Of a DNA stretch of 64,000 nucleotides, positions 1-64,000 are shown piece after piece. The stretch is taken from the NCBI RefSeq assembly GCF_900111935.1, contig NZ_FOYN01000002.1, forward strand, positions 744,001 to 808,000, read 5' to 3'. The DNA comes from Halorubrum sodomense. Lineage in GTDB: Archaea; Halobacteriota; Halobacteria; Halobacteriales; Haloferacaceae. The translations under genes were made by a program, and so were the position numbers. The notes below the pieces were generated by a model. The model worked only from the letters and a program-made list of their open reading frames with translations. It ran no database searches and was not told the origin of the DNA. The stretch's first letter is position 1; each line of letters starts with the position of its first letter.

Positions 1-48
1 TCGCTCGCGTCGGCGGCCGAATGACCGTCCCCGATTCGGACTCCCGAA

Positions 49-1383
49 TCAGTCGTCCGCGGGGTTCGGCTCCGCCGGCACTCGCTCTCCGTGTCGCAGG
101 CAGGCGGACTCGTGGTCGGGGGCGTGAACCGTCCGTTCGGGGACGGTCTCGGCGCAGGGCGTCCTGATCGCGTCTGCGAGGACTTCCCCCGCTCGCTCGG
201 CGTCGTCCTCGAACAGGTGTTCGATCGCCTCCGAGAGCGTCCGTTCGAGGTCGGGGTCGTCGACCGTCTCGCCGATGTCGAACTCGTGGCGGATCTCCTC
301 GCGGACCGCCGATTCCGTCGGTTCCGTTCCGCCGGCCGCGAGGTTCTCGCGGATCTGTTCGACGTCGACTTCGCCTGCGGCGACGTTGTCGCGGAGGTTC
401 AACAACCCCCGCCAGTCCTCCTGGTCGATGTCGACGCCCTCCGGCTGGATCACCTTGTGACACCGCGTGTGGAACCGACAGCCGCTCGGCGGGTTCGTCG
501 GGCTCGGCACGGTGCCTTTCAGCTCGATACCGCCGACTTTCGACCGCGGGTCCGGCGTCGGTATCGACGATAGCAGCGCCTCGGTGTAGGGGTGCTGCGG
601 GTTCGTGAAGATCTCCTCGACCGGCCCGATCTCGACGATCTCGCCGAGGTACATCACGGCCACGCGGTCGCAGACCTGCCGGATTACGGACATGTCGTGG
701 CTGATGAACAGCAACGACAGTCCGAACTCCTCTTGGAGGTCGTTGATCAGCGAGAGGATCTCCGCCTGGATGGAGACGTCGAGGGCGCTCACCGGTTCGT
801 CGGCGATGATGAGGTCCGGATTCAACACGAGCGCCCGGGCCAGCGCGATCCGCTGCTTCTGGCCGCCGGAGAACTCGTGGGGATACCGGTCGAAGTCGCT
901 CGCCGAGAGCCCGACGCGTTCGAGTAGGTCCTCGACGATCGCACGTCGTCGGTGGCGGTCGTTCATGCCGTGGACCTTGAGGAGTTCACCGACCGCGTTC
1001 CCGACCGACATCCGCGGGTCGAAGCTGGATGACGGGTCCTGGAATATCATCTGTGCGCCCCGCCGGAACTCCATCAGCTCGTCGTCGTCGAACTTCGTCA
1101 CGTCGTTGGGATGCGTCCCGTCGGAGTTCCGCGTCGCGCCCTCGCGACCGTTCCCGTTGAAGATGACCTCTCCCGAGGTCGGCTCCTCCAAGTGGATGAC
1201 CGAACTCGCCGCGGTCGACTTCCCGCAGCCGGACTCGCCGACGAGCCCGAGGGTCTCGCCCTCCGCGATGTCGAAGCTGATCCCGTCGACGGCGCGGGCG
1301 GCGCCGACCTGCCGGTTGAAGATACCCTTCCGGATCGGATAGTGCTTCTCCAGGTCGCGGACCGACAACAGCGGCTCAGTCAT
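49..1383 (-). CDS. Peptide/nickel-type ABC transporter ATP-binding protein (DppF/OppF-like)
   Basis: Cytoplasmic ATPase subunit of an importer, last gene of a five-gene operon. Of 444 residues, Walker A (GESGCGKST) lies at 49-57, the signature FSGGQKQR at 171-178 and Walker B (LIIADEP) at 191-197. The C-terminal oligopeptide-transporter domain begins at about 295. Its four-cysteine motif is present (C302, C308, C410, C428), but about 100 residues of acidic helix-rich sequence separate the second and third cysteines, far more than in its DppD-like partner. I chose the ATG at 1383, which overlaps the upstream stop codon by a few bases; a longer reading frame upstream is an out-of-frame overlap with the neighbour. 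Substrate cannot be told from sequence. Confidence 0.92.
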   Translation of the reverse strand: MTEPLLSVRDLEKHYPIRKGIFNRQVGAARAVDGISFDIAEGETLGLVGESGCGKSTAASSVIHLEEPTSGEVIFNGNGREGATRNSDGTHPNDVTKFDDDELMEFRRGAQMIFQDPSSSFDPRMSVGNAVGELLKVHGMNDRHRRRAIVEDLLERVGLSASDFDRYPHEFSGGQKQRIALARALVLNPDLIIADEPVSALDVSIQAEILSLINDLQEEFGLSLLFISHDMSVIRQVCDRVAVMYLGEIVEIGPVEEIFTNPQHPYTEALLSSIPTPDPRSKVGGIELKGTVPSPTNPPSGCRFHTRCHKVIQPEGVDIDQEDWRGLLNLRDNVAAGEVDVEQIRENLAAGGTEPTESAVREEIRHEFDIGETVDDPDLERTLSEAIEHLFEDDAERAGEVLADAIRTPCAETVPERTVHAPDHESACLRHGERVPAEPNPADD

Positions 1384-2446
1384 CCGCGGGCCCCACCTCG
1401 CTTTCGCCGTCGGTCGGCGCGGTTCCGTCCCCGTCGATCGGCCCGAACTCGTCGTTCCGGACGATCGAGGGGTTTCCGCCCGGGCCGTAGTGGACACAGG
1501 AGACGCGTTGGCCCGGCGCTACCTCCACCTCCTCGGGCTGTTCGCCCGTGCGGCACGCCTCCTCGGCGTACTCGCACCGCGGCGCGAACCGGCACCCCTC
1601 CGGCGGGTCGTATGGGTCCGGGAGGGTTCCCGAGATCCCGCCGCCGGTCCCGCCGAACTCCGGGAGACACTCCAACAGCTGCTGGGTGTACGGATGCCCG
1701 GGGTGATCGAAGATGTCGAGCACGCCGCCCCGCTCCATCACCTTCCCGGCGTACATCACGACGATCCGGTCGGCGATCTCCGCGACGACGCCGAGGTCGT
1801 GCGTGACGAACAGGATTCCCATCTCGAACTCCTCCTGGAGGTCGTCGAGGAGCTTCAGGATCTGCGCTTGAACCGTCACGTCGAGCGCGGTCGTCGGCTC
1901 GTCGGCGATGAGCAAGTCGGGGTCACCGACGAGTGCCATCGCGATCATCACGCGCTGTTTCTGTCCGCCGGAGAACTCGTGGGGATAGTCGTCGAAGCGC
2001 GAACTCGCGTTCGCGATCCCGACGCGGTCCATGAGGTCGACCGCCCTCGCGCGGGCCTCGTCGTCGGAGACGTCCTGATGGATCTGAAGCGCCTCGACGA
2101 TCTGCCACCCGACGGTGTAGCAGTGGTTCATCGCCTCCTGCGGGTTCTGGAAGATGTGCGCGATATCGTTGCCCCGAATCTGCCGGAGCTCCGACTCGGG
2201 GAGCGACAGCAGGTCGCGCCCCTTGTACCGGACGGTCCCCTCGATCTCGCCCGGCGGCGTGTTGATGATCCTGGTGATCGACTCCGTCGCGACCGTCTTG
2301 CCGGACCCCGACTCGCCGACGATACAGACGGTCTCGCCGGTGTCGACGCTGAAGTCGATCCCGTCGACCGCGGTGAGGGTTCCGTTGTCGGTGCTGAACG
2401 TCGTCGTGAGGTTCTCGACCTCGAGTAGTGGTTGATCGGCAGACAT
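1376..2446 (-). CDS. Peptide/nickel-type ABC transporter ATP-binding protein (DppD/OppD-like)
   Basis: First of two ATPase subunits of the importer, 356 residues. Walker A (GESGSGKT) is at 44-51, followed by the signature FSGGQKQR, Walker B (LLIADEP) and the switch histidine in FVTHD. The C-terminal domain has the usual compact four-cysteine pattern (GCRFAPRC, then EEAC and SC). The ATG at 2446 shares one base with the TAA of the permease gene before it, which indicates translational coupling and fixes the start; the reading frame continues far upstream but is a shadow there. Acts with the next gene as a probable heterodimer. Confidence 0.93.
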   Translation of the reverse strand: MSADQPLLEVENLTTTFSTDNGTLTAVDGIDFSVDTGETVCIVGESGSGKTVATESITRIINTPPGEIEGTVRYKGRDLLSLPESELRQIRGNDIAHIFQNPQEAMNHCYTVGWQIVEALQIHQDVSDDEARARAVDLMDRVGIANASSRFDDYPHEFSGGQKQRVMIAMALVGDPDLLIADEPTTALDVTVQAQILKLLDDLQEEFEMGILFVTHDLGVVAEIADRIVVMYAGKVMERGGVLDIFDHPGHPYTQQLLECLPEFGGTGGGISGTLPDPYDPPEGCRFAPRCEYAEEACRTGEQPEEVEVAPGQRVSCVHYGPGGNPSIVRNDEFGPIDGDGTAPTDGESEVGPADD

Positions 2447-3630
2447 TATCCGTTCTCGGCCTCCGCTTCGGGGTTCAACGCGTCCAACAGCGCGTCGCCG
2501 AGGAAGTTGAACGCGAGGATGGTCAGGAACAGCACGATACCGGGCGCTAACACGATCCACGGGGCGAACGAGAGGTCGCTCCGGCCGGTGGCGATGAGCT
2601 GTCCCCAGGAGGGAACCGTCGAGTCGCCGACCCCGAGGAACGCGAGCTGCGCCTCCGCGAGCAGGAAGCCGGGGATGAGCAGCGTGAGCTGCGTGATGAT
2701 GCTGCTCGCCGCGTTCGGCACGACGTGCCCGCGGATCACCTGATACGTGCTCGCGCCGCTGATGCGGCTCGCCTTGATGAACTCCTCTTCGGAGATGGAC
2801 AGCGACTTGCTCCGGATGTACCGGGCGGTGCCGCCCCAGGCGAACAGCGAGAAGACCACGATGAACATGCCCAGCCCCGCGCCGTAGATGTAGAGGATGA
2901 GCAGGAACATCAGGAACGTCGGGAACGAGAGGATGATGTCGACGAACCGCATCATGATCTCGTCGACCCAGCCGCCCGAGTACGCGCTCAGCGTGCCGAA
3001 CGTGATCCCGATCGTGGCGACGATGGTCGTCGTGATGAACCCGATCTGCATGCTGATCGTCATCCCGTAGACGATCATCGTGAACACGTCCTTCCCGCCC
3101 CCCGTGGTTCCGAGCGGATGTTGCCAGGTCCCGTAACACCGACCGTTCATCACCTCGCCGACGCAGGTCGCCGGCGTCGTGTCCGCGACGGAGGTGAACA
3201 CCGGCGGCTGGTAGGCGATGAGGAGGTCCTGCTGTGGCGCGTTCAGGATCAGCGGTCCGACGATGCCGCCGACGAACACGACGCCGAGCCAGCCGAGGCT
3301 CACGACCGCCGGCCGGTTGCGCCTGAACTCCTTCCAGTAGTACCGCGTCATCCGCGGGTTCTGGTACAGCGGTAAGACGAGGTACCAGAACGCTAAGAAC
3401 AGCGTGAAGATGAAAAAGAAGTCGAGCGTCTCCAGATTCTGCTCGAGGCCGATAAACTCGAACGTCGGAGTCCGCTCACCGAGGAACTGCCAGTCGTACA
3501 CGCCGAGCAGCGCGAGCGGGATCGTCGTCAGCAGCATCCCGAGCGAGTTGACGGACAGGTCGAACCGCCCCGACCGCGAGAGGTCGTTCCAGTCGACTTG
3601 ATCGAATCGTTCGGATTTCTCAGTAGCCAT
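2446..3630 (-). CDS. Peptide/nickel-type ABC transporter permease (DppC-like)
   Basis: Inner-membrane permease, 394 residues, about 90 longer than a usual DppC. The extra N-terminal part contains two hydrophobic segments (around residues 28-45 and 89-107), then the standard permease domain with several membrane helices. The coupling loop for the ATPase is visible as SGASTYQVIRGHVVPNA. An external loop after the third helix carries two cysteines (TCVG, GRCYG). It follows the DppB-like gene after 14 bases and overlaps the DppD-like gene by one base. Confidence 0.9.
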   Translation of the reverse strand: MATEKSERFDQVDWNDLSRSGRFDLSVNSLGMLLTTIPLALLGVYDWQFLGERTPTFEFIGLEQNLETLDFFFIFTLFLAFWYLVLPLYQNPRMTRYYWKEFRRNRPAVVSLGWLGVVFVGGIVGPLILNAPQQDLLIAYQPPVFTSVADTTPATCVGEVMNGRCYGTWQHPLGTTGGGKDVFTMIVYGMTISMQIGFITTTIVATIGITFGTLSAYSGGWVDEIMMRFVDIILSFPTFLMFLLILYIYGAGLGMFIVVFSLFAWGGTARYIRSKSLSISEEEFIKASRISGASTYQVIRGHVVPNAASSIITQLTLLIPGFLLAEAQLAFLGVGDSTVPSWGQLIATGRSDLSFAPWIVLAPGIVLFLTILAFNFLGDALLDALNPEAEAENG

Positions 3631-3644
3631 TGTTCTCCGTTGTG

Positions 3645-4619
3645 TTACCTGTCATCGTAGCTGATCCGCGGGTCGAGCACGGTGAACACGAGGTCCTCGA
3701 TGAGGTTCCCGATGACGGCGACGAACGTGAAGAACAGCGTCGTCCCCAGTACGAGGTTCGTGTCCTGTTGGATCAGCGCGTTGTACGTCAACCGTCCGAG
3801 CCCGGGGATACCGAACACGACCTCGACGAGCAGCGACGCGCCGAGGAACAGCGCGAGGAGCTGTCCGACGAGGGTCGTCGAAAGCGGGACGAGCGTCGGC
3901 CGCATGACGTGGTAGGCGTACGCGCGGAGCGGTGATACTCCCTTCGCCTTCGCCGTCTTCATGAAGTCGGCGTTCTGGAACTCCGCGGACTCGTTCCGGG
4001 AGACCCGCATGACGGCGCCGATCGATCCGGTGACCAGCACGAACACCGGCAGCGTCAGCTGGATCGCGTTCTGAACGCTGAACACCGGAACCTCCGGCTT
4101 GTAGATGACCGGTATCCACTCCAGCCACACCCCGAAGATCAACAGCAGGATGATCCCGAAGAAGAAGTTCGGGATGGCGTAGCCGAAGAAGGCGAACCCG
4201 GTCGCCGCGTGGTCCTTCCAGCTGTACATGTTCGCTGCGGAGTAGACGCCGACGAGCGGCCCGAGGATGATCGTGAGGATCGTCCAGGGGATCGAGTACT
4301 GCGCGGTGTAGTACAGCGCGTTCGTGACCGCCTCGGTCACGGGCATACTGGTGCTCACCGACCAGCCCCAGTCGAGCGTGTAGACGTTCCGGAGGAAGTC
4401 CATGTACCTGACGTACAGCGGCTCGTCGAGCCCGCGCAGCTCGCGGACCCGCTCGGCGGCCTCCGCCGGGTCGCCCCCCTGGAGCGCCGCCTGCGTCGCC
4501 GCCCGCCGGACGGCCGGGTTCGGGGCGGCCGAGAGCAGCAGGAACGTGACCGTGACGATGATGAGCGATACCACTGCCGCCCAGAGGACCCGAGCGCTAA
4601 CGTATCTTCCAAATCCCAT
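3645..4619 (-). CDS. Peptide/nickel-type ABC transporter permease (DppB-like)
   Basis: Membrane permease of 324 residues with an N-terminal helix (VLWAAVVSLIIVTVTFLLLS), a large outside loop and five further helices. The cytoplasmic coupling motif is AKGVSPLRAYAYHVMRP, and the end PRISYDDR matches the typical DppB C-terminus. It sits between the solute-binding protein gene and the DppC-like gene, the order found in most members of this importer class. Confidence 0.92.
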   Translation of the reverse strand: MGFGRYVSARVLWAAVVSLIIVTVTFLLLSAAPNPAVRRAATQAALQGGDPAEAAERVRELRGLDEPLYVRYMDFLRNVYTLDWGWSVSTSMPVTEAVTNALYYTAQYSIPWTILTIILGPLVGVYSAANMYSWKDHAATGFAFFGYAIPNFFFGIILLLIFGVWLEWIPVIYKPEVPVFSVQNAIQLTLPVFVLVTGSIGAVMRVSRNESAEFQNADFMKTAKAKGVSPLRAYAYHVMRPTLVPLSTTLVGQLLALFLGASLLVEVVFGIPGLGRLTYNALIQQDTNLVLGTTLFFTFVAVIGNLIEDLVFTVLDPRISYDDR

Positions 4620-4661
4620 GTGATGTCTAAACTGGTGAGGTGAAAACGGGGTGATTCGGGC

Positions 4662-6587
4662 TTACTCGTCCGTCGACGGGTAGAACTGGGACCAGCGGGG
4701 CTGCCACGTGAAGTGCGGCGACGCGAGCCCGCGGTAGACGCCTTGGATGAGGTCCTGCTTGCTGATCGCCGCCGCCATCGCCTGGCGGAACGGGACCAGC
4801 TGGAAGAGGTTCCCCGGACCGGCGCTCCAGCCGTTCGCGCGCTGGTTCACGGAGATGATCGTGTTGTACGGTGTCGGGACCTGAAGGACGTCGACGTTCT
4901 CGTTCTCTTGGTACGACTCGTACTGCTCCGGCGGAATCGCGGCCGCGTCGGCCTCGCCGGTCCTGAGCGCACCGAGGCGGGAGGCCTGCTCCCGAACGAC
5001 GCTGATCGAGGCGGACTCGAAGTACGGCCCCTCCGAGAACAGGTCGGGCCCCTCGTCGATGTCGCGGAGGTAGTACTCGTCGTTACGGGTGTACTCCGTT
5101 CCGGAGCCACGGTTCCACGCCGTGAGCTCGAACGCGCCGAGGTTCCCGGCGAACTGGAGTTCGAGCAGCTCCTCGTCCTGCTCGAGACCCTGGACGTCCT
5201 CCTCCTCGACGTACGGCTGGAGAAGGTCCTTCGGGATCGGGTACAGGAGCGGGTCGTACGTCTTGGGCCACAGGATGTTCGGGGACTCGAGCGTCGCCTC
5301 GAACTGGAACTCGCCCGTCTGCTCGACGGTGACGCCGTCCCAGCTGGTCGACGCCGCGGTGGGCGCCCAGTCTGCCTGGTGGAGCTCCTGGATAAGGTAG
5401 ACGAAGTCCTCGGCGGTGACCTGTCCGTACGGCTCACTGAACTGGAGGTTCTCCCGCACGTCGAACGTCCACACCTCGCCGTCCTCGGTGGACATGTCGT
5501 ACAGCAGCGGGAAGACGTCCTGGTTCTCGTCGAACGTGTACCCCTGGTCGAGCGCGCGGGCGATCGCGGTCCCGGCGCCGTTCTCGGTGTTAAACAGCGG
5601 GTTCAGGGTGGTGAACCGCGCCGAGGTGACCGTGTCGTAGGAGCCGCTGACCTCCGGCTCGCCCTCGTACCACGCGGGCAGGTCCCAGCCGTTCGAGAAG
5701 TTCTCGATCGGCCCCTCGAGCTCGGGGTTGTAGCCGACGAGGTCGTCGCTGAACAGCAGGGTGATGTACGGCTGCTCGTAGGCGATGTTCTCGAAGATAT
5801 CGACGAACGCCTGCTGGAGCTCTTCCACGCTCGACGCCTGTTGCGCCTGATCGAAGAGCTCCTGCGCGTCGAACTGCGGGTAGTAGCCGACCGGGTTGTA
5901 GAACGCGGTGGCGCCGTCGAAGAACGCCGAGTTCGTGAGCGGGTTAAGCGGGTAGGTGTTCAGCCCGAACACGATGGACATGTCCCACGCCTGGTTGCTC
6001 GTGACCGACTGCGGGCCGGGGTTCGTCGGCGTCGGGTTCTCCCACGTGACCTCCTCGCCGTCGACCGTGTCGGTCCCCCCTTGGGGCTCGGCCGTCCAGT
6101 ACTCGTTGTTGAACCGCGTGCCGTCGATGGCCTCGACGATAACGTTGATTCCGAGGTTCTGGCCGAGTTCCTGCGCGATGAAGTTGGCCGTCAGCTGCGA
6201 GGTCTCCTGCCCCGTGCTGTGGTAGATGTTGATCTCGACCTGGTCTCCGTCGGGGTTGACCATCGTGTCCCCGTCGAAGCTGTAGTCGTACTCCGACTGC
6301 TCGAAGGCGCGCTCAGCCAGCGTGTGCGCGACGTCACGACCGTAGAGGGGGTCCACACCGAACTTCGGGAAGTCGGGGAGTTCGAGCTGGTTACCCCCGC
6401 TGCCGGAGCCGCCCTCGGAGCCGTTCATTCCGTCGGAGCCGTTGCCGCCGCCGGACCCGGAGCCGCCCCCGCCGTTTCCGGAACAGCCGGCGAGCGTTAC
6501 CGCGCCGGCGAGGCCGAGCGCAGAGAGCCATTCTCGCCGGTCGATATGCCGGGAATCATCACGATCCTCAATGTTTCGCCGTGGCAT
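4662..6587 (-). CDS. Tat-exported lipoprotein solute-binding protein of the peptide/nickel ABC importer (SBP family 5)
   Basis: Extracellular substrate receptor of the importer, 641 residues, and first gene of the operon. The N-terminus carries a twin-arginine signal (RREWLSALGLAG from residue 17) and a lipobox LAGC with the anchoring cysteine at 35, followed by a Gly/Ser-rich linker to about residue 68. The mature part has the features of family 5 binding proteins, such as VWTFDVRENLQFS and the sequence around AEDFVYLIQEL. Export folded by Tat and lipid anchoring are usual for haloarchaea. A strong TATA box lies 27 bases before the ATG, so the transcript is probably leaderless. Confidence 0.92.
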   Translation of the reverse strand: MPRRNIEDRDDSRHIDRREWLSALGLAGAVTLAGCSGNGGGGSGSGGGNGSDGMNGSEGGSGSGGNQLELPDFPKFGVDPLYGRDVAHTLAERAFEQSEYDYSFDGDTMVNPDGDQVEINIYHSTGQETSQLTANFIAQELGQNLGINVIVEAIDGTRFNNEYWTAEPQGGTDTVDGEEVTWENPTPTNPGPQSVTSNQAWDMSIVFGLNTYPLNPLTNSAFFDGATAFYNPVGYYPQFDAQELFDQAQQASSVEELQQAFVDIFENIAYEQPYITLLFSDDLVGYNPELEGPIENFSNGWDLPAWYEGEPEVSGSYDTVTSARFTTLNPLFNTENGAGTAIARALDQGYTFDENQDVFPLLYDMSTEDGEVWTFDVRENLQFSEPYGQVTAEDFVYLIQELHQADWAPTAASTSWDGVTVEQTGEFQFEATLESPNILWPKTYDPLLYPIPKDLLQPYVEEEDVQGLEQDEELLELQFAGNLGAFELTAWNRGSGTEYTRNDEYYLRDIDEGPDLFSEGPYFESASISVVREQASRLGALRTGEADAAAIPPEQYESYQENENVDVLQVPTPYNTIISVNQRANGWSAGPGNLFQLVPFRQAMAAAISKQDLIQGVYRGLASPHFTWQPRWSQFYPSTDE

Positions 6588-6608
6588 ACCGTGTAGTACG
6601 AGCGTGTG

Positions 6609-6617
6609 TATAAAAAA
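6609..6617 (-). promoter_or_regulatory. TATA box of the ABC importer operon
   Basis: TTTTTTATA on the minus strand, centred about 27 bases before the ATG at 6587. This spacing places the transcript start at or next to the start codon, so the mRNA is likely leaderless. Confidence 0.7.
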
Positions 6618-6978
6618 CTTCAGACTTCGGGACAGTTGTCAGGGACGTTCATCTTACATTCGTCTTGACAGTCCTCTTATTAGAAGGTGAATTCGCACTC
6701 TATGTACGCGTCTCTTCGTGTGTCTGAGATTTTTCCCGATATTTCTGCCTAGATTTAACTTCTATGCTGCTAACCGCCGTCCAGTCCGACGTACGAACCG
6801 CTTCGATACGACCCACGGACCGCTCCCGGGATCGCACGTGACTCGTCCCCGACTATCCCACCGCTTTTCGCTGCGCCCGATCGCGTCGATCGACGTTTCA
6901 CTCGTTCGCCGGGCCGGTCAGGGGCGGTGACGCCGTCGGTGGAGTAGTTCCGCTCCGCTCGCCCGCACGACGGCCCCG
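6618..6978. other. Intergenic region without a recognised gene
   Basis: About 360 bases between the importer operon promoter and the repeat behind aglJ. The part near 6650-6770 is richer in A and T than its surroundings. I see no convincing reading frame, RNA gene or symmetric element here. Confidence 0.5.
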
Positions 6979-7035
6979 CTCGGTTCTCCAGTTCACTCTC
7001 GGTTCTCCAGTTCACTCTCGGTTCTCCCCTTTACT
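6979..7035. repeat. 19-bp tandem repeat, two exact copies plus one diverged
   Basis: Unit CTCGGTTCTCCAGTTCACT occurs at 6979-6997 and 6998-7016, with a diverged third copy at 7017-7035 that contains the stop codon of the glycosyltransferase gene. The repeat therefore grew from the 3' end of that gene. Confidence 0.85.
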
Positions 7036-7987
7036 CGCCGTCGTCGGCGGACGACTCCGTCACCGCCTCGTCGCTGATCGCCCGGTCGTACCGCACGATC
7101 TGCTCGCGGTGAAGCGAGTAGATCATGTCCGCGAGCACGCCGAACACGAGCAGTTGGATCCCGAGAATGGTCGCGCCGACCGCACCGACGGCGATTATTT
7201 CGTGACTGATCCCGAACGCGAGGTATCGGTAGAGGACGAACGCCCCCAACGCAAGCCCCGCCGCGGTCGACGCCACGCCGACGCTCCCGAAGTAGAACAG
7301 CGGGTTGTTCGTCTTCGCCTTCCGGTACAGCTCCAGGAATATCACGCCGCCGTCGCGGATCGGATGGAGGTTCGTCGCGGACCCGCCGGGGCGTTCCCGG
7401 TACGTGATCGGCACCACCTCGACCGAGACGCGGTTCTTGACGCACTCGACGGCCATCTCTGTCTCGATGCCGAACCCGTCGGCGGTGAGGTGAAGCCGCT
7501 CGAACGACTCGCGGGTGAACGCGCGGTACCCGGAGAGGATATCCCGGTAGCTGTTTCGGTGGATCGCTCGGAACGCGGCGTTGATCAGGCGGTTCCCGAT
7601 CCGGTTGAGGCGGCTCATCGCGCCCGGACGCATGTCGGCGAACCGGTTCCCGATAACGTGGTCGGCCTCGCCGGCGAAGAGCGGTTCGAGCATCGCGGCC
7701 GCGTCGTCGGCGTCGTAGGTGGCGTCGGCGTCGGCCATCAGGACGTACGGCGCCTCGACGTGGTCGCGAACCCCCTCCCTGACGGCCTGCCCCTTCCCCC
7801 GTCCCGACTGTTCGACGACGCGAGCGCCGGATTCGCGGGCGATCGACTGCGTCTCGTCCGTCGAGCCGCCGTCGATCACGAGGACGTTCTCGAACCCGAC
7901 GTCGCGGAAATCATTGACGACGCGTGCGACCGTCTCGGCCTCGTTCATCGTCGGCAACAGGACGCAGACGTCGTCGTGGTCGGTCAT
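7031..7987 (-). CDS. aglJ: Dolichol-phosphate hexosyltransferase AglJ-type, S-layer N-glycosylation
   Basis: Family 2 glycosyltransferase of 318 residues. The catalytic domain begins with VCVLLPTMNEAETV and contains the nucleotide-binding DGGSTDET and ADADATYDADD segments. The stretch LSGYRAFTRESFERL and the following GFGIETEMAVE match AglJ, which adds the first sugar to dolichol phosphate in haloarchaeal protein N-glycosylation. Two membrane helices end the protein (about residues 235-290). The start at 7987 is supported by a TATA-like element at about 8013-8019; the longer frame upstream is not needed. No other agl genes are next to it, as is also known in other haloarchaea where some agl genes lie apart. 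Confidence 0.82.
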   Translation of the reverse strand: MTDHDDVCVLLPTMNEAETVARVVNDFRDVGFENVLVIDGGSTDETQSIARESGARVVEQSGRGKGQAVREGVRDHVEAPYVLMADADATYDADDAAAMLEPLFAGEADHVIGNRFADMRPGAMSRLNRIGNRLINAAFRAIHRNSYRDILSGYRAFTRESFERLHLTADGFGIETEMAVECVKNRVSVEVVPITYRERPGGSATNLHPIRDGGVIFLELYRKAKTNNPLFYFGSVGVASTAAGLALGAFVLYRYLAFGISHEIIAVGAVGATILGIQLLVFGVLADMIYSLHREQIVRYDRAISDEAVTESSADDGE

Positions 7988-8168
7988 CAGACGAGCGATC
8001 ACGGGGGAGTCGGTAAACTCTGTCCCTCCCCGTCGACGCCGGTTCGGCCTCGCTCGGTACCCACCCCGTCTTCGGGGCGAACGTCGGGCGTACATCGCCT
8101 TCGGCGCTGGCGGCCGCGTCGCTGCGGCCACCCACACGCTCATGTACGTGAGTATTGATCATGGTTGT

Positions 8169-8549
8169 ATGTCCCACCCACCGGACGAACGCGTCGACGA
8201 ACTGCTCAGCGCCGCCCGCACGGCGACGGGGGATGAGCTGCGGAGCCTCACGTACTTCACTCGGGACGACGTCGAGCAGCTGTACCTCCGCAGCGACCTG
8301 AGCCGGACCGCCGACCTGGTCGGCTTCGCGGAGAACGAGCGCCACGGGTTCCACGCGCAGTCGATGTACGCCGACACCCAGCTCGGCGACTACCTGTTTA
8401 CCGTTCGGGTGTTCGAGAACGGGTACCTCACGCGGGTGATCGCCAACGATCACGGGACGTGGGTGACCACGGACTCGATGGAGATGGACCGGTTCGAGGA
8501 GCTGGCGAGCGCGCTCGCCTCGATCCTCCGGCTGTTCGACCCGGCCTGA
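8169..8549 (+). CDS. Conserved haloarchaeal protein of unknown function, 126 aa
   Basis: A short acidic protein with a helical N-terminus (DERVDELLSAARTAT), then a mixed region containing FHAQSMYADTQLGDYLFTVRVFENGYLTRV, of which the second part looks like beta strands. It has no signal peptide or membrane segment. I recognise the general look of a haloarchaeal family but cannot give a function. The ATG at 8169 is chosen because the protein-like composition begins there. It lies divergent to aglJ. Confidence 0.75.
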   Translation: MSHPPDERVDELLSAARTATGDELRSLTYFTRDDVEQLYLRSDLSRTADLVGFAENERHGFHAQSMYADTQLGDYLFTVRVFENGYLTRVIANDHGTWVTTDSMEMDRFEELASALASILRLFDPA

Positions 8550-8573
8550 CCCCGCGCCGACGCGGCCCGGAAG

Positions 8574-8933
8574 CTACCCGAGGTGGCTCTCGAACTCGCT
8601 GACCAGCTCCGCGGCGTCGACCGGCTTCGTCACGTAGCCGTCGGCGCCCGCCTTCACCGCCTCCATCATCTTCTCCTGCTGGTCGACGCTCGTACACATC
8701 ACGATCACCGCGCCGGGCCAGCGCTCCTTGATCGCGGCGGTCGCCTCGATACCGGTCATCTCCGGCATCACGACGTCCATCGACACCGCGTCCGGCTCGT
8801 ACGCCTCGAAGAGCTCGACCGCCTCCGCGCCGTGTTCCGCCTCGTCGACGACCTCGAATCGGTCCTCCAGCGCGTCCCGCACGACGGTCCGCTGGAAGGA
8901 GGAGTCGTCGACGACGAGTACCCGCTCGGTCAT
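8574..8933 (-). CDS. CheY-like single-domain response regulator
   Basis: Receiver domain only, 119 residues. The acidic pair is in VLVVDDSS, the phosphorylated aspartate in SMDVVMPEMTG, the switch residues in MCTSVDQQEK and the conserved lysine in VTKPVDA. No output domain is present, so it acts by protein contact, as CheY does at the flagellar (archaellum) switch. No chemotaxis genes are near, so it could instead be a stand-alone regulator. A TATA-like GCTTATG at 8957-8963 lies 27 bases before the ATG, which excludes the much longer reading frame upstream. Confidence 0.88.
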   Translation of the reverse strand: MTERVLVVDDSSFQRTVVRDALEDRFEVVDEAEHGAEAVELFEAYEPDAVSMDVVMPEMTGIEATAAIKERWPGAVIVMCTSVDQQEKMMEAVKAGADGYVTKPVDAAELVSEFESHLG

Positions 8934-9104
8934 ACCGATCGTCCCGGTCTGACCGACATAAGCGCGCGGATCGCTCGGCGCGGCGACCGCTCCGTCCGGT
9001 CGGCCTCCGCCCGGCGTCGGCAGGCGGGTATCCCTTGTATATCCGATAAAACATATAATGAACATGGGAACAAGGTTAAGGTCTATCCCGCGATACGATC
9101 GCGT

Positions 9105-10136
9105 ATGGAAACGCGGAAGGTCCAGCGGTTGGGGCCGTCGACGCTGGCGATGACCCTCCCGGCCGAGTGGGCGCAGGAACACGGCGTGAACAAGGGCGAC
9201 GAGGTGTCGCTGCGGATGGGCGGCAAGGGGACGCTCACGGTGCTTCCCGAGTCGGTGAGCACGGAGGAGTCGGAGGCGGTGATCCACGCGGACGGGCTCG
9301 ACGCGCGCTCGCTCGAGCGCGCGATCGTGGCGCAGTACGTGCTGGGACGGCGCGTGATCCACGTCCGCAGCGAGGGCGCGCTCGACAGCGAACACATCAA
9401 CGCGGTGTACAAGGCGGAGACCCAGCTGATGGGCCTCGGCGTCATCGAGGAGACGCCGGAGGACATCTCGATCCGCTGTTCCGTCGATCCCGAGGACTTC
9501 ACCCTCGACAACCTGCTCGAACGGCTGGAGAACACCGGGTCGACGATGCGGGGCGAGGGCGTGAAGGCGCTCGCGCACGGTAACCCCGACCTCGCGCAGC
9601 GCGCGCTCAACCGCGAGCGGCAGGCGAACAAGATATTCGTCCTCCTGCTCCGGCTCATCTTCACCGCGTACCAGAACCCGAACCTCGCCCGCGCGGTCGG
9701 CCTCGAGGAGGGGTTCCCGCTGATCGGCTACCGCTCGGTCGCGAAGAACCTCGAACTCACCGCCGACAACGCGGAGGACATCGCCGAGATCGTGATGGAA
9801 GCCGAGGGGCACACCCTCGACGTCGACAGCGCGACGATGCGACAGATCCGCGAGTTCACCGATCAGGTGGACGACCTGACGGCGCTCGCGGTCCGGGCCG
9901 TCGTCGAGCGCGACTACGACCTCACCGTCGAGTGCCGCGACCTGTTCTCGCGGCTGGAGGACCGCGAACAGGAGATCCTCGACGAGCTGCCGAACGACCT
10001 GGACAACGAGACGCTGCTTATGACCCGCGAGGTGCTCGTCAGCCTCCAGCACACCGCGGAGTACGCCATGCGGAACGCCGAGATCGCGGCGAACCTCGCG
10101 CTCAACGAGGCGTCGGAACACGTCGAGATCATCTGA
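9105..10136 (+). CDS. AbrB/PhoU-domain regulator of phosphate-type
   Basis: 343 residues. The N-terminal 45 residues resemble an AbrB/SpoVT swapped-hairpin DNA-binding domain (VQRLGPSTLAMTLPAEWAQ, then KGDEVSLRM). The rest contains two helical PhoU-like regions (around 135-230 and 240-335, with AVVERDYDLTVECRDLFSRL). Such AbrB-PhoU fusions are common in haloarchaea and are usually linked to phosphate uptake control, but no Pst transporter is near. It is divergent to the CheY gene; a TATA-like GGTTAAGG at 9074-9081 supports a leaderless start. Confidence 0.85.
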   Translation: METRKVQRLGPSTLAMTLPAEWAQEHGVNKGDEVSLRMGGKGTLTVLPESVSTEESEAVIHADGLDARSLERAIVAQYVLGRRVIHVRSEGALDSEHINAVYKAETQLMGLGVIEETPEDISIRCSVDPEDFTLDNLLERLENTGSTMRGEGVKALAHGNPDLAQRALNRERQANKIFVLLLRLIFTAYQNPNLARAVGLEEGFPLIGYRSVAKNLELTADNAEDIAEIVMEAEGHTLDVDSATMRQIREFTDQVDDLTALAVRAVVERDYDLTVECRDLFSRLEDREQEILDELPNDLDNETLLMTREVLVSLQHTAEYAMRNAEIAANLALNEASEHVEII

Positions 10137-10224
10137 CCCCGTGGCGGCGTCAGCGCTCGTCGCTCGCGCCCGACCGCGTCGCGCGGTTCGCATGAACTAA
10201 GTGGCCCCCCGCGAAGCGGTTCGT

Positions 10225-10407
10225 ATGAGCGAGGGTTCCATCGAGTCGGACAAGGAGGTCGGCGTCGCGCTCGCGCTCGGCGCCATCGCGTTGGTCGGTG
10301 CCGTTGTGATGGCGGCGTACCCCGGGCAGCTGGGGAAGGCGTGGGGGTTCGCGGGCGCGTTCGTCTTCGCGACGCTCGCCGTCGGCGCGGTCCAGCTGTT
10401 CGACTGA
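10225..10407 (+). CDS. Small two-helix membrane protein, 60 aa
   Basis: Short protein with a charged N-terminus (MSEGSIESDKEVG) and two hydrophobic segments at about residues 14-33 and 38-56. The ATG at 10225 has a TATA-like element 27 bases before it; a GTG 24 bases further up is also in frame but less likely. Function unknown. Confidence 0.7.
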   Translation: MSEGSIESDKEVGVALALGAIALVGAVVMAAYPGQLGKAWGFAGAFVFATLAVGAVQLFD

Positions 10408-10480
10408 TCGCGACGCGGACCGGCCGATCGGTCGTGAAAAACGAGAAACCGTTAAGGATGTCAGACGCGTATATCCGGCA

Positions 10481-10708
10481 ATGAGCGAGTACACCGAGGA
10501 GGAACAGCGGATCCTCGCGTACCTCACGGACAGCGTCACCCGTGGCGAGCGGTACCTTCGCTCGAAGACGATCGCCGACGCGATCGGTCTCACCGCGAAG
10601 CAGGTGGGCTCGCGGCTCCCCCGGCTCGCCGAGAAGTCGGACGACGTCGACATCGAGAAGTGGGGCCGCGCCAAGTCGACGACCTGGCGCGTGACGCCGG
10701 ACGGCTGA
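10481..10708 (+). CDS. Small winged-helix protein, 75 aa
   Basis: A compact helix-turn-helix protein: RILAYLTDSVTRG, a recognition region IADAIGLTAKQVGSRLPRL and a strand-like end STTWRVTPDG. It resembles a widespread haloarchaeal family that I remember as DUF7123; this name is from memory. A TATA-like GTTAAGG at 10451-10457 is 27 bases before the ATG. Probably a DNA-binding protein; target unknown. Confidence 0.78.
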   Translation: MSEYTEEEQRILAYLTDSVTRGERYLRSKTIADAIGLTAKQVGSRLPRLAEKSDDVDIEKWGRAKSTTWRVTPDG

Positions 10709-10799
10709 GGACGCGACCCGGCCCCGACGCTGTCGCCGCGTTCCCCGCACCCGACTCCGCCGACGCGCATTTTTAACCCCCGTAGCCCCAAACGGAGGT

Positions 10800-11231
10800 A
10801 TGACCGTTCGAGTCTCCCGGACGTTCGAGTTCGACGCGCCGCCGGCCGACGTGTGGGCGTTCATCTCGGACGCGGAGCAGCGCGCGGACGCCATCAGCGT
10901 GGTCGACTCCTTCGAGGTCCACGACGACGGCAGCGCGACCTGGCACGTCGCGCTACCGATACCGATGATCCGCTCCACGATCGACGTCGAGACGGAGGAC
11001 GTGGAGCGCGACCCCCCGAACCGAGTGAAGTTCGTCGGGAAGTCGCGGGCGTTCCGCGTCACCGGCGAACACGAGATCACCGAGACCGACGACGGCGGGT
11101 GCCGGCTCGCGAACGAGTTCGTCGTCGACGGGCGCCTCCCCGGCGTCGAGTCCTTCTTCAAGCGCAACTTCGACGCCGAACTGGACAACTTGGAGGACGC
11201 GCTCCGCGCGTCGCTGGCCTCGCCCGCATGA
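10800..11231 (+). CDS. SRPBCC (START-like) family protein, CoxG-type
   Basis: 143 residues forming one START/Bet v1-like ligand-binding domain: VSRTFEFDAPPADVWAFISD at the start, a middle of strands and a C-terminal long helix (FFKRNFDAELDNLEDAL). Members bind hydrophobic ligands or act as polyketide cyclase relatives; the ligand here is unknown. The start has both a TATA element (TTTTTAA near 10770) and an exact GGAGGT directly before the ATG. Its stop overlaps the next gene's ATG. Confidence 0.85.
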   Translation: MTVRVSRTFEFDAPPADVWAFISDAEQRADAISVVDSFEVHDDGSATWHVALPIPMIRSTIDVETEDVERDPPNRVKFVGKSRAFRVTGEHEITETDDGGCRLANEFVVDGRLPGVESFFKRNFDAELDNLEDALRASLASPA

Positions 11232-12034
11232 GGCTCGCCGGCGTCCAGCTGGCGGTCGAAGGCGGCGAGGTCGAGGAGAACGCCGAGCGGGCGCTCGACC
11301 GCGTCCGGGCGGCCGCGGCCGACGGCGCCGACCTGGTCGTCCTGCCCGAGCTGTTCGACGTGGGCTACTTCGCGTTCGACGCGTACGGCCGCGCCGCGGA
11401 GAGCCTCGTCGGCGACCGGCTCGCCCGGTTCGCGGCCGCGGCCGACGACCACGACGTGGCGGTGCTGGCCGGCACGGTCGTCGAGGACCTGTCGGCGTCG
11501 GCCGCGGACGAGCTCGACGTGCCGGCCGAGTCCGGACTCGCCAACGCGGCCGTGTTGTTCGACGCGGACGGCGAGCGCAGGCTCGTCTACCGGAAGCGCC
11601 ACCTGTTCGGGTACGGCTCCGAGGAGACGGACCGGATGGTCCCCGGCGAGCGGACGCCGGTGGTCGAGCTCGGGGGCGTCACCGTCGGGGTGACGACCTG
11701 CTACGACCTCCGGTTCCCGGAGCAGTTCCGCGGGATGGTCGACGCGGGCGTCGAGTGCGTGCTGGTGCCGAGCGCGTGGCCGTACCCGCGGATCGAACAC
11801 TGGCGGACGCTCGGCCGCGCGCGGGCCATCGAGAACCTGACGTACGTCGCCGCCGTCAACGGGAGCGGCCGGTTCGGCGACGACGCGCTCTGCGGCCGGA
11901 GCGCGGTGTACGACCCCTGGGGGACCGCGCTCGCGTCGGCCGGCGACGAACCCGGGGTCGTGACCGCGACGGTGGACCCCGAGCGGGTCGCGGCGGTCCG
12001 CGAGGAGTTCCCCGCGCTCCGCGACCGCCGCTGA
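11228..12034 (+). CDS. Carbon-nitrogen hydrolase (nitrilase superfamily)
   Basis: 268 residues with the nitrilase catalytic triad: Glu in VVLPELFD, Lys in LVYRKRHLFG and Cys in TTCYDLRFPEQF. The second conserved Glu and RARAIENLTYVAAVN are also present. Such enzymes hydrolyse amides or nitriles, for example as omega-amidase or deaminated-glutathione amidase; the substrate cannot be told. The ATG at 11228 overlaps the TGA of the SRPBCC gene, so the two are translationally coupled. Confidence 0.9.
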   Translation: MRLAGVQLAVEGGEVEENAERALDRVRAAAADGADLVVLPELFDVGYFAFDAYGRAAESLVGDRLARFAAAADDHDVAVLAGTVVEDLSASAADELDVPAESGLANAAVLFDADGERRLVYRKRHLFGYGSEETDRMVPGERTPVVELGGVTVGVTTCYDLRFPEQFRGMVDAGVECVLVPSAWPYPRIEHWRTLGRARAIENLTYVAAVNGSGRFGDDALCGRSAVYDPWGTALASAGDEPGVVTATVDPERVAAVREEFPALRDRR

Positions 12035-12785
12035 GTCGGCGTCTGGTACGGGAAGCTGCCGGTTCGCGGTCTCGGTGACCCCGTCGCCCGCCTCCGCGAA
12101 CGCCGCCCGGCGCCGGCATCACGCGTCCGTCGGTAAGCGCGTCCGTATCTCGCGCCTCCGGATCTCACACCTTTATACGCCTGAGGCACGTACCGGTGCT
12201 TGCCGAAGACCGACGCTTTTCTCGTTGGGATTCGGCGTTAACCGATCCGCGCGCCCGTCCCGACCACCCGGGCGGCGACGCCGAGGACAGCCTGGGGGTC
12301 CGCTGTCCGGCCCGCCGCCCGCCGCCTCTCGCCGCCGCTTCGCCTTTCGCCCGCCTGCCCTTCCCACTTCCACCCCTCTCCCCTTCCACCGACGCCCAGT
12401 CGCGTCCCCTTCCGATGTACGCAGTCGTCGCTGTCTCCACGACGCACTACCGAACTCCGGACCGATTCGGGGACGACGCGGCGGGACTCGCCTCCTTCGC
12501 GCGCGAATATCTCTACTGATAATTCGGCCGGTAGGTTCTTACGTCGCTCGGCGGAGGAAGCAAACGCCGCGGACGAATCCGACTGGCCCCACCCCGTTCC
12601 GGGCGGGCCGGTCGGCCACTCGCTTCCACCGTCCGTCGTCCGTCGGCTTGGGTTCGGGTCCACCCGCTCCCACACCGAGCCCGAACCCCTTTCGGTACGT
12701 GCCTCGCTTCACGGACAGCGACCGCCGTCGGAGCGCGGGGCCGAAGCGCAAGGACGAAACCCCGGGCCGACGAACCGACGGTCGA
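12035..12785. other. Long intergenic region with an orphan TATA-like box
   Basis: About 750 bases without a gene I can support. There is a good TATA-like sequence (CCTTTATACG near 12170-12180) with no credible protein after it; the 107-codon frame that follows is Pro/Arg/Ser-rich and starts with GTG. The stretch 12300-12400 is strongly pyrimidine-rich on the plus strand. An AT-rich spot lies at 12500-12530. It may hold an ncRNA or be decayed sequence. Confidence 0.5.
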
Positions 12786-13802
12786 ATGTTCCCCCGCGAG
12801 TACCGCGGCGTCGCCTTCGTGGTCGGGCTGTTCCTCGTCGTCCAGGTGGGCGCGCTGGCGCTGGTCCCCGAGTTCGCCGCGAGCGGCTATCAGGCGGTCG
12901 AGAACCCCGACAACCCCGCGAACAGCGTGCTGTACGTCCTCGCCATCGTCGCGATGACGGGCGTGATGCTGGCGGCGTTCCGGTACGACTTCGACGGGGC
13001 GATCCGGCTGTTGATCGTCGGCGTCTCGGCGTGGCTCTCGTGGTACGTCTTCTCCGCGCTCGTCTCGCCGCTCGCGGCCGCCGTCCCCGCGGTCGCGGTC
13101 GGCGTCGGGCTGCTCGTCCACCCCGAGTGGTACGTGATCGACGTCGCCGGGATGTTGATGGGCGCGGGCGCCGCCGGGCTGTTCGGCATCTCGTTCGGGC
13201 TGCTGCCGGCGCTCATTCTGCTCGCCGTCCTCGCCGTCTACGACGCGGTCTCGGTGTACGGCACCGAGCACATGCTGTCGCTCGCGGAGGGCGTGATGGA
13301 CCTGAACATCCCCGTCGTGCTGGTGATCCCGTTGTCGCTGTCGTACTCGCTGCTCGACGGCGAGTCGGCGAGCGACGAGGCGTCCGGGGTGGGCGAGGAG
13401 GCGGAAACGGACGGGGAGCCCGACAGCGGTGCCGATTCCGACATCGACGACGGGTGCGACGACGGAAGCGACGCCGCCGAACCCACCGAAGGCGGCGACC
13501 GCGACGCCTTCTTCATCGGCCTCGGCGACGCCGTCATCCCGACGGTGCTGATAGCGAGCGCGGCGACGTTCTCGCCGGCGGCCGACCTCGCGGTCCCGCT
13601 CCTCGGCGTCAACCTCCCTGCGCTGCTCGCGATGGTCGGCACCCTCGCGGGGCTGCTCGTGCTCATGCGGTGGGTGATCCAGGGGCGGCCGCACGCGGGC
13701 CTGCCACTTTTAAACGGCGGCGCGATCGGCGGCTACCTGATCGGCTCGCTCGTCGCCGGCATCCCGCTGATCGAGGCGCTGGGGCTCGCGGGCTTCTTTT
13801 AA
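12786..13802 (+). CDS. Presenilin-family intramembrane aspartyl protease (PSH)
   Basis: Polytopic membrane protein of 338 residues with about nine helices. The two catalytic aspartates are visible: D153 in AVYDAVSVYG and D248 in FIGLGDAVIP. The third family motif, usually PAL, here reads PLL (307-309) in GLPLLNGGAIGG. Between helices six and seven is a strongly acidic, Asp/Glu/Ser-rich loop (about 191-240). Archaeal presenilin homologues cut membrane proteins in the bilayer; the natural substrate is unknown. The start is not marked by a clear TATA box, and an in-frame GTG at 12699 is a weaker alternative. Confidence 0.85.
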   Translation: MFPREYRGVAFVVGLFLVVQVGALALVPEFAASGYQAVENPDNPANSVLYVLAIVAMTGVMLAAFRYDFDGAIRLLIVGVSAWLSWYVFSALVSPLAAAVPAVAVGVGLLVHPEWYVIDVAGMLMGAGAAGLFGISFGLLPALILLAVLAVYDAVSVYGTEHMLSLAEGVMDLNIPVVLVIPLSLSYSLLDGESASDEASGVGEEAETDGEPDSGADSDIDDGCDDGSDAAEPTEGGDRDAFFIGLGDAVIPTVLIASAATFSPAADLAVPLLGVNLPALLAMVGTLAGLLVLMRWVIQGRPHAGLPLLNGGAIGGYLIGSLVAGIPLIEALGLAGFF

Positions 13803-13827
13803 ATAGATTCGGGCGTCCGATAATTTG

Positions 13828-14215
13828 TTTATAAACTAGTGAGCGTCACGAACCCCCCGAAGCCCCAGCCGGGAGGGCGGCGCGCGCTCGCTGTCGTTCG
13901 AGACGCCGAAGGCGTCTCGTGATAACGAGAGAGCGAAGCTCTCTCGAACCACGCTCCTCAGTCGCTCACTCCGTTCGCTCCCTGCGGTGCTTACGTCGTC
14001 ATCAGAACGCTTCGCGTTCTGATTGGCTCACGAGAGCGAAGCTCTCGTGAACGCCTGCGCCGCCCTCCCGGCTGCCCCTTCGAGTCCCGCCCGACCGCAC
14101 AGCAACCGCGCCTCACACCTCCCCAACCTCGCCGCTCACGCCCTCCGGGCGTTCGCGGCGTCCCTCGCGCGTGCTGCTCGGCCGCAGAGCGGCCTCGCAG
14201 GCACGCGCCACCGCC
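13828..14215 (+). repeat. Structured intergenic element, copy A (long type)
   Basis: Begins with TTTATAAA at 13828-13835, then a conserved box ending AAGCCCCAG. Stem P1 pairs 13866-13883 with 14057-14074, 18 perfect pairs. The 173-base part between holds four perfect small hairpins with three-base loops (13899-13919, 13926-13946, 14003-14021, 14029-14049). After P1 come a conserved 62-base linker, stem P2 (14130-14160, with a TC/TC internal loop) and stem P3 (14167-14174 with 14201-14208, inner GGCCGC/GCGGCC). It lies between two convergent genes. Shares this plan with copies B, C and D. Confidence 0.85.
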
Positions 14216-14225
14216 GAGAAATTCG

Positions 14226-14735
14226 CTATTCGTCGTCCGCGGGGTTCCCGTCGCGCGTCTTCACGGCGACGCCGGAGCCGAGCTGTTCGGCCTCCGCGCC
14301 GGAGAGCTCGGCGCGGCCGACCCCGAAGATCGCGCCGCTCTCGTCGACGACGAGGACCTCGTCGCCGGGGCGGATCCCGTCGTCGGCCGCGGTGACGAAC
14401 TTCGCGAACGCGTTGCGCCCCTCGCGCACGAACGGCTCGCTCTCATCGCCGACGACCATCCGGTGTCGCGGGGCGGCGAACGCCTCGCCGATCCGCTTCC
14501 CGCCCGCGAGCCCGAGGGTGAACCGACCGTCGGTGCCGTACGAGACGAGGCGGTCGCCCTCGCTGCTGCCGGGGGTGTCGTCGACGTCGCCGTCGATCAC
14601 CTGCCGCGGGCGGCCGCCGCTCGACCGGCGCACGGTGAGGGTGTCGGCCGGGGGGAACAGGGCGTCGCCCGCGCCGGCCCCGAACTGGTAGTCGGCGGCG
14701 GTCCGCAGGTCCGCGAGCGTGTCGGCGTCGGTCAT
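14226..14735 (-). CDS. PUA-domain RNA-binding protein
   Basis: 169 residues. The N-terminal half (ADLRTAADYQFGAGAGDALF) is typical of stand-alone haloarchaeal proteins related to the archaeosine tRNA-guanine transglycosylase C-terminal region, and the C-terminal half is a PUA domain (AFAKFVTAADDGIRPGDEV, then VLVVDESGAIFGVGRA). It probably binds tRNA or another RNA. A TATA-like element is about 27 bases before the ATG. Exact partner unknown. Confidence 0.82.
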   Translation of the reverse strand: MTDADTLADLRTAADYQFGAGAGDALFPPADTLTVRRSSGGRPRQVIDGDVDDTPGSSEGDRLVSYGTDGRFTLGLAGGKRIGEAFAAPRHRMVVGDESEPFVREGRNAFAKFVTAADDGIRPGDEVLVVDESGAIFGVGRAELSGAEAEQLGSGVAVKTRDGNPADDE

Positions 14736-14937
14736 GGCCGGGATACCGACCGCGCGCCCAAAGCGATTGCGACACCGTCCGGCGACGATACCGCCGTGGG
14801 GAGCCGACTCTGCGGGGACTCGTGCGGGATTACTCCGCGCGGACGGCGACCGTCGCGGCCGGGGCGCTTCACCGGAACGGCGCGGGCGACACGCTTCGGA
14901 GCCCTGAATCGGGGCGTACCAGCCCGGACGCGACCCG

Positions 14938-15870
14938 TCAGAGTTCGATCCGGTCGACGATTGCCTCGTTCCCGTCGGTCCCGTCGCTGTGGGTGTTGAT
15001 CGCGACGGTCCGGATCCGCTCTTCGAGCAGTGATCCGTCGATCTTCGCCTTCAACAGGGAGTCGACCTGGTAGACGCCGGCGGCGTTGTTCATCCGGATC
15101 ACGACCTGAACGGGCGTCTCGTCGCCCGCGCGCAACGAGACGCGTTCGATCGCCTGCGAGGAGACGGTGTTGATCCCGCGGCCGCCCTCCTCGTAGGGGA
15201 CCCGAGAGCGCCCGCGTTCCATGTCCAGCCCGTCCGCGATCCGGACGACGCCGGCCTCCAGCGTGAGCGGCTGCTCCTCGGTGTGGTGGCATAAGATTGC
15301 GTGGAGCACTTCGGCCTTCACGCGGACTCGGTCGGCCACGCCGTAGAAGTCGGTGAGCAGGTCGTCGAGCAGGTCGGCCGCGAGCGGGATCGAGTAGTAC
15401 GGGTGGTCGTGGCGGTGGACGACGTGGCCGATGTCGTGGAGCGTCGCGGCCAGCGCGACGATCACCGGCTCGTCGGCCTCGTCGAGCCCCTGCTGGCGGG
15501 CGCCGTTGAACTCGACGCCGCCGGACTTGAGCAGGTCGTACAGCCGGAGCGCGCGGTCGCGGACGATCTCGACGTGTTTCGCGCCGTGGTCGTTGTACCC
15601 CTTCCGCGCGACCGGATTGACGTTTTGCGCCTCCAGGTACGCGACGATCTCCTCGTCCGATTCGAGCCGCGACATGACCTCGTTGAGCCGCTCGTCCGGG
15701 AACGCGTGGTCGGCCTCCGGGTCGTACTCGTGGCGGTCGGCGTCGGTGTCGGCGTCGACCTCGTCGGGCGTATCGAGGTCGTCTGCGGCCGGATCGGGCG
15801 CGTCGTCCGGTGTCGGATCGGGCGCGTCGTCCGGTGTCGGATCGGGCGCGTCGTCGGCAGGGTCGGTCAT
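14938..15870 (-). CDS. HD-domain phosphohydrolase
   Basis: 310 residues. The HD metal site is visible in order: His in HGAKHVEIV, HD in ATLHDIGHVVH, two His in HAILCHH and Asp in RIADGLDM. A disordered N-terminus contains three PDPTPDDA-like repeats coded by a 21-base tandem repeat at about 15790-15855. Likely a phosphatase or phosphodiesterase acting on a nucleotide or polar phosphate. The ATG at 15870 is preceded by a TATA-like CATTTATCC at 15894-15902. Confidence 0.87.
   Translation of the reverse strand: MTDPADDAPDPTPDDAPDPTPDDAPDPAADDLDTPDEVDADTDADRHEYDPEADHAFPDERLNEVMSRLESDEEIVAYLEAQNVNPVARKGYNDHGAKHVEIVRDRALRLYDLLKSGGVEFNGARQQGLDEADEPVIVALAATLHDIGHVVHRHDHPYYSIPLAADLLDDLLTDFYGVADRVRVKAEVLHAILCHHTEEQPLTLEAGVVRIADGLDMERGRSRVPYEEGGRGINTVSSQAIERVSLRAGDETPVQVVIRMNNAAGVYQVDSLLKAKIDGSLLEERIRTVAINTHSDGTDGNEAIVDRIEL
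15785..15858. repeat. 21-bp tandem repeat inside the HD-protein gene
   Basis: Three nearly equal units with the core GTCGGATCGGGCGCGTCGTC code for PDPTPDDA-type octads near the protein N-terminus. Being a multiple of three, the repeat keeps the frame. Confidence 0.8.
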
Positions 15871-16016
15871 ACGTCTCCCAGAAACCTTCACCGGGGATAA
15901 ATGTGCGAGCCGCGCGGCGCTGCCGGCCACGGAGTCGCCGCGGCTTCGTCGACCGAACGGCGACGACCCCGCCGTCGTCCCCGGCGCTTATGCCGCCGCC
16001 GGCTGTGGGTCCGCGC

Positions 16017-16700
16017 ATGCCCTTCGACGCCGACCGCGTCTCGACGGTGACGTTCGACTCGTACAGCACGCTCGTGGACGTGGAGGCCGCCGAGGCCGCG
16101 CTCGCGGACCGCGTCGACGACCCCGAGCCGGTGTCGCGGCTGTGGCGGTCGCGGTCGCTGGCGTACACGTTCGTCGCGAACGCGGTCGACGCCTACCAGC
16201 CGTTCTACGAGATGAACCGCGACGCGCTCACCTACGCGCTCGACGCGCACGGCGTCGACCTCCCGGACGCGGAGCGCGACGAGATCCTCGCGGTGTACCA
16301 CGAGCTGGAGGTGTTCGACGACGTGCGCGACGCGATCGGCCGCCTCCGCGACGCCGGCTACGACTGCTACGTCCTCTCGAACGGCGACCCCGAGATGCTG
16401 GCGTCGCTCGTCGACCACGCCGACATCGCTGACCTGATCGAGGACGCGATCAGCGCCGACGAGGTGGAGACGTTCAAGCCCGACGCCGAGCTCTACCGGC
16501 ACGGCGCGGCCCGAACCGGGACGCCGATCGACGAGGTGGTCCACGCGACGGCCGGCTGGTTCGACGTGCTCGGAGCGCGACACGCCGGGATGCAGGCCGC
16601 GTGGGTCGACCGGAAGGGAACGCCGTGGGAGCCGTTCGGCGGCGATCCGGACGCCACCGTCGAGACGCTCCACGACCTGGCGGACCTGCTCGGGGCCTGA
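16017..16700 (+). CDS. HAD-superfamily hydrolase, (S)-2-haloacid dehalogenase-like
   Basis: 227 residues with the HAD motifs: nucleophile Asp in TVTFDSYSTLVDV, Ser in YVLSNGDPEML, Lys in ETFKPDAELY and acidic residues in GWFDVLGARHAG. The SYSTLVD form and overall length fit the type II haloacid dehalogenase group, but many members have other substrates. A TATA-like GCTTATG about 27 bases before 16017 supports this start over an ATG at 15989. Confidence 0.85.
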   Translation: MPFDADRVSTVTFDSYSTLVDVEAAEAALADRVDDPEPVSRLWRSRSLAYTFVANAVDAYQPFYEMNRDALTYALDAHGVDLPDAERDEILAVYHELEVFDDVRDAIGRLRDAGYDCYVLSNGDPEMLASLVDHADIADLIEDAISADEVETFKPDAELYRHGAARTGTPIDEVVHATAGWFDVLGARHAGMQAAWVDRKGTPWEPFGGDPDATVETLHDLADLLGA

Positions 16701-16712
16701 CGGCGCCGCCCG

Positions 16713-17171
16713 ATGCGACTCCGCGACGCCGACGCGGCCGACGGTCGGTTCCGGTTCCGCGGCCGCCCGCTCGTCTCGTGGCTGCTGATCGCCGCGCTCG
16801 TGCAGCTCTCCGTCCGGGCGCTCGTCGGCGGCGCCGCCCTGATCGCCGCGCCCTCCGGCCGGATCGTCGGCCTCTCGACCGACGCGCTGGCCCGCACGCC
16901 GTTCGACGACTACCTCGTCCCCGGCGTCGTCCTCTTCGTCGTCTTCGGGCTCGTCTCCGCGGCCGTCTGCTACGGGGTGTACGCCGGTCGGAAGGGGGCG
17001 CCCGCGGCCGCGGCCGCCGTCGGCCTCGCCCTGCTGGGCTGGCTGGCGGTCGAGGCGCTGGCGGGCTTCGACAGGCCGACGATCTGGTTGAACCTCGCGA
17101 CGGCGGTCGCGGCGCTCGCGCTCGCGTCGCGTCCGTGCGTTCGCGACGGGGGCCGCGGAGCGGATGCGTGA
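16713..17171 (+). CDS. Membrane protein of unknown function, 152 aa
   Basis: Four hydrophobic segments (about residues 20-45, 68-90, 95-115, 122-140) with a short basic N-terminus. It starts 12 bases after the HAD gene and is probably cotranscribed. Its last codons lie within a 26-base tandem repeat. I do not recognise the family. Confidence 0.72.
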   Translation: MRLRDADAADGRFRFRGRPLVSWLLIAALVQLSVRALVGGAALIAAPSGRIVGLSTDALARTPFDDYLVPGVVLFVVFGLVSAAVCYGVYAGRKGAPAAAAAVGLALLGWLAVEALAGFDRPTIWLNLATAVAALALASRPCVRDGGRGADA

Positions 17172-17218
17172 GAGGCCGCCGCGGAGCGGATGCGTGAGAG
17201 GCCGCCGCGGAGCGGGCC
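17152..17218. repeat. 26-bp tandem repeat across a stop codon
   Basis: Units at 17152-17177 and 17178-17203 and a partial third to about 17218, beginning GCCGCGGAGCGGATGCG. The stop codon of the membrane protein gene is in the first unit. The period is not a multiple of three, so it is not a coding repeat. Confidence 0.85.
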
Positions 17219-17490
17219 AGCGACCGCCCGCCGCGGCAGTTTCGACCCGAGACACAACCTATAAGCGCGCGACCGATCCATACTGCGGTGTGACCCGCTC
17301 CGCGTCCGCACGCGGTCCGCAACCGGCGCCAGCGACGCGGCTCTTCTCGAAAAAACGCGCGTGAACCGTCCGCCGGCGGGAGTGGCGACCCCGTCCCGGA
17401 CGACCCCCGACCCGCGACCGGAGACGGTCGCGCGGCCGTTCCGCTTCACGACCGACACCGAATCCCACCACACGCACCCACACCGAACCC
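17219..17490 (+). promoter_or_regulatory. Promoter and long leader of the lysine operon
   Basis: A TATA-like CTATAAG at 17259-17265 would start transcription near 17288, giving a leader of about 200 bases before dapA, unusual in this window where most mRNAs look leaderless. The leader has an A-run flanked by GC-rich sequence near 17350. No known riboswitch is recognised. No separate TATA box right before the dapA ATG is evident. Confidence 0.45.
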
Positions 17491-18492
17491 ATGACGGACA
17501 CGACGACAACGACCCCGTACGCGACGACCGAATCGACAGACGGAGAAGCGACCGACGCCCCCTTCGAGGGCGTCTATCCGGCGATGACGACACCGTTCAC
17601 CGACGGCGACGCGGTCGACCACGACCAGCTCGCCGCGAACGCCCGGTTCCTGGAGCGCGCCGGCGTCGACGGGGTCGTCCCCGTCGGCTCGACGGGCGAG
17701 TCGGCGACGATGAGCCACGACGAGCACGTCGCCGTGATCGAGACGGTCCGCGACGCCTTAGACGACATCCCGGTGATCGCGGGCACCGGCTCGAACAACA
17801 CCGCGGAGGCGCTCTCGCTGTCGCGGCGCGCGGCCGACGCGGGCGCCGACGGCCTGCTCCTCATCTCTCCGTACTACAACAAGCCCGAACCCGCGGGCTT
17901 CCTCGAACACTACCGGACCATCGCCGACGAGGTCGACATCCCGCAGATCGTCTACAACGTGCCCAGCCGCACGGGGCAGTCGATCCCGGTCGACGTCACG
18001 GTCGAACTCGCGGAACACCCGAACATCCGGGGGTACAAGGCTGCTTCCGGCGACCTCAACCTCATCAGCGAGGTGATAGAGCGGACCCGGGACGAGGCGT
18101 TCGCGGTGCTGTCGGGCGACGACGGCCTCACGCTGCCGGTCCTCTCTATCGGCGGCGCGGGCACGATCAGCGTCGTCGCCAACGTCGAGCCCGAGCGCAC
18201 CTGCGCGATGGTCGGCGCCGCGCTCTCGGGCGACTACGACCGCGCGCGGGCGCTCCACCACGAGCTCTCGCCGCTCGTCCGCGAGCTGTTCGCCGAGACG
18301 AACCCGATCCCGGTCAAGGAGGCGATGCACATCCGCGGGCGGGGCGGACCCCGCGTCCGCTCACCGCTCTCGCGGCTCTCGGAGGACCGTCGCGAGTCGC
18401 TCCGCGACCTGCTGGCCGCGTACGACGAGCGCGCCCCGGGAACGATCGACCCGACGGCCGTCGACCCCGCGGCGACGGAGGGCGCCGAATGA
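17491..18492 (+). CDS. dapA: 4-hydroxy-tetrahydrodipicolinate synthase
   Basis: First committed enzyme of lysine synthesis by the diaminopimelate route; condenses pyruvate with aspartate semialdehyde. Of 333 residues, the first 27 and last 30 extend beyond the usual 290-residue core. The Schiff-base lysine is in IRGYKAASGDL, the proton relay Thr-Thr/Tyr region in PVGSTGESATM and YNVPSRTGQ. It opens a cluster of six lysine genes with overlapping ends, and its stop overlaps the dapB ATG. Confidence 0.95.
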   Translation: MTDTTTTTPYATTESTDGEATDAPFEGVYPAMTTPFTDGDAVDHDQLAANARFLERAGVDGVVPVGSTGESATMSHDEHVAVIETVRDALDDIPVIAGTGSNNTAEALSLSRRAADAGADGLLLISPYYNKPEPAGFLEHYRTIADEVDIPQIVYNVPSRTGQSIPVDVTVELAEHPNIRGYKAASGDLNLISEVIERTRDEAFAVLSGDDGLTLPVLSIGGAGTISVVANVEPERTCAMVGAALSGDYDRARALHHELSPLVRELFAETNPIPVKEAMHIRGRGGPRVRSPLSRLSEDRRESLRDLLAAYDERAPGTIDPTAVDPAATEGAE

Positions 18493-19289
18493 GCGATGCC
18501 GGCGACCCCGCCGGTGACCTCCGGATCGCCGTCACCGGCGCGGGCGGCCGGATGGGCCGAGAGGTGATCGAGGCGGCCGCCGACCGCGAGGCCGTCGCCG
18601 TCGCGGTCGCGGTCAACCGCACGGAGATCGACCCCGTGGCGGGCGTCGCGGTCAACGACGCCGACGACCTCGACGAACTGCTCGCGAGCGAGGCGCCGGA
18701 CGTCCTCGTCGACTTCACCGGTCCCGACTCGGCGGTCGCGTACGCCGAGGCCTGCGCGGACGCCGGCGTCCCGCTCGTCACCGGGACGACCGGGTTCTCG
18801 GACGCGCAGGTCGATAGCCTCCGGGCCGCGAGCGACGCGGTCCCCGTCCTCAAGGCGTCGAACTTCGCGCGCGGCGTCGCCGCGCTCCGCCGGGCGGTCC
18901 GCGAGGCCGCCGCGGCGCTGCCCGGCTACGACGTGGAGCTGACGGAGACGCACCACAACGCCAAGCGCGACGCCCCCTCCGGCACCGCGAAGTCGATCCT
19001 CGACGACGTGGAGGACGCCCGCGACGACCTCGACGAGCGCGTCCACGGCCGCGAGGGAGACGCCCCCCGGAGCCCGGGCGAGGTCGGCGTCCACGCCCGC
19101 CGCGCGGGCGACGTGACCGGCGAACACGAGGTCCTGCTGGCCGGGAACCGCGAGACGCTCGAGCTCACGCACCGCGCCGGCGACCGCGGGGTGTTCGCCG
19201 AGGGCGCGCTCGACGCCGCCGCGTGGCTCGCTGACCGCGACCCGGGCTGGTACGGGTTCGGCGACGTGCTGGACGCGGGCGAGAAATAA
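18489..19289 (+). CDS. dapB: 4-hydroxy-tetrahydrodipicolinate reductase
   Basis: Second enzyme of the pathway, NAD(P)H-dependent, 266 residues. Nucleotide-binding loop GAGGRMGREV starts at about residue 17, the family signature TETHHNAKRDAPSGTA is in the middle, and VTGTTGFSD marks the active-site loop. The ATG at 18489 overlaps the dapA TGA by four bases. Confidence 0.95.
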   Translation: MSDAGDPAGDLRIAVTGAGGRMGREVIEAAADREAVAVAVAVNRTEIDPVAGVAVNDADDLDELLASEAPDVLVDFTGPDSAVAYAEACADAGVPLVTGTTGFSDAQVDSLRAASDAVPVLKASNFARGVAALRRAVREAAAALPGYDVELTETHHNAKRDAPSGTAKSILDDVEDARDDLDERVHGREGDAPRSPGEVGVHARRAGDVTGEHEVLLAGNRETLELTHRAGDRGVFAEGALDAAAWLADRDPGWYGFGDVLDAGEK

Positions 19290-19312
19290 CTGCGGGGAAT
19301 CAGCATATCGAC

Positions 19313-19321
19313 GAGTAAATA
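19313..19321 (+). promoter_or_regulatory. Internal TATA-like box before dapD
   Basis: AGTAAATAC lies about 27-30 bases before the dapD ATG in a 57-base spacer, the only real gap in the lysine cluster. It suggests that dapD-lysA-dapF-dapE can be transcribed apart from dapAB. Confidence 0.5.
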
Positions 19322-19346
19322 CCGACACTCATCCATACACTACCCA

Positions 19347-20186
19347 ATGAGCCTCGAAGCCGACGTCGCCGACCTCTGGAACCGGTATCAGGACGGACTG
19401 ACCGCCGCGGACGCGAGCGACGCGGACGCGGCCGTGATCGACGAGTTCCTCGCTGCCTTGGAGGCCGGCGAGGTCCGCGCCGCCGAGAAGACCGGCGACG
19501 ACGTGACCTCGTGGGAGGCCAACGAGTGGGTCAAGCGGGGGATCCTGCTCAACTTCGGCCTCCGCGAGACGGAGCCGCGAGAGTACGGCGGCGTCACCTA
19601 CCACGACGTGCTCCCGCTGCGCGACACCGACGACCTCGCCGAACGCGGCACCCGGAACACGCCGGACGGGACCGCGATCCGCCGGGGCGCGTACCTCGGC
19701 AGCGACTGTATCATGATGAGCCCCTCGTTCGTCAACATGGGCGCGTACGTCGGCGACGGCACCCTCGTCGACTCCTGTGACACGGTCGGCTCCTGCGCGC
19801 AGCTCGGCGAGAACGTCAAGCTCGGCGCCAACACGCTGATCGGCGGCGTCCTCGAACCCGTTGAAGACGCGCCGGTGATCGTCGAGGACGGCGTCTCGCT
19901 CGGCGCCGGCTGCCGGGTCACCTCGGGATTCCGCGTCGGCGAGAACTCGATCGTCGGCGAGAACACGCTGCTCACGCCTCGGATCCCCGTCTACGACCTC
20001 GTCGAGGAGGAGGTCCTCTACGGCCACCTCCCGGCCGAGCGCCGCGCGTTCACCCGAATGGTCGAGTCGTCGGTCGGCGACCACGAGCTCTTCGAGGGCG
20101 GCGCGTACAAGCCCGCCGTCGTGGCGACGCACGTCGAGGAGGACACCCTCGAAGCGACGCGGCGGGAGGACGCGCTCCGCGAATGA
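19347..20186 (+). CDS. dapD: 2,3,4,5-tetrahydropyridine-2,6-dicarboxylate N-succinyltransferase
   Basis: Transfers succinyl from succinyl-CoA to tetrahydrodipicolinate, so this organism uses the succinylase branch. 279 residues with a helical N-terminus and a left-handed beta-helix made of hexapeptide repeats (for example YLGSDCIMMSPSFVNMGAYV and LGENVKLGANTLIGG). Its TGA overlaps the ATG of lysA. Confidence 0.94.
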   Translation: MSLEADVADLWNRYQDGLTAADASDADAAVIDEFLAALEAGEVRAAEKTGDDVTSWEANEWVKRGILLNFGLRETEPREYGGVTYHDVLPLRDTDDLAERGTRNTPDGTAIRRGAYLGSDCIMMSPSFVNMGAYVGDGTLVDSCDTVGSCAQLGENVKLGANTLIGGVLEPVEDAPVIVEDGVSLGAGCRVTSGFRVGENSIVGENTLLTPRIPVYDLVEEEVLYGHLPAERRAFTRMVESSVGDHELFEGGAYKPAVVATHVEEDTLEATRREDALRE

Positions 20187-21598
20187 GCGACCGCGACGCG
20201 GGCGGTACGGGCGACACAGGCGCGGAGGCGGCGGGCGAACCCGCCGGCGGCAACCCGCCGGTCCGCCGCCTGAGCGACTGGGACGCCGAGCGCCTTCACC
20301 GGCTCGCCGCCGCCCACGAGACCCCCCTGTACGTCCAGGACCTCGACCGCGTCCGCGAGAACTGCGAGCGGCTGCTCGCGGCGTTCCCCGACGCGGACGT
20401 GCGGTACGCCGTCAAGGCCCACACCGGGCGCGCCGTCCTGGAGGCCGTCCGCGACGCCGGCCTCGACGCGGAGTGCGCCTCTGCGGGCGAACTCGACCGC
20501 GCGCTCGCGGCCGGCTTCGACGGCTCGCGGCTGCACTACACCGCGGTCAATCCGCCGGCCCGCGACCTCGACCACGCCGCCGGCGTCGCGGCGGGGGAGC
20601 CGGGGATCACGGTCACTGTCGGCGCGGTCGACACCCTCGACCGCCTCGCGGAGCGCGGCTACGACGGCCGGGTCTGCGTCCGCGTGAACCCCGGCGTCGG
20701 CGCGGGCCACCACGAGAAGGTCACCACCGGCGGCGCGGCGAAGTTCGGGATCCCCTACGACCGCGCCGCCGATGCGGCCCGCGAGGCGGCCGAGCGCTTC
20801 GACCTAGTCGGGATCCACGCGCACGCCGGCTCCGGCATCGACCCGGACCAGCTGGACAGCCACCGCGAACTGGTCGCGCGGATGGGCGAGCTGGCCCGCG
20901 ACCTCGCGGACCCGGACGCGGCCGGCGACGGCGACGCCGCCGCGAGCGCCGATCCGATCGCCCTCGAATACGTCGATGTCGGCGGCGGGTTCGGCGTTCC
21001 CTACGAGGAGGACGCCCCGCCGCTCGACCTCCCGGCGGTCGCGGCGGCGACGCGGGAGGCGGTCGCGCCGCTCCCTGAGGACACCGACCTCGCGATAGAG
21101 CCCGGACGCTACGTGGTCGCCGACGCGGGCGTCCTCCTGACGCGCGTGAACACCGTGAAGCCGACGCCGGACGAGACGGTCGTCGGCGTCGACGCGGGGA
21201 TGACCGACCTCCTGCGTCCGGCGATGTACGACGCCTATCACCCGATCCGCAACCTCGGGGGCGGACGGGCGCGCGACGGGGGCGACGCCCCCTCGGTCGC
21301 GGAGCGGGAGGCAACCCCTGTCACGGTCGCCGGACCTATCTGTGAGACCGGCGATACTCTCTGTAAGGACCGAGCGCTCGCCGACCCGGCCCGCGGGGAC
21401 CTCCTCGCGGTCGGCGTCGCGGGCGCGTACGGCTACGAGATGGCGAGCCAATACAACTCACGACCGCGGCCCGCGGAGGTCGCGCTCGACGACGGAACCG
21501 CGACGATCGCCCGGCGTCGAGAGACGCTCGGGGACCTGCTGACGGTCGAGCGAGGGGCGGCTCCCGACGGCGACGACCGACCGGAGGGCGACCGATGA
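20183..21598 (+). CDS. lysA: Diaminopimelate decarboxylase
   Basis: Last step to L-lysine, PLP-dependent, 471 residues. PLP lysine in VRYAVKAHTGR, the glycine-rich phosphate loop in VDVGGGFGVPY, active-site Cys in GPICETGDTL and EPGRYVVADAG for substrate binding. An N-terminal Gly/Ala-rich extension of about 30 residues precedes the barrel. Overlaps both neighbours by four bases. Confidence 0.95.
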   Translation: MSDRDAGGTGDTGAEAAGEPAGGNPPVRRLSDWDAERLHRLAAAHETPLYVQDLDRVRENCERLLAAFPDADVRYAVKAHTGRAVLEAVRDAGLDAECASAGELDRALAAGFDGSRLHYTAVNPPARDLDHAAGVAAGEPGITVTVGAVDTLDRLAERGYDGRVCVRVNPGVGAGHHEKVTTGGAAKFGIPYDRAADAAREAAERFDLVGIHAHAGSGIDPDQLDSHRELVARMGELARDLADPDAAGDGDAAASADPIALEYVDVGGGFGVPYEEDAPPLDLPAVAAATREAVAPLPEDTDLAIEPGRYVVADAGVLLTRVNTVKPTPDETVVGVDAGMTDLLRPAMYDAYHPIRNLGGGRARDGGDAPSVAEREATPVTVAGPICETGDTLCKDRALADPARGDLLAVGVAGAYGYEMASQYNSRPRPAEVALDDGTATIARRRETLGDLLTVERGAAPDGDDRPEGDR

Positions 21599-22560
21599 AC
21601 ACCCACGCCGTCCCGGTCGAGAAGTACCACGGCACGGGCAACGACTTCCTCGTCGTCGACGCGGCCGCCGAGGACGTCGGCGACCGAGCGGCGTTCGCGC
21701 GGGCGCACTGCGACCGCGAGACGGGCGTCGACGGGGGCGACTTCGGCGCCGCACTCCCGCGCGACGGCGACGCGGACCGCGACGCATCCGGGGGTCGACG
21801 CGGCGCCGACGGCGTCCTCTTTCTCAGCGTCGATGAGCGGTTCGACCCGACTCGGGTCGTGATGACGCTGGTCCAGCCGGACGGCTCCACCGCGACGATG
21901 TGCGGCAACGGCGCCCGCGTCGTCGCGCGGTGGGCCCACGACCGGACGGGCGACCGCGAGTTCATGATCGACACCCAGGCCGGCACCCGGCGCGCCACCG
22001 TGACCGCGGACGCGACCGCCGCCGCCATCGAGATGGGCGTGCCGACGTTCGACCCCCGCCGCGTCCCGGTCGCCCGCGACGGCGCGCTCGCGGACGAACC
22101 GCTGATCGACGAGGCGGTCGAGGGGTTGACCGTTACCGCCGTCAACACCGGCGTTCCGCACGCGGTCGCGTTCGTCGACGGCGGTCGCGACGACCCCGAC
22201 GGGATCGACGGGGTCGACCTCGACGCGGTCGCGCCGCCGGTCCGCCACGCCGACATCTTCCCCGAGGGCGCGAACGTGAACCTCGCGGCGGTCGTCGACG
22301 ACGGCGCTGGCGACGGCCCCGCGGTCCTCGACCAGCGTACCTTCGAGCGCGGCGTCGAGGGCGAGACGCGCTCCTGCGGCACCGGCGCGGTCGCGGTCGT
22401 CGCGGTTGCCCGCCGACTCGGGCTGATCGACGGCGACGACGCCGTGAGCCGCCCGCCGGGCGGCGAACTGGAGATCACGGTCCCCGACTCCGGCCACGCC
22501 ACCCTCACCGGTCCGGTCGCCCACGAGTTCTCGGGGACGCTCCCCGCCGACCCGCGATGA
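21595..22560 (+). CDS. dapF: Diaminopimelate epimerase
   Basis: Converts LL- to meso-diaminopimelate using two cysteines, both present in their motifs: TMCGNGARVVAR and RSCGTGAVAVVA. 321 residues, slightly longer than the 275 of bacteria because of an acidic insertion near residues 40-75 (DGGDFGAALPRDGDADRDAS). Overlaps lysA and dapE by four bases each. Confidence 0.95.
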   Translation: MNTHAVPVEKYHGTGNDFLVVDAAAEDVGDRAAFARAHCDRETGVDGGDFGAALPRDGDADRDASGGRRGADGVLFLSVDERFDPTRVVMTLVQPDGSTATMCGNGARVVARWAHDRTGDREFMIDTQAGTRRATVTADATAAAIEMGVPTFDPRRVPVARDGALADEPLIDEAVEGLTVTAVNTGVPHAVAFVDGGRDDPDGIDGVDLDAVAPPVRHADIFPEGANVNLAAVVDDGAGDGPAVLDQRTFERGVEGETRSCGTGAVAVVAVARRLGLIDGDDAVSRPPGGELEITVPDSGHATLTGPVAHEFSGTLPADPR

Positions 22561-23810
22561 GCGAAGGGTCCGACGCCGGTTCCGACGCTGACGCCGGCTC
22601 CGGCTTCGATCCGGTCTCGTTCCTCGAAGCCGCGGTTCGGATCCCCTCGCACGAGTCTGTCGACGAGACCCGCGAGTTCGTCGTCGACCTGCTGGAGCGG
22701 CGCGGCGCAGACCCCGCGGTCGTCGCGGACGGGTGCGTCCTCGCGGAGAGGCGCTCGCCGGCGCCCGAGGCCGGCCCGAACCTCGTGTTGAACACCCATC
22801 TCGACACCGTGACGCCGCACGTCCCGTTCGATCGGGGGGAAGCTCACGGGGACGAGCGGGGAGGGTCGGCGTCGAACGAGGGGGGAGAGGGAGACGCCGG
22901 GGAAGTGATCCGCGGCCGCGGCGCCTGCGACGCGAAGGGCCCGCTCGCGGCGCTGCTCTCGGGGTTCCTCGCCGCCGACCCCGACCGCGGCCGGGTCACG
23001 CTCGCGCTCACGCCCGACGAGGAGGCGCTCTCCCTCGGCGCGGCGGCGCTGACGGGGCGGCTTCCGGGGACCGTCGACCGGCTCGACGGCGACCTGTTCC
23101 TCGTGGGCGAGCCGACCGGCCTCGACGCGTGTCCCGCCGCGAAGGGCCGTTTTCAGGCGACGGTCGAGCTGTCGGGGACGGCCGCCCACGCCGCGGAGTC
23201 CGCCGGGGCGAACGCGGTCGCGGCCGCCGAGGACGCGCTCGCCGCGATCCGGACGTTCGACGCGGACGCGACGGTCCACCCGCAATTGGGGCCGCCGAAG
23301 CTCACCCCGACGGTCATCGAGGGCGGCGCGGCGACGAATCAGGTGCCGGCGGACTGCGAGGTCACCGTCGATCGGCGGAGCGTCCCGCCGGAGACGGCAG
23401 AGGGATTCCGGTCGTCGCTCGCGGACGCGGTGCGGGAGTCGCTCGCTGCCGGCGCGGCCGGCGACCGCGGCGTCGACGCGGCGGTCTCTCTGACCGACCG
23501 GGAATCACCGTTCCTAGAGGCGTTCGCGACGGATACGGACCACGAAATCGTCAGCACGGTCGCGGACGCGGCGCGCGAGGCGGGCGACGCTGTCGGCCTG
23601 CCGAGCGAGCGCGGCGGCGACGTCCGGCCGTTCGGCGCCGCGACGGAGGCCTCCTACTTCGCGCCGGCGCCGACGGTCGTGTTCGGACCCGGGGACCTCG
23701 CCGACGAGGCGGGCGCGGTCGCGCACGCCGAACGGGAGTACGTGCGTGTTCGCGAGGTGGAGGCGGCCGCGGCGGCGGTCGAGGACGCGGTCGCGACGCT
23801 GCTCGGGTAG
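22557..23810 (+). CDS. dapE: Succinyl-diaminopimelate desuccinylase, M20 family
   Basis: Removes succinate from N-succinyl-LL-diaminopimelate; zinc-dependent M20 peptidase fold, 417 residues. Metal ligands and catalytic residues: His in NTHLDTVTPH, Asp in RGRGACDAKGPLAA, Glu-Glu in ALTPDEEALSLG and Glu in LVGEPTGLD. An acidic Ser/Gly insert at about 95-118 is typical halophilic decoration. Family members vary in substrate, but the position directly after dapF makes the lysine role likely. Confidence 0.9.
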   Translation: MSEGSDAGSDADAGSGFDPVSFLEAAVRIPSHESVDETREFVVDLLERRGADPAVVADGCVLAERRSPAPEAGPNLVLNTHLDTVTPHVPFDRGEAHGDERGGSASNEGGEGDAGEVIRGRGACDAKGPLAALLSGFLAADPDRGRVTLALTPDEEALSLGAAALTGRLPGTVDRLDGDLFLVGEPTGLDACPAAKGRFQATVELSGTAAHAAESAGANAVAAAEDALAAIRTFDADATVHPQLGPPKLTPTVIEGGAATNQVPADCEVTVDRRSVPPETAEGFRSSLADAVRESLAAGAAGDRGVDAAVSLTDRESPFLEAFATDTDHEIVSTVADAAREAGDAVGLPSERGGDVRPFGAATEASYFAPAPTVVFGPGDLADEAGAVAHAEREYVRVREVEAAAAAVEDAVATLLG

Positions 23811-23838
23811 CGGCGCGAGGGGGGCGTACCGCCGCCGA

Positions 23839-24336
23839 CTAGAGCAGGAACGTCTCCTCCTTCTCCGCGAGGTCGACGAAGTCGTCGGCGGCGTCGATCA
23901 GTTCGTCGGCGGCCGAGTTGCCGAACCCCATCGCCTCCACCCGGACCCCCTCGTGACGGAGGTGCGAGCAGAGTCGCGCGAAGTCGCCGTCGCCGGTACA
24001 GAGGACGACGGTGTCGACGTGGCTCGCGAGCGAGACGGCGTCGAGGCTCATTCCGAGGTCCCAGTCGGCCTTCTTCGAGCCGTCGGCGAACGTCTTGATC
24101 TCCTTGATCTTCGTCTCGAAGCCGATGTCGCGGAGCGCCTCGAAGAAGCTCTCCTCCTCGGGGGAGTCGGCGCGGATCACGTACGCGATGGCACGCACCA
24201 GCGACCGGTCGGAAACGGCCTCATCGAGGAGGCCGGAGTAGTCGATGTTCCGCGAGTAAACGCTCTGTGCGGAGTGATACAGGTTCTGCGAGTCCGCCAA
24301 CACCGCGACGCGCTGGTCCGGGTGAATGTCGGTCAT
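23839..24336 (-). CDS. NYN-domain (LabA/DUF88-like) putative ribonuclease
   Basis: 165 residues of a PIN-like NYN fold. Acidic residues of the metal site are seen in VAVLADSQNLYHSA, KKADWDLGMSLDAV and VVLCTGDGDFARL. Such proteins are taken to be metal-dependent RNases or RNA-binding regulators. Convergent with dapE and divergent from the next gene; an in-frame extension upstream of 24336 lacks protein-like character. Confidence 0.85.
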   Translation of the reverse strand: MTDIHPDQRVAVLADSQNLYHSAQSVYSRNIDYSGLLDEAVSDRSLVRAIAYVIRADSPEEESFFEALRDIGFETKIKEIKTFADGSKKADWDLGMSLDAVSLASHVDTVVLCTGDGDFARLCSHLRHEGVRVEAMGFGNSAADELIDAADDFVDLAEKEETFLL

Positions 24337-24453
24337 ACGTCCCCCTTCACCGCCCGCGGTTAGGGGCTTTGGGATCGTCGCGCCCGCGATCGCGGCGTCG
24401 CGGTTCCACCGGTGACCACCATGGTTTATGCCCGGCGCTGAAGACCGTGGGCC

Positions 24454-25557
24454 ATGGACGAAAAGCGGTTCGTCGTCGCCCTCTTCGGCCTCGCGGTCGC
24501 GTCCGTCGCCGGCTACGTGGCCTATCGGTTCGTCGCCCCGCTCACCGTCGCCGTCTTCCTCTACTACTCGACGCGGCGCTTCTACCACCAACTCGAACGC
24601 TTCCGGCTCCCGGCCCGGGTGCGTGCGGTCGTGTCGCTGTCGGTCATCGGCGTCCCGCTCATCGGACTGGTGGGATACACGCTGGTGTTGCTCGTCCTGG
24701 AAGCGCGGCGGTTCATCGAGACCTATCCGGTGGCCGACACCATCGGCGCGGAGAACTCCGTGATCGCCGACCTCGCGGAGCTGTCGAACCCGACGACGGA
24801 CGAGCTGCTCGCGGCGTACCGATCCGGCCAGTTCGACCCCCTGATCGACCTCGTCTCCGAGCAGGCGTCGCTGCTGGCGAGCACGCTGTCGGGGCTCGCG
24901 TTAAACCTCCTCATCACCGTCGTCGTCACGTACTACCTGCTCATCGACGGTTCCCGGTTCCACGACTGGCTGCTCACCTTCGACGACGACGCGGTCGTCC
25001 GCGAGTACCTCGAGACCGCCGACGACGAGCTGGAGGCGGTGCTGTACGGGAACCTCCTCAACGTCATCGCGATCGCGATCATCGCCGTCGTCACCTACCT
25101 CGCGTACAACGCGATCGCCCCCGCCGCGGTCGAGATCCCGTATCCGACGCTCGCCGGTGCGCTCACCGGGGTCGCCAGCCTGATCCCCGTGATCGGGATG
25201 AAGATCGTCTACGTCCCGCTGGCGGCCGCGATGTCGATTCCGGTCGCGCTCGACGGCGACGTCTCGCTCCTCGCGTACGTCGCCGGGTTCCTCGCCGTCG
25301 CGGCCGTGATCGTCGACACCATCCCCGACATCGTCCTCCGGCCGTACTTCAGCGGCGAGACGACGCACGTCGGGCTGCTCATGCTCGCGTACATCTTCGG
25401 CCCGGTCGTGTTCGGCTTCCACGGGCTGTTCCTCGCGCCGATCGTCCTCGTGTTGGCGCTGACGTTCGCCGACACCGCGCTGTTGCGTCTGCTCGGCGTG
25501 CGGCCGGATCGGGAGCCCGAGATCCCCGAGCATCAGCGCCGGCTGGACGAGTTCTGA
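24454..25557 (+). CDS. AI-2E transporter family (PerM-like) membrane protein
   Basis: 367 residues with about eight membrane helices in the typical arrangement: three at the N-terminus, a soluble helical domain (about 90-140), then five. The C-terminal AYIFGPVVFGFHGLFLAPIV and PVIGMKIVYVPL are family hallmarks. Members export small molecules or act as ion antiporters; the name does not prove AI-2 transport. TATA-like GTTTATG at 24424-24430. Confidence 0.88.
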   Translation: MDEKRFVVALFGLAVASVAGYVAYRFVAPLTVAVFLYYSTRRFYHQLERFRLPARVRAVVSLSVIGVPLIGLVGYTLVLLVLEARRFIETYPVADTIGAENSVIADLAELSNPTTDELLAAYRSGQFDPLIDLVSEQASLLASTLSGLALNLLITVVVTYYLLIDGSRFHDWLLTFDDDAVVREYLETADDELEAVLYGNLLNVIAIAIIAVVTYLAYNAIAPAAVEIPYPTLAGALTGVASLIPVIGMKIVYVPLAAAMSIPVALDGDVSLLAYVAGFLAVAAVIVDTIPDIVLRPYFSGETTHVGLLMLAYIFGPVVFGFHGLFLAPIVLVLALTFADTALLRLLGVRPDREPEIPEHQRRLDEF

Positions 25558-25634
25558 GCCGTCGGGGGCGCCGCGTCGACGCGGTCGCTGCCGCGGCGCG
25601 AACGCTCGACCGATCGGCCGCGGCGAGCCGAAGT

Positions 25635-25641
25635 CATATAT
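25635..25641 (+). promoter_or_regulatory. TATA-like box of the tubulin-like gene
   Basis: CATATAT centred 27-28 bases before the ATG at 25666; fixes the start and indicates a leaderless mRNA. Confidence 0.55.
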
Positions 25642-25665
25642 CCCCGCTCGACGACCGGGGCACGT

Positions 25666-26817
25666 ATGCGACTACACGTCATCGGCCTCGGCGGGGCCGG
25701 GGGTCGGATCGCCGACCGGCTCGCCGCCGCCCACGACGACGACCCGTTCCTGGCGGGCGTCAACGCGTTCGACACCGACATGGACGCGCTCGGGACGCTG
25801 GACGCGCTCCGCGAGGAGCGCCGGTACCGGTTCGGTGACGCCGCGGGCGGCGACGGGCTCGGCGGCGACCTCCACGCGGGACGCCGCCTCGGTGACGCAC
25901 ACGCGAGCGAACTCGGCAGGGCGATGGACGACCAGCGCCCGTCCCTCGCGGAGGCGTTCCTGATCGTCGTCGGCCTCGGCGGCGCGGCCGGGGCGGGCGC
26001 GGCGCCCGCGCTCGCGGAGGAGCTCTCGCGGCTCTACGACGCGCCGGTCTACGCCTTCGGGCTCCTTCCGACCCCGAGCGAGACCGAGGAACCGGACGGG
26101 GGAGAGAGTCCGACGAGCGCGGCCTCCGGAAGCGAGTCGCCGTCGGCGCCGCACCGCCCGCTGGCCGAGCGGAACGCCGCGCGGACGCTCGACGCGCTCT
26201 CGGACCGCTGCGCGGCGGTTCTCCCGTTCGACAACGCGGCGTGGCTCCGTCCGGGGGAGACGCTCGACGGGGCTCGCGACCGGCTCAACGGGGTCGCCGT
26301 CGAACGGATCTCGGCGCTGTTCGGCGCCGGTGAGACGCCAGAGGGGGCGGAGACGCCCCAGCAGGTGCTCGACGCGAGCGATGTCGCCCGGGCGGTGGGA
26401 AGCGACGGCGAAATCGCGGCGATCGGCCACGCGACGCAGGCGGTGGAGTCGCCCGGCGAGGGGTCCCGGTTCGGGCTCGGGCTGTTCGGCTCCTCGGAGC
26501 CGGCCGAGGTCGACACGAGCGCCGCGGTGTCGGCGATCGAGACGGTCATCCGGAAGGCGGCACGGGGGAAGAACACGATCGCGGTCCCGGAGGGGCGGGC
26601 CGACCGAACGCTGCTCGTGGTCGGCGGCCCGCCGGCGTGGCTCAACCGCGAGGCGATCGCTGACGGGCGGCGCTGGCTCGCCGAGGAGACCGGCTCGGAC
26701 GCCATCCTGAGCGGCGACGCGCCGGTCCCCGAGGGAGACGCCGTGTTCGCGGTCGTGATCCGCTCGGGCATCGACGAGCCGGACCGGGTCCGCGAGCTCC
26801 GCGAGACGATCGCGTGA
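25666..26817 (+). CDS. Divergent tubulin/FtsZ-superfamily-like protein
   Basis: 383 residues. The N-terminus RLHVIGLGGAGGRIADRL is a good match to the first nucleotide-phosphate loop of FtsZ, and GVNAFDTDMDAL follows where FtsZ has its second loop. The tubulin signature GGGTGTG is replaced by GGAAGAG (residues 105-111). A Ser/Pro/Glu-rich insert lies at about 130-160. It fits a poorly studied haloarchaeal group of non-canonical FtsZ-like proteins distinct from FtsZ1, FtsZ2 and CetZ. Whether it binds or splits GTP is doubtful. Confidence 0.65.
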   Translation: MRLHVIGLGGAGGRIADRLAAAHDDDPFLAGVNAFDTDMDALGTLDALREERRYRFGDAAGGDGLGGDLHAGRRLGDAHASELGRAMDDQRPSLAEAFLIVVGLGGAAGAGAAPALAEELSRLYDAPVYAFGLLPTPSETEEPDGGESPTSAASGSESPSAPHRPLAERNAARTLDALSDRCAAVLPFDNAAWLRPGETLDGARDRLNGVAVERISALFGAGETPEGAETPQQVLDASDVARAVGSDGEIAAIGHATQAVESPGEGSRFGLGLFGSSEPAEVDTSAAVSAIETVIRKAARGKNTIAVPEGRADRTLLVVGGPPAWLNREAIADGRRWLAEETGSDAILSGDAPVPEGDAVFAVVIRSGIDEPDRVRELRETIA

Positions 26818-26894
26818 CCGAGCCGCCGACGGCGCGGTCGAACGCGCGGACGCCGACCCGAACGGATTAAGCGCGTGGCGCGCCCAGTAGATCC

Positions 26895-27629
26895 GTGACG
26901 ACGCAGGCAGAACTCGGGATCGACGTCGACGTTCGCGACGCCGCGGCCGTCGCGGAGCGCCGCGACGAGCTCGTCGCCGCCGTGCGCGACCACGCGGGAC
27001 GGATCGCGTATCAGCTCGCCAAGCTCCAGGGGGGCGACTACGGCCGCGAGAGCCTCTCGACGCCCGGCGGCGAGTGGACGGTGAAACACGAGGCGGGCGA
27101 GCTGGAGTTCCTGTTGTTCTCTCCGAACTCGGGGTCGGACACGTACGTGATCTCGACGAAGCAGCCGCCGGAGCCGGCGGCGCTGTCGAGCGCGCTCGAC
27201 GACTACGCGGCGTTCGTTGCGGCGTGGAACGATCACGTCGCGTCGCTTTCGGGCGTCCTCGACGGCGTGAGCGCGGAGTTTCCCGAGCCCGCGACAACCG
27301 ACGGCGTGGTGGCCGAGCGCGACCGGGTCCTCGACGAGATCCGCGACACCTGCGCGCTCATCGCCGGCGAGGTCCACCGGTACGAGAGCGACGACTACGG
27401 GACGTTCACGGCCCGCGTCGAGGGCGATCGCTGGGAGCTAAAATACGACGAGGGGGAGGTTTCGTACCTCCGAATCGGCGGGTCCGGCGGTCTCTACCTC
27501 CTCTCGCAGTACGAGTCTCCGTCCGCGGCCGACGTTCGAGAGTACGCCGACCGGTTCCGCGGGTTCGTCGAGGCGTACAACGAGTTCGTCGACGAACTCG
27601 AAAGCGATCTCCGGCGCGTCTCCGTCTGA
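26895..27629 (+). CDS. Unknown protein with two repeated domains, 244 aa
   Basis: Two halves (about residues 20-115 and 135-235) share one pattern: a helix, then GGDYGRESL / SDDYGTFTA, GEWTVKHEAGELEFL / DRWELKYDEGEVSYL, a strand ending in Y, and a final helix YAAFVAAWNDHV / RGFVEAYNEFV. So it arose by internal duplication. Starts with GTG at 26895, with a TATA-like GATTAAG 27 bases before. Function unknown; soluble and acidic. Confidence 0.78.
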   Translation: MTTQAELGIDVDVRDAAAVAERRDELVAAVRDHAGRIAYQLAKLQGGDYGRESLSTPGGEWTVKHEAGELEFLLFSPNSGSDTYVISTKQPPEPAALSSALDDYAAFVAAWNDHVASLSGVLDGVSAEFPEPATTDGVVAERDRVLDEIRDTCALIAGEVHRYESDDYGTFTARVEGDRWELKYDEGEVSYLRIGGSGGLYLLSQYESPSAADVREYADRFRGFVEAYNEFVDELESDLRRVSV

Positions 27630-27725
27630 GTCGGCGGGGTCCGGTCTCCGATTGATCCGTGTACGTGCGTATTCGTCACCGCCTTTGGTAATACTTATTC
27701 ACCGGTGTCCAGTACCGACGCCCAC

Positions 27726-28898
27726 ATGTCGATCACCCTTCCGGGGCCGACGCTCGGCGTCGTCGGCGGCGGACAGCTGGGCCGAATGATGGCCGAGGCC
27801 GCCGCGCCGCTCGGCGTCGACCTCGTCGTGCTGGACCCGACGCCCGACTGCCCGGCGGCGCCGGTCGCGACCGATCAGATCGTCGGCGGCTTCGACGACG
27901 CGGACGCGATCGACGAGCTCGCGGCCCGCGTCGACGCCCTGACCTTCGAGATCGAACTCGCGGACCCGGACCGCCTCGCGGCCGCGAGCGAGGAACACGG
28001 GGTGCCGGTCCACCCGGACCCGGCCACGCTGGAGACGATACAGGACAAGCTGGTCCAGAAGGAGGCGCTCGCGGACGCCGGGATCCCCGTCCCGGAGTTC
28101 GTCGCGGTCGCGACCGCCGAGGGGCTCGAACGCGTCGTCGAGGAGTTCGGCGGCGTGATGCTGAAGGCCCGCGAGGGCGGCTACGACGGGCGCGGGAACG
28201 TCCCGGTCGAGACGCCCGACGAGGCGGCCCCCGCGCTCGACGCGGTCGGCGGCGCCGCGATGGCCGAGGAGTTCCTCGACTTCGAGCGCGAGATCGCCGT
28301 GATGGGGCTCAAGGGCGCCGACGGCGAGACGCGGACCTACCCCGTCACGGAGACGGTCCACCGCGAGGAGATCCTCCGCGAGAGCGTCAGTCCGGCGCGC
28401 GCCGGCGACGCGGTCGTCGCCGAGGCGGAGTCGGTCGCCCGCGACGTACTGGAGGTCCTCGACGGCCGCGGGGTCTACGGGATCGAGCTGTTCGAGACGA
28501 AGGGGGGCGAGGTGCTGGTCAACGAGATCGCGCCGCGCCCGCACAACTCCGGCCACTGGACGATCGAGGGCGCGCGCACGTCGCAGTTCGAGAACCACGT
28601 CCGCGCCGTCCTCGGGTGGCCGCTCGGCCCGACCGACCTCGTCGCGCCCGCGGTCACCGCGAACGTGCTCGGTGACATCGAGGAGACCCAGCCCGCCACG
28701 CTCAGGAACGTCGAGTCGACCCTCGACGCGCCCGACGCCGACCTCCACTGGTACGGCAAGGACGACGTGTACCCGCTCCGGAAGATGGGCCACCTGACGG
28801 TGACCGAGGCGGTCGGTGACCCCGAAGACGCCGACCGCGACGCGCTGCTCTCGCAGGCGCGGGAGCTCCGGGACGGGCTGACGTTCCGAGACGCGTAG
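27726..28898 (+). CDS. purK: 5-(carboxyamino)imidazole ribonucleotide synthase
   Basis: ATP-grasp enzyme of purine synthesis that carboxylates AIR with bicarbonate. About 390 residues: N-terminal GVVGGGQLGRMMAEAA, ATP-grasp elements IQDKLVQKEAL and LKAREGGYDGRGN, and metal/phosphate residues in NEIAPRPHNSGHW. The ATG at 27726 fits a TATA-like CTTATT near 27694; a GTG 21 bases before it is in frame. PurE, which acts next, lies downstream beyond a structured repeat. Confidence 0.94.
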   Translation: MSITLPGPTLGVVGGGQLGRMMAEAAAPLGVDLVVLDPTPDCPAAPVATDQIVGGFDDADAIDELAARVDALTFEIELADPDRLAAASEEHGVPVHPDPATLETIQDKLVQKEALADAGIPVPEFVAVATAEGLERVVEEFGGVMLKAREGGYDGRGNVPVETPDEAAPALDAVGGAAMAEEFLDFEREIAVMGLKGADGETRTYPVTETVHREEILRESVSPARAGDAVVAEAESVARDVLEVLDGRGVYGIELFETKGGEVLVNEIAPRPHNSGHWTIEGARTSQFENHVRAVLGWPLGPTDLVAPAVTANVLGDIEETQPATLRNVESTLDAPDADLHWYGKDDVYPLRKMGHLTVTEAVGDPEDADRDALLSQARELRDGLTFRDA

Positions 28899-28923
28899 AT
28901 TTCCGGGGCAACGGCGACGACTG

Positions 28924-29238
28924 TTTATAAACGAACTGCGGTGGCGCGTGCCTGCGAGCGGCCGCCCTCGGCGGCCGCGAGTCAGCACGCGCGAGGGAGT
29001 CGCTGGCGGCCAGAGCGGAGCGAAGGCCGCCAGCGACGAGGCTGGGGAGGTGTGAGGTTGCGGTGCGGTCGCGGTCGGGTGGGGCTCAAAAGGGCAGTCG
29101 CGAGGACGAAGACGCGCGACGTAAGCACTGGAGGGAGTGAGCGAAGCGAACGACCGAAGCGCGCAACGAGCGCATCGAGTCCTCGCGGCTGGGGCTTTGG
29201 CGGTGTTCGCTACCGATCCGCTGTCAGTTATTTATAAG
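28924..29238 (-). repeat. Structured intergenic element, copy B (short type, inverted)
   Basis: Both ends carry TTTATAA (28924-28931 and 29231-29238). On the minus strand the order is conserved box, P1 (29179-29191 with 29095-29107, one mismatch that becomes G-U on the plus strand), 71-base interior, 63-base linker, P2 (28999-29011 with 29025-29037, 13 perfect pairs) and P3 (28944-28951 with 28985-28992, inner nine-pair stem). It separates purK from purE. Confidence 0.87.
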
Positions 29239-29351
29239 TGAGCAGCCAGGGCTTCGGCGACGTCGACCGCGACGGCAACCGCGGCTACCCACTGGTTCGC
29301 GCAGTCGCCGCATCCGGGAGTTCCTTGTAGCCCTCCGCCGAACTTCCGTCT

Positions 29352-29960
29352 ATGATCACGGTGGACGACCTGATCGACCGGCTCGAATCGGAGGCGGCGG
29401 CCGACGCGGACCCGGCGACCACCCCCGACGTGGGGATCATCATGGGGTCGGACTCGGACCTCCCCGTCATGGAGGACGCCTACGACGCGCTCGACGACCT
29501 CGGCTTCGCGGAGCAGACCGACTTCGCCGAGGCGCCGGACGCGCGGTTCACCTACGAGAGCTACGTCGTCTCCGCGCACCGGACGCCGGAGCTGATGTAC
29601 GCGTACGGGGAGACGGCGACGGACCGGGGCCTCGACGTGATAATCGCCGGCGCGGGCGGGAAGTCGGCGGACCTCCCGAACATGACCGCCTCGGTCGCGC
29701 ACCCGGTGCCCGTGATCGGCGTGCCGGTTCAGGAGAAGTCGGTCGACTCCGTCATCGGGATGCCGACCGGGGCGCCCATCGTCGCCGTCGACGCCGGGAA
29801 GTCGTACAACGCCGCGCTGTCGGCCGCACAGGTGCTCGCGCGCGAACACGACGCGATCGAGGAGCGCTTGGTCGAACTCCACGACGAGCAGAAGGCTGGC
29901 GTCGCCGACGTCTCCGCCGATCTTCACGATCTGGGTCTCGACGGGTTCCGCGACCGATAA
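29352..29960 (+). CDS. purE: N5-carboxyaminoimidazole ribonucleotide mutase
   Basis: Class I PurE, 202 residues; moves the carboxyl made by PurK. Substrate loop GIIMGSDSDLPVM at about 28-40 and the active-site SAHRTPE with catalytic His near residue 76; AGAGGKSADLPNM and GVPVQEKSVDSV complete the site. A C-terminal helical acidic tail follows. Between it and purK lies repeat B, so cotranscription is not assured; a weak TATA-like CCTTGTAG is near 29320. Confidence 0.94.
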   Translation: MITVDDLIDRLESEAAADADPATTPDVGIIMGSDSDLPVMEDAYDALDDLGFAEQTDFAEAPDARFTYESYVVSAHRTPELMYAYGETATDRGLDVIIAGAGGKSADLPNMTASVAHPVPVIGVPVQEKSVDSVIGMPTGAPIVAVDAGKSYNAALSAAQVLAREHDAIEERLVELHDEQKAGVADVSADLHDLGLDGFRDR

Positions 29961-30004
29961 GCAACTGCCGACGTGGTAACTGCGTATGAATTCTCAGACA
30001 CTCG

Positions 30005-30134
30005 TTTATAAGCGGCTGCGTACGGAACCGCGGAAGAGGCTTCCAAAGCCCGAGCCGCTCGTTTATAAGTAGTCGACACCGGATCGGCGGCGAACGCCTC
30101 CAAAGCCCCAGCCCCTCGGCTGTCCGACGAATTT
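30005..30134 (+). repeat. Two extra left ends of the structured element in tandem before copy C
   Basis: The module TTTATAA ... CTCCAAAGCCCCAG occurs at 30005-30056 (diverged, TTCCAAAGCCCGAG) and 30062-30114, then a third time as the start of copy C at 30135. The first two lack stems P1-P3. Spacing is 57 and 73 bases. Confidence 0.78.
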
Positions 30135-30432
30135 TTTATAAACTATCGATCGACACGAACACCTCCAAAGCCCCAGTCGCGAGGACTCGGTGCGCTCGCT
30201 GCGGTCCTCGTCACTCGTTTCACTCGTTCCTGCGGTCCTTGCGTCGCGCGCCGTCGTCCTCGCGACTGCCCTTTTGAGTCCCGCCTCGAACCGCCACGCA
30301 CAGCACCTCACGCCTCCCCAGCCTCGTCGGTCGCCGTCGCTTCGCTCGGCGACCGACTCCCTCGCGCGTGCGACATCGCGCCCTGCGGGCGCTCGTCGGC
30401 ACGCGCCGACCGCACCGGCGCTCACTTATAAA
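30135..30432 (+). repeat. Structured intergenic element, copy C (short type)
   Basis: Starts at TTTATAAA (30135-30142) and ends at TTATAAA (30426-30432). P1 pairs 30174-30186 with 30256-30268 (13 perfect pairs) around 69 bases. P2 pairs 30326-30336 with 30347-30357 (11 perfect). P3 pairs 30364-30371 with 30399-30406 with inner GCGCCC/GGGCGC. P2 and inner P3 sequences differ completely from other copies yet remain complementary. It lies between purE and nuoA. Confidence 0.87.
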
Positions 30433-30625
30433 CAAACTCCGTACCGCGCACCCCCGAATCGGTGCGCTTCCGTCGACTCGCCCTCCGATCCGGATCGACG
30501 GTTGCCGGTCACTTCGCCGGCGCTTCCACCGCGAACGGCCGATACCGGCCCGCACGCCCGCGGACGCACAAGACTCAACGCTTATGAGGGGGCGGTCCAA
30601 ACCCCAGCACGTTACGGAGACCTAT
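30433..30625 (+). promoter_or_regulatory. Upstream region of the complex I operon
   Basis: A TATA-like CTTATGA at 30581-30587 would start the transcript near 30610, 16 bases before the nuoA ATG. Another TTATAAA at the end of repeat C (30426-30432) could act as a second, more distant promoter. No operator is recognised. Confidence 0.5.
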
Positions 30626-31042
30626 ATGAGCGATTGGATAGCGATTGGCGCCTTGGCGGTCGTCGGCCTGCTCATCCCGATAGCGATGATGACAGTGTCG
30701 GCGTTGCTCCGTCCGAGCGTGCCTGAGACCGGTAAAAGTACCACCTACGAGTCCGGCGAGACCCCGACGGGCGGGACGCGGATCCGGTTCAACATCCAGT
30801 ACTACATGGTCGCGCTGTTGTTCGTCGTGTTCGACATCGAGACCGTGTTGCTGTTCCCGTGGGCGGTCATCTACCGCCCGGCCGTCCAGGCCGGCGTGCC
30901 GATGGCCGACCTGCTGTGGCCGATGTTGGCGTTCGTCGGAATCCTCGCGGTCGGACTCGTCTGGGCGTGGCGGTCGGGGGCGATCAGCTGGGCCCGCAGC
31001 CCCCGCGCGACCAGCAGAAAGACGACGGAGGACATCAACTAA
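30626..31042 (+). CDS. nuoA: NADH-quinone oxidoreductase-like complex, subunit A
   Basis: Small membrane subunit, 138 residues, three helices. The ND3-type motif is in TTYESGETPTGGTRIRFNIQ, followed by FVVFDIETVLLFPWAV, one of the most conserved segments of NuoA. First gene of an 11-gene operon that couples electron flow to menaquinone with ion pumping. Its TAA shares one base with the nuoB ATG. Confidence 0.95.
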   Translation: MSDWIAIGALAVVGLLIPIAMMTVSALLRPSVPETGKSTTYESGETPTGGTRIRFNIQYYMVALLFVVFDIETVLLFPWAVIYRPAVQAGVPMADLLWPMLAFVGILAVGLVWAWRSGAISWARSPRATSRKTTEDIN

Positions 31043-31740
31043 TGAGCAGCGATCAACCGTTTATCACCGACGAATCGCAGGTCGTAACCGAGACCAGAGA
31101 CGCCCGGATGACCGGGCAGGGGGACCGGTTCAACTCCCGGCTCCGGGAGGCGTTCGGCTCCTCGCCGTTCATCCTCACCAAGTTCGACAAGTTCCTGAAC
31201 TGGTGTCGGGGCTCCTCGATGTTCATGCTGCAGTTCGGCATCGCCTGCTGTAGCATCGAGATGATGCACACCTACGCGGTGAAACACGACCTCGACCGGT
31301 TCGGGAGCGGGGTCCCTCGCGCCTCCCCGCGGCAGGCCGACGTGATGATCGTCCCCGGGACGATCGTCTCGAAGTTCGCCCCGCGGATGAAGCGCGTCTA
31401 CGACCAGATGCCCGAGCCGAAGTTCGTCGTCGGCATGGGCTCGTGTACCATCTCCGGTGGCCCGTTTCAGGAGGGGTACAACGTGATCAAAGGCGCCGAG
31501 GAGGTCATCCCGATCGACATCCACGTCCCCGGCTGTCCGCCCCGCCCCGAGGCGCTCGTGTACGGCGTCGTGAAGCTACAAGAGCGCGTCGCCAACGGCG
31601 AGGCAGCGCCCGTCACCGTCAAGCCGTACGAGCTAGAGGAGTTCTCGGACCTCGAACGCGACGAACTCGTCGACAAGCTGACCGACCAGATCGACGACGA
31701 CGAGCTCGTCATGCGGTACAACTTCGCTGATTCGCCATGA
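31042..31740 (+). CDS. nuoB: NADH-quinone oxidoreductase-like complex, subunit B
   Basis: Carries the terminal 4Fe-4S cluster N2. 232 residues; ligands are seen in FGIACCSIEMMHTY (two Cys), VVGMGSCTISGG and HVPGCPPRPEAL. The first 40 residues and the last 45 are acidic extensions. Overlaps nuoCD by four bases. Confidence 0.95.
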   Translation: MSSDQPFITDESQVVTETRDARMTGQGDRFNSRLREAFGSSPFILTKFDKFLNWCRGSSMFMLQFGIACCSIEMMHTYAVKHDLDRFGSGVPRASPRQADVMIVPGTIVSKFAPRMKRVYDQMPEPKFVVGMGSCTISGGPFQEGYNVIKGAEEVIPIDIHVPGCPPRPEALVYGVVKLQERVANGEAAPVTVKPYELEEFSDLERDELVDKLTDQIDDDELVMRYNFADSP

Positions 31741-33401
31741 GCCTCGAACGACCGGACACCGCCGACGACGCGGCGATCGAGCGCACCCCCGACGAGCTGG
31801 AGGCGCTGCTCGGCGACCTCGTCGTCGGCCGCGACGACCACCTGAACGCGCCCGCCTTCGTCATCCGCCCGGACACCGTTCAGGAGACGCTTCGGACCCT
31901 GAAAGAGCAGGCGGGATACGACCACCTCTCGGTCGTCTCCGCACAGGAGTACGAGAACCGCTACGAGTCGATCTACCACCTGAAGAAGTACGACGACCCG
32001 ACCCAGGAGGTCAGCGTCGTCGTCCCCGCCGACAAGGACGACCCCGTCTCCGAGTCGGCCGAGCCCGTCTTCCGCACGGCCGACTGGCACGAGCGGGAGG
32101 CGTACGACCTGATCGGGATCGAGTACGACGACCACCCCGACCTGCGCCGGATCCTGCTGCCGGAGACCTGGCAGGGCCACCCCCTGTCGATGGACTACGA
32201 CAAGGACCGGCCGCAGATCGCCACGCTGCCGGAGCACGCCAACCCGCTCGAGGACCACCACAAGGACGCGGAGTCCGACACGATGTTCCTCAACATCGGG
32301 CCGCACCACCCGGCGACCCACGGCGTCCTCCACCTGAAGACGGTCCTCGACGGCGAGCAGGTCGCCGACGTCGAGCCCGACATCGGCTACCTCCACCGCA
32401 GCGAGGAGCAGATGGCCCAGTCCGGCACGTACCGCCACCAGATCATGCCGTACCCGGACCGCTGGGACTACATCTCGGCGGGCCTGCTCAACGAGTGGGC
32501 GTACGCCCGCGCGGCCGAGGACCTCGCGGACATCGAGGTGCCCGAGTACGCACAGGTGATCCGCACGATGGGCGCGGAGATGTGCCGGATCGCCGCGCAC
32601 ATGCTCGCCTTGGCGACGTTCGCGCTCGACGTGAACGGCGACTTCACGGCGACGTTCATGTACGCCATCAACGACCGCGAGCGCGTCCAGGACCTGCTGG
32701 AGGACCTGACGGGTCAGCGGCTGATGTTCAATTACTTCCGGCTCGGCGGCGTCGTCTGGGACCTGCCCGAGCCCCGCGAGGAGTTCTTCTCGAACACCCG
32801 CGACTTCCTCGACCAGCTCCCGGAGTCGATCGAGGAGTACCACAACCTGATCACCTCGAACGAGGTGTTCCAGATGCGGACGATCGACACCGGAATCCTC
32901 CCGCCGGAGGTCGCGAAGAACTACGGCGCGACCGGCCCAGTCGCCCGCGGCTCCGGCGTCGACTACGACCTCCGCCGCGACGACCCGTACGGCTACTACG
33001 ACGAGCTCGACTGGGACGTCGTGACCGAGGACGGCTGCGACAACTTCAGCCGCCTGCTCGTCCGGATGCGCGAGGTCGAGGAGTCGGCGAAGATCATCGA
33101 GCAGTGCGTCGACCTGCTGGAGGACTGGCCGGAGGACGAGCGGACGATCCAGGCGAACGTGCCACGCACGCTGCGCCCGGACGACGACACCGAGATCTAC
33201 CGCGCCGTCGAGGGCGCGAAGGGCGAGCTCGGCATCTACATCCGGTCGGACGGGACGGACAAGCCGGCCCGCTTCAAGATCCGGTCGCCGTGCTTCTCGA
33301 ACCTCCAGACCCTGCCGGAGATGGCGAACGGGGAGTACATCCCCGACGTCATCGCCGCGCTCGGTAGCCTCGACATCGTGCTCGGGGAGGTGGACCGCTG
33401 A
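31737..33401 (+). CDS. nuoCD: Fused subunit C/D of the complex I-like enzyme
   Basis: 554 residues: NuoC-like domain (about 20-170, with ERREAYDLIGI-type sequence TADWHEREAYDLIG and DHPDLRRILLPETW), then the 49-kDa NuoD domain (from about 180) with the quinone-site motif IGPHHPATHGVL and the C-terminal RSPCFSNLQTLPEM. Fusion of C and D is usual in haloarchaea. Shares one base with nuoH. Confidence 0.95.
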   Translation: MSLERPDTADDAAIERTPDELEALLGDLVVGRDDHLNAPAFVIRPDTVQETLRTLKEQAGYDHLSVVSAQEYENRYESIYHLKKYDDPTQEVSVVVPADKDDPVSESAEPVFRTADWHEREAYDLIGIEYDDHPDLRRILLPETWQGHPLSMDYDKDRPQIATLPEHANPLEDHHKDAESDTMFLNIGPHHPATHGVLHLKTVLDGEQVADVEPDIGYLHRSEEQMAQSGTYRHQIMPYPDRWDYISAGLLNEWAYARAAEDLADIEVPEYAQVIRTMGAEMCRIAAHMLALATFALDVNGDFTATFMYAINDRERVQDLLEDLTGQRLMFNYFRLGGVVWDLPEPREEFFSNTRDFLDQLPESIEEYHNLITSNEVFQMRTIDTGILPPEVAKNYGATGPVARGSGVDYDLRRDDPYGYYDELDWDVVTEDGCDNFSRLLVRMREVEESAKIIEQCVDLLEDWPEDERTIQANVPRTLRPDDDTEIYRAVEGAKGELGIYIRSDGTDKPARFKIRSPCFSNLQTLPEMANGEYIPDVIAALGSLDIVLGEVDR

Positions 33402-34474
33402 TGGCCGCGGCGCCCGCGCAGCTGTTCCCCGAGTTCATCGTCGACACGCTCGGGCTCGACAGCGTCATCGGCGAGGTCGCGGCCTCGCTGGTCGCCGCGT
33501 TCGTCGTCGGGAACATCATCCTCGCGTTCACGGGCGTCGCGGGCCCGTGGGCGAAGCGGAAGATCACGGCCGCGTTCACCGACCGGATCGCGGTCAACCG
33601 GATCGGCCCGTACGGCCTGCTCATCATCCCGGCGGCCGCGGTCCAGCTCCTCGCGAAGGAGCTCATCATCCCCGAGGGCGTCGACCGCCCCTCGTGGGAC
33701 ATCGCCCCGGTCCTCCTGCCGGCCTCGGCGCTTCTGGGCTTCTCCGTCATCCCGATGGGGCAGCTGGGACCGATCAACCTCCACCTCGCGGACCCGGAGG
33801 TCGGGTTCGCGCTGGTGTTCGCGTTCGCGTCGATCGCGTCCGTCTCGCTGGTGATGGCCGGCTACGCGTCGAACAACAAGTACTCGCTGCTCGGCGGCCT
33901 CCGCGCCGTCGCGCAGAACCTCGCGTACGAGATCCCGCTCATCGTCACGGCGATGTCGGTCGTGATCTTCGCCGGGACGCTCCAGATGAGCGGCGTCGTC
34001 GGCGCGCAGACGGAGACGCTGGTGACGATCGCCGGAGTCTCGATCCCGTCGTGGTACGCGTTCGTGAACCCGTTCGCGTTCGTGTTGTTCCTCACGGCGA
34101 ACATGGCCGAGATCGGGCGGAACCCGTTCGACATCCCCGAGGCGCCGACGGAGATCGTCGCGGGGTACCAGACGGAGTACTCCTCGGCGTACTTCGTCCT
34201 CTTCTACCTCGGGGAGTTCGTCCATATCTTCCTCGGCGGAGCGATCCTCGCCGTGACGTTCCTCGGCGGCGCCTCCGGACCGGGCCCGGAGAGCATCAGC
34301 TTCATCTGGTTCGTGGTGAAGATCTGGGGCTTCTTCCTGTTCACGCAGTGGGCCCGCGCCGCGCTGCCGCGCGTCCGCATCGATCAGCTGATCGAGATCG
34401 GCTGGAAGGGAATGCTGGTGCTGTCGTTCGCGAACCTGGTGCTCACGGCCGTAATCGTGGGGGTGATCGCCTGA
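33401..34474 (+). CDS. nuoH: Subunit H of the complex I-like enzyme
   Basis: Membrane subunit at the quinone entry, 357 residues, eight helices. Family motifs: NRIGPYGLL, MAEIGRNPFDIPEAPTEIV, and EYSSAYFVLFYLGEF. Links the membrane arm to the NuoB/CD/I module. Followed by nuoI after one base. Confidence 0.95.
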   Translation: MAAAPAQLFPEFIVDTLGLDSVIGEVAASLVAAFVVGNIILAFTGVAGPWAKRKITAAFTDRIAVNRIGPYGLLIIPAAAVQLLAKELIIPEGVDRPSWDIAPVLLPASALLGFSVIPMGQLGPINLHLADPEVGFALVFAFASIASVSLVMAGYASNNKYSLLGGLRAVAQNLAYEIPLIVTAMSVVIFAGTLQMSGVVGAQTETLVTIAGVSIPSWYAFVNPFAFVLFLTANMAEIGRNPFDIPEAPTEIVAGYQTEYSSAYFVLFYLGEFVHIFLGGAILAVTFLGGASGPGPESISFIWFVVKIWGFFLFTQWARAALPRVRIDQLIEIGWKGMLVLSFANLVLTAVIVGVIA

Positions 34475-34475
34475 T

Positions 34476-34937
34476 ATGATCGGACTCATGAAATCCATGG
34501 CGACGACGATGAAACACGCGCTTGACGGGTCGACGTTCACGGTGGAATACCCGGAGGACGCGCCCGAGGTGAGCCCGCGGTTCCGCGGGGTCCACAAGTT
34601 CAGCCAGGAGCGGTGTATCTGGTGTCGGCAGTGCGAGAACGTCTGTCCGAACGACACGATCCAGATCGTTCAGGACGACCAGCGCAACGGCGAGCAGTAC
34701 AACCTCCACATCGGGCAGTGTATCTACTGCCGGCTCTGCGAGGAGGTCTGCCCCGTCGACGCCATCCTGCTGACCCAGAACTTCGAGTTCACCGCGGACA
34801 CGAAAGACGACTTCGTGTTCAACAAAGAACAGCTCAAGAACGTCCCGTGGTACAAGGGGATCGACCCGCTGGAGTCCCGCAACCCAGATCGCGGCGCGTG
34901 GATCGGGGAGGGCGACGGCGAGGTCGACTACCAGTAG
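34476..34937 (+). CDS. nuoI: Subunit I (two 4Fe-4S ferredoxin) of the complex I-like enzyme
   Basis: 153 residues with two CxxCxxCxxxCP motifs, RCIWCRQCENVCP and QCIYCRLCEEVCP. It passes electrons to NuoB. Since genes for NuoE, F and G are absent, this may be where the unknown donor (reduced ferredoxin or F420H2 oxidoreductase-like partner) delivers electrons. Confidence 0.95.
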   Translation: MIGLMKSMATTMKHALDGSTFTVEYPEDAPEVSPRFRGVHKFSQERCIWCRQCENVCPNDTIQIVQDDQRNGEQYNLHIGQCIYCRLCEEVCPVDAILLTQNFEFTADTKDDFVFNKEQLKNVPWYKGIDPLESRNPDRGAWIGEGDGEVDYQ

Positions 34938-34986
34938 CGGGCACGTCTCGAAATCTTCAAAGGGGTTCTCATAGGAGACAAACACA

Positions 34987-35253
34987 ATGGTTTATGCTAC
35001 TATCGCGTTCGGGCTGTTCGCCGCGGTCACGCTGGCGTTCGCCCTCGGGGTCGTCCTGGCGCGCGACGTGTTCCACGCCGCGCTGCTTCTGGGCGGAGCC
35101 CTCACGAGCGTCGCGGTACACTACGTGATGCTGCGGGCGGAGTTCATCGCCGCCATGCAGATCCTCGTCTACGTGGGCGGGGTCCTCATCTTAGTCACGT
35201 TCGCCGTGATGCTCACGCGATCGGACACGGAAACGGAGGTGAGTAGCGCGTGA
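34987..35253 (+). CDS. nuoJ1: Subunit J, N-terminal half (split NuoJ)
   Basis: 88 residues, three helices, matching the first part of NuoJ including MLRAEFIAAMQILVYVGG with the pi-bulge region. The rest of NuoJ is the next gene, whose GTG overlaps this stop. NuoJ is known to be split like this in haloarchaea. A 49-base gap precedes it. Confidence 0.9.
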   Translation: MVYATIAFGLFAAVTLAFALGVVLARDVFHAALLLGGALTSVAVHYVMLRAEFIAAMQILVYVGGVLILVTFAVMLTRSDTETEVSSA

Positions 35254-35609
35254 GCAACGACGAGAGCCGCGGCTCCCGGATCGCGCCCGCGATCGCCGTG
35301 GGCGCGCTGTTCGCGGTGTTGGCCGCGACGGTCAACGGGGCGACGTTCGGCTTCGAAGCGGTCGGCTTCCCGGCGGACGCCTCGATCGTCCACAACCTCG
35401 GGTACGCCCTCTTCAACCTCGGCGCGTACGACGTCGCGACCGTCCCCGCGGAGGGGTTCCTCGCGGCGTTCCTGATCGCCGCGGTCGCGCTCGACGTCGC
35501 GGTCGACGGCGCCGTTTACCTCGCGAAACGCGAGGAGGACGGCTCGGTCATCGCGGCGGTCGGAGGGGCGTTCACCGACGGCGGCCGCGACGGGGGTGAC
35601 CGGCGGTGA
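35250..35609 (+). CDS. nuoJ2: Subunit J, C-terminal half (split NuoJ)
   Basis: 119 residues with two helices (IAPAIAVGALFAVLAATV and EGFLAAFLIAAVALDVAV), matching the distal helices of NuoJ, plus an acidic linker between them. GTG start at 35250 overlapping the nuoJ1 stop by four bases; GTG of nuoK overlaps its own stop. Confidence 0.85.
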   Translation: MSNDESRGSRIAPAIAVGALFAVLAATVNGATFGFEAVGFPADASIVHNLGYALFNLGAYDVATVPAEGFLAAFLIAAVALDVAVDGAVYLAKREEDGSVIAAVGGAFTDGGRDGGDRR

Positions 35610-35926
35610 CCGCCGTCGCGTCCACGATCCCGCCGTCGTGGTACCTGCTGTTGGCGTCGGCCGTGTTCTGTGTCGGGCTGTTCGGCGTACTGACGCGGCG
35701 GAGCGCGCTGTACTTCCTCATGAGCGTCGAGCTCATGATGAACGCGGCCAACATCAACTTCGTCGCGTTCGCGCTGTACTACGGCGACCTCACGGGGCAG
35801 GTGTTCGCGCTGTTCGTTATCGCGCTCGCCGCCGCCGAGGTCGCGATCGGCATCGGCATCATACTCGTGTTATACCGCAACTTCGGCACGACCGACGTGA
35901 CTGTCCCCGCGGAGATGAGGTGGTAA
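35606..35926 (+). CDS. nuoK: Subunit K of the complex I-like enzyme
   Basis: 106 residues, three helices. Essential glutamates of the proton path are in YFLMSVELMMNAANINFV and AAAEVAIGIGII. Starts with GTG at 35606, overlapping nuoJ2 by four bases. Confidence 0.94.
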   Translation: MTAVASTIPPSWYLLLASAVFCVGLFGVLTRRSALYFLMSVELMMNAANINFVAFALYYGDLTGQVFALFVIALAAAEVAIGIGIILVLYRNFGTTDVTVPAEMRW

Positions 35927-35927
35927 A

Positions 35928-37976
35928 ATGGTGAACGCATTCGCATACGTTCCGGCGATCGTACTCCTCCCGTTCTTCTCGTTCCTGGTCGCGCTCGGCG
36001 CGGGCAGGTACCTCCCGAAGGGAGGCGCCTTCGGCGGTATCGCGGCGACGGCGGGATCGTTCCTGCTGTCGATATGGGTCGCGGCGACCGTCGCGGGCGG
36101 GCAGGCGTACAACGAGACGCTGTACTACTGGGCGAGCGAGGGCGGCGCGGGGATCGGTCCGACGGACATCGAGCTGTCTTTCGGCGTCCTGATCGACCCG
36201 CTGTCGGCGCTCATGCTCGTTATCGTGACGCTCGTCGCCCTGCTCGTACACGTGTTCTCGCTCGGCTACATGAACGACGAGGGCGAGACGGGGCTGCCGC
36301 GCTACTACGCCGGACTCGGCCTCTTCACGGCGTCGATGCTCGGCTTCGTCGTCGCCGACAACCTGCTGATGGCGTTCATGTTCTTCGAGCTGGTCGGGCT
36401 CTGCTCGTACCTGCTCATCGGCTTCCACTTCCGGGAGCCCGGGCCGCCGTCGGCCGCGAAGAAGGCGTTCCTCGTCACGCGCTTCGGGGACTACTTCTTC
36501 CTCGTCGGCGTCGTCGCGGTGTTCGCCACCTTCGGCACGGCGCAGTTCGCCGGCCCCGAGTCGTTCCCGGCGCTCGCGGACGCGGCGCTCAACGGCTCCG
36601 GCTCGGTCGCGTGGACGCCCGGCGGCCTTGACCTCGGGACGTGGCTGACGGTCGTCGGCCTGCTCGTCCTCGGCGGCGTCGTCGGCAAGTCCGCGCAGTT
36701 CCCGCTTCACACGTGGCTTCCCGACGCGATGGAGGGCCCGACGCCCGTCTCCGCGCTCATCCACGCCGCGACGATGGTCGCGGCCGGCGTCTACCTCGTC
36801 GCGCGGATGTACGGCTTCTACGTGCTGACGCCGACGACGATGGCGGTCATCGCCTTCGTCGGCGGCTTCACGGCCCTGTTCGCGGCGACGATGGGCGTGG
36901 TGAAAGACGAGCTGAAGCAGGTGCTCGCGTACTCCACCATCTCGCAGTACGGCTACATGATGCTCGCGCTCGGCGCGGGCGGGTACGTGGCCGCGGTCTT
37001 CCACCTGACCACTCACGCGTTCTTCAAGGCGCTGCTGTTCCTCGGCGCCGGGTCGGTCATCATCGCGATGCACCACAACGAGGACATGTGGGACATGGGC
37101 GGGCTTAAATCGCGGCTGCCCGTCACCTACTACACCTTCCTCGCGGGCTCGCTGGCGCTCGCGGGCATCTTCCCGTTCGCCGGCTTCTGGTCGAAAGACG
37201 AGATCCTCTACGAGGCGCTCGTCCACGGCCTCAACGACCCGCTGCTGCTCGGCGGCTACCTGATGGGACTGCTCGCGGTGCCGGTCACCGCCTTCTACAC
37301 CTTCCGGATGGTGTTCCTGACGTTCCACGGCGAGCCCCGGAGCGACACCGCCCGCGACCCCGAACCCGTCGGCTGGAACGTGAAGGGACCGCTGACGGTC
37401 CTCGGGTCGCTCGCGGTCGTCACCGGCCTCATCAACATGGTCCCGGTCCAGAAGGTCCTCGGCCTCGAGGGGATCGACCTGCTTCACCGCTGGCTCGACA
37501 ACGAGTGGGGCGGAATTGAGGGGCTCTCCTCGCACCACTACGCCGACATCGGCCCGTACAACAGCGGGTACCTCGTCGGCGGTGAGGTCGGCACCGTCCT
37601 CGTCGGCGCGGCCGTCTCGCTCGGCCTCGCGCTGCTCGGACTCGGACTCGCCCGGCGGCTCTACGACGTGCCGTCGCCGACGGAACACACCGCCAAACTC
37701 GGCGGGGTCAAAGACGTGCTGTACAACAACTACTACCTCGACGAACTGCAGGTCTGGCTCGCGCATCGGACGGAAGACATCGCGGGCGGCGCGGACACCT
37801 TCGACCAGGGGATCATCGACGGCGTCGTGAACGGCGTCTCCTCGGTGAGCCTGACCGGCGGCGGTCGGATCCGGAAGCTCCAGTCGGGGGTCGTCTCGCA
37901 GTACGCCGCGCTGCTCACCTTCGGACTCGTCGCGCTGTTGCTCGTGCTCGGCGCGACCGGGGGGTGGTTCCTGTGA
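35928..37976 (+). CDS. nuoL: Subunit L (antiporter-like) of the complex I-like enzyme
   Basis: 682 residues, about sixteen helices. Pump motifs: FFELVGLCSYLLIGF, KSAQFPLHTWLPDAMEGPTP and LKQVLAYSTISQYGYMML. The C-terminus contains the long lateral helix region typical of NuoL. Overlaps nuoM by four bases. Confidence 0.95.
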   Translation: MVNAFAYVPAIVLLPFFSFLVALGAGRYLPKGGAFGGIAATAGSFLLSIWVAATVAGGQAYNETLYYWASEGGAGIGPTDIELSFGVLIDPLSALMLVIVTLVALLVHVFSLGYMNDEGETGLPRYYAGLGLFTASMLGFVVADNLLMAFMFFELVGLCSYLLIGFHFREPGPPSAAKKAFLVTRFGDYFFLVGVVAVFATFGTAQFAGPESFPALADAALNGSGSVAWTPGGLDLGTWLTVVGLLVLGGVVGKSAQFPLHTWLPDAMEGPTPVSALIHAATMVAAGVYLVARMYGFYVLTPTTMAVIAFVGGFTALFAATMGVVKDELKQVLAYSTISQYGYMMLALGAGGYVAAVFHLTTHAFFKALLFLGAGSVIIAMHHNEDMWDMGGLKSRLPVTYYTFLAGSLALAGIFPFAGFWSKDEILYEALVHGLNDPLLLGGYLMGLLAVPVTAFYTFRMVFLTFHGEPRSDTARDPEPVGWNVKGPLTVLGSLAVVTGLINMVPVQKVLGLEGIDLLHRWLDNEWGGIEGLSSHHYADIGPYNSGYLVGGEVGTVLVGAAVSLGLALLGLGLARRLYDVPSPTEHTAKLGGVKDVLYNNYYLDELQVWLAHRTEDIAGGADTFDQGIIDGVVNGVSSVSLTGGGRIRKLQSGVVSQYAALLTFGLVALLLVLGATGGWFL

Positions 37977-39505
37977 TACTCGAAGCGCTCATGGCCGCCG
38001 CCTTCGTCGGCGCGCTGACGGTGTTCCTCGCGCCCGACGAGTGGGCCGGCCGGCTGGCGTTCGCGATCAGCCTGATCCCGTTCGCCGGTAGCCTCTCCCT
38101 CTGGTCCGGCTTCGAGGCCGGCGGAAACGCGCTGCTCGGCGGGGAAATCGCGTACGCGACCCGGATAGAGTGGCTCGAAGTCGGCGGTCGCAGCGTCTCG
38201 TGGTTCGTCGGGCTCGACGGGATCAGCCTCCCGCTGTTCGTGCTCACGACGTTCCTCGTGCCGCTGGCGATCCTCAGCGCGTGGACGCCCGTCGACACGC
38301 GACAGAGCCAGTTCTACGGGCTCATGCTGTTCATGGAGGCGAACCTGCTGGGCGTGTTCGCCGCGCTCGACTTCTTCCTCTGGTTCGTCTTCTGGGAGGC
38401 CGTGCTGGTCCCGATGTACTTCCTCATCGGGATCTGGGGCGGTCCGCGCCGCAAGTACGCCGCGATCAAGTTCTTCGTCTACACGAACGCGGCGTCGCTG
38501 CTGATGTTCATCGGCTTCATGAGCCTCGTGTTCGCGCTCGGCGACTCGGTGTCGTCGTTCGCGCTGCCAGAGATCGCGCAGGCGATCGCCGCGGGCGACC
38601 TGAGCGCGTGGTTCGGCATCCCGCCGGACCGGATCGCGATGGTCGCGTTCCTCGCGATGTTCCTCGGGTTCGCGGTGAAGGTCCCGATCGTGCCCTTCCA
38701 CACGTGGCTGCCGGACGCGCACGTTCAGGCGCCGACCCCCGCGTCGGTGCTCCTGGCCGGCGTCCTCCTGAAGATGGGGACGTACGCGCTGCTCCGGTTC
38801 AACTTCACGATGCTGCCCGAACAGGCGTCGATCCTCGCGGTCCCGATCGCCGCGGTCGCCGTCGTCAGCGTCATCTACGGCGCGATGCTGGCGCTGGCAC
38901 AGAAGGACCTCAAGCGGATCGTCGCGTACTCCTCCGTCTCGTCGATGGGGTACGTCATCCTCGGGCTTATCGTCTTCACCGAGTACGGGATCGGCGGCGC
39001 GACGTTCCAGATGGTCGCGCACGGGCTCATTTCCGGGCTGATGTTCATGGCGGTCGGCGTCATCTACAACGCCACCCACACCCGGATGGTCGGCGACATG
39101 GCCGGCATGGCCGACCGGATGCCGGTCACCGTCGGCATCCTCGTCGCCGGCGCCTTCGGCTACATGGGGCTGCCGCTGATGGCCGGCTTCGCGGGCGAGT
39201 TCTTCATCTTCGTGGGCTCGCTGTCCGCGCCGGCGCTCCCGTACGCGCCGGCCTTCACGGCGCTCGCCATGTTCGGTATCGTCATCGTCGCCGGCTACCT
39301 GCTGTCGGCGATGCAGAGCACGCTGTTCGGCCCGTTCGAACTGGAGACCGACTACGACGTCGGGCCCGCGGCGTTCCACGACGTCGCCCCGCTCGCGGTG
39401 CTTCTGGCGGCGATCATCGTGCTGGGCGTCGCGCCCGACATCTTCTTCGAGATGATCCGTGACGCCGCCCTGCCGGTCGTCGAGGGGGTGACGGTCGATG
39501 GTTAA
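37973..39505 (+). CDS. nuoM: Subunit M (antiporter-like) of the complex I-like enzyme
   Basis: 510 residues, fourteen helices, with FFWEAVLVPMYFLIG-like segment FVFWEAVLVPMYF, KVPIVPFHTWLPDAHVQAPT and LKRIVAYSSVSSMGYV. Start chosen as the GTG at 37973, which overlaps the nuoL TGA; another GTG nine bases earlier is also in frame. Overlaps nuoN by eight bases. Confidence 0.94.
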   Translation: MILEALMAAAFVGALTVFLAPDEWAGRLAFAISLIPFAGSLSLWSGFEAGGNALLGGEIAYATRIEWLEVGGRSVSWFVGLDGISLPLFVLTTFLVPLAILSAWTPVDTRQSQFYGLMLFMEANLLGVFAALDFFLWFVFWEAVLVPMYFLIGIWGGPRRKYAAIKFFVYTNAASLLMFIGFMSLVFALGDSVSSFALPEIAQAIAAGDLSAWFGIPPDRIAMVAFLAMFLGFAVKVPIVPFHTWLPDAHVQAPTPASVLLAGVLLKMGTYALLRFNFTMLPEQASILAVPIAAVAVVSVIYGAMLALAQKDLKRIVAYSSVSSMGYVILGLIVFTEYGIGGATFQMVAHGLISGLMFMAVGVIYNATHTRMVGDMAGMADRMPVTVGILVAGAFGYMGLPLMAGFAGEFFIFVGSLSAPALPYAPAFTALAMFGIVIVAGYLLSAMQSTLFGPFELETDYDVGPAAFHDVAPLAVLLAAIIVLGVAPDIFFEMIRDAALPVVEGVTVDG

Positions 39506-41000
39506 CGGTCTCCCCGCCGTGACGGCGCTGCTGCCGGCGCTGCTGTTCGCCGCCACCGGGCTCACGCTGCTGTTGGTCGACACGATCCGGCCGGACGCGC
39601 GGTCGAACACGTCGATGGCGGTCGTCGGGGCGATCGGCTCGCTCGCCGCGCTCGCGGCCAGCGTCTGGCTCACCGCGAGCGGCGCGGTGAATCCGGACTC
39701 CGGCGCGGTCCTCCTGTTCGCGGACGCGATCAAGGTGGACACGATGGCGCTGTTCTTCACCGCCATCTTCGCGTCGGTGACCGCGCTGGTGCTGGTCGCC
39801 GCGCACGACTACTTCCACGACCACGACAACCCGGCGGCGTTCTACTCGCTCGTGACGTTCGCCGCGACCGGGATGGCGATTTTGGCGGTCGCGAACTCCC
39901 TCGCCGTCGTGTTCGTCGCCTTAGAGATGGTGTCGCTGCCGTCGTACGTGCTCGTCGCGTACCTCAAGCAGAACCGCGGGAGCGTCGAGGCGGGGCTGAA
40001 GTACTTCCTCGTCGGCGCGCTCTCGTCGGCGATCTTCCTGTTCGGCATTTCGCTCGTGTACGCGGCCACCGGGTCGCTCATCCTGAGTGATATCGCGTCG
40101 GCGTCGATCGAGGGACTCACCGGCGTGCTCGGCGTCGGCATCGTGATGATGATCGGCGGCGTCGCGTTCAAGACGGCCTCCGTCCCGTTCCACTTCTGGG
40201 CGCCGGAGGCGTACGAGGGCGCGCCCGCCCCCGTGAGCGCGTTCCTCTCGTCGGCCTCGAAGGCGGCCGGGTTCGTCGTCGCGTTCCGCGTGTTCACCGA
40301 GGCGTTCCCGATCGAGATGGCGGTCGCGGCGAACATCGACTGGATGCTCGCCTTCGCGATTCTCGCGGCAGTCACGATGACGCTCGGTAACTTCGCGGCC
40401 GCGGTCCAGGAGGAGGTCAAGCGCATGCTCGCGTACTCCTCTATCGGCCACGCCGGCTACGCGCTCATCGGTGTCGCCGCGCTCACGGTCGACGGCCCCG
40501 CGAACGGCACCGTCATGGGCGCCGCGATGGCGCACCTGCTCGTCTACGGGTTCATGAACACCGGCGCGTTCCTCTTCGTCGCGATGGCGGAGCGGTGGGG
40601 CGTCGGTCGCACCTTCGCGGACTACGCGGGGCTCTGGCGGCGCGCGCCGGTCGCCTCCGTCGCGATGGCCGTGTTCATGTTCTCGCTGGCGGGGCTCCCG
40701 CCGTTCGCCGGGTTCTTCTCGAAGTACTTCCTGTTCCAGGCGGCCATCGACAACGGGTTCCTGTGGCTCGCCGGACTCGGCGCGATAAACAGCGTCGTGT
40801 CGCTGTACTACTACAGCCGGGTCGTGAAGGCGCTGTTCTTGGACGACCCCGCGTCGCCGAGCGCGCTCGACGCGATCGACGTGCGGCCGACGGCGCTGTA
40901 CGCCGCGGTCGTCTTCGCGGCGGTCGCGACGGTCCTGCTCTTACCCGGCTTCGGCCCCGTCATCGAGACGGCCGAGGCGGCGGCCTCCGCGCTGTTCTAA
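39498..41000 (+). CDS. nuoN: Subunit N (antiporter-like) of the complex I-like enzyme
   Basis: 500 residues, fourteen helices. Family segments: VALEMVSLPSYVLVAYLK, FKTASVPFHFWAPEAYEGAP and VKRMLAYSSIGHAGYAL. Last gene of the operon, so the cluster is A-B-CD-H-I-J1-J2-K-L-M-N without the NADH module. Confidence 0.95.
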   Translation: MVNGLPAVTALLPALLFAATGLTLLLVDTIRPDARSNTSMAVVGAIGSLAALAASVWLTASGAVNPDSGAVLLFADAIKVDTMALFFTAIFASVTALVLVAAHDYFHDHDNPAAFYSLVTFAATGMAILAVANSLAVVFVALEMVSLPSYVLVAYLKQNRGSVEAGLKYFLVGALSSAIFLFGISLVYAATGSLILSDIASASIEGLTGVLGVGIVMMIGGVAFKTASVPFHFWAPEAYEGAPAPVSAFLSSASKAAGFVVAFRVFTEAFPIEMAVAANIDWMLAFAILAAVTMTLGNFAAAVQEEVKRMLAYSSIGHAGYALIGVAALTVDGPANGTVMGAAMAHLLVYGFMNTGAFLFVAMAERWGVGRTFADYAGLWRRAPVASVAMAVFMFSLAGLPPFAGFFSKYFLFQAAIDNGFLWLAGLGAINSVVSLYYYSRVVKALFLDDPASPSALDAIDVRPTALYAAVVFAAVATVLLLPGFGPVIETAEAAASALF

Positions 41001-41138
41001 GCGGCGCTTCCCTCCCGCTCCTTTCGCTTTCCACGCGTTCGGCACCCGCAGCGACCGCGCCGCGCTCGCGGGGTGCCGATCGGCGAGTCGCGCGCCGGCG
41101 CCCACAGATACTCGTTCGTTCGGCGCTTCGGTACCCTC

Positions 41139-41429
41139 GTGTCCCGGACTCGCACCTACCGGTGTCTGAACTGCCTCGACGAGACCGTCACGCGCTCGTT
41201 CGACACCTCTCACCTCTCGATGACCTGTCCGGACTGCGGGTCGTTCGAGCGGTTCGCGAACGAGTCGGTGATCGAGCGGTTCGAATCGCTGGAGGCGTCG
41301 CCGCCGGCGGAGCTCGACTGGGACCGACTGGAACGCCGGGAGAAGCTGCTTGTCGCCGAGCGGCTCGCTCGTACGGATAAGACGCTCGCGGACTTCGACG
41401 TTGTCGGCGGCGACGCGACGGAGGGGTAG
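41139..41429 (+). CDS. Small zinc-ribbon protein
   Basis: About 96 residues. Two CxxC pairs (YRCLNCLDE and MTCPDCGSF) form a rubredoxin-like zinc ribbon; the rest is helical and charged (ERREKLLVAERLARTD). I prefer the GTG at 41139 because the protein-like part begins there; an upstream GTG at 41073 gives 22 more residues. Function unknown, haloarchaeal type. Confidence 0.72.
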   Translation: MSRTRTYRCLNCLDETVTRSFDTSHLSMTCPDCGSFERFANESVIERFESLEASPPAELDWDRLERREKLLVAERLARTDKTLADFDVVGGDATEG

Positions 41430-41444
41430 CGCCGCTCGCCCGTC

Positions 41445-41681
41445 CTACCGCCCGTACAGCTTGCCGCCGACGAGGTCGGCGAGTCCGACGCCGTTACCGG
41501 GCGTGACGGCCACGTAAGGCCGGTCGACCGGCCCGAACACGTCGACGACGCGGCCGACCGTCGAGAGCGACTCGTCGACGACGCTCGCGCCGATCCGCGG
41601 GGGGTCCGCTCCGGCGTCGCCGCGGGCGATCGCGAGCCCGCCAGCGGTGCGGACGACGGTACCGACGCGCCGCACGGTCAC
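41445..41681 (-). CDS. gar1: H/ACA RNP component Gar1
   Basis: 78 residues of Gar1 beta-barrel: [36 protein letters not shown] and PYVAVTPGN are typical. It works with Cbf5, Nop10 and L7Ae in guide RNA-directed pseudouridylation. The GTG at 41681 overlaps the srp19 TGA by four bases; pairing of srp19 with gar1 is common in euryarchaea. Confidence 0.88.
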
Positions 41682-41956
41682 TCCCGCAGGACGCCGAGGT
41701 ACGCGGCGATCGCCTGGACGAGGTCGTTCTTCGCGGTGTCTTCGGTGCCCTTGACGGCCACGGAGCCGCGGGCCTCGAACTCCCGGGAGTACGTGGCGTC
41801 GCGCTCGACGACGGCGTCGTAGCCGACCTGCTGGACGGCCTTCGCGATCTCGTCGACCGTCGGCGCTTCGACCGCCAGATCCGTCGGGACGCGGCGGCCC
41901 TCCGAGCGGGACAGCTCGGCGTCGAAGTAGGCGGGGTAGACGACGTTCTCGACCAT
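41678..41956 (-). CDS. srp19: Signal recognition particle protein SRP19
   Basis: 92 residues; [20 protein letters not shown] is the RNA-binding signature of SRP19, which clamps helices 6 and 8 of 7S RNA and lets SRP54 bind. The 7S RNA gene itself is in this window at 60.6 kb. A TATA-like element (CCTTACG) lies at about 41978-41985. Confidence 0.93.
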
Positions 41957-42015
41957 ACCGGATACCCTCGCGCGCGGCGTAAGGTCGTTTCGGACCGCAG
42001 CGCGCTCGACGACCT

Positions 42016-43980
42016 TCAGCCCGTGCGGAACTCGAAGCGGGCCCCGCCGTCCTCGGCGGCGAGCGCGTGAGCGGTCCAGCCGTGCGCCTCGGCGATGCGC
42101 TCGCTGATGGCGAGTCCGAGCCCCGTGCCCGACTCGTCGGTCGTGAACCCGCTCTCGAACACTCGATCCCGCTCCTCCGCCGGCAGGCCGGTGCCGTCGT
42201 CTTCGACGTAGAACCCCGGCGCGGCCTCCCCGTCGTCGCGGAGCGTTCCCGCACCGACCCGGACCGAGAGCGGGTCGTCGGGGAGGTCGCGGTCGTGCTC
42301 GGCGCTGCCGTCGGGCTCCGCCTGACCGCCCGCAGAGCCGCGGTCCACGCCGGACGAAGTCCGGCCGCCCGCGGAACCGTGTTCCACGCTGTTCCGGAAG
42401 ACGTTCTCGAACAGTTCGCACAGCCGCGTCCGGTTGGCGTCGAGGGTCGCGTCCGACTCGACGGTCAGCGTCGCGCTCCCCGTGTCGACGCTCTCCCAGG
42501 CTTCTCGAGCGACCTCGGACAGCGAGACGGACTCCGTCTCGCCGACAGCCCGCCCCTGTCTGGCCAGCGACAGGAGGTCGGCGACGAGCTCGTCCATCCG
42601 GTCTATCGCGTCCGCGGCCTTCGCGAGGTGGTCGACGTCGCCGGTCTCGCGCGCGAGGTCGACGTACCCCTCCGCGACCGACAGCGGGTTCCGGAGGTCG
42701 TGGGAGACGATGGACGCGAACTCGTCGAGCCGCTCGTTCTGCCGCCGGAGGGTCTCCTCTCGCTCGCGCCGGTCGGTGACGTCGGTGTAGATGGCGTAGC
42801 CCGCCGCGTTCGCCGCGTCGAGCCGGATCGGAATGACGTGGAGGATGAAGTGGCGCGGCCCCTCGGTAGTGGTCCGCGTCACCTCCTTCCGGACGTTCTC
42901 GCCGCGCCGCAGCTGATCGTTGAGCTCGCTGGCTTCCTCCCCGGAGTCGGGAGGAACGATGTAGTCGTCGATGGACTCGTCGAGCACCGTCTCGGCCTCG
43001 TAGCCGAACGTCCGCTCGAACGCGTCGTTCACCTGCCGGACGATCGGATCGCCGTCGACGTAATCGTAGGCGATCGCCGGGTCCGGGACGTTCGTGAACA
43101 GCGCGAGCAGCCGGTCGCGCTCGGTCCGGAGCGTCTCGGTGACGGCGATCCGGTCGAGCGTCTCCTCGAGGTGGGAGGCGAGCAGCTCCGCCAGCCGACG
43201 GTCGTCGCCGTCGAAGTCATCGGCGCAGTCGCCCCCGTCGGCGGCCAGCTGAAAGACCACGTCGTCGCCCACGGGGACGGTGAGAACCGTGTCGAACCGG
43301 CTCTCGGGGTTCGGATTCGGGGCGATGGAGACGTCGCCGGTCTGGACGGCCTTTCCGGCCACGCCGGTGCCGACGCGGACGCGGTCACAGTCCTCTACCG
43401 GCGTCCCGCTGGAGGCGACGACCGGCTCGACCCACTCCTCGTCGCGGACGGCGACCACGCACTGGTACTCCGGGAACACCTGCTCGGCGACCGCGACGGC
43501 CGCCCGGCACGCCTCGTCGACCGACCTGACGGCTGCGAGCTCCGTCATCCCGGCGTTGAGCTGTTCGATCCGGGAGGGAGTCCGCGTCGGCTCCGACCGG
43601 ACGACGGACCGCCGGTCCCGGGCGAGCAGCCACGACACCGTCCCCGAGAGCGCCTCGAGCGACCCGGCGACCGCGTCCACGAGCGGGTCGGTCGCGACGC
43701 GGCCCGTCGGGTCGTCGACGTACGCGACCACGGCGCCGGCGCGGTCGGCCGACCGGACCCGTTCGAGGCCCGCCTCGTCGACGACGACGGTCGCGTCGGC
43801 CCCGACGAGCCGGGCCTCGTCCACTCCCCCCGGGGCGGCGGCGTGCGTCTCGACCGCGACGGTCTCGCCGCCGGCGGAGTCGCGGCGCTCGGCGCCGAGC
43901 CGCTTCCCGACGTCGTCGCCCAGCTCGGGGTCGTCGGCGAGCACGAGGACCGACGCGCGCTCGCCTAGCGCGGAAGTCAC
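42016..43980 (-). CDS. GAF-PAS sensor histidine kinase
   Basis: 654 residues, soluble. N-terminal degenerate receiver-like region (about 8-125), GAF domain (140-280), PAS domain (285-405), HisKA with phosphorylated H427 in [14 protein letters not shown], and an ATPase domain with N-box [27 protein letters not shown] and SGTGLGLAI. An acidic repetitive stretch ([18 protein letters not shown]) sits in the ATPase domain. The GTG at 43980 has a TATA box (ATTTATAC, 44008-44015) about 30 bases before it. No cognate regulator adjacent. Confidence 0.9.
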
Positions 43981-44078
43981 AATTATACATGTTACGCCGC
44001 GCAGAGAGTATAAATCTTCGTACCGATCGGCGAACCCCGGCGCGGTTGTCCGTTTCCGACGATCGTGGCACCCTCACG

Positions 44079-44140
44079 CGTCCGGGAGGCCGCCTCGACC
44101 GTCCGGGAGGCCGCCTCGGCCGTCCGGGAGACCGATCGCC
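44079..44140. repeat. 21-bp tandem repeat, three units
   Basis: Units at 44079-44099, 44100-44120 and a diverged third at 44121-44140, with the core CGTCCGGGAGGCCGCCTCG. Lies in the 274-base space between the divergent histidine kinase and alaS genes. Confidence 0.85.
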
Positions 44141-44254
44141 GGCGCTCTCGACGAACGTCGCCGGTCGAGTCCGTCTCGCGGCGGCGAGCGACGTCGTCGC
44201 GGCCGACGAGCGACCCCGGAACCCTTTTGGAGCAACACGGGCCACGTTCGTGTA

Positions 44255-47035
44255 ATGAGCGATCTCGAAGCGGAGTACCGTCTCGACTACTTCGAGGAGG
44301 AGGGGTTCGAGCGCAAGGAGTGCACCTCCTGCGGCGCGCACTTCTGGACCCGCGACGCCGACCGCGAACTGTGCGGCGAGCCGCCCTGCGAGGACTACAG
44401 CTTCATCGACGACCCGGGGTTCCCGGAGGCCCGATCGCTGTCGGAGATGCGCGAGGCGTTCCTCTCCTTCTTCGAAGAACACGGCCACGAGCGGATCGAC
44501 CCGTACCCGGTCGCCGCGAACCGGTGGCGCGACGACGTCCTCCTGACGCAGGCGTCGATCTACGACTTCCAGCCGCTCGTCACGTCGGGACAGACCCCGC
44601 CGCCGGCGAACCCGTTGACCATCTCCCAGCCCTGTATCCGGATGCAGGACATCGACAACGTCGGCAAGACGGGTCGGCACACGATGGCGTTCGAGATGAT
44701 GGCCCACCACGCGTTCAACACGCGCGAGGCGGTCGACGAAGGAGAGTACGCCTACCACGGCGAGGTGTACTGGAAAGACGAGACGGTCCGGTACTGCGAC
44801 GAGCTGTTCGAGTCCCTCGGCGCCGACCTCGAGGAGATCACGTACATCGAGGACCCGTGGGTCGGCGGCGGCAACGCCGGTCCCGCCATCGAGGTCATCT
44901 ACAAGGGTGCCGAGCTGGCGACGCTCGTCTTCATGTGTATGGAGCGGGACCCCGACGGCGACTACGAGATGAAAGACGGGCACACGTACTCGTTCATGGA
45001 CACGTACATCGTCGACACCGGGTACGGGCTCGAACGATGGACGTGGATGAGCCAGGGGACCGCGACGGTGTACGAGGCGATCTACCCCGACGCCATCGAC
45101 TTCCTGAAGGACAACGCGAGCATCGAGCGCACGGACGAGGAACGCGAGATCGTCCACCGCGCCGCGAAGCTCTCCGGCCGGCTCGACATCGACGACGTCG
45201 ACGACGTGGAGGCGGCGCGCGGCGAGATAGCCGACCGGCTCGACGTCGACGTCGACCGGCTGCGCGAACTGGTCGAACCGCTCGAGTCGATCTACGCGAT
45301 CGCGGACCACTCGCGGACGCTCGCGTATATGTTCGGCGACGAGATCGTCCCCTCGAACGTCGGCACGGGCTACCTCGCGCGGATGGTGTTACGCCGGATG
45401 AAGCGGCTCGTCGACGAGGTGGGCGTCGACGCGCCCCTCGACGAGCTCGTCGACATGCAGGCCGAGCGGCTCGGCTACGAGAACCGCGACACGATCCGGG
45501 AGATCGTTCGGAGCGAGGAGCGGAAGTACGAACAGACGTTAGAGCGCGGCGCCCGCAAGGTCGAACAGCTCGCCGACGAGTACGCCGGGACCGGCGAGCC
45601 GATCCCGACCGAGGAGCTGTTAGAGCTGTACGACTCCCACGGGATCCAGCCCGACATGGTCGCCGACATCGCTGACGAGCGGGGCGCGACCGTCGACGTG
45701 CCGGACGACTTCTACGCGCTCGTCGCCGACAGACACGAGGAAGGCGACGCGGCGGACGAGCGCGACGAGCGCGACGAGCGGCTCGCGGACCTCCCCGAGA
45801 CCGAGAAGCTGTTCTACGACGACCAGGGACGCACGGAGTTCGAGGCGGTCGTCCTCGACGTGTTGGAGGCCGAGGAGGGGTACGACGTGGTGTTAGACCA
45901 GACGATGTTTTACCCCGAGGGCGGCGGCCAGCCGGCCGACCGGGGGCAGCTCACGGTCGGTGAGACCACCGTCGACGTTACCGACGTCCAGGAGGTCGAC
46001 GGCGTCGTCCTCCATCGGGCGGACGCGGACCCCGGGAAAGGCGAGTTCGTCCGCGGACAGGTGGACGGCGACCGCCGCGACCGGCTCCGCGCGCACCACA
46101 CCGCGACCCACCTCATCGGCCACGCCGCCCGCGAGGTGCTCGGCGACCACGTCCGACAGGCGGGCGCCCAGAAGGGGACGGACTCCGCGCGGCTCGACGT
46201 GCGCCACTTCGAGCGTATCACCCGGGAGGACGTGACGGCGATCGAACGCGTCGCCAACGAACTGGTTCGCGACGACGTCCGCGTCCGGCAGGAGTGGCCC
46301 GACCGCAACGAGGCGGAGGCCGAACACGGCTTCGACCTGTACCAGGGCGGCGTTCCGCCGGGAACGAACGTCCGCCTGATCCACGTCGGCGACGCCGACG
46401 TCCAGGCCTGCGCGGGCACCCACGTCGACCGGACCGGCGAGATCGGCGCCGTGAAGGTGCTGAAGACGGAGCCGGTTCAGGACGGCGTCGAGCGCATCGC
46501 CTTCGCCGCCGGGGCCGCGGCGATCGAGGCGACTCAGCGAACCGAGGACGCGCTGTACGACGCGGCCGACGTCTTAGACGTCGACCCGCTCGACGTCCCC
46601 GACACCGCCGAGCGATTCTTCGAGGAGTGGAAGGCGCGGGGGAAGGAGATCGAGTCGCTCAAAGAGGAGCTGGCGGCCGCGCGCGCCGCCGGCGGCGCCG
46701 ACGCCGAGGCGGTCGAGGTCGCCGGGGCGACCGCGGTGATCCAGCGGCTCGACGGGGACGCCGACGAGCTGCGCGCGACCGCGAACGCCCACGTCGACGA
46801 CGGGAAGGTCGCGGTGATCGGCAGCGGCGCGGGCGGCTCCGCGAGCTTCGTCGTCGGCGTGCCCGACGGGGTCGACGTGAACGCCGGCCAGGTGGTGTCC
46901 GAACTCGCGGCCCGCGTCGGCGGCGGGGGCGGCGGCCCGCCGGACTTCGCGCAGGGCGGGGGACCCGACGCGGACGCGCTCGACGACGCGCTCGCGGCGG
47001 CGCCGGACGTCCTTCGCAGTCTCCAAGAGGCCTAG
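44255..47035 (+). CDS. alaS: Alanyl-tRNA synthetase
   Basis: 926 residues, archaeal type. An N-terminal extension holds a zinc-like cluster ([10 protein letters not shown] ... LCGEPPCED). Class II catalytic core with [20 protein letters not shown] and [16 protein letters not shown], editing domain with [12 protein letters not shown] and the [11 protein letters not shown] zinc ligands, then coiled-coil and a Gly-rich C-terminal domain ([14 protein letters not shown]). Start at 44255 follows a weak TATA-like CCTTTTGG. Single gene. Confidence 0.96.
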
Positions 47036-47056
47036 TTCCTTCTCCGCGAGTTCGAT

Positions 47057-47860
47057 ATGCCATACGCGACCAACGCCGGCGTCGAGATCCGGTACGAGGT
47101 GGACGCGCCCGACGCGGGCCCGGACGACGAGGCGGTCGTCTTCTGCGGCGACGTGGGCCTCGGCGCCTGGCAGTTCGGCTGGCAACACGCCGCGCTGGCG
47201 GGGCCGCACACGGTGATAACGCCCGAGACGCGCGGCGTCGGGCGGTCGGACGCGCCGCCCGGTCCGTACCTGGTCGAGACGCTCGCCGCCGACCTCGACG
47301 CGGTCTGTGCCGCCGAGGGGGTCCGGAACGCCCACCTCGTGGGCTACGGCCTCGGCGGCGCGGTCGCGCTGACGGCCGCGCTCGAATCGTCGCGCCCGGC
47401 GAGTCTCGCGCTGGTGGGCACGCCGCCCGCGGGCGACGCGTACAACCCCGCCGGCGTCTGGGCCGACCCGGCCGACCCGGCCGCGGTCGAGGGGTCGCTG
47501 AACGGGCTGCTCTCGCCCGACTTCCGCGAGGCGCACCCGGACGCGCTCTCACGGATCGCGGAGTGGCGCCTCGCGGAGGACGCCGACCGGGAGGCGTACG
47601 AGGCGCACCGCGCGGCGGTCGAGGCGTTCGACCTGACCGACGACCTCTTCGAGGTCACGACGCCGGCCTTGGTCGTCCACGGGACCGGCGACACGGCCTG
47701 TCCCGTCACGGCCGGCGAGACGCTCGCGGAGGGGCTCCCGCGCGGCGAGTTCCACGCCGTCGAGGGCGCTCGGCACCTCGTCGGGGTCGAGGCGTCGGCG
47801 GCGGTCAACGACCTGCTCACGGGCTGGCTCGCGGAGCACGCGACCGCGACGTTCGAATAG
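47057..47860 (+). CDS. Alpha/beta-hydrolase fold protein without nucleophile serine
   Basis: 267 residues with the alpha/beta hydrolase layout (PETRGVGRSDAPPG, then the elbow). The elbow reads VGYGLGGAVAL: glycine 98 stands where the catalytic Ser is in GxSxG. The acid (HGTGDTACPV) and base (EGARHLVGV) are kept. So it is either inactive, uses another mechanism, or is a binding or regulatory protein. Follows alaS after 21 bases. Confidence 0.85.
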   Translation: MPYATNAGVEIRYEVDAPDAGPDDEAVVFCGDVGLGAWQFGWQHAALAGPHTVITPETRGVGRSDAPPGPYLVETLAADLDAVCAAEGVRNAHLVGYGLGGAVALTAALESSRPASLALVGTPPAGDAYNPAGVWADPADPAAVEGSLNGLLSPDFREAHPDALSRIAEWRLAEDADREAYEAHRAAVEAFDLTDDLFEVTTPALVVHGTGDTACPVTAGETLAEGLPRGEFHAVEGARHLVGVEASAAVNDLLTGWLAEHATATFE

Positions 47861-47956
47861 CCGGCCGGTTCGAAGCCGCGGGGCCTCCGTCGGCGTCGTC
47901 GGCCGGCGCGGCCGGCGCCGCAACCGTTTTGTCGCTCTCGCCTCTCCGTTCAGTCG

Positions 47957-48673
47957 ATGACTCGCCTCCGGTTCGCCCTGCTGAACGCCGCACACGACGG
48001 CGCGAACACCCGTCGGAACTTCCGTCGGGAGATCGACGCCGACCTCGTCGAGTTCGACGCCACCGCCGGCGATCTCCCCGACCACACCGAGTTCGACGGC
48101 GTCGTGGTGACGGGGTCGCGCTCGTCCGTCTACTGGGACGAGGCGTGGATCCCGCCGCTCGTCGACTACGTCGCCGAGGCCGCCGAGCGCGGCGTCCCGG
48201 TCCTCGGCGTCTGTTACGGCCACCAGGTGCTCGCGGAGGCGCTCGGCGGTCGCGTCGCGGGAATGGACGGCTTCGAGATCGGGTACAACGAGATCCGCCG
48301 GGTCCGCGACGACCCCCTGTTCGAGGGGATCGACGAGTCGTTCACCGCCTTCACGACCCACGGCGACGCGGTCGTCGAACTCCCGCCCTCCGCGACGCTG
48401 CTCGCGGAGAACGACCGCGGCGTCCACGCGTTCCGCGACGGCCACTGCTGGGGCGTCCAGTTCCACCCCGAGTACGACGTCGAGACCGCCCGCGACGTGA
48501 CGGACGGCAAGCGAGACCAGATCGGCGACGCCCGCGTGGACACCGTCCTCGGGTCGATCACGCCCGACGCGTACGACGCCGCCTGCGAGGCGAAGGCGCT
48601 GTTCGAGAACTTCACGGCCTACGCCGAGCGGCTTGCGGCCGACGGCGCGGAGCCGGCCGCGGCGGACGACTGA
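47957..48673 (+). CDS. Class I glutamine amidotransferase-like protein
   Basis: 238 residues, one GATase1 domain. Catalytic Cys in VLGVCYGHQVLAEALGG and His-Glu in GVQFHPEYDVET. Has no synthetase partner domain; related to GuaA-type stand-alone amidotransferases. A TATA-like CGTTTTGT lies at 47925-47932. Partner unknown. Confidence 0.88.
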   Translation: MTRLRFALLNAAHDGANTRRNFRREIDADLVEFDATAGDLPDHTEFDGVVVTGSRSSVYWDEAWIPPLVDYVAEAAERGVPVLGVCYGHQVLAEALGGRVAGMDGFEIGYNEIRRVRDDPLFEGIDESFTAFTTHGDAVVELPPSATLLAENDRGVHAFRDGHCWGVQFHPEYDVETARDVTDGKRDQIGDARVDTVLGSITPDAYDAACEAKALFENFTAYAERLAADGAEPAAADD

Positions 48674-48744
48674 GCGACCCGCCGACGCGGACGGCCGATC
48701 CCCGTGGCCGACGCGGTCGCGGCCCGCGCTCCCGGTCAAACACC

Positions 48745-48750
48745 CTTATA
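48745..48750 (+). promoter_or_regulatory. TATA box of the PIN-ATPase gene
   Basis: CTTATA in ACCCTTATACGCC is 24-29 bases before the ATG at 48774; mRNA likely leaderless. Confidence 0.65.
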
Positions 48751-48773
48751 CGCCTCCCGGACCGATCTGCGGT

Positions 48774-50663
48774 ATGAACGTAGTACCGGACACGAGCGCG
48801 GTCGTCGACGGCCGCGTGTCCGAACGCGTCGCGGACGGGACCTACGAGTCGGTCACCGTGTTCGTCCCGGAGGCGGTCGTCGGCGAGCTGGAGTCGCAGG
48901 CGAACGACGGGCTCGAATCCGGCTGGGACGGGCTGAGCGAGCTGAAGCGGCTCGCGGACTACGCCGACGACGGGACGGTCGAACTGCGGTACGTCGGCGA
49001 GCGCGCCGGCGGCGACGCCCGCTCGAACGCCCACGAGGGCGACGTGGACGCGCTGATCCGCGACCTGGCCGCCGACCACGACGCGACGCTGCTGTCGAGC
49101 GACGTGGTCCAGGCCGAGGTCGCCCGCGCGAAGGGGCTCGACGTGGAGTACGTCGAACCCGTCGCCCGCGGCGTCGTCGACGACCTCCCCATCCGGGACT
49201 TTTTCACCGACGAGACGATGTCGGTCCACCTCAAGACGGGAACCGTCCCGAAGGCGAAGCGCGGGACGCTCGGCGAGATGCGCTACGTCGAGATCGACGA
49301 CGAGGCGACGGACGAAGGACAGATGCGCGAGTGGGCCAACTCGATCGTCGACCTCGCCCGCCAGTCGAACCAGGGGTTCATCGAGCTCTCCGACGACGGG
49401 ATGGACATCGTCCAGTTCCGCGACTACCGGATCGCGGTGGCGCGACCGCCGTTCGCCGACGGCATCGAGATCACCGCCGTCCGCCCCATCGCGAAGACGA
49501 CGCTCGACGACTACGAGTTCGCGGACGAACTCCGCGACCGGTTCACGGAGCGGAAGCGCGGCGTGCTCATCTCCGGGTCGCCCGGCGCCGGGAAGTCGAC
49601 GTTCGCGCAGGCGGTCGCGGAGTTCCTGAACGACAGCGACTACGCGGTGAAGACGATGGAGAAGCCGCGGGACCTCCAGGTCGGTCCGGAGATCACCCAG
49701 TACGGCGCGCTCGGCGGCGAGATGGAGAACACGGCCGATTCGCTGCTCTTGGTCCGGCCCGACTACACCATCTACGACGAGGTGCGGAAGACGAACGACT
49801 TCGAGGTGTTCTCGGACATGCGGATGGCCGGCGTCGGGATGGTCGGCGTCGTCCACGCCTCCCGCGCCATCGACGCGCTCCAGCGGCTCGTCGGCCGCGT
49901 CGAGCTCGGGATGATCCCCCAGATCGTCGACACCGTCGTCTACATCGAGGCCGGCGAGGTCCACACCGTCTACGACGTGACCACCGAGGTGAAGGTGCCC
50001 GCCGGGCTGACGGCCGAGGACCTCGCCCGCCCGGTCATCCAGGTGTCGAACTTCGAGACGGGCCGGCCGGAGTACGAGATCTACACGTTCAACCGGCAGG
50101 TCGTCACGGTGCCGCTCGACGAGAACGGCGGCGAGGCCGAAAGCGAGTCCGGCGTCGGCCGCATCGCGAAAAAGGAGATCGAACGCGAGATCAAGTCGGT
50201 CGCGCACGGCCGGGTCGACGTGACGCTCAACGGTGACGACGAGGCGGTCGTCTACGTCACCGAGGGCGACATCGGCACCGTCATCGGGAAGGGCGGCGGC
50301 CGCATTGCCGACATCGAGAACCGCCTCGGGATCGACATCGACGTTCGCACGCACGACGAGAAGCCCGGCGGGTCGGGCGGCGGCTCCGGCGGCGGCGCCC
50401 CCGAGAACGGTCACGGCGACGGGCAGGTCGGCGCCGAGCGCGGGACGGTGGTCGCGCCGGAGATAACCTCGCGTCACGTCGTCATCGACGTCGACGACGG
50501 CGTCGGCGAGACGGTCGAGGTGCGCGCGGACGGTGAGTACCTCTTCACCGCTACCGTCGGCCGCGGCGGCGAGGTCCAGGTCTCCCGCGGCTCCGCCATC
50601 GCCGAGGAACTGGAGGACGCGATCGACCGGAACCGGACGGTGACGGTCGTCCCGGCGCGGTGA
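48774..50663 (+). CDS. PINA-type protein: PIN domain, PilT-like ATPase, KH domain
   Basis: 629 residues. N-terminal PIN nuclease domain (D6 in VVPDTSAVVDG, other acids in HEGDVDALIRD and LLSSDVV), a PilT/secretion ATPase domain with Walker A GSPGAGKST at 268-276 and DYTIYDEVRKTNDF, and a KH RNA-binding domain with VIGKGGGRIADIENRLG, followed by an acidic tail. Known archaeal PINA forms a hexamer that unwinds Holliday junctions; RNA-related roles are possible given the KH domain. Confidence 0.93.
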   Translation: MNVVPDTSAVVDGRVSERVADGTYESVTVFVPEAVVGELESQANDGLESGWDGLSELKRLADYADDGTVELRYVGERAGGDARSNAHEGDVDALIRDLAADHDATLLSSDVVQAEVARAKGLDVEYVEPVARGVVDDLPIRDFFTDETMSVHLKTGTVPKAKRGTLGEMRYVEIDDEATDEGQMREWANSIVDLARQSNQGFIELSDDGMDIVQFRDYRIAVARPPFADGIEITAVRPIAKTTLDDYEFADELRDRFTERKRGVLISGSPGAGKSTFAQAVAEFLNDSDYAVKTMEKPRDLQVGPEITQYGALGGEMENTADSLLLVRPDYTIYDEVRKTNDFEVFSDMRMAGVGMVGVVHASRAIDALQRLVGRVELGMIPQIVDTVVYIEAGEVHTVYDVTTEVKVPAGLTAEDLARPVIQVSNFETGRPEYEIYTFNRQVVTVPLDENGGEAESESGVGRIAKKEIEREIKSVAHGRVDVTLNGDDEAVVYVTEGDIGTVIGKGGGRIADIENRLGIDIDVRTHDEKPGGSGGGSGGGAPENGHGDGQVGAERGTVVAPEITSRHVVIDVDDGVGETVEVRADGEYLFTATVGRGGEVQVSRGSAIAEELEDAIDRNRTVTVVPAR

Positions 50664-50812
50664 GGCGAGGCGACTGAGGCCGTCCGAGCGCGCTCGGCTC
50701 GGCCCCGTTTAATCGATCGTCGAAACTGAGACGTTTCCGCTCCCTGTCAAATCGTCGTTCGACGCCGTCCCTCACCACGATCGTCGTAACGTATCCCTCC
50801 TGAAAGATAACG

Positions 50813-50819
50813 CTTTTTT
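50813..50819 (+). promoter_or_regulatory. TATA-like box of the citrate synthase gene
   Basis: A T-run (CTTTTTT) 23-29 bases before the ATG at 50842, in an AT-rich stretch that contrasts with its surroundings. Confidence 0.55.
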
Positions 50820-50841
50820 GACGGCCTAGATAACTCGGGGT

Positions 50842-51984
50842 ATGGCTGACGAGTTAAAACGCGGGCTCGAGGGCGTCCTCGTCGCGGAGTCGGATCTGAG
50901 CTACGTCGACGGCGAGGTCGGTAAGCTCGTGTATCGCGGGTACGACATCGAGGACCTCGCGCGCGGCGCGAGCTACGAGGAGGTGCTGTACCTGCTGTGG
51001 CACGGCTCCCTCCCGACCGCCGACGAGCTCGACGCGTTCGCCGCCGACCTCGCGGCGGAGCGCGACGTGGACGACGACGTCATCGAGACGGTCCGCGCGC
51101 TCGCCGACGCCGGGGAGCGACCGATGGCCGCGCTCCGGACCGCGACGTCGATGCTGTCGGCGTACGACCCCGAGAGCGACGAGAGCGACGAGGAGGCCAC
51201 CCTCCGTCAGGGCCGGCGGATCACGGCGAAGATCCCGACGGTCCTCGCCGCGTTCGAGCGCGTCCGGCAGGGCGAGGAGCCGGTCGCCCCCGACCCCGAC
51301 CTCTCGCACGCCGGGAACTTCCTCTACATGCTCGCCGGGACCGAGCCCGACGCCGTGAGCGAGGAGACGTTCGACATGGCGCTCACGCTCCACGCCGACC
51401 ACGGGCTCAACGCCTCCACGTTCACCGCGATGGTGATCGGCTCGACGATGGCGGACGTCTACTCCGGCGTCACGGGCGGCATCGGCGCGCTCTCCGGCCC
51501 CCTCCACGGCGGCGCCAACCAGGACGTGATGGAGGTGCTCCACGAGATAGACGCCTCCTCGAAGGATCCCGTTCAGTGGGTGAAAGACACCCGCGAGGAC
51601 GGCGGGCGAATCCCCGGGTTCGGCCACCGCGTCTACAAGGTGAAAGACCCCCGTGCGAAGATCTTAGAGGAGAAGCTCCGCGACCTCGCCGAGTCGTCGG
51701 GCGACACGAAGTGGCTCGACTACACGACCGCCATCGAGGAGTACCTCACCGATCAGGGGCTCGTCGAGAAGGGCATCGCCCCGAACGTCGACTTCTATTC
51801 CGGCTCCGTCTACGACTCGCTCGGCATCCCGGTCGACATGTACACGCCCATCTTCGCGATGAGCCGCGCCGGCGGGTGGATCGCGCACGTCGCCGAGTAC
51901 CAGGCGGACAACCGCCTCATCCGCCCCCGCGCCCGGTACACCGGCCCCGAAGACGCCGAGTTCGTCCCGCTCGACGAGCGGTAA
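50842..51984 (+). CDS. gltA: Citrate synthase
   Basis: Condenses acetyl-CoA and oxaloacetate at entry to the citric acid cycle. 380 residues. Catalytic His residues are in LHADHGLNAST, GPLHGGANQDVMEVL and PGFGHRVYKVKDPR; the catalytic Asp in PNVDFYSGSVY. Archaeal/Gram-positive short form without an N-terminal regulatory domain. The neighbouring korAB serve the same cycle. Confidence 0.95.
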   Translation: MADELKRGLEGVLVAESDLSYVDGEVGKLVYRGYDIEDLARGASYEEVLYLLWHGSLPTADELDAFAADLAAERDVDDDVIETVRALADAGERPMAALRTATSMLSAYDPESDESDEEATLRQGRRITAKIPTVLAAFERVRQGEEPVAPDPDLSHAGNFLYMLAGTEPDAVSEETFDMALTLHADHGLNASTFTAMVIGSTMADVYSGVTGGIGALSGPLHGGANQDVMEVLHEIDASSKDPVQWVKDTREDGGRIPGFGHRVYKVKDPRAKILEEKLRDLAESSGDTKWLDYTTAIEEYLTDQGLVEKGIAPNVDFYSGSVYDSLGIPVDMYTPIFAMSRAGGWIAHVAEYQADNRLIRPRARYTGPEDAEFVPLDER

Positions 51985-52036
51985 GCGGTCGCGAGCGCCG
52001 TCGGTCGCGTTTCGACTCCGCCGTCGTCCCCGTTCC

Positions 52037-53200
52037 TCACTCGAACGCCGAAATCCCCGTCAGGTCCTCTCCGAGTACCAGCGTGTGGATGTCGTGGGTC
52101 CCCTCGTAGGTGTAGACGGTCTCGAAGTTCGCCATGTGTCGCATCGGCGAGTAGTCGGTCGTGATCCCGTTCCCGCCGAGCATCTCGCGGGCGATTCGGG
52201 ACTGATCGCGGGCCATTCGGACGTTGTTCCGCTTCGCCATGGAGACGTGTTGGGGCGTGAGATCCCCCCGCTCTTTCAGCTCCGCGAGCCGGTGGGCGAG
52301 CAGCTGGCTCGTCGTGATCTCCGTCGCCATCTCCGCGAGCTTCTCCTGTTGGAGCTGGAACCCCGCGATCGGGCCGCCGAACTGCTCGCGGTCGAGCGCG
52401 TACTCCCGGGCCTGCTCGAAGCAGTCGCGGGCGGCGCCCACCGCGCCCCACGCGATCCCGTAGCGCGCCTGCGTGAGACACGACAGCGGCCCCTTCATCC
52501 CGCTCACGCCCGGCAGGACGTTCTCCTCGGGGACGTACGCGTTCTGAAGGCTGACCTCGCCGGTGATCGACGCCCGCAGCGAGAGCTTGTCGTCGATCTC
52601 GTTCGTGGTGACGCCGTCGCGGTCGGTCTCCACGAGGAAGCCGCGAACCGGACGCTCCTCGGCGGAGATGTCGCGCGCCCAGACGACCGCCACGTCCGCG
52701 ATGGGGGCGTTCGTGATCCAGGTCTTCGAGCCGTCGAGCACGTACCCGTCGCCGTCGCGCTCCGCGGTCGTCTCCATCGACGAGGGGTCCGAGCCGTGTT
52801 CGGGCTCCGTCAGCCCGAAGCAGCCGACCGCCTCGCCGTCCCGCAGCGCGGGGAGCCACCGCCCCTTCTGCTCGTCGCTGCCGTACGCGTGAACGGGGTA
52901 CATCACGAGCGCCCCCTGGACGCTGGCCATCGACCGAAGGCCGGAGTCGCACGCCTCCAACTCCTGCATCAACACGCCGTAGGCGGTCTCGGAGACGTTG
53001 GGTAGCCCGTAGCCGTCGAGGTTCGAGCCGTAGAAGCCGAGATCCCCCATCTCCTCGATGAGGTCCGTCGGAAACGTCCCCGCGCGGAAGTGGTCGCCGA
53101 TCTCCGGGCGGACCTGTTCGTCGACGAACTGTCGGGCGGTGTCGCGGATCAGCCGCGCCTCCTCGTCGAGATCGGCCTCTAATCCGACGTAGTCGAGCAT
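52037..53200 (-). CDS. Acyl-CoA dehydrogenase, glutaryl-CoA dehydrogenase-like
   Basis: FAD enzyme of 387 residues. FAD and substrate motifs: CFGLTEPEHGSDPSSMET, KTWITNAPIADV, and the C-terminal TVYTYEGTHDIHTLVLG with the catalytic glutamate. GLPNVSETAYGVLMQELEA with the following DSGLRSMASVQ closely follows glutaryl-CoA dehydrogenases, but other short-chain substrates are possible. Start 53200 has a TATA-like GCTTTTGC 27 bases upstream. Confidence 0.9.
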   Translation of the reverse strand: MLDYVGLEADLDEEARLIRDTARQFVDEQVRPEIGDHFRAGTFPTDLIEEMGDLGFYGSNLDGYGLPNVSETAYGVLMQELEACDSGLRSMASVQGALVMYPVHAYGSDEQKGRWLPALRDGEAVGCFGLTEPEHGSDPSSMETTAERDGDGYVLDGSKTWITNAPIADVAVVWARDISAEERPVRGFLVETDRDGVTTNEIDDKLSLRASITGEVSLQNAYVPEENVLPGVSGMKGPLSCLTQARYGIAWGAVGAARDCFEQAREYALDREQFGGPIAGFQLQQEKLAEMATEITTSQLLAHRLAELKERGDLTPQHVSMAKRNNVRMARDQSRIAREMLGGNGITTDYSPMRHMANFETVYTYEGTHDIHTLVLGEDLTGISAFE

Positions 53201-53298
53201 GACCGTTCGTGCGCGTCGAATCGGCAAAAGCGGTTCGCCCGAGGCCGCCGTTCCGCCGCGTTCGCCGCCGCTCGCGCGTCGCGGTCCGGTCGACCCCC

Positions 53299-54534
53299 TC
53301 AGACGTCGACTCGTTCGCGGGCGAACTTCGCGAGCAGCGGGACGTCGTCGAGGTGGAGGAGCTTCGCCATCGCCGTCTTATCGCCCCGGTTCGCCTTCTC
53401 GAGGGTGTTCTCGTCCGCCTGACGGAGGTCACGCATGAGCCGGTCGTACCGCTCGTTCGGCGCGAGGTACAGCAGTCGGGTGAGCATCAGCCGCGAGCGC
53501 ATCCGGGGCGCCACGTCGCGGTGCCAGAGCCGCTCGTAGACCGCGAGGCTCTCGGCGTCCACCCGCCGCTCCGAGTCCGTGAGACACCGGTCGACGGTCG
53601 CCGCGGCGGCGCGGGCCGACTTCATCCCCTTGTGGATCCCCTCGCCCCACAGCGGGTCGATGGTGGGGACCGTGTCGCCGATCGCGAGGAAGCCGTCCGT
53701 GTGCATCCGACCCGGGCGCTGGATGTGCGCGGAGCCGCGATGGACCTTCCCGTCGATGCGTTCGGCGCCGGCGAAGCGGGGGTCGCGACTCACCCAGTCG
53801 TCGAGGTAGCCGTCGACGGTCTTGCCCGCCTGTGCGAACTCGCGGTGGCGGTCGTTCTGGATGTAACAGAGGCCCACCTTCGCGGTGTCCTCGCCGGTCG
53901 CGAAGATCCACGAGTAGCCCCCGGGCGCGATGTCGTGGTCCAACCGGAGCATCATCGCGCGCCGGAGGTCCGCGTACTCGGGGTGGTTCATCTCGACGCC
54001 CTCCATCTCGTACTCGATGCCGATCGCCTGGTTCTCGCGTTCGAGGTCGACGACGTCGAGCGCGCTCGCGAGCGGCGCGGCCGGCCCGGTGGCGTCGATC
54101 ACGACGTCGGCGTACACCTCCTCGTCGCCGTTGTAGCGCACGCCCTCGATGACGTCGTCGTCGTCGAGGATCGGCCGCGAGACCCGCGCGTCGAAGCGGT
54201 ACTCCGCGCCGTTCTCGCGGCCGTCGGCGACGAGGAACCGCTTGAACTCCGCGAACTCCAACACCGCCCCGGGCTGGTAGCTCTCGTAGTACTCGTTGGG
54301 CGACTCCAGCACCACGTCGTCGGTGTACGACATCACCACGTCGTCGGGGACCCCGAACGAGGACATCATCGACGGGAACGTGCCGGCCGTCGACTTGTTG
54401 CTCTGTCGCGGGAACTCGTCTTCCGACTCCGTCTCCAAGACGACGACGTCGTAGTCGCGCGTCGCCAGGTCGCGGGCGCACTGCGCGCCCGCCGGCCCGG
54501 CGCCGGCGATCGCGACGTCGTAGCGGTCAACCAT
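53299..54534 (-). CDS. Geranylgeranyl reductase family FAD protein
   Basis: 411 residues. N-terminal dinucleotide fold YDVAIAGAGPAGAQCARDL; the family segment LAIGDTVPTIDPLWGEGIHKGMKSARAAA closes the FAD site. Such enzymes saturate the isoprenoid chains of archaeal lipids, or of menaquinone side chains. An eight-residue longer start exists; the ATG at 54534 is supported by the TATA-like CCTAATTAGG at 54555-54564. Confidence 0.88.
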   Translation of the reverse strand: MVDRYDVAIAGAGPAGAQCARDLATRDYDVVVLETESEDEFPRQSNKSTAGTFPSMMSSFGVPDDVVMSYTDDVVLESPNEYYESYQPGAVLEFAEFKRFLVADGRENGAEYRFDARVSRPILDDDDVIEGVRYNGDEEVYADVVIDATGPAAPLASALDVVDLERENQAIGIEYEMEGVEMNHPEYADLRRAMMLRLDHDIAPGGYSWIFATGEDTAKVGLCYIQNDRHREFAQAGKTVDGYLDDWVSRDPRFAGAERIDGKVHRGSAHIQRPGRMHTDGFLAIGDTVPTIDPLWGEGIHKGMKSARAAAATVDRCLTDSERRVDAESLAVYERLWHRDVAPRMRSRLMLTRLLYLAPNERYDRLMRDLRQADENTLEKANRGDKTAMAKLLHLDDVPLLAKFARERVDV

Positions 54535-54554
54535 ACACGAAAAATACGGACCCA

Positions 54555-54564
54555 CCTAATTAGG
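54555..54564 (-). promoter_or_regulatory. Palindromic TATA-like box CCTAATTAGG
   Basis: Perfect 10-base palindrome 21-30 bases before the geranylgeranyl reductase start and 100 bases past the korB stop codon. Confidence 0.5.
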
Positions 54565-54662
54565 CTTGCTGAAACCCGTCGAAAAATCCGCGCGGACACC
54601 CTCGTGCGGCCGGTTTTGGCCGCCGTGAGAGGTCGGAATCGGCTCGGTTTCGTCCGGCGGTC

Positions 54663-55526
54663 TCAGTAGAACTCGCGGACGAGGTCGGTCGCGCTCTCGG
54701 GGGCGCCCTCCGGGATGACGGACATGTCCTCGTCGACGCCGTGTTGCTCGTGGTACGGCACCGACGACTCGTCCTTGTAGATGACGCCCTGGGTCTCCGT
54801 CTCGCTGTCGAGGATGACGTCTTTCGCGTCCTCGCGATCGGTCGGGTCGTGGTCCGTCTCCTCCAGGTCGACCAGCGAGTCGCGGAAGTAGTCGTACGTG
54901 TCGACGTCGTTGAAGGTGACACAGGGGGAGTAGACGTTCACGAAGCCGAACCCGTCGTGTTCGATGGCCTCCTGGATGATCTCCTGGTGGCGGAGCGCGT
55001 CGGAGGAGAACGACTGCGCGATGAACGTCGCGCCCGAGGCGAGCGCCAGCGCGTGCGGATTGACCGGGGGCTGTTTGGGGCCCTCGGGGCTCGTCGACGT
55101 CTCGAAGTCCTCGCGAGAGGTCGGGGAGGCCTGTCCCTTCGTCAGCCCGTAGATACGGTTGTCCATCACGACGTACGTCATGTCGACGTTGCGCCGGACG
55201 GCGTGGACGAAGTGGCCCGCGCCGATGGAGTAGCCGTCGCCGTCGCCGCCGGCGACCATCACTTCGATGTCGGGCCGGGCCATCTTGACGCCGGTCCCGA
55301 CGGGGAGCGCGCGCCCGTGAACGCCGTGGAGCGCGTAGCTGTGCATGTACGTGCCGATCTTCCCGGAACAGCCGATGCCGGCGACGACGAAGGTGTTGTC
55401 GGGGTCGTTGCCCGTCTCCGCGAGACCCTTCATCATCCCGTTCATCGTACCGAAGTCGCCGCATCCCGGGCACCACGTCGGCTGCTTGTCGGACTTGAAG
55501 TCGGTGAATCGAATGTCTGAGCTCAT
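54663..55526 (-). CDS. korB: 2-oxoacid:ferredoxin oxidoreductase beta subunit (KorB)
   Basis: TPP-binding subunit, 287 residues. CPGCGDFGTMNGMM at the N-terminus and GCSGKIGTYMHSYALHG supply cluster-related cysteines; the TPP/Mg motif is VMVAGGDGDGYSIGAGHFVH. Length matches haloarchaeal KorB (2-oxoglutarate) rather than the longer PorB. Starts three bases past the korA stop. Confidence 0.9.
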   Translation of the reverse strand: MSSDIRFTDFKSDKQPTWCPGCGDFGTMNGMMKGLAETGNDPDNTFVVAGIGCSGKIGTYMHSYALHGVHGRALPVGTGVKMARPDIEVMVAGGDGDGYSIGAGHFVHAVRRNVDMTYVVMDNRIYGLTKGQASPTSREDFETSTSPEGPKQPPVNPHALALASGATFIAQSFSSDALRHQEIIQEAIEHDGFGFVNVYSPCVTFNDVDTYDYFRDSLVDLEETDHDPTDREDAKDVILDSETETQGVIYKDESSVPYHEQHGVDEDMSVIPEGAPESATDLVREFY

Positions 55527-55529
55527 TGG

Positions 55530-57287
55530 TTACGCCTCCACCCCCTCCGCGAGGGTCGCCTTGATGTCGCTTGCGAGTTCGTCGGCCTTGAACCGCACGC
55601 CGTTGTACTTGTTCACGCGGTCGACCCGTTCGAGCACGTCGTGTTCGACCAGGTCCGCGAACTGCCCCTGTTCGTTACACTCGACGACGACCGTCGTCTC
55701 GGCCGCTTCGACGTCCTCCGAGAGGTCCGGCCGCGGGAAGATGTACGGGACCGAGAGGACCCGCACGTCGTGTCCCTCCTCGTCGAGCATCCGTACCGCC
55801 TCCGCGAGCGCGCCCTCGTTCGACCCCCACGTGATCACGAGGGTGTCGGCGTCTTCGTCGCCGAACTCGCGCGGGCTCCAGTCCTCGCGCTCGCGGGCGG
55901 TCTCCACCTTCCGGTTGCGCTTGTCGACCTGTGCGACGCGCATCTCGGTGTCCTCGGTCCGCCGGCCCTGCTCGTCGTGCTCGAGCCCGGTGGACATGTG
56001 CGCGCCGTCGGCGGTGCCGGGGAACGCCCGCGGCGAGACCCCGTCGTCGGTGATCTCGTGGGGCTGGAAGCCGCCGGAGTCGCTGGTGTGGTCGTCGATC
56101 GTCGTCTCGTCGACGACGTTGCCCCGGTCGACCTCCACCTCGTCCATGTCGAACGTGTCGGGGGAGAACGTCTGCTCGGTGACCGCCATCGAGAGGTCGG
56201 CGGTGAGGTAGACGGGGAGCTGGTACTTCTCGGCGAGGTTGAACGCCTCGACCGTCTTCCAGAAGCACTCGTCGATGGTGGTCGGCGCGAGGACGAACCG
56301 CGGCACTTCTCCGTGACCGCCGTACAGCATCTGGTTCAAATCGCCCTGCTCCTGTTTCGTCGGCATCCCCGTCGAGGGACCCGAGCGCATCACGTTACAG
56401 ATGACGAGCGGCGTCTCCGAGGTGGCGATGAGCCCGAACGTCTCGGTCATCAGGTCGATCCCCGGTCCGGAGGTCGCCGTCATCGAGCGGGCGCCGCCGC
56501 GGGCCGCGCCCAGCGCCATGTTGATCGCGGACAGCTCGTCTTCCGCCTGAACGACGTGGCCGCCGTACCGCTCGATGCGGCCGGTGAGGTACGTCATCAC
56601 GTCTGTCGCGGGCGTGATCGGGTAGCCGGCGTAGAAGCGGCAGCCGGCCGCGATGGCGCCCATGCCGATCGCCTCGTCGCCGTTGAGGAGGACGTAGTCC
56701 TCGTCGGTGGTCTCCAGCGAGTAGTCGAACTCGTGGTCGTACTCGTCGGCGACGTACGACTGGCCGGCGCGCGCGGCCTCCTTGTTGTTGTCGACCAGCT
56801 TCTGGCCCTTGTCCTTGAACCGCTTCTCGAGCGCCGAGTCGAGGTTCTCGATGGGGAACTCGGCCACCTCGCAGGCTGCGCCGAGCGCGACCACGTTCCG
56901 CATGATCGCCCCGCCGGCCTCCTCGGCCAGGCTCTTGAGCGGCACGTCGAGGCCGATCATCCCCTCCGGGATCTCGACGTCTTGCATCGTCGTCCGCTCG
57001 CCGTCGTAGATGATCACCGACCCCTCGTGGAGCTCGTCGAGGTTCTCCTCGATCGTCCGGGGAGTCAACGCGATGAGCACGTCGAGTCGGTCCACGACGC
57101 TCTGTACCTTGTCGACGGAGGTCCGCACCTTGTAGGCGGTGTACCCGCCTCGGATCCGCGATGCGAAGTCCTTCGACGTGAACACGTGTCGACCCGCGCG
57201 GGAGAGCGCCTGTGCGAAGATCTTCCCCGTCGAGTCGATGCCGTCGCCGGCCTCTCCGCCGACAGCCCAGTTGAAATCCGCGGCCAT
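55530..57287 (-). CDS. korA: 2-oxoacid:ferredoxin oxidoreductase alpha subunit (KorA, gamma-alpha fusion)
   Basis: 585 residues: gamma domain (about 1-195, GGEAGDGIDSTGKIFAQAL) fused to the pyrimidine-binding alpha domain (from about 200, YPITPATDVMTYLTG, MTATSGPGIDLMTETFG, CNVMRSGPSTGMPTKQEQ). Oxidises 2-oxoglutarate to succinyl-CoA and reduces ferredoxin in the citric acid cycle. 2-Oxoglutarate is assigned from size and from citrate synthase nearby; pyruvate is less likely. Confidence 0.9.
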   Translation of the reverse strand: MAADFNWAVGGEAGDGIDSTGKIFAQALSRAGRHVFTSKDFASRIRGGYTAYKVRTSVDKVQSVVDRLDVLIALTPRTIEENLDELHEGSVIIYDGERTTMQDVEIPEGMIGLDVPLKSLAEEAGGAIMRNVVALGAACEVAEFPIENLDSALEKRFKDKGQKLVDNNKEAARAGQSYVADEYDHEFDYSLETTDEDYVLLNGDEAIGMGAIAAGCRFYAGYPITPATDVMTYLTGRIERYGGHVVQAEDELSAINMALGAARGGARSMTATSGPGIDLMTETFGLIATSETPLVICNVMRSGPSTGMPTKQEQGDLNQMLYGGHGEVPRFVLAPTTIDECFWKTVEAFNLAEKYQLPVYLTADLSMAVTEQTFSPDTFDMDEVEVDRGNVVDETTIDDHTSDSGGFQPHEITDDGVSPRAFPGTADGAHMSTGLEHDEQGRRTEDTEMRVAQVDKRNRKVETAREREDWSPREFGDEDADTLVITWGSNEGALAEAVRMLDEEGHDVRVLSVPYIFPRPDLSEDVEAAETTVVVECNEQGQFADLVEHDVLERVDRVNKYNGVRFKADELASDIKATLAEGVEA

Positions 57288-57633
57288 GTGCTATGGGCAA
57301 GGTTCCGGCGGACTCATCAAAAGGCTTCTGGAAGGAGCCACCGACGTGTTTCTGGACGAACGTGATTGTGTTCGCGAATATTGTCGGTTTAGGCGCCGAT
57401 ATCGGCCAATATAGAATTGTAATTGGACGTTCGTTCACCGAAATCCTCACGATCGACCCCTCGCGTCGGACCGGTTTTCGACGACCGTCGAAGTTCCGCG
57501 GTCGCGGGTCGACCTTCCGGCGGCGTCGGCGAGAGTCGGGTCCGGCTCCGAACGCGTCACGGGAACCGGTTTCGACACGGGCAGGACCGACGCGGACGGG
57601 AAGGCGTTTGTGTCTCCCCCGCCGATCCGGGGT
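57288..57633. promoter_or_regulatory. AT-rich divergent control region of korAB and the flavoprotein gene
   Basis: A TATA-like CCTTTTGA at 57317-57324 (minus) serves korA. Between 57360 and 57440 the sequence is much richer in A and T than its surroundings and contains the perfect palindrome GCCGATATCGGC (57395-57406) flanked by GAATATTG (57376-57383) and CAATATAG (57407-57414). This could be an operator. No gene is seen here. Confidence 0.5.
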
Positions 57634-58278
57634 ATGGACACGACAGCGACGGTCAAGGCGGTCGAGTCGGTCGGCCCCGACACGTACGCCCTCCGCTTCC
57701 GGGCGCCGGACGGGTTCGCGGCCGAACCCGGCCAGTTCGTGAAGCTCGGCACCGACATCGACGGCGAGTCGGTCTCGCGGTTCTACACCCTCTCGTCGCC
57801 CCGCGTCGGCGAGGCGTTCGAGGTCACGGTCGGCATCGACCCCGAGGAGGGCGGCGAGTTCTCGGCCTTCCTCTCGGACGCCGAGGCCGGCACCGAAATG
57901 ACGCTCTCCGGTCCCTACGGCGACCAGCACTACGACGGCGAACCGCGCGCGGTCGTGATCGCGGGCGGCCCCGGCGTCGGCCCCGCGGTCGCCATCGCCG
58001 AGCGCGCGCTCGACGAGGGCGCCGAGGCCGCGGTCGTCTACCGCGACGACGACGTCGCGCACGCCGACCGGATCGACGCGCTCCGCGAGCGCGGCGCCGA
58101 TATCCGGCTCCTCGACGCGGGCGACCCCCTCACCGACGCCGTCGCCGACGTCCTGACCGGTGCGGACGGCGAGACGGTGTTCGTCTACGGGTTCGCGGAC
58201 CTCGTCGCCGACGCGGAGGCCGCGGTCGACTCGGCCGGGGGCGACGCGGACGCCGCGAAGGTCGAGAACTTCGGCTAG
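57634..58278 (+). CDS. FAD-binding oxidoreductase of the ferredoxin-NADP reductase type
   Basis: 214 residues. FAD domain (SRFYTLSSPRVG is the RxYS-like flavin motif, residues about 50-61) and a nucleotide-binding part with VVIAGGPGVGPAVAIAE. It lacks an iron-sulfur domain, so it may take electrons from ferredoxin or serve as a subunit; being next to korAB it could recycle reduced ferredoxin, which is inference only. Confidence 0.85.
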   Translation: MDTTATVKAVESVGPDTYALRFRAPDGFAAEPGQFVKLGTDIDGESVSRFYTLSSPRVGEAFEVTVGIDPEEGGEFSAFLSDAEAGTEMTLSGPYGDQHYDGEPRAVVIAGGPGVGPAVAIAERALDEGAEAAVVYRDDDVAHADRIDALRERGADIRLLDAGDPLTDAVADVLTGADGETVFVYGFADLVADAEAAVDSAGGDADAAKVENFG

Positions 58279-58363
58279 CCGCGGTCGCCGAGAGTACCGT
58301 CCTCCTGCCGGCCTCGTCCGCCGGTGCCACACGCTTTAGGTACCGCCGCCGAGAGGTGCGGAC

Positions 58364-59389
58364 ATGGACTACCGACGACTCGGCGACACCGGGCTCAGCG
58401 TCTCGGAGCTCTGCTTCGGGACCTGGCGGTTCGGGCGCGAGACGAACGGCGTCGTGGAGACGGGCCGCGAGGAGTCGCACGAACTGCTCGACGCGGCCGC
58501 GGACCGCGGGATCAACTTCATCGACACGGCCAACGTGTACGGGACGCCGAACGGGAAAAGCGAGACGTACATCGGCGAGTGGCTCGCGGACCGCGAGCGC
58601 GAGGACTACGTCGTCGCCTCGAAGGTGTACTTCCCGTTCGACGGGCGCGGCGAGCCCGGCCCCAACGACTCCGGACTGGGACGGAAACACATCCGGGCGC
58701 AGATCGAGGGGACGCTCGACCGCCTCGACACGGACTACCTCGACATCTACTACATCCACCGCTGGGACGAGGAGACGCCGATCGAGGAGACGATGCGCGC
58801 GCTCGACGAACTCGTCGCGGAGGGGAAGGTACACCACCTCGGCGCGTCGACGATGGCGGCGTGGCAGCTGACGAAGGCGCAGTGGACCGCCGACGTCAAC
58901 GACTACGCAAGCTTCGACGTCGTCCAGCCGCTCCACCACGCGGGCTACTACGAGGACGTGAGCGAGTACCTCGACGTCTGTATCGACCAGGACCTCGCGG
59001 TCTGTCCGTACTCCCCGCTCGCGGGCGGGTTCCTCACCGGGAAGTACGAGCGCGCCGACCCGGACGACCCGGAGAAAGTGATCGCGCCCGACGGCTCCCG
59101 CGCGAGCTTCGATGACCGGTTCGAGCGCTTCTACCTCTCCGAGCGCGGCTGGAAGGTGCTCGACGCGGTCCGCGAGGTCGCCGACGAACTCGACGCGACG
59201 CCCGCTCAGGTCGCGCTGGCGTGGCTCACCGAGTGGGACGAGTTCACCTGCGTTCCCATCGTCGGCGCGCGGACGGTCGATCAGCTCGACGAGAACGTTG
59301 CGGCCGCCGACCTCGGCCTCTCGGACGAGCAGTGGGACCGGATCATGGACGCGCGCTACGATCCGGACGGGAACCTCTGGGGTCACTGA
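58364..59389 (+). CDS. Aldo/keto reductase
   Basis: 341 residues, TIM barrel. Catalytic tetrad: Asp and Tyr in INFIDTANVYGTPNGKSE, Lys in YVVASKVYFPF, His in DIYYIHRWDEETP. C-terminal VPIVGARTVDQLDENVAA binds NADP(H). Related to voltage-channel beta subunit/YajO-type enzymes; substrate unknown. TATA-like CTTTAGG at 58334-58340. Confidence 0.92.
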   Translation: MDYRRLGDTGLSVSELCFGTWRFGRETNGVVETGREESHELLDAAADRGINFIDTANVYGTPNGKSETYIGEWLADREREDYVVASKVYFPFDGRGEPGPNDSGLGRKHIRAQIEGTLDRLDTDYLDIYYIHRWDEETPIEETMRALDELVAEGKVHHLGASTMAAWQLTKAQWTADVNDYASFDVVQPLHHAGYYEDVSEYLDVCIDQDLAVCPYSPLAGGFLTGKYERADPDDPEKVIAPDGSRASFDDRFERFYLSERGWKVLDAVREVADELDATPAQVALAWLTEWDEFTCVPIVGARTVDQLDENVAAADLGLSDEQWDRIMDARYDPDGNLWGH

Positions 59390-59477
59390 GCGCGGCGGCG
59401 GGGCCAACGTCAGCGGCGGAGTCGGCGTCGGCGTTGAGGCCGGCGGCGGCGGCGCGGCCGGCTCGCGGTCGCCCCAG

Positions 59478-59936
59478 TTACGTCTCGAAGTCCGGGAGGT
59501 CGTCCGGCGCGTCGAAGTCGGCCTCCCAGTCGATGTACTCCTCTTTTAGCGTCTCACAGACGATCTGGCCGAGTTCCGTGAGCCCCGCGTTTATCGCGGA
59601 GACGGTGCCCCAGGAGTCCAGATCCGGGTGGAGGTCGCGCTCCTTCCAGTCCTCGGGCAGCCCCGGCGCGTGGTAGCCGACGCGGTCGGCAAAGTCGTCC
59701 CAGAAGAAGTCGAACCGGGAGACGAGACCGAGGTCGACGGCGATGGCCCAGTCGGACTCGTCCATGTCGGTCGCGTCGGCCCACTCGTCGAACGCGTCCT
59801 CCCACGCTCCCTCGCGGAGGAGCGCCTCCAGGTCGTCGCGGCGGTACTCCCCGCCCGCCACCTCGGCGTCCTCGTACTCGTTCGGGTCGACGGCGGCGAG
59901 TTCGGGGGGCTCCGGCGGGTCGACGTCGAGTGACAT
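59478..59936 (-). CDS. Acidic haloarchaeal protein of unknown function, 152 aa
   Basis: Strongly acidic, no membrane segment. Notable parts are WEDAFDEWADATDMDESDWA, FDFFWDDFADRVGYHAPG and an ending with helix INAGLTELGQIVCETLKEEY, which might mediate contacts. The ATG at 59936 has a TATA-like GTTTTGC 27 bases before it. I do not recognise a function. Confidence 0.72.
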   Translation of the reverse strand: MSLDVDPPEPPELAAVDPNEYEDAEVAGGEYRRDDLEALLREGAWEDAFDEWADATDMDESDWAIAVDLGLVSRFDFFWDDFADRVGYHAPGLPEDWKERDLHPDLDSWGTVSAINAGLTELGQIVCETLKEEYIDWEADFDAPDDLPDFET

Positions 59937-60088
59937 GCTCCGGTATGCGTGCCGACGCGGCAAAACGCTACGGGAACGGGTTAGCGGCGACGCCGTTGCC
60001 CACGCGTCCGGCGACGTCGTTGCCCCTGCGTCCGGCGACGCCGCGCCCGATCCGGTCCTTTTACCGCGGCGCCGGTCCGAGTGCGCGT

Positions 60089-60502
60089 ATGGACCTCCGC
60101 GCCGTCTCGCGTCGGGTCGGGATCGCCGCCGCCGTCGTCACCGTGGTCGCGCTCGTCGCCCCGTACGCGGTCATTTCGGGGCCGGAGTACGCGAGCCAGC
60201 TGGCGGCGTACTACGCCTCCGGCGTCGTCGGCTGGGGCGGCATCGCGCTGTTCGCGCTGCTGTCCGCGGTCGTCATCGCCTCCGTTGAACGGGGAAACGT
60301 CGATCCCGGAACGCTCGCCGGCGTTGCGGTCGTTCTCGGGCTCGCGGCGACCGTGAGCGCGGCGAGTTGGGCGCTGGCGGTCGAGCCGAGCCCGGTGTTC
60401 CGCGACCACCTCTGGCTGGTGTGGCACGCGCGCGCGGTCGTCGCGCTGTCCGTTCCCGTCCCGCTCGCCGCGACGGCGTACGCGTGGGACCTGCTGTCGT
60501 AG
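60089..60502 (+). CDS. Membrane protein of unknown function, 137 aa
   Basis: Four hydrophobic helices (about residues 10-30, 45-65, 75-97, 112-133). ATG at 60089 with the TATA-like CTTTTACC about 27 bases before it. A 24-base imperfect tandem repeat lies upstream at about 59994-60041. Followed by the SRP RNA gene. Confidence 0.72.
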   Translation: MDLRAVSRRVGIAAAVVTVVALVAPYAVISGPEYASQLAAYYASGVVGWGGIALFALLSAVVIASVERGNVDPGTLAGVAVVLGLAATVSAASWALAVEPSPVFRDHLWLVWHARAVVALSVPVPLAATAYAWDLLS

Positions 60503-60548
60503 GTCGCCGGAACGGCGCCGCGGCGGCGACGGTCTCCGAACGAAAGGC

Positions 60549-60556
60549 CCTTATGG
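60549..60556 (+). promoter_or_regulatory. TATA-like box of the SRP RNA gene
   Basis: CCTTATGG lies about 27-33 bases before the inferred RNA 5' end at 60582. Confidence 0.55.
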
Positions 60557-60581
60557 GACACCCGAGTAGCGTCGAACGGAC

Positions 60582-60882
60582 TAGGTCGGGCGGTTAGGCC
60601 CCGCTCGTAACCCGCGAGGTAGTCTTCAGCGGGGACCGAACAGCGGGCACGTCCGGTCAGACCGGCACGGGCCCCGAGAGCCAACGTGGAAGCCTCGTCC
60701 GCCGGGGACAGCGGTCCGCGGCGCCCGCTCGCAGGAGCGGTCCGTCGCGGTTCGTCGGCGGCACCGGGTCAGGCGCGGAAGCGAGCAGCCCACCGCCGAA
60801 CGCCCGTCGCTCGTCGGGTCGCGGGGTGGAGGAGGCAATCGGGATACCCCGTGCCGGAACGCCGGGCTACCCCGCCTGTCCG
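60582..60882 (+). ncRNA. ffs: Signal recognition particle 7S RNA
   Basis: About 300 nt. The S-domain helix 8 internal loop is unmistakable: GGGTCAGG ... GGAA ... GAGCAGCCC at about 60766-60790, the SRP54 binding site. Helix 6 with a short loop (CCGCTCGCAGGAGCGG, about 60724-60740) is where SRP19 binds. The ends pair as archaeal helix 1 (60584-60593 with 60872-60881), and the 5' domain contains the GGTTAGGCCCC segment of helices 3/4. A T-rich stretch follows the 3' end. Exact ends are estimated from pairing. Confidence 0.93.
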
Positions 60883-60964
60883 TCATTCATACTTCGTTTC
60901 GTTCGGTGAGCGGTCGCGCTACGTCGTTGCGGTCGCCGGCGTGAGCGTCGACCTCACGAGCAGT

Positions 60965-61400
60965 TATTTATAACTGAATACTGTCTGGTCGGAGTTCTGT
61001 TTGTGAATGAACGACAGTAGATCGGCGACGAACACCGCCGGAGGCCCCAGTCGCGAGGCGGGCGCACGCTCGCTGTCGTTCGAGACGCCTTCGGCGTCTC
61101 GTGATGACGAAACGGCGCTGGCGTTTCGAACCACGCGCCTCACTCGGTCGCTATCGCTCCCTCGCTGCGGTGTCGCCGGCGGCTCCGCCGCCGGCTTTCC
61201 GTGGCACGTAGCGCCACGCTACTTACGTCGCCTGCGTCCGCCTCCCGACTGCCCCTTTGCGTCCCACCCCGCCCCGCACAGCAACCGCACCTCACGCCTC
61301 CCCAGCCTCGTCGCGGCCGCTTAAAAGCGGCCGCGACTCCCTCGCGCGTGCTGTCTCGCGGCCGCCGATGGCGGCCGCTCGCAGGCACGCGCCACAGCGA
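60965..61400 (+). repeat. Structured intergenic element, copy D (long type)
   Basis: Left end is CAGTTATTTATAACTG (60961-60976, a perfect dyad). P1 pairs 61048-61061 with 61238-61251 (13 of 14), enclosing 176 bases with several perfect hairpins (for example CGAGACGCC/GGCGTCTCG and GCCGGCGG/CCGCCGGC). The linker is 64 bases; P2 pairs 61310-61320 with 61327-61337 around TTAAAA; P3 pairs 61344-61351 with 61385-61392 with an inner nine-pair stem. Lies between the SRP RNA and a convergent GNAT gene. Confidence 0.86.
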
Positions 61401-61426
61401 CCGCGGAGAATAGTCGGTCTCGCGGC

Positions 61427-62011
61427 TCAGCGACCGGTGTCGTACTTGTACGTCGCCGAGTCCGGGTCGATGCCGAAGTCCTCGGCGGACTCCTCCGGCT
61501 CGTCGTCGTCGGTCGGCTCGGCGTCTTTGAACGCCTTTCGGAGCCGGCTCGGCATCTCGAACTCGTCGACGGCCAGTTCGAGGCCGACCACGTCGCCGCC
61601 GAGGAACTCCCGCTTTTCGGTGAGGCGGTCCGAGAGCGCGGGCGGGAGATCGTCGGTGTCGACGCGCTCGAAACCGAACTGCGTCAGGTACTCGGGCTGG
61701 TCCGTGAGCACGTACACCGCCTCGAACCCGTCCGCGGCCGCGGTGTCGACGAGCCGCTCGACGACGTGCGCCCCGACCCCGCGGTGCCGCCAATCCGGCA
61801 GGACGCCGATGCCGGTGAGCTCGATCCGGTTCTCCTCGTCCTCGTCGCCGCGGTGGAGGCGAAGCCGACCGAAGCCCGCCCGGTCCCCGGACTCCTCGTC
61901 GACCGCGATCACGTAGTCCCGTGACCGGAAGGCGACGTCATCGAGCCCGAGCCGCTCGATCGCGTCCAACAACCACGCCTCGTCACGGTTTTTGGCGTCG
62001 CGGACGTACAT
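61427..62011 (-). CDS. GNAT-family N-acetyltransferase
   Basis: 194 residues. Acetyl-CoA binding motif GIGVLPDWRHRGVGAHVVERL (R/QxxGxG/A form) with the preceding strand ENRIELTGI, and later VYVLTDQPEYLTQFGFERV typical of the family, as in ArgA-like or general amino-group acetyltransferases. The acidic C-terminus (about 165-194) is a haloarchaeal tail. Substrate unknown. The ATG at 62011 is preferred to frames upstream that run through a repeat. Confidence 0.85.
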   Translation of the reverse strand: MYVRDAKNRDEAWLLDAIERLGLDDVAFRSRDYVIAVDEESGDRAGFGRLRLHRGDEDEENRIELTGIGVLPDWRHRGVGAHVVERLVDTAAADGFEAVYVLTDQPEYLTQFGFERVDTDDLPPALSDRLTEKREFLGGDVVGLELAVDEFEMPSRLRKAFKDAEPTDDDEPEESAEDFGIDPDSATYKYDTGR

Positions 62012-62126
62012 AGAGAGCCGTACGAGACCGGAAGTGAAAAGCGGTTCCCCGACGGCCGTTTCCGTTCGCGTCTCGGTCGCCGTTTCCCCCGACTGCGACG
62101 CCGGGGTTGGTCTCGACGCGCGTCGG

Positions 62127-62209
62127 CACCGGCTCGCGTTTGCTCGGTTCGCGCGTCCGCATCGGCTCGCGTTTGCTCGGTTCGCGCGTCCGCATCGGGC
62201 CGCTTTTGC
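62127..62209. repeat. 33-bp tandem repeat before the DNA ligase gene
   Basis: Two exact units starting CGGCTCGCGTTTGCTCGG, followed by a third diverged and shortened one (CGGGCCGCTTTTGCCCGG). The third unit contains the TATA-like CTTTTGC 27 bases before the ligase ATG. Confidence 0.85.
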
Positions 62210-62233
62210 CCGGCGGCCGCCGACCCGACGCGT

Positions 62234-64000
62234 ATGGAGTTCGCCGCGCTGGCGGAACGGGCGGAAGGGGTGGCCGCGAACGACGGCGACATCGAGACGA
62301 CCCTCGCCGTCGCAGAGCTGCTCGCGGACGCCGGCGCCGCGGGAGGCGTTGAGGGCGACGGCCCGACCGACGACCTCCCCGTCGTCGTTCGGTTCCTCCT
62401 CGGACGCGTCTTCCCGGCCCACGACACCCGGACCCTCGACGTCGGGCCGGCGCGCTGCCGCGAGGCGATCGCCCGCGCCGCGGGCCCGAACGTCTCCGCG
62501 GCCGACGTCGAAGACCGCCTCGCGGAGCGCGGCGAGATCGGCGCCGTCGCGGCCGCGTACGACTTCGGCGGGCAGCGGGGACTCGCCGCGTTCGGGAGCG
62601 GCCGCGACGCGCTCACCGCGGCCGCGGTCGACGAGGCGCTTCGCGGGCTGGCGGCCGAGAGCGGCGACGGGAGCGAGTCGCGCAAGGAGGACGCGCTGTT
62701 CGGGCTGTTCACTCGGTGTTCACCGAGCGAGGCGGCGTTCCTCGCCCGACTCGTCCTCGGCGAGATGCGGCTCGGCGTCGGCGAGGGGACGGTCCGGGAC
62801 GCGATCGCGGAGGCGTTCCTCGCGTCGCCCGGGGGGTCCGAGGCGGAGTCAGACGCGGAGGACGAGCCCGAACTCCGCGCGTCCGCGGAAGCGGTCGCGG
62901 CCGTCGAGCGCGCGCTCCAGGTGACGAACGACTACGGCCGGGTGGCGGTGCGCGCCCGCGACGAGGGGACCGCTGGCCTCCGCGGGGAGTCGCTTCGCGT
63001 CGGCCGGCCGGTCCAGGCGATGCTCGCGCAGGCGGGCACCGCGGTCGACGCCGTCGACTCCTTCGGCGAGGTCGCCGTCGAGACGAAGTTCGACGGCGCT
63101 CGCGTCCAGGTCCACTACGCGCCGGCCGACGCCGGGCCGGGGAGAACCGAGGGGCTCGGGCCGCGGCTCTACTCGCGGAACATGGACGACGTGACCGGGG
63201 CGCTCCCGGAGATCGTCGAGTACGTCGCCGATCGCGTCGACGTCCCGATCATCCTCGACGGTGAGGTCGTCGCGGTCGACGACGACGGCGACCCGCTCCC
63301 GTTCCAGGAGGTGCTCCGTCGGTTCCGGCGGAAGCACGACGTCGACCGCATGCGCGACGCCGTCTCGCTGCGCTTTCACGCCTTCGACTGCCTCCACGCC
63401 GACGGCGACGACCTGCTCGATCGCCCCCTCCGCGACCGCCACGACCGGCTCCGGGCGGTCCTGTCCGACGCGGCCGCGGACCTCACGCTCGCGGATGACC
63501 CGGAAGCCGTCGCGGCCGAGGAGCGGGCCGCCCTCGACGCGGGCCACGAAGGGGTCATGCTGAAGAATCCCGAGGCGGCGTACACCCCCGGCGACCGCGG
63601 GCGCGACTGGCTGAAGCGCAAGCCGGACGTGGAGACGCTCGACGCGGTCGTCGTCGGCGCCGAGTGGGGCGAAGGGCGCCGCGCGGAGCTGTTCGGCACG
63701 TTCCTGCTCGCGGTTCGCGCGGACGACACCGACCCCGACGGCGACGACCCCGCGCCCGCGGGCTACGCCACGGTCGGCAAGGTGGCCACGGGGATCACCG
63801 ACGAGGCGCTCGCGGACCTCACGGAGCGGCTGGAGCCGCAGGTCGTCGACGAGGCGGGGACGACGGTCGCGTTCGACCCCGAACTGGTGGTCGAGGTGGG
63901 CTACGAGGAGATCCAGACCTCCCCGACGTACTCGGCCGGCTACGCCCTCCGCTTCCCCCGGTTCGTCGGCGTCCGCGAGGACAAGGGCGTCGACGACGCC
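62234..64000 (+). CDS. ligA: ATP-dependent DNA ligase, 3' end outside the window
   Basis: Archaeal LigI-type ligase, at least 589 residues seen, cut by the window end. N-terminal DNA-binding domain, then the AMP-accepting lysine in VAVETKFDGARVQVHY, further nucleotidyltransferase motifs in LYSRNMDDVTG, IILDGEVVAVD, GHEGVMLKNPEAAYTPG and DWLKRKPD, and the OB-fold domain up to RFPRFVGVREDKG. Joins Okazaki fragments at replication. The ATG at 62234 is preceded at 27 bases by CTTTTGC. Confidence 0.95.
   Translation, partial: MEFAALAERAEGVAANDGDIETTLAVAELLADAGAAGGVEGDGPTDDLPVVVRFLLGRVFPAHDTRTLDVGPARCREAIARAAGPNVSAADVEDRLAERGEIGAVAAAYDFGGQRGLAAFGSGRDALTAAAVDEALRGLAAESGDGSESRKEDALFGLFTRCSPSEAAFLARLVLGEMRLGVGEGTVRDAIAEAFLASPGGSEAESDAEDEPELRASAEAVAAVERALQVTNDYGRVAVRARDEGTAGLRGESLRVGRPVQAMLAQAGTAVDAVDSFGEVAVETKFDGARVQVHYAPADAGPGRTEGLGPRLYSRNMDDVTGALPEIVEYVADRVDVPIILDGEVVAVDDDGDPLPFQEVLRRFRRKHDVDRMRDAVSLRFHAFDCLHADGDDLLDRPLRDRHDRLRAVLSDAAADLTLADDPEAVAAEERAALDAGHEGVMLKNPEAAYTPGDRGRDWLKRKPDVETLDAVVVGAEWGEGRRAELFGTFLLAVRADDTDPDGDDPAPAGYATVGKVATGITDEALADLTERLEPQVVDEAGTTVAFDPELVVEVGYEEIQTSPTYSAGYALRFPRFVGVREDKGVDDA

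Follow-up and report, generated by a model that had tools for sequence, protein, structure and literature searches.

A CetZ-family tubulin homologue in Halorubrum that lacks the T4-loop threonine

An open reading frame in Halorubrum sodomense encodes a tubulin-superfamily protein in which the residues GGAAGAG stand where tubulins and FtsZ have GGGTGTG or GGGTGSG. The locus raises two questions: what kind of tubulin homologue is this, and does it pass through a normal GTP cycle? The frame occupies positions 25666-26817 on the forward strand of the window, the 64,000-nucleotide stretch of contig NZ_FOYN01000002.1 that we analyzed and to which all coordinates refer. The first-pass annotation had described the product as a non-canonical tubulin that might form filaments without a normal GTP cycle or regulate FtsZ or CetZ. 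Overall, the protein proves to be a genuine, conserved variant of the known CetZ family, and a mildly surprising one.

The reading frame is open in the H. sodomense window and encodes 383 amino acids, with a Tubulin GTPase domain at residues 4-141 and a CetZ_C domain at residues 197-381. It is a real gene and not a chance reading frame, as indicated by the Pfam and PDB matches given below, by the presence of an orthologue in every Halorubrum genome searched (52 of 52), and by dN/dS values of 0.18-0.33 for seven orthologue pairs. The ATG lies at the same position in relatives. A BRE/TATA-like element, CGAAGTCATATAT (25629-25641, + strand), ends 24 nt upstream of the ATG; its TATA-like CATATAT (25635-25641) is kept in the nearest relatives, and ATAAA-type variants are found in most other Halorubrum. 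The element suggests that the gene has its own promoter and may give rise to a leaderless transcript. For the paralogues, dN/dS is 0.044 for CetZ1 (one pair) and 0.12 and 0.10 for CetZ2 (two pairs). The cetZ-like gene is thus under purifying selection, though looser than that acting on CetZ1 and CetZ2. We rejected a decaying gene on the dN/dS values; the conserved T4 glycines, T6 asparagine, T7 acids and S9-H10 region likewise give no look of decay. A known defence gene was set aside because PADLOC returned no match, and a common plasmid gene because the 29 plasmid records matched were all below 60% identity.

Several comparisons identify the protein as a CetZ-family tubulin homologue. The Pfam Tubulin model matches with E 2.1e-16 (61.2 bits against a cut-off of 33) and CetZ_C with E 5.2e-36 (124.2 bits against a curated cut-off of 21.6), while the FtsZ model TIGR00065 scores 32, far below its cut-off of 295.2. 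The best PDB sequence matches are H. volcanii CetZ1 (4b46, E 3.6e-55) and CetZ2 (4b45, E 3.1e-31), against E 1.7e-4 for the best other FtsZ chain. An AlphaFold2 model built from 33 rows has a mean pLDDT of 83.3 and a pTM of 0.85, with pLDDT below 50 only at residues 144-159, in an insert, and 265-279, in the M-loop. Foldseek places 4b46 first (E 3.1e-31). In VIA-align comparisons the model superposes on CetZ1 with Z 44.0 (rmsd 1.6 Å over 323 residues, 34% identical) and on CetZ2 with Z 41.4 (2.0 Å over 323 residues), followed by Methanosaeta CetZ at 36.7 and the best FtsZ at 34.1; all 726 aligned PDB chains have Z of at least 8, with 44.0 the highest. The structure prediction that the first-pass annotation proposed as a check therefore returned the tubulin GTPase fold, and not a fold lacking that domain. 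The annotation was right about the superfamily, but we rejected a separate non-canonical tubulin family, because the CetZ_C domain and the matches to PDB sequences and folds all point to CetZ. Domain content, sequence, fold and tree position agree in making the protein a CetZ and not an unknown tubulin type.

Within the CetZ family, the protein is an orthologue of neither CetZ1 nor CetZ2. The source genome holds five matches above the tubulin-domain cut-off: two FtsZ-type proteins (so assigned because both lack CetZ_C), one relative each of CetZ1 and CetZ2, and the window protein. Both alternative assignments were rejected, since this genome encodes those two relatives at other sites and they branch separately from the window protein in the tree. 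The window protein falls in a separate clade of 42 rows (SH-aLRT 99) and not with H. volcanii CetZ1, which has the genome's own CetZ1 relative (L001) beside it in an 82-row tree (a quick IQ-TREE run with no bootstrap, with 44 Halorubrum rows thinned to 21). CetZ2 has the same fold as the window protein, but differs from it in its short M-loop, its GGGSGSG T4 loop and its separate place in the tree. The M-loop of the window protein (26458-26502, + strand; residues 265-279) is long and disordered, like that of CetZ1 in length and unlike that of CetZ2; CetZ2 M-loops are described as short, 3-6 amino acids (PMC9856176), and 18-19 residues separate the M-loop anchors in 52 of 52 Halorubrum proteins, which do not group with CetZ2.

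The subfamily defined by this clade extends beyond the genus. Orthologues in the 52 Halorubrum genomes are 69% or more identical to the window protein, three of them found in two pieces; the 31 loci in which we compared gene neighborhoods (L040-L070; 68-91% identity) include 29 named Halorubrum. In the wider family we searched 148 genomes, 30 of them Halorubrum, and four others (G064, G052, G079 and G059; 62-54% identity) fall in the same clade, with weaker matches among the 118 non-Halorubrum genomes placed on the tree only in part. A second haloarchaeal family (f7, probably Natrialbaceae) has a match at E 1e-102 or better in 65 of 125 genomes, covering 16 of 29 genera. This cut-off is not clean alone: the Halolamina-type CetZ of G124, which lies outside the subfamily in the 82-row tree, passes it at 5.8e-110 because a 33-row alignment (A1) included one row of that type (L072). 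We therefore placed the 65 matches by tree, and all fall inside the subfamily clade with support 99 in a FastTree of 139 rows, 121 of them subfamily rows, which carries a long-branch warning. The loop counts below are based on these 121 members, that is, 52 Halorubrum, 65 f7 and 4 others. Brown and Duggin (2023) describe CetZ1, CetZ2 and a third, uncharacterised subfamily in Halobacteria (PMC9856176). Their third subfamily is likewise an uncharacterised CetZ group found in diverse Halobacteria, and from its description in that paper it may plausibly be the one studied here.

The T4 loop of the window protein (25978-25998, + strand; residues 105-111) keeps its glycines and has Ala108 in place of threonine (codon 25987-25989). 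That GGAAGAG is a GGGTGTG signature missing its threonine was correctly noted at first pass, and the loss is fixed in the genus (52/52). By alignment count, the fourth position of the loop is Ala in 51 and Val in one of the Halorubrum proteins, Thr in 64 and Ser in one of those from f7, and Thr in all four other members. In a 105-row tubulin set (106 rows minus the fragments L070, L073 and L122b, plus two PDB CetZs), 61 rows remain once the Halorubrum orthologues are set aside, of which 55 have Thr and 6 have Ser. The window protein thus departs from the usual CetZ T4 loop of the GGG[TS]GSG type; the Thr/Ser is a variable residue within the CetZ family and not its defining test. When the T4 and insert columns are left out of the tree (97 rows), a single change suffices for the loss, with a branch support of SH-aLRT 99. 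Within the subfamily, Halorubrum alone has neither Thr nor Ser at this position.

All four T4 glycines are kept in Halorubrum. One orthologue, from a MAG, has a T4 loop that reads exactly GGGAGTG. In the Haloparvum orthologue (L071) the loop is GGGTGAG. The threonine-bearing relatives also have an altered T3 loop, and their T4 is mostly GGATGGG; in f7 the last T4 glycine is lost in 6 of 65 proteins and the T6 asparagine in 5 of 65. Given these changes, the pocket may matter less in the subfamily as a whole. A neighboring CetZ group from other genera of the family (L086-L092 and L099) carries T4 loops altered in a different way, such as AGGSGAT and AGATGAT, with the T7 acids intact. Among the matches listed in our literature search, none dealt with CetZ T4 variants or Halorubrum CetZ in its title or the opening of its abstract.

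The remaining T loops mix conserved and altered features. GLGGAGG, noted at first pass as a canonical first loop, is the T1 loop (25684-25704, + strand; residues 7-13) and corresponds to GFGQAGG in CetZ1. The T2 loop reads AFDTD (25765-25779, + strand; residues 34-38) against AVNSA in CetZ1, and a mostly xFDTD T2 is a mark of the subfamily. The T3 loop, GGDGLGGDLHAG (25846-25881, + strand; residues 61-72), is without the N-E of the CetZ1 loop, KGHGVGADNELG, and an altered T3 is a further mark of the subfamily. The T6 loop has Asn170 (26173-26175, + strand) at what we take to be the guanine-specifying position. The T7 loop, VLDASD (26365-26382, + strand; residues 234-239), for which a search had been proposed at first pass, aligns with VVDSSE of CetZ1, with D239 opposite E218. 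Both acids, D236 and D239, are present, and D-x-x-D occurs in 121 of 121 subfamily members, compared with D-x-x-E in CetZ1. The asparagine of the FtsZ motif NxDxxD is absent, as it is from CetZ1 and from H. volcanii CetZ2 (VVDTSE).

The T5 loop carries a disordered insert rich in Pro, Ala, Glu, Asp and Ser (26071-26163, + strand; residues 136-166, with pLDDT below 50 at 144-159). The Ser/Pro/Glu-rich insert reported at first pass is thus present, and it occurs throughout the subfamily instead of being peculiar to the window protein. Between LLP, at the end of strand S5, and AERNA, in the next helix, CetZ1 has 7 residues, compared with 18-53 in the Halorubrum proteins, 21-95 in those from f7 and 17-29 in the other four members; at 31 residues, the loop of the window protein is 24 longer than that of CetZ1. 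Over 82 members, the insert is 16% Pro, 16% Ala, 11% each of Glu, Asp and Gly, and 9% Ser, and is poor in hydrophobic residues. In this family the T5 loop adjoins the nucleotide, and the insert may touch it. The FDTD T2 loop, the disordered T5 insert and the DxxD T7 loop together serve as marks for recognizing this uncharacterised CetZ subfamily.

Conservation is unevenly distributed along the protein. Among twelve regions compared, the S9-H10 region, with PPAWLNR (26629-26649, + strand; residues 322-328), is the most conserved, with a mean of 0.92 over 82 members. The means for T1, T4 and T7-H8 are 0.89, 0.83 and 0.78; T3 stands at the overall mean of 0.71, and the insert at 0.29. The 33-row alignment A1 shows little or no variation at the T4 glycines, T6 asparagine and T7 acids. 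At 137 positions, 85% or more of the 82 members agree, and CetZ1 has the identical residue at 76 of these. The window protein and CetZ1 have in common the fold, CetZ_C, the long M-loop, the T6 asparagine, the T7 acid pair and the LNR motif. They differ in T2, T3 and T4 (GGGTGSG in CetZ1), and the acidic C-terminal tail found in the CetZ1 sequence is absent from the window protein.

An experimental precedent for the T4 change is a laboratory mutant of E. coli FtsZ, FtsZ[T108A]. The published oligonucleotide encodes GGGAGTG, and the mutant is reported to have almost no GTPase activity, to form rings with GTP that are sized like those of the wild type, and to show no treadmilling (PMC5979038). 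A second report likewise describes the GTPase of this mutant as low, with some activity left, and its polymerisation as comparable in rate (PMC8175707). As in the window protein, Thr is replaced by Ala at the same T4 position and the T7 loop is present; in the window protein, however, the change arose in nature, has become fixed across a genus and sits in a CetZ background. In S. aureus FtsZ, G108 of the T4 loop and T109 bond a gamma-phosphate mimic (PMC8936486), and by our reading of the numbering T109 corresponds to E. coli T108.

On the strength of these T108A data and gamma-phosphate contacts, we consider slow hydrolysis with retained assembly the likeliest outcome: the Halorubrum CetZ would bind GTP, assemble and hydrolyse slowly, giving low-turnover filaments, a reading to which we assign a probability of roughly 0.4. 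Conservation of the pocket glycines, of the T7 loop and of the S9-H10 region is our reason for expecting that GTP binding and end-to-end joining into filaments would be retained. With the T4 threonine gone, the gamma-phosphate may be poorly positioned and hydrolysis slow, so that filaments, or mixed filaments with CetZ1, would turn over little. The disordered T5 insert might further alter nucleotide exchange or provide a binding site. Its role in the cell would be that of a long-lived cell-shape scaffold instead of a dynamic one. Deletions of all eight H. volcanii tubulin-like genes are reported to change morphology in biofilm (PMC10606840), so even a minor CetZ could well be important for cell shape. 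The earlier proposal of filaments without a normal GTP cycle thus holds for the altered signature, and for filaments and cycle is a sound guess from FtsZ[T108A]; for a regulator of FtsZ or CetZ we found no supporting evidence. A stronger form, in which fixation of the FtsZ[T108A]-type change made a dynamic CetZ of the Halorubrum lineage into a naturally hydrolysis-arrested, near-static, GTP-capped scaffold, possibly acting as a stabilising seed or cap in CetZ1 filaments through its intact T7 loop, strikes us as somewhat unlikely. In E. coli FtsZ the T4 threonine separates assembly from hydrolysis, and a genus-wide fixed change beside threonine-keeping relatives offers a natural test of the need of a tubulin-type cytoskeleton for GTP hydrolysis.

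The T7 loop can be read in more than one way. Its acids, present without exception, fit an active enzyme equally, and the protein could be an ordinary CetZ with a normal GTP cycle and a role in cell shape, in which Ala or Val at T4 is tolerated or is compensated by T2, T3 and the FtsZ-like DxxD of T7. Since T2, T3 and T5 differ as well, the T108A effect may indeed be offset in the window protein; the pocket is reworked across the subfamily, so that the behaviour of the E. coli FtsZ mutant may not transfer to it, and the gene is under purifying selection. Even so, T108A by itself is reported nearly to abolish the GTPase of E. coli FtsZ (PMC5979038, PMC8175707), and Thr or Ser is retained in every row of the tubulin set outside the Halorubrum orthologues; we regard unchanged activity as somewhat unlikely. 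The acids may instead be kept for assembly, since T7 mutations are reported to disrupt polymerisation and not GTP binding (PMC3684127).

An intact T7 loop could also serve a CetZ1 neighbor in a mixed filament. The protein would then be a co-polymer partner or end-cap that completes the CetZ1 active site with its T7 while its own pocket stays GTP-locked, thereby tuning CetZ1 dynamics. The retention of the T7 acids alongside altered T3 and T4 loops, the 76 positions shared with CetZ1 and the tree-placed CetZ1 and CetZ2 relatives in the same genome are compatible with such a partnership, but cetZ1 is unlinked, on another contig, with none of the window neighbors near it (L103), and we judge this arrangement unlikely. 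Less probable again is a pseudo-GTPase, a plain binding protein that neither binds GTP nor polymerises, as suggested for the FtsZ of N. maritimus (Nmar_1262). This natural archaeal homologue likewise has an altered T4, AGKAGSA, and is reported not to polymerise in yeast (PMC3684127); the altered T3 and T4 of the window protein and its looser constraint relative to CetZ1 and CetZ2 would agree. However, N. maritimus FtsZ seems from the same report to be without T7 too (PMC3684127), a double loss of T4 and T7 motifs that does not occur in any of the 121 subfamily members, and Halorubrum keeps the T7 acids, T4 glycines and T6 asparagine as well as a highly conserved S9-H10 region.

The genes around the locus add little to the low-turnover reading or its rivals. 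An AI-2E family transporter gene lies upstream (24454-25557, + strand), and downstream is the gene for HP244 (26895-27629, + strand), a 244-amino-acid protein with no Pfam family above cut-off; both are conserved neighbors within the genus, the transporter only there. Of the 31 loci L040-L070, 28 have the transporter near the cetZ-like gene, 29 have HP244 and 27 have purK, and some of the absences are contig ends. Beyond Halorubrum, we examined 21 subfamily loci (L071, L083-L085 and L129-L145), covering 6-7 kb to either side of the gene, or less where a contig ends (L071 and L085), and none of the window neighbors searched for was present. In f7 (L129-L145), other genes recur by ORF comparison, with two loci checked against Pfam: 15 loci have a tRNA-intron endonuclease gene, and 9 have genes for tRNA synthetases of the Trp/Tyr and Phe types. 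Linkage conserved only in the genus, with other genes recurring in f7, says little about function, and we rejected a functional link through neighbors.

Some further features of the region and of Halorubrum CetZs deserve mention. The two halves of HP244 look alike by eye, and in Halolamina (L095, L097, L072 and L073) HP244 is also encoded a few kilobases away from another CetZ. Inverted intergenic repeat blocks at 28912-29271 and 30029-30392 flank purE, with six arm pairs of 28-85 nt that are 75-90% complementary. Halorubrum species differ in the distances that separate purK, purE and the gene after it, which suggests a mobile or amplified non-coding repeat. Some Halorubrum carry tandem pairs of divergent CetZs (L108 114-2825, L109 165-2933 and L122 406-3228), and in L108 and L109 the second member has a long insert in the T3 region; from their description, these pairs resemble the 'Halo.Tub' copies that PMC9871819 mentions as quasi-tandem. 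Finally, a gene for an NYN-domain protein, a putative RNase, lies on the opposite strand at 23839-24591 and is found at this place only in the loci of the closest Halorubrum relatives.
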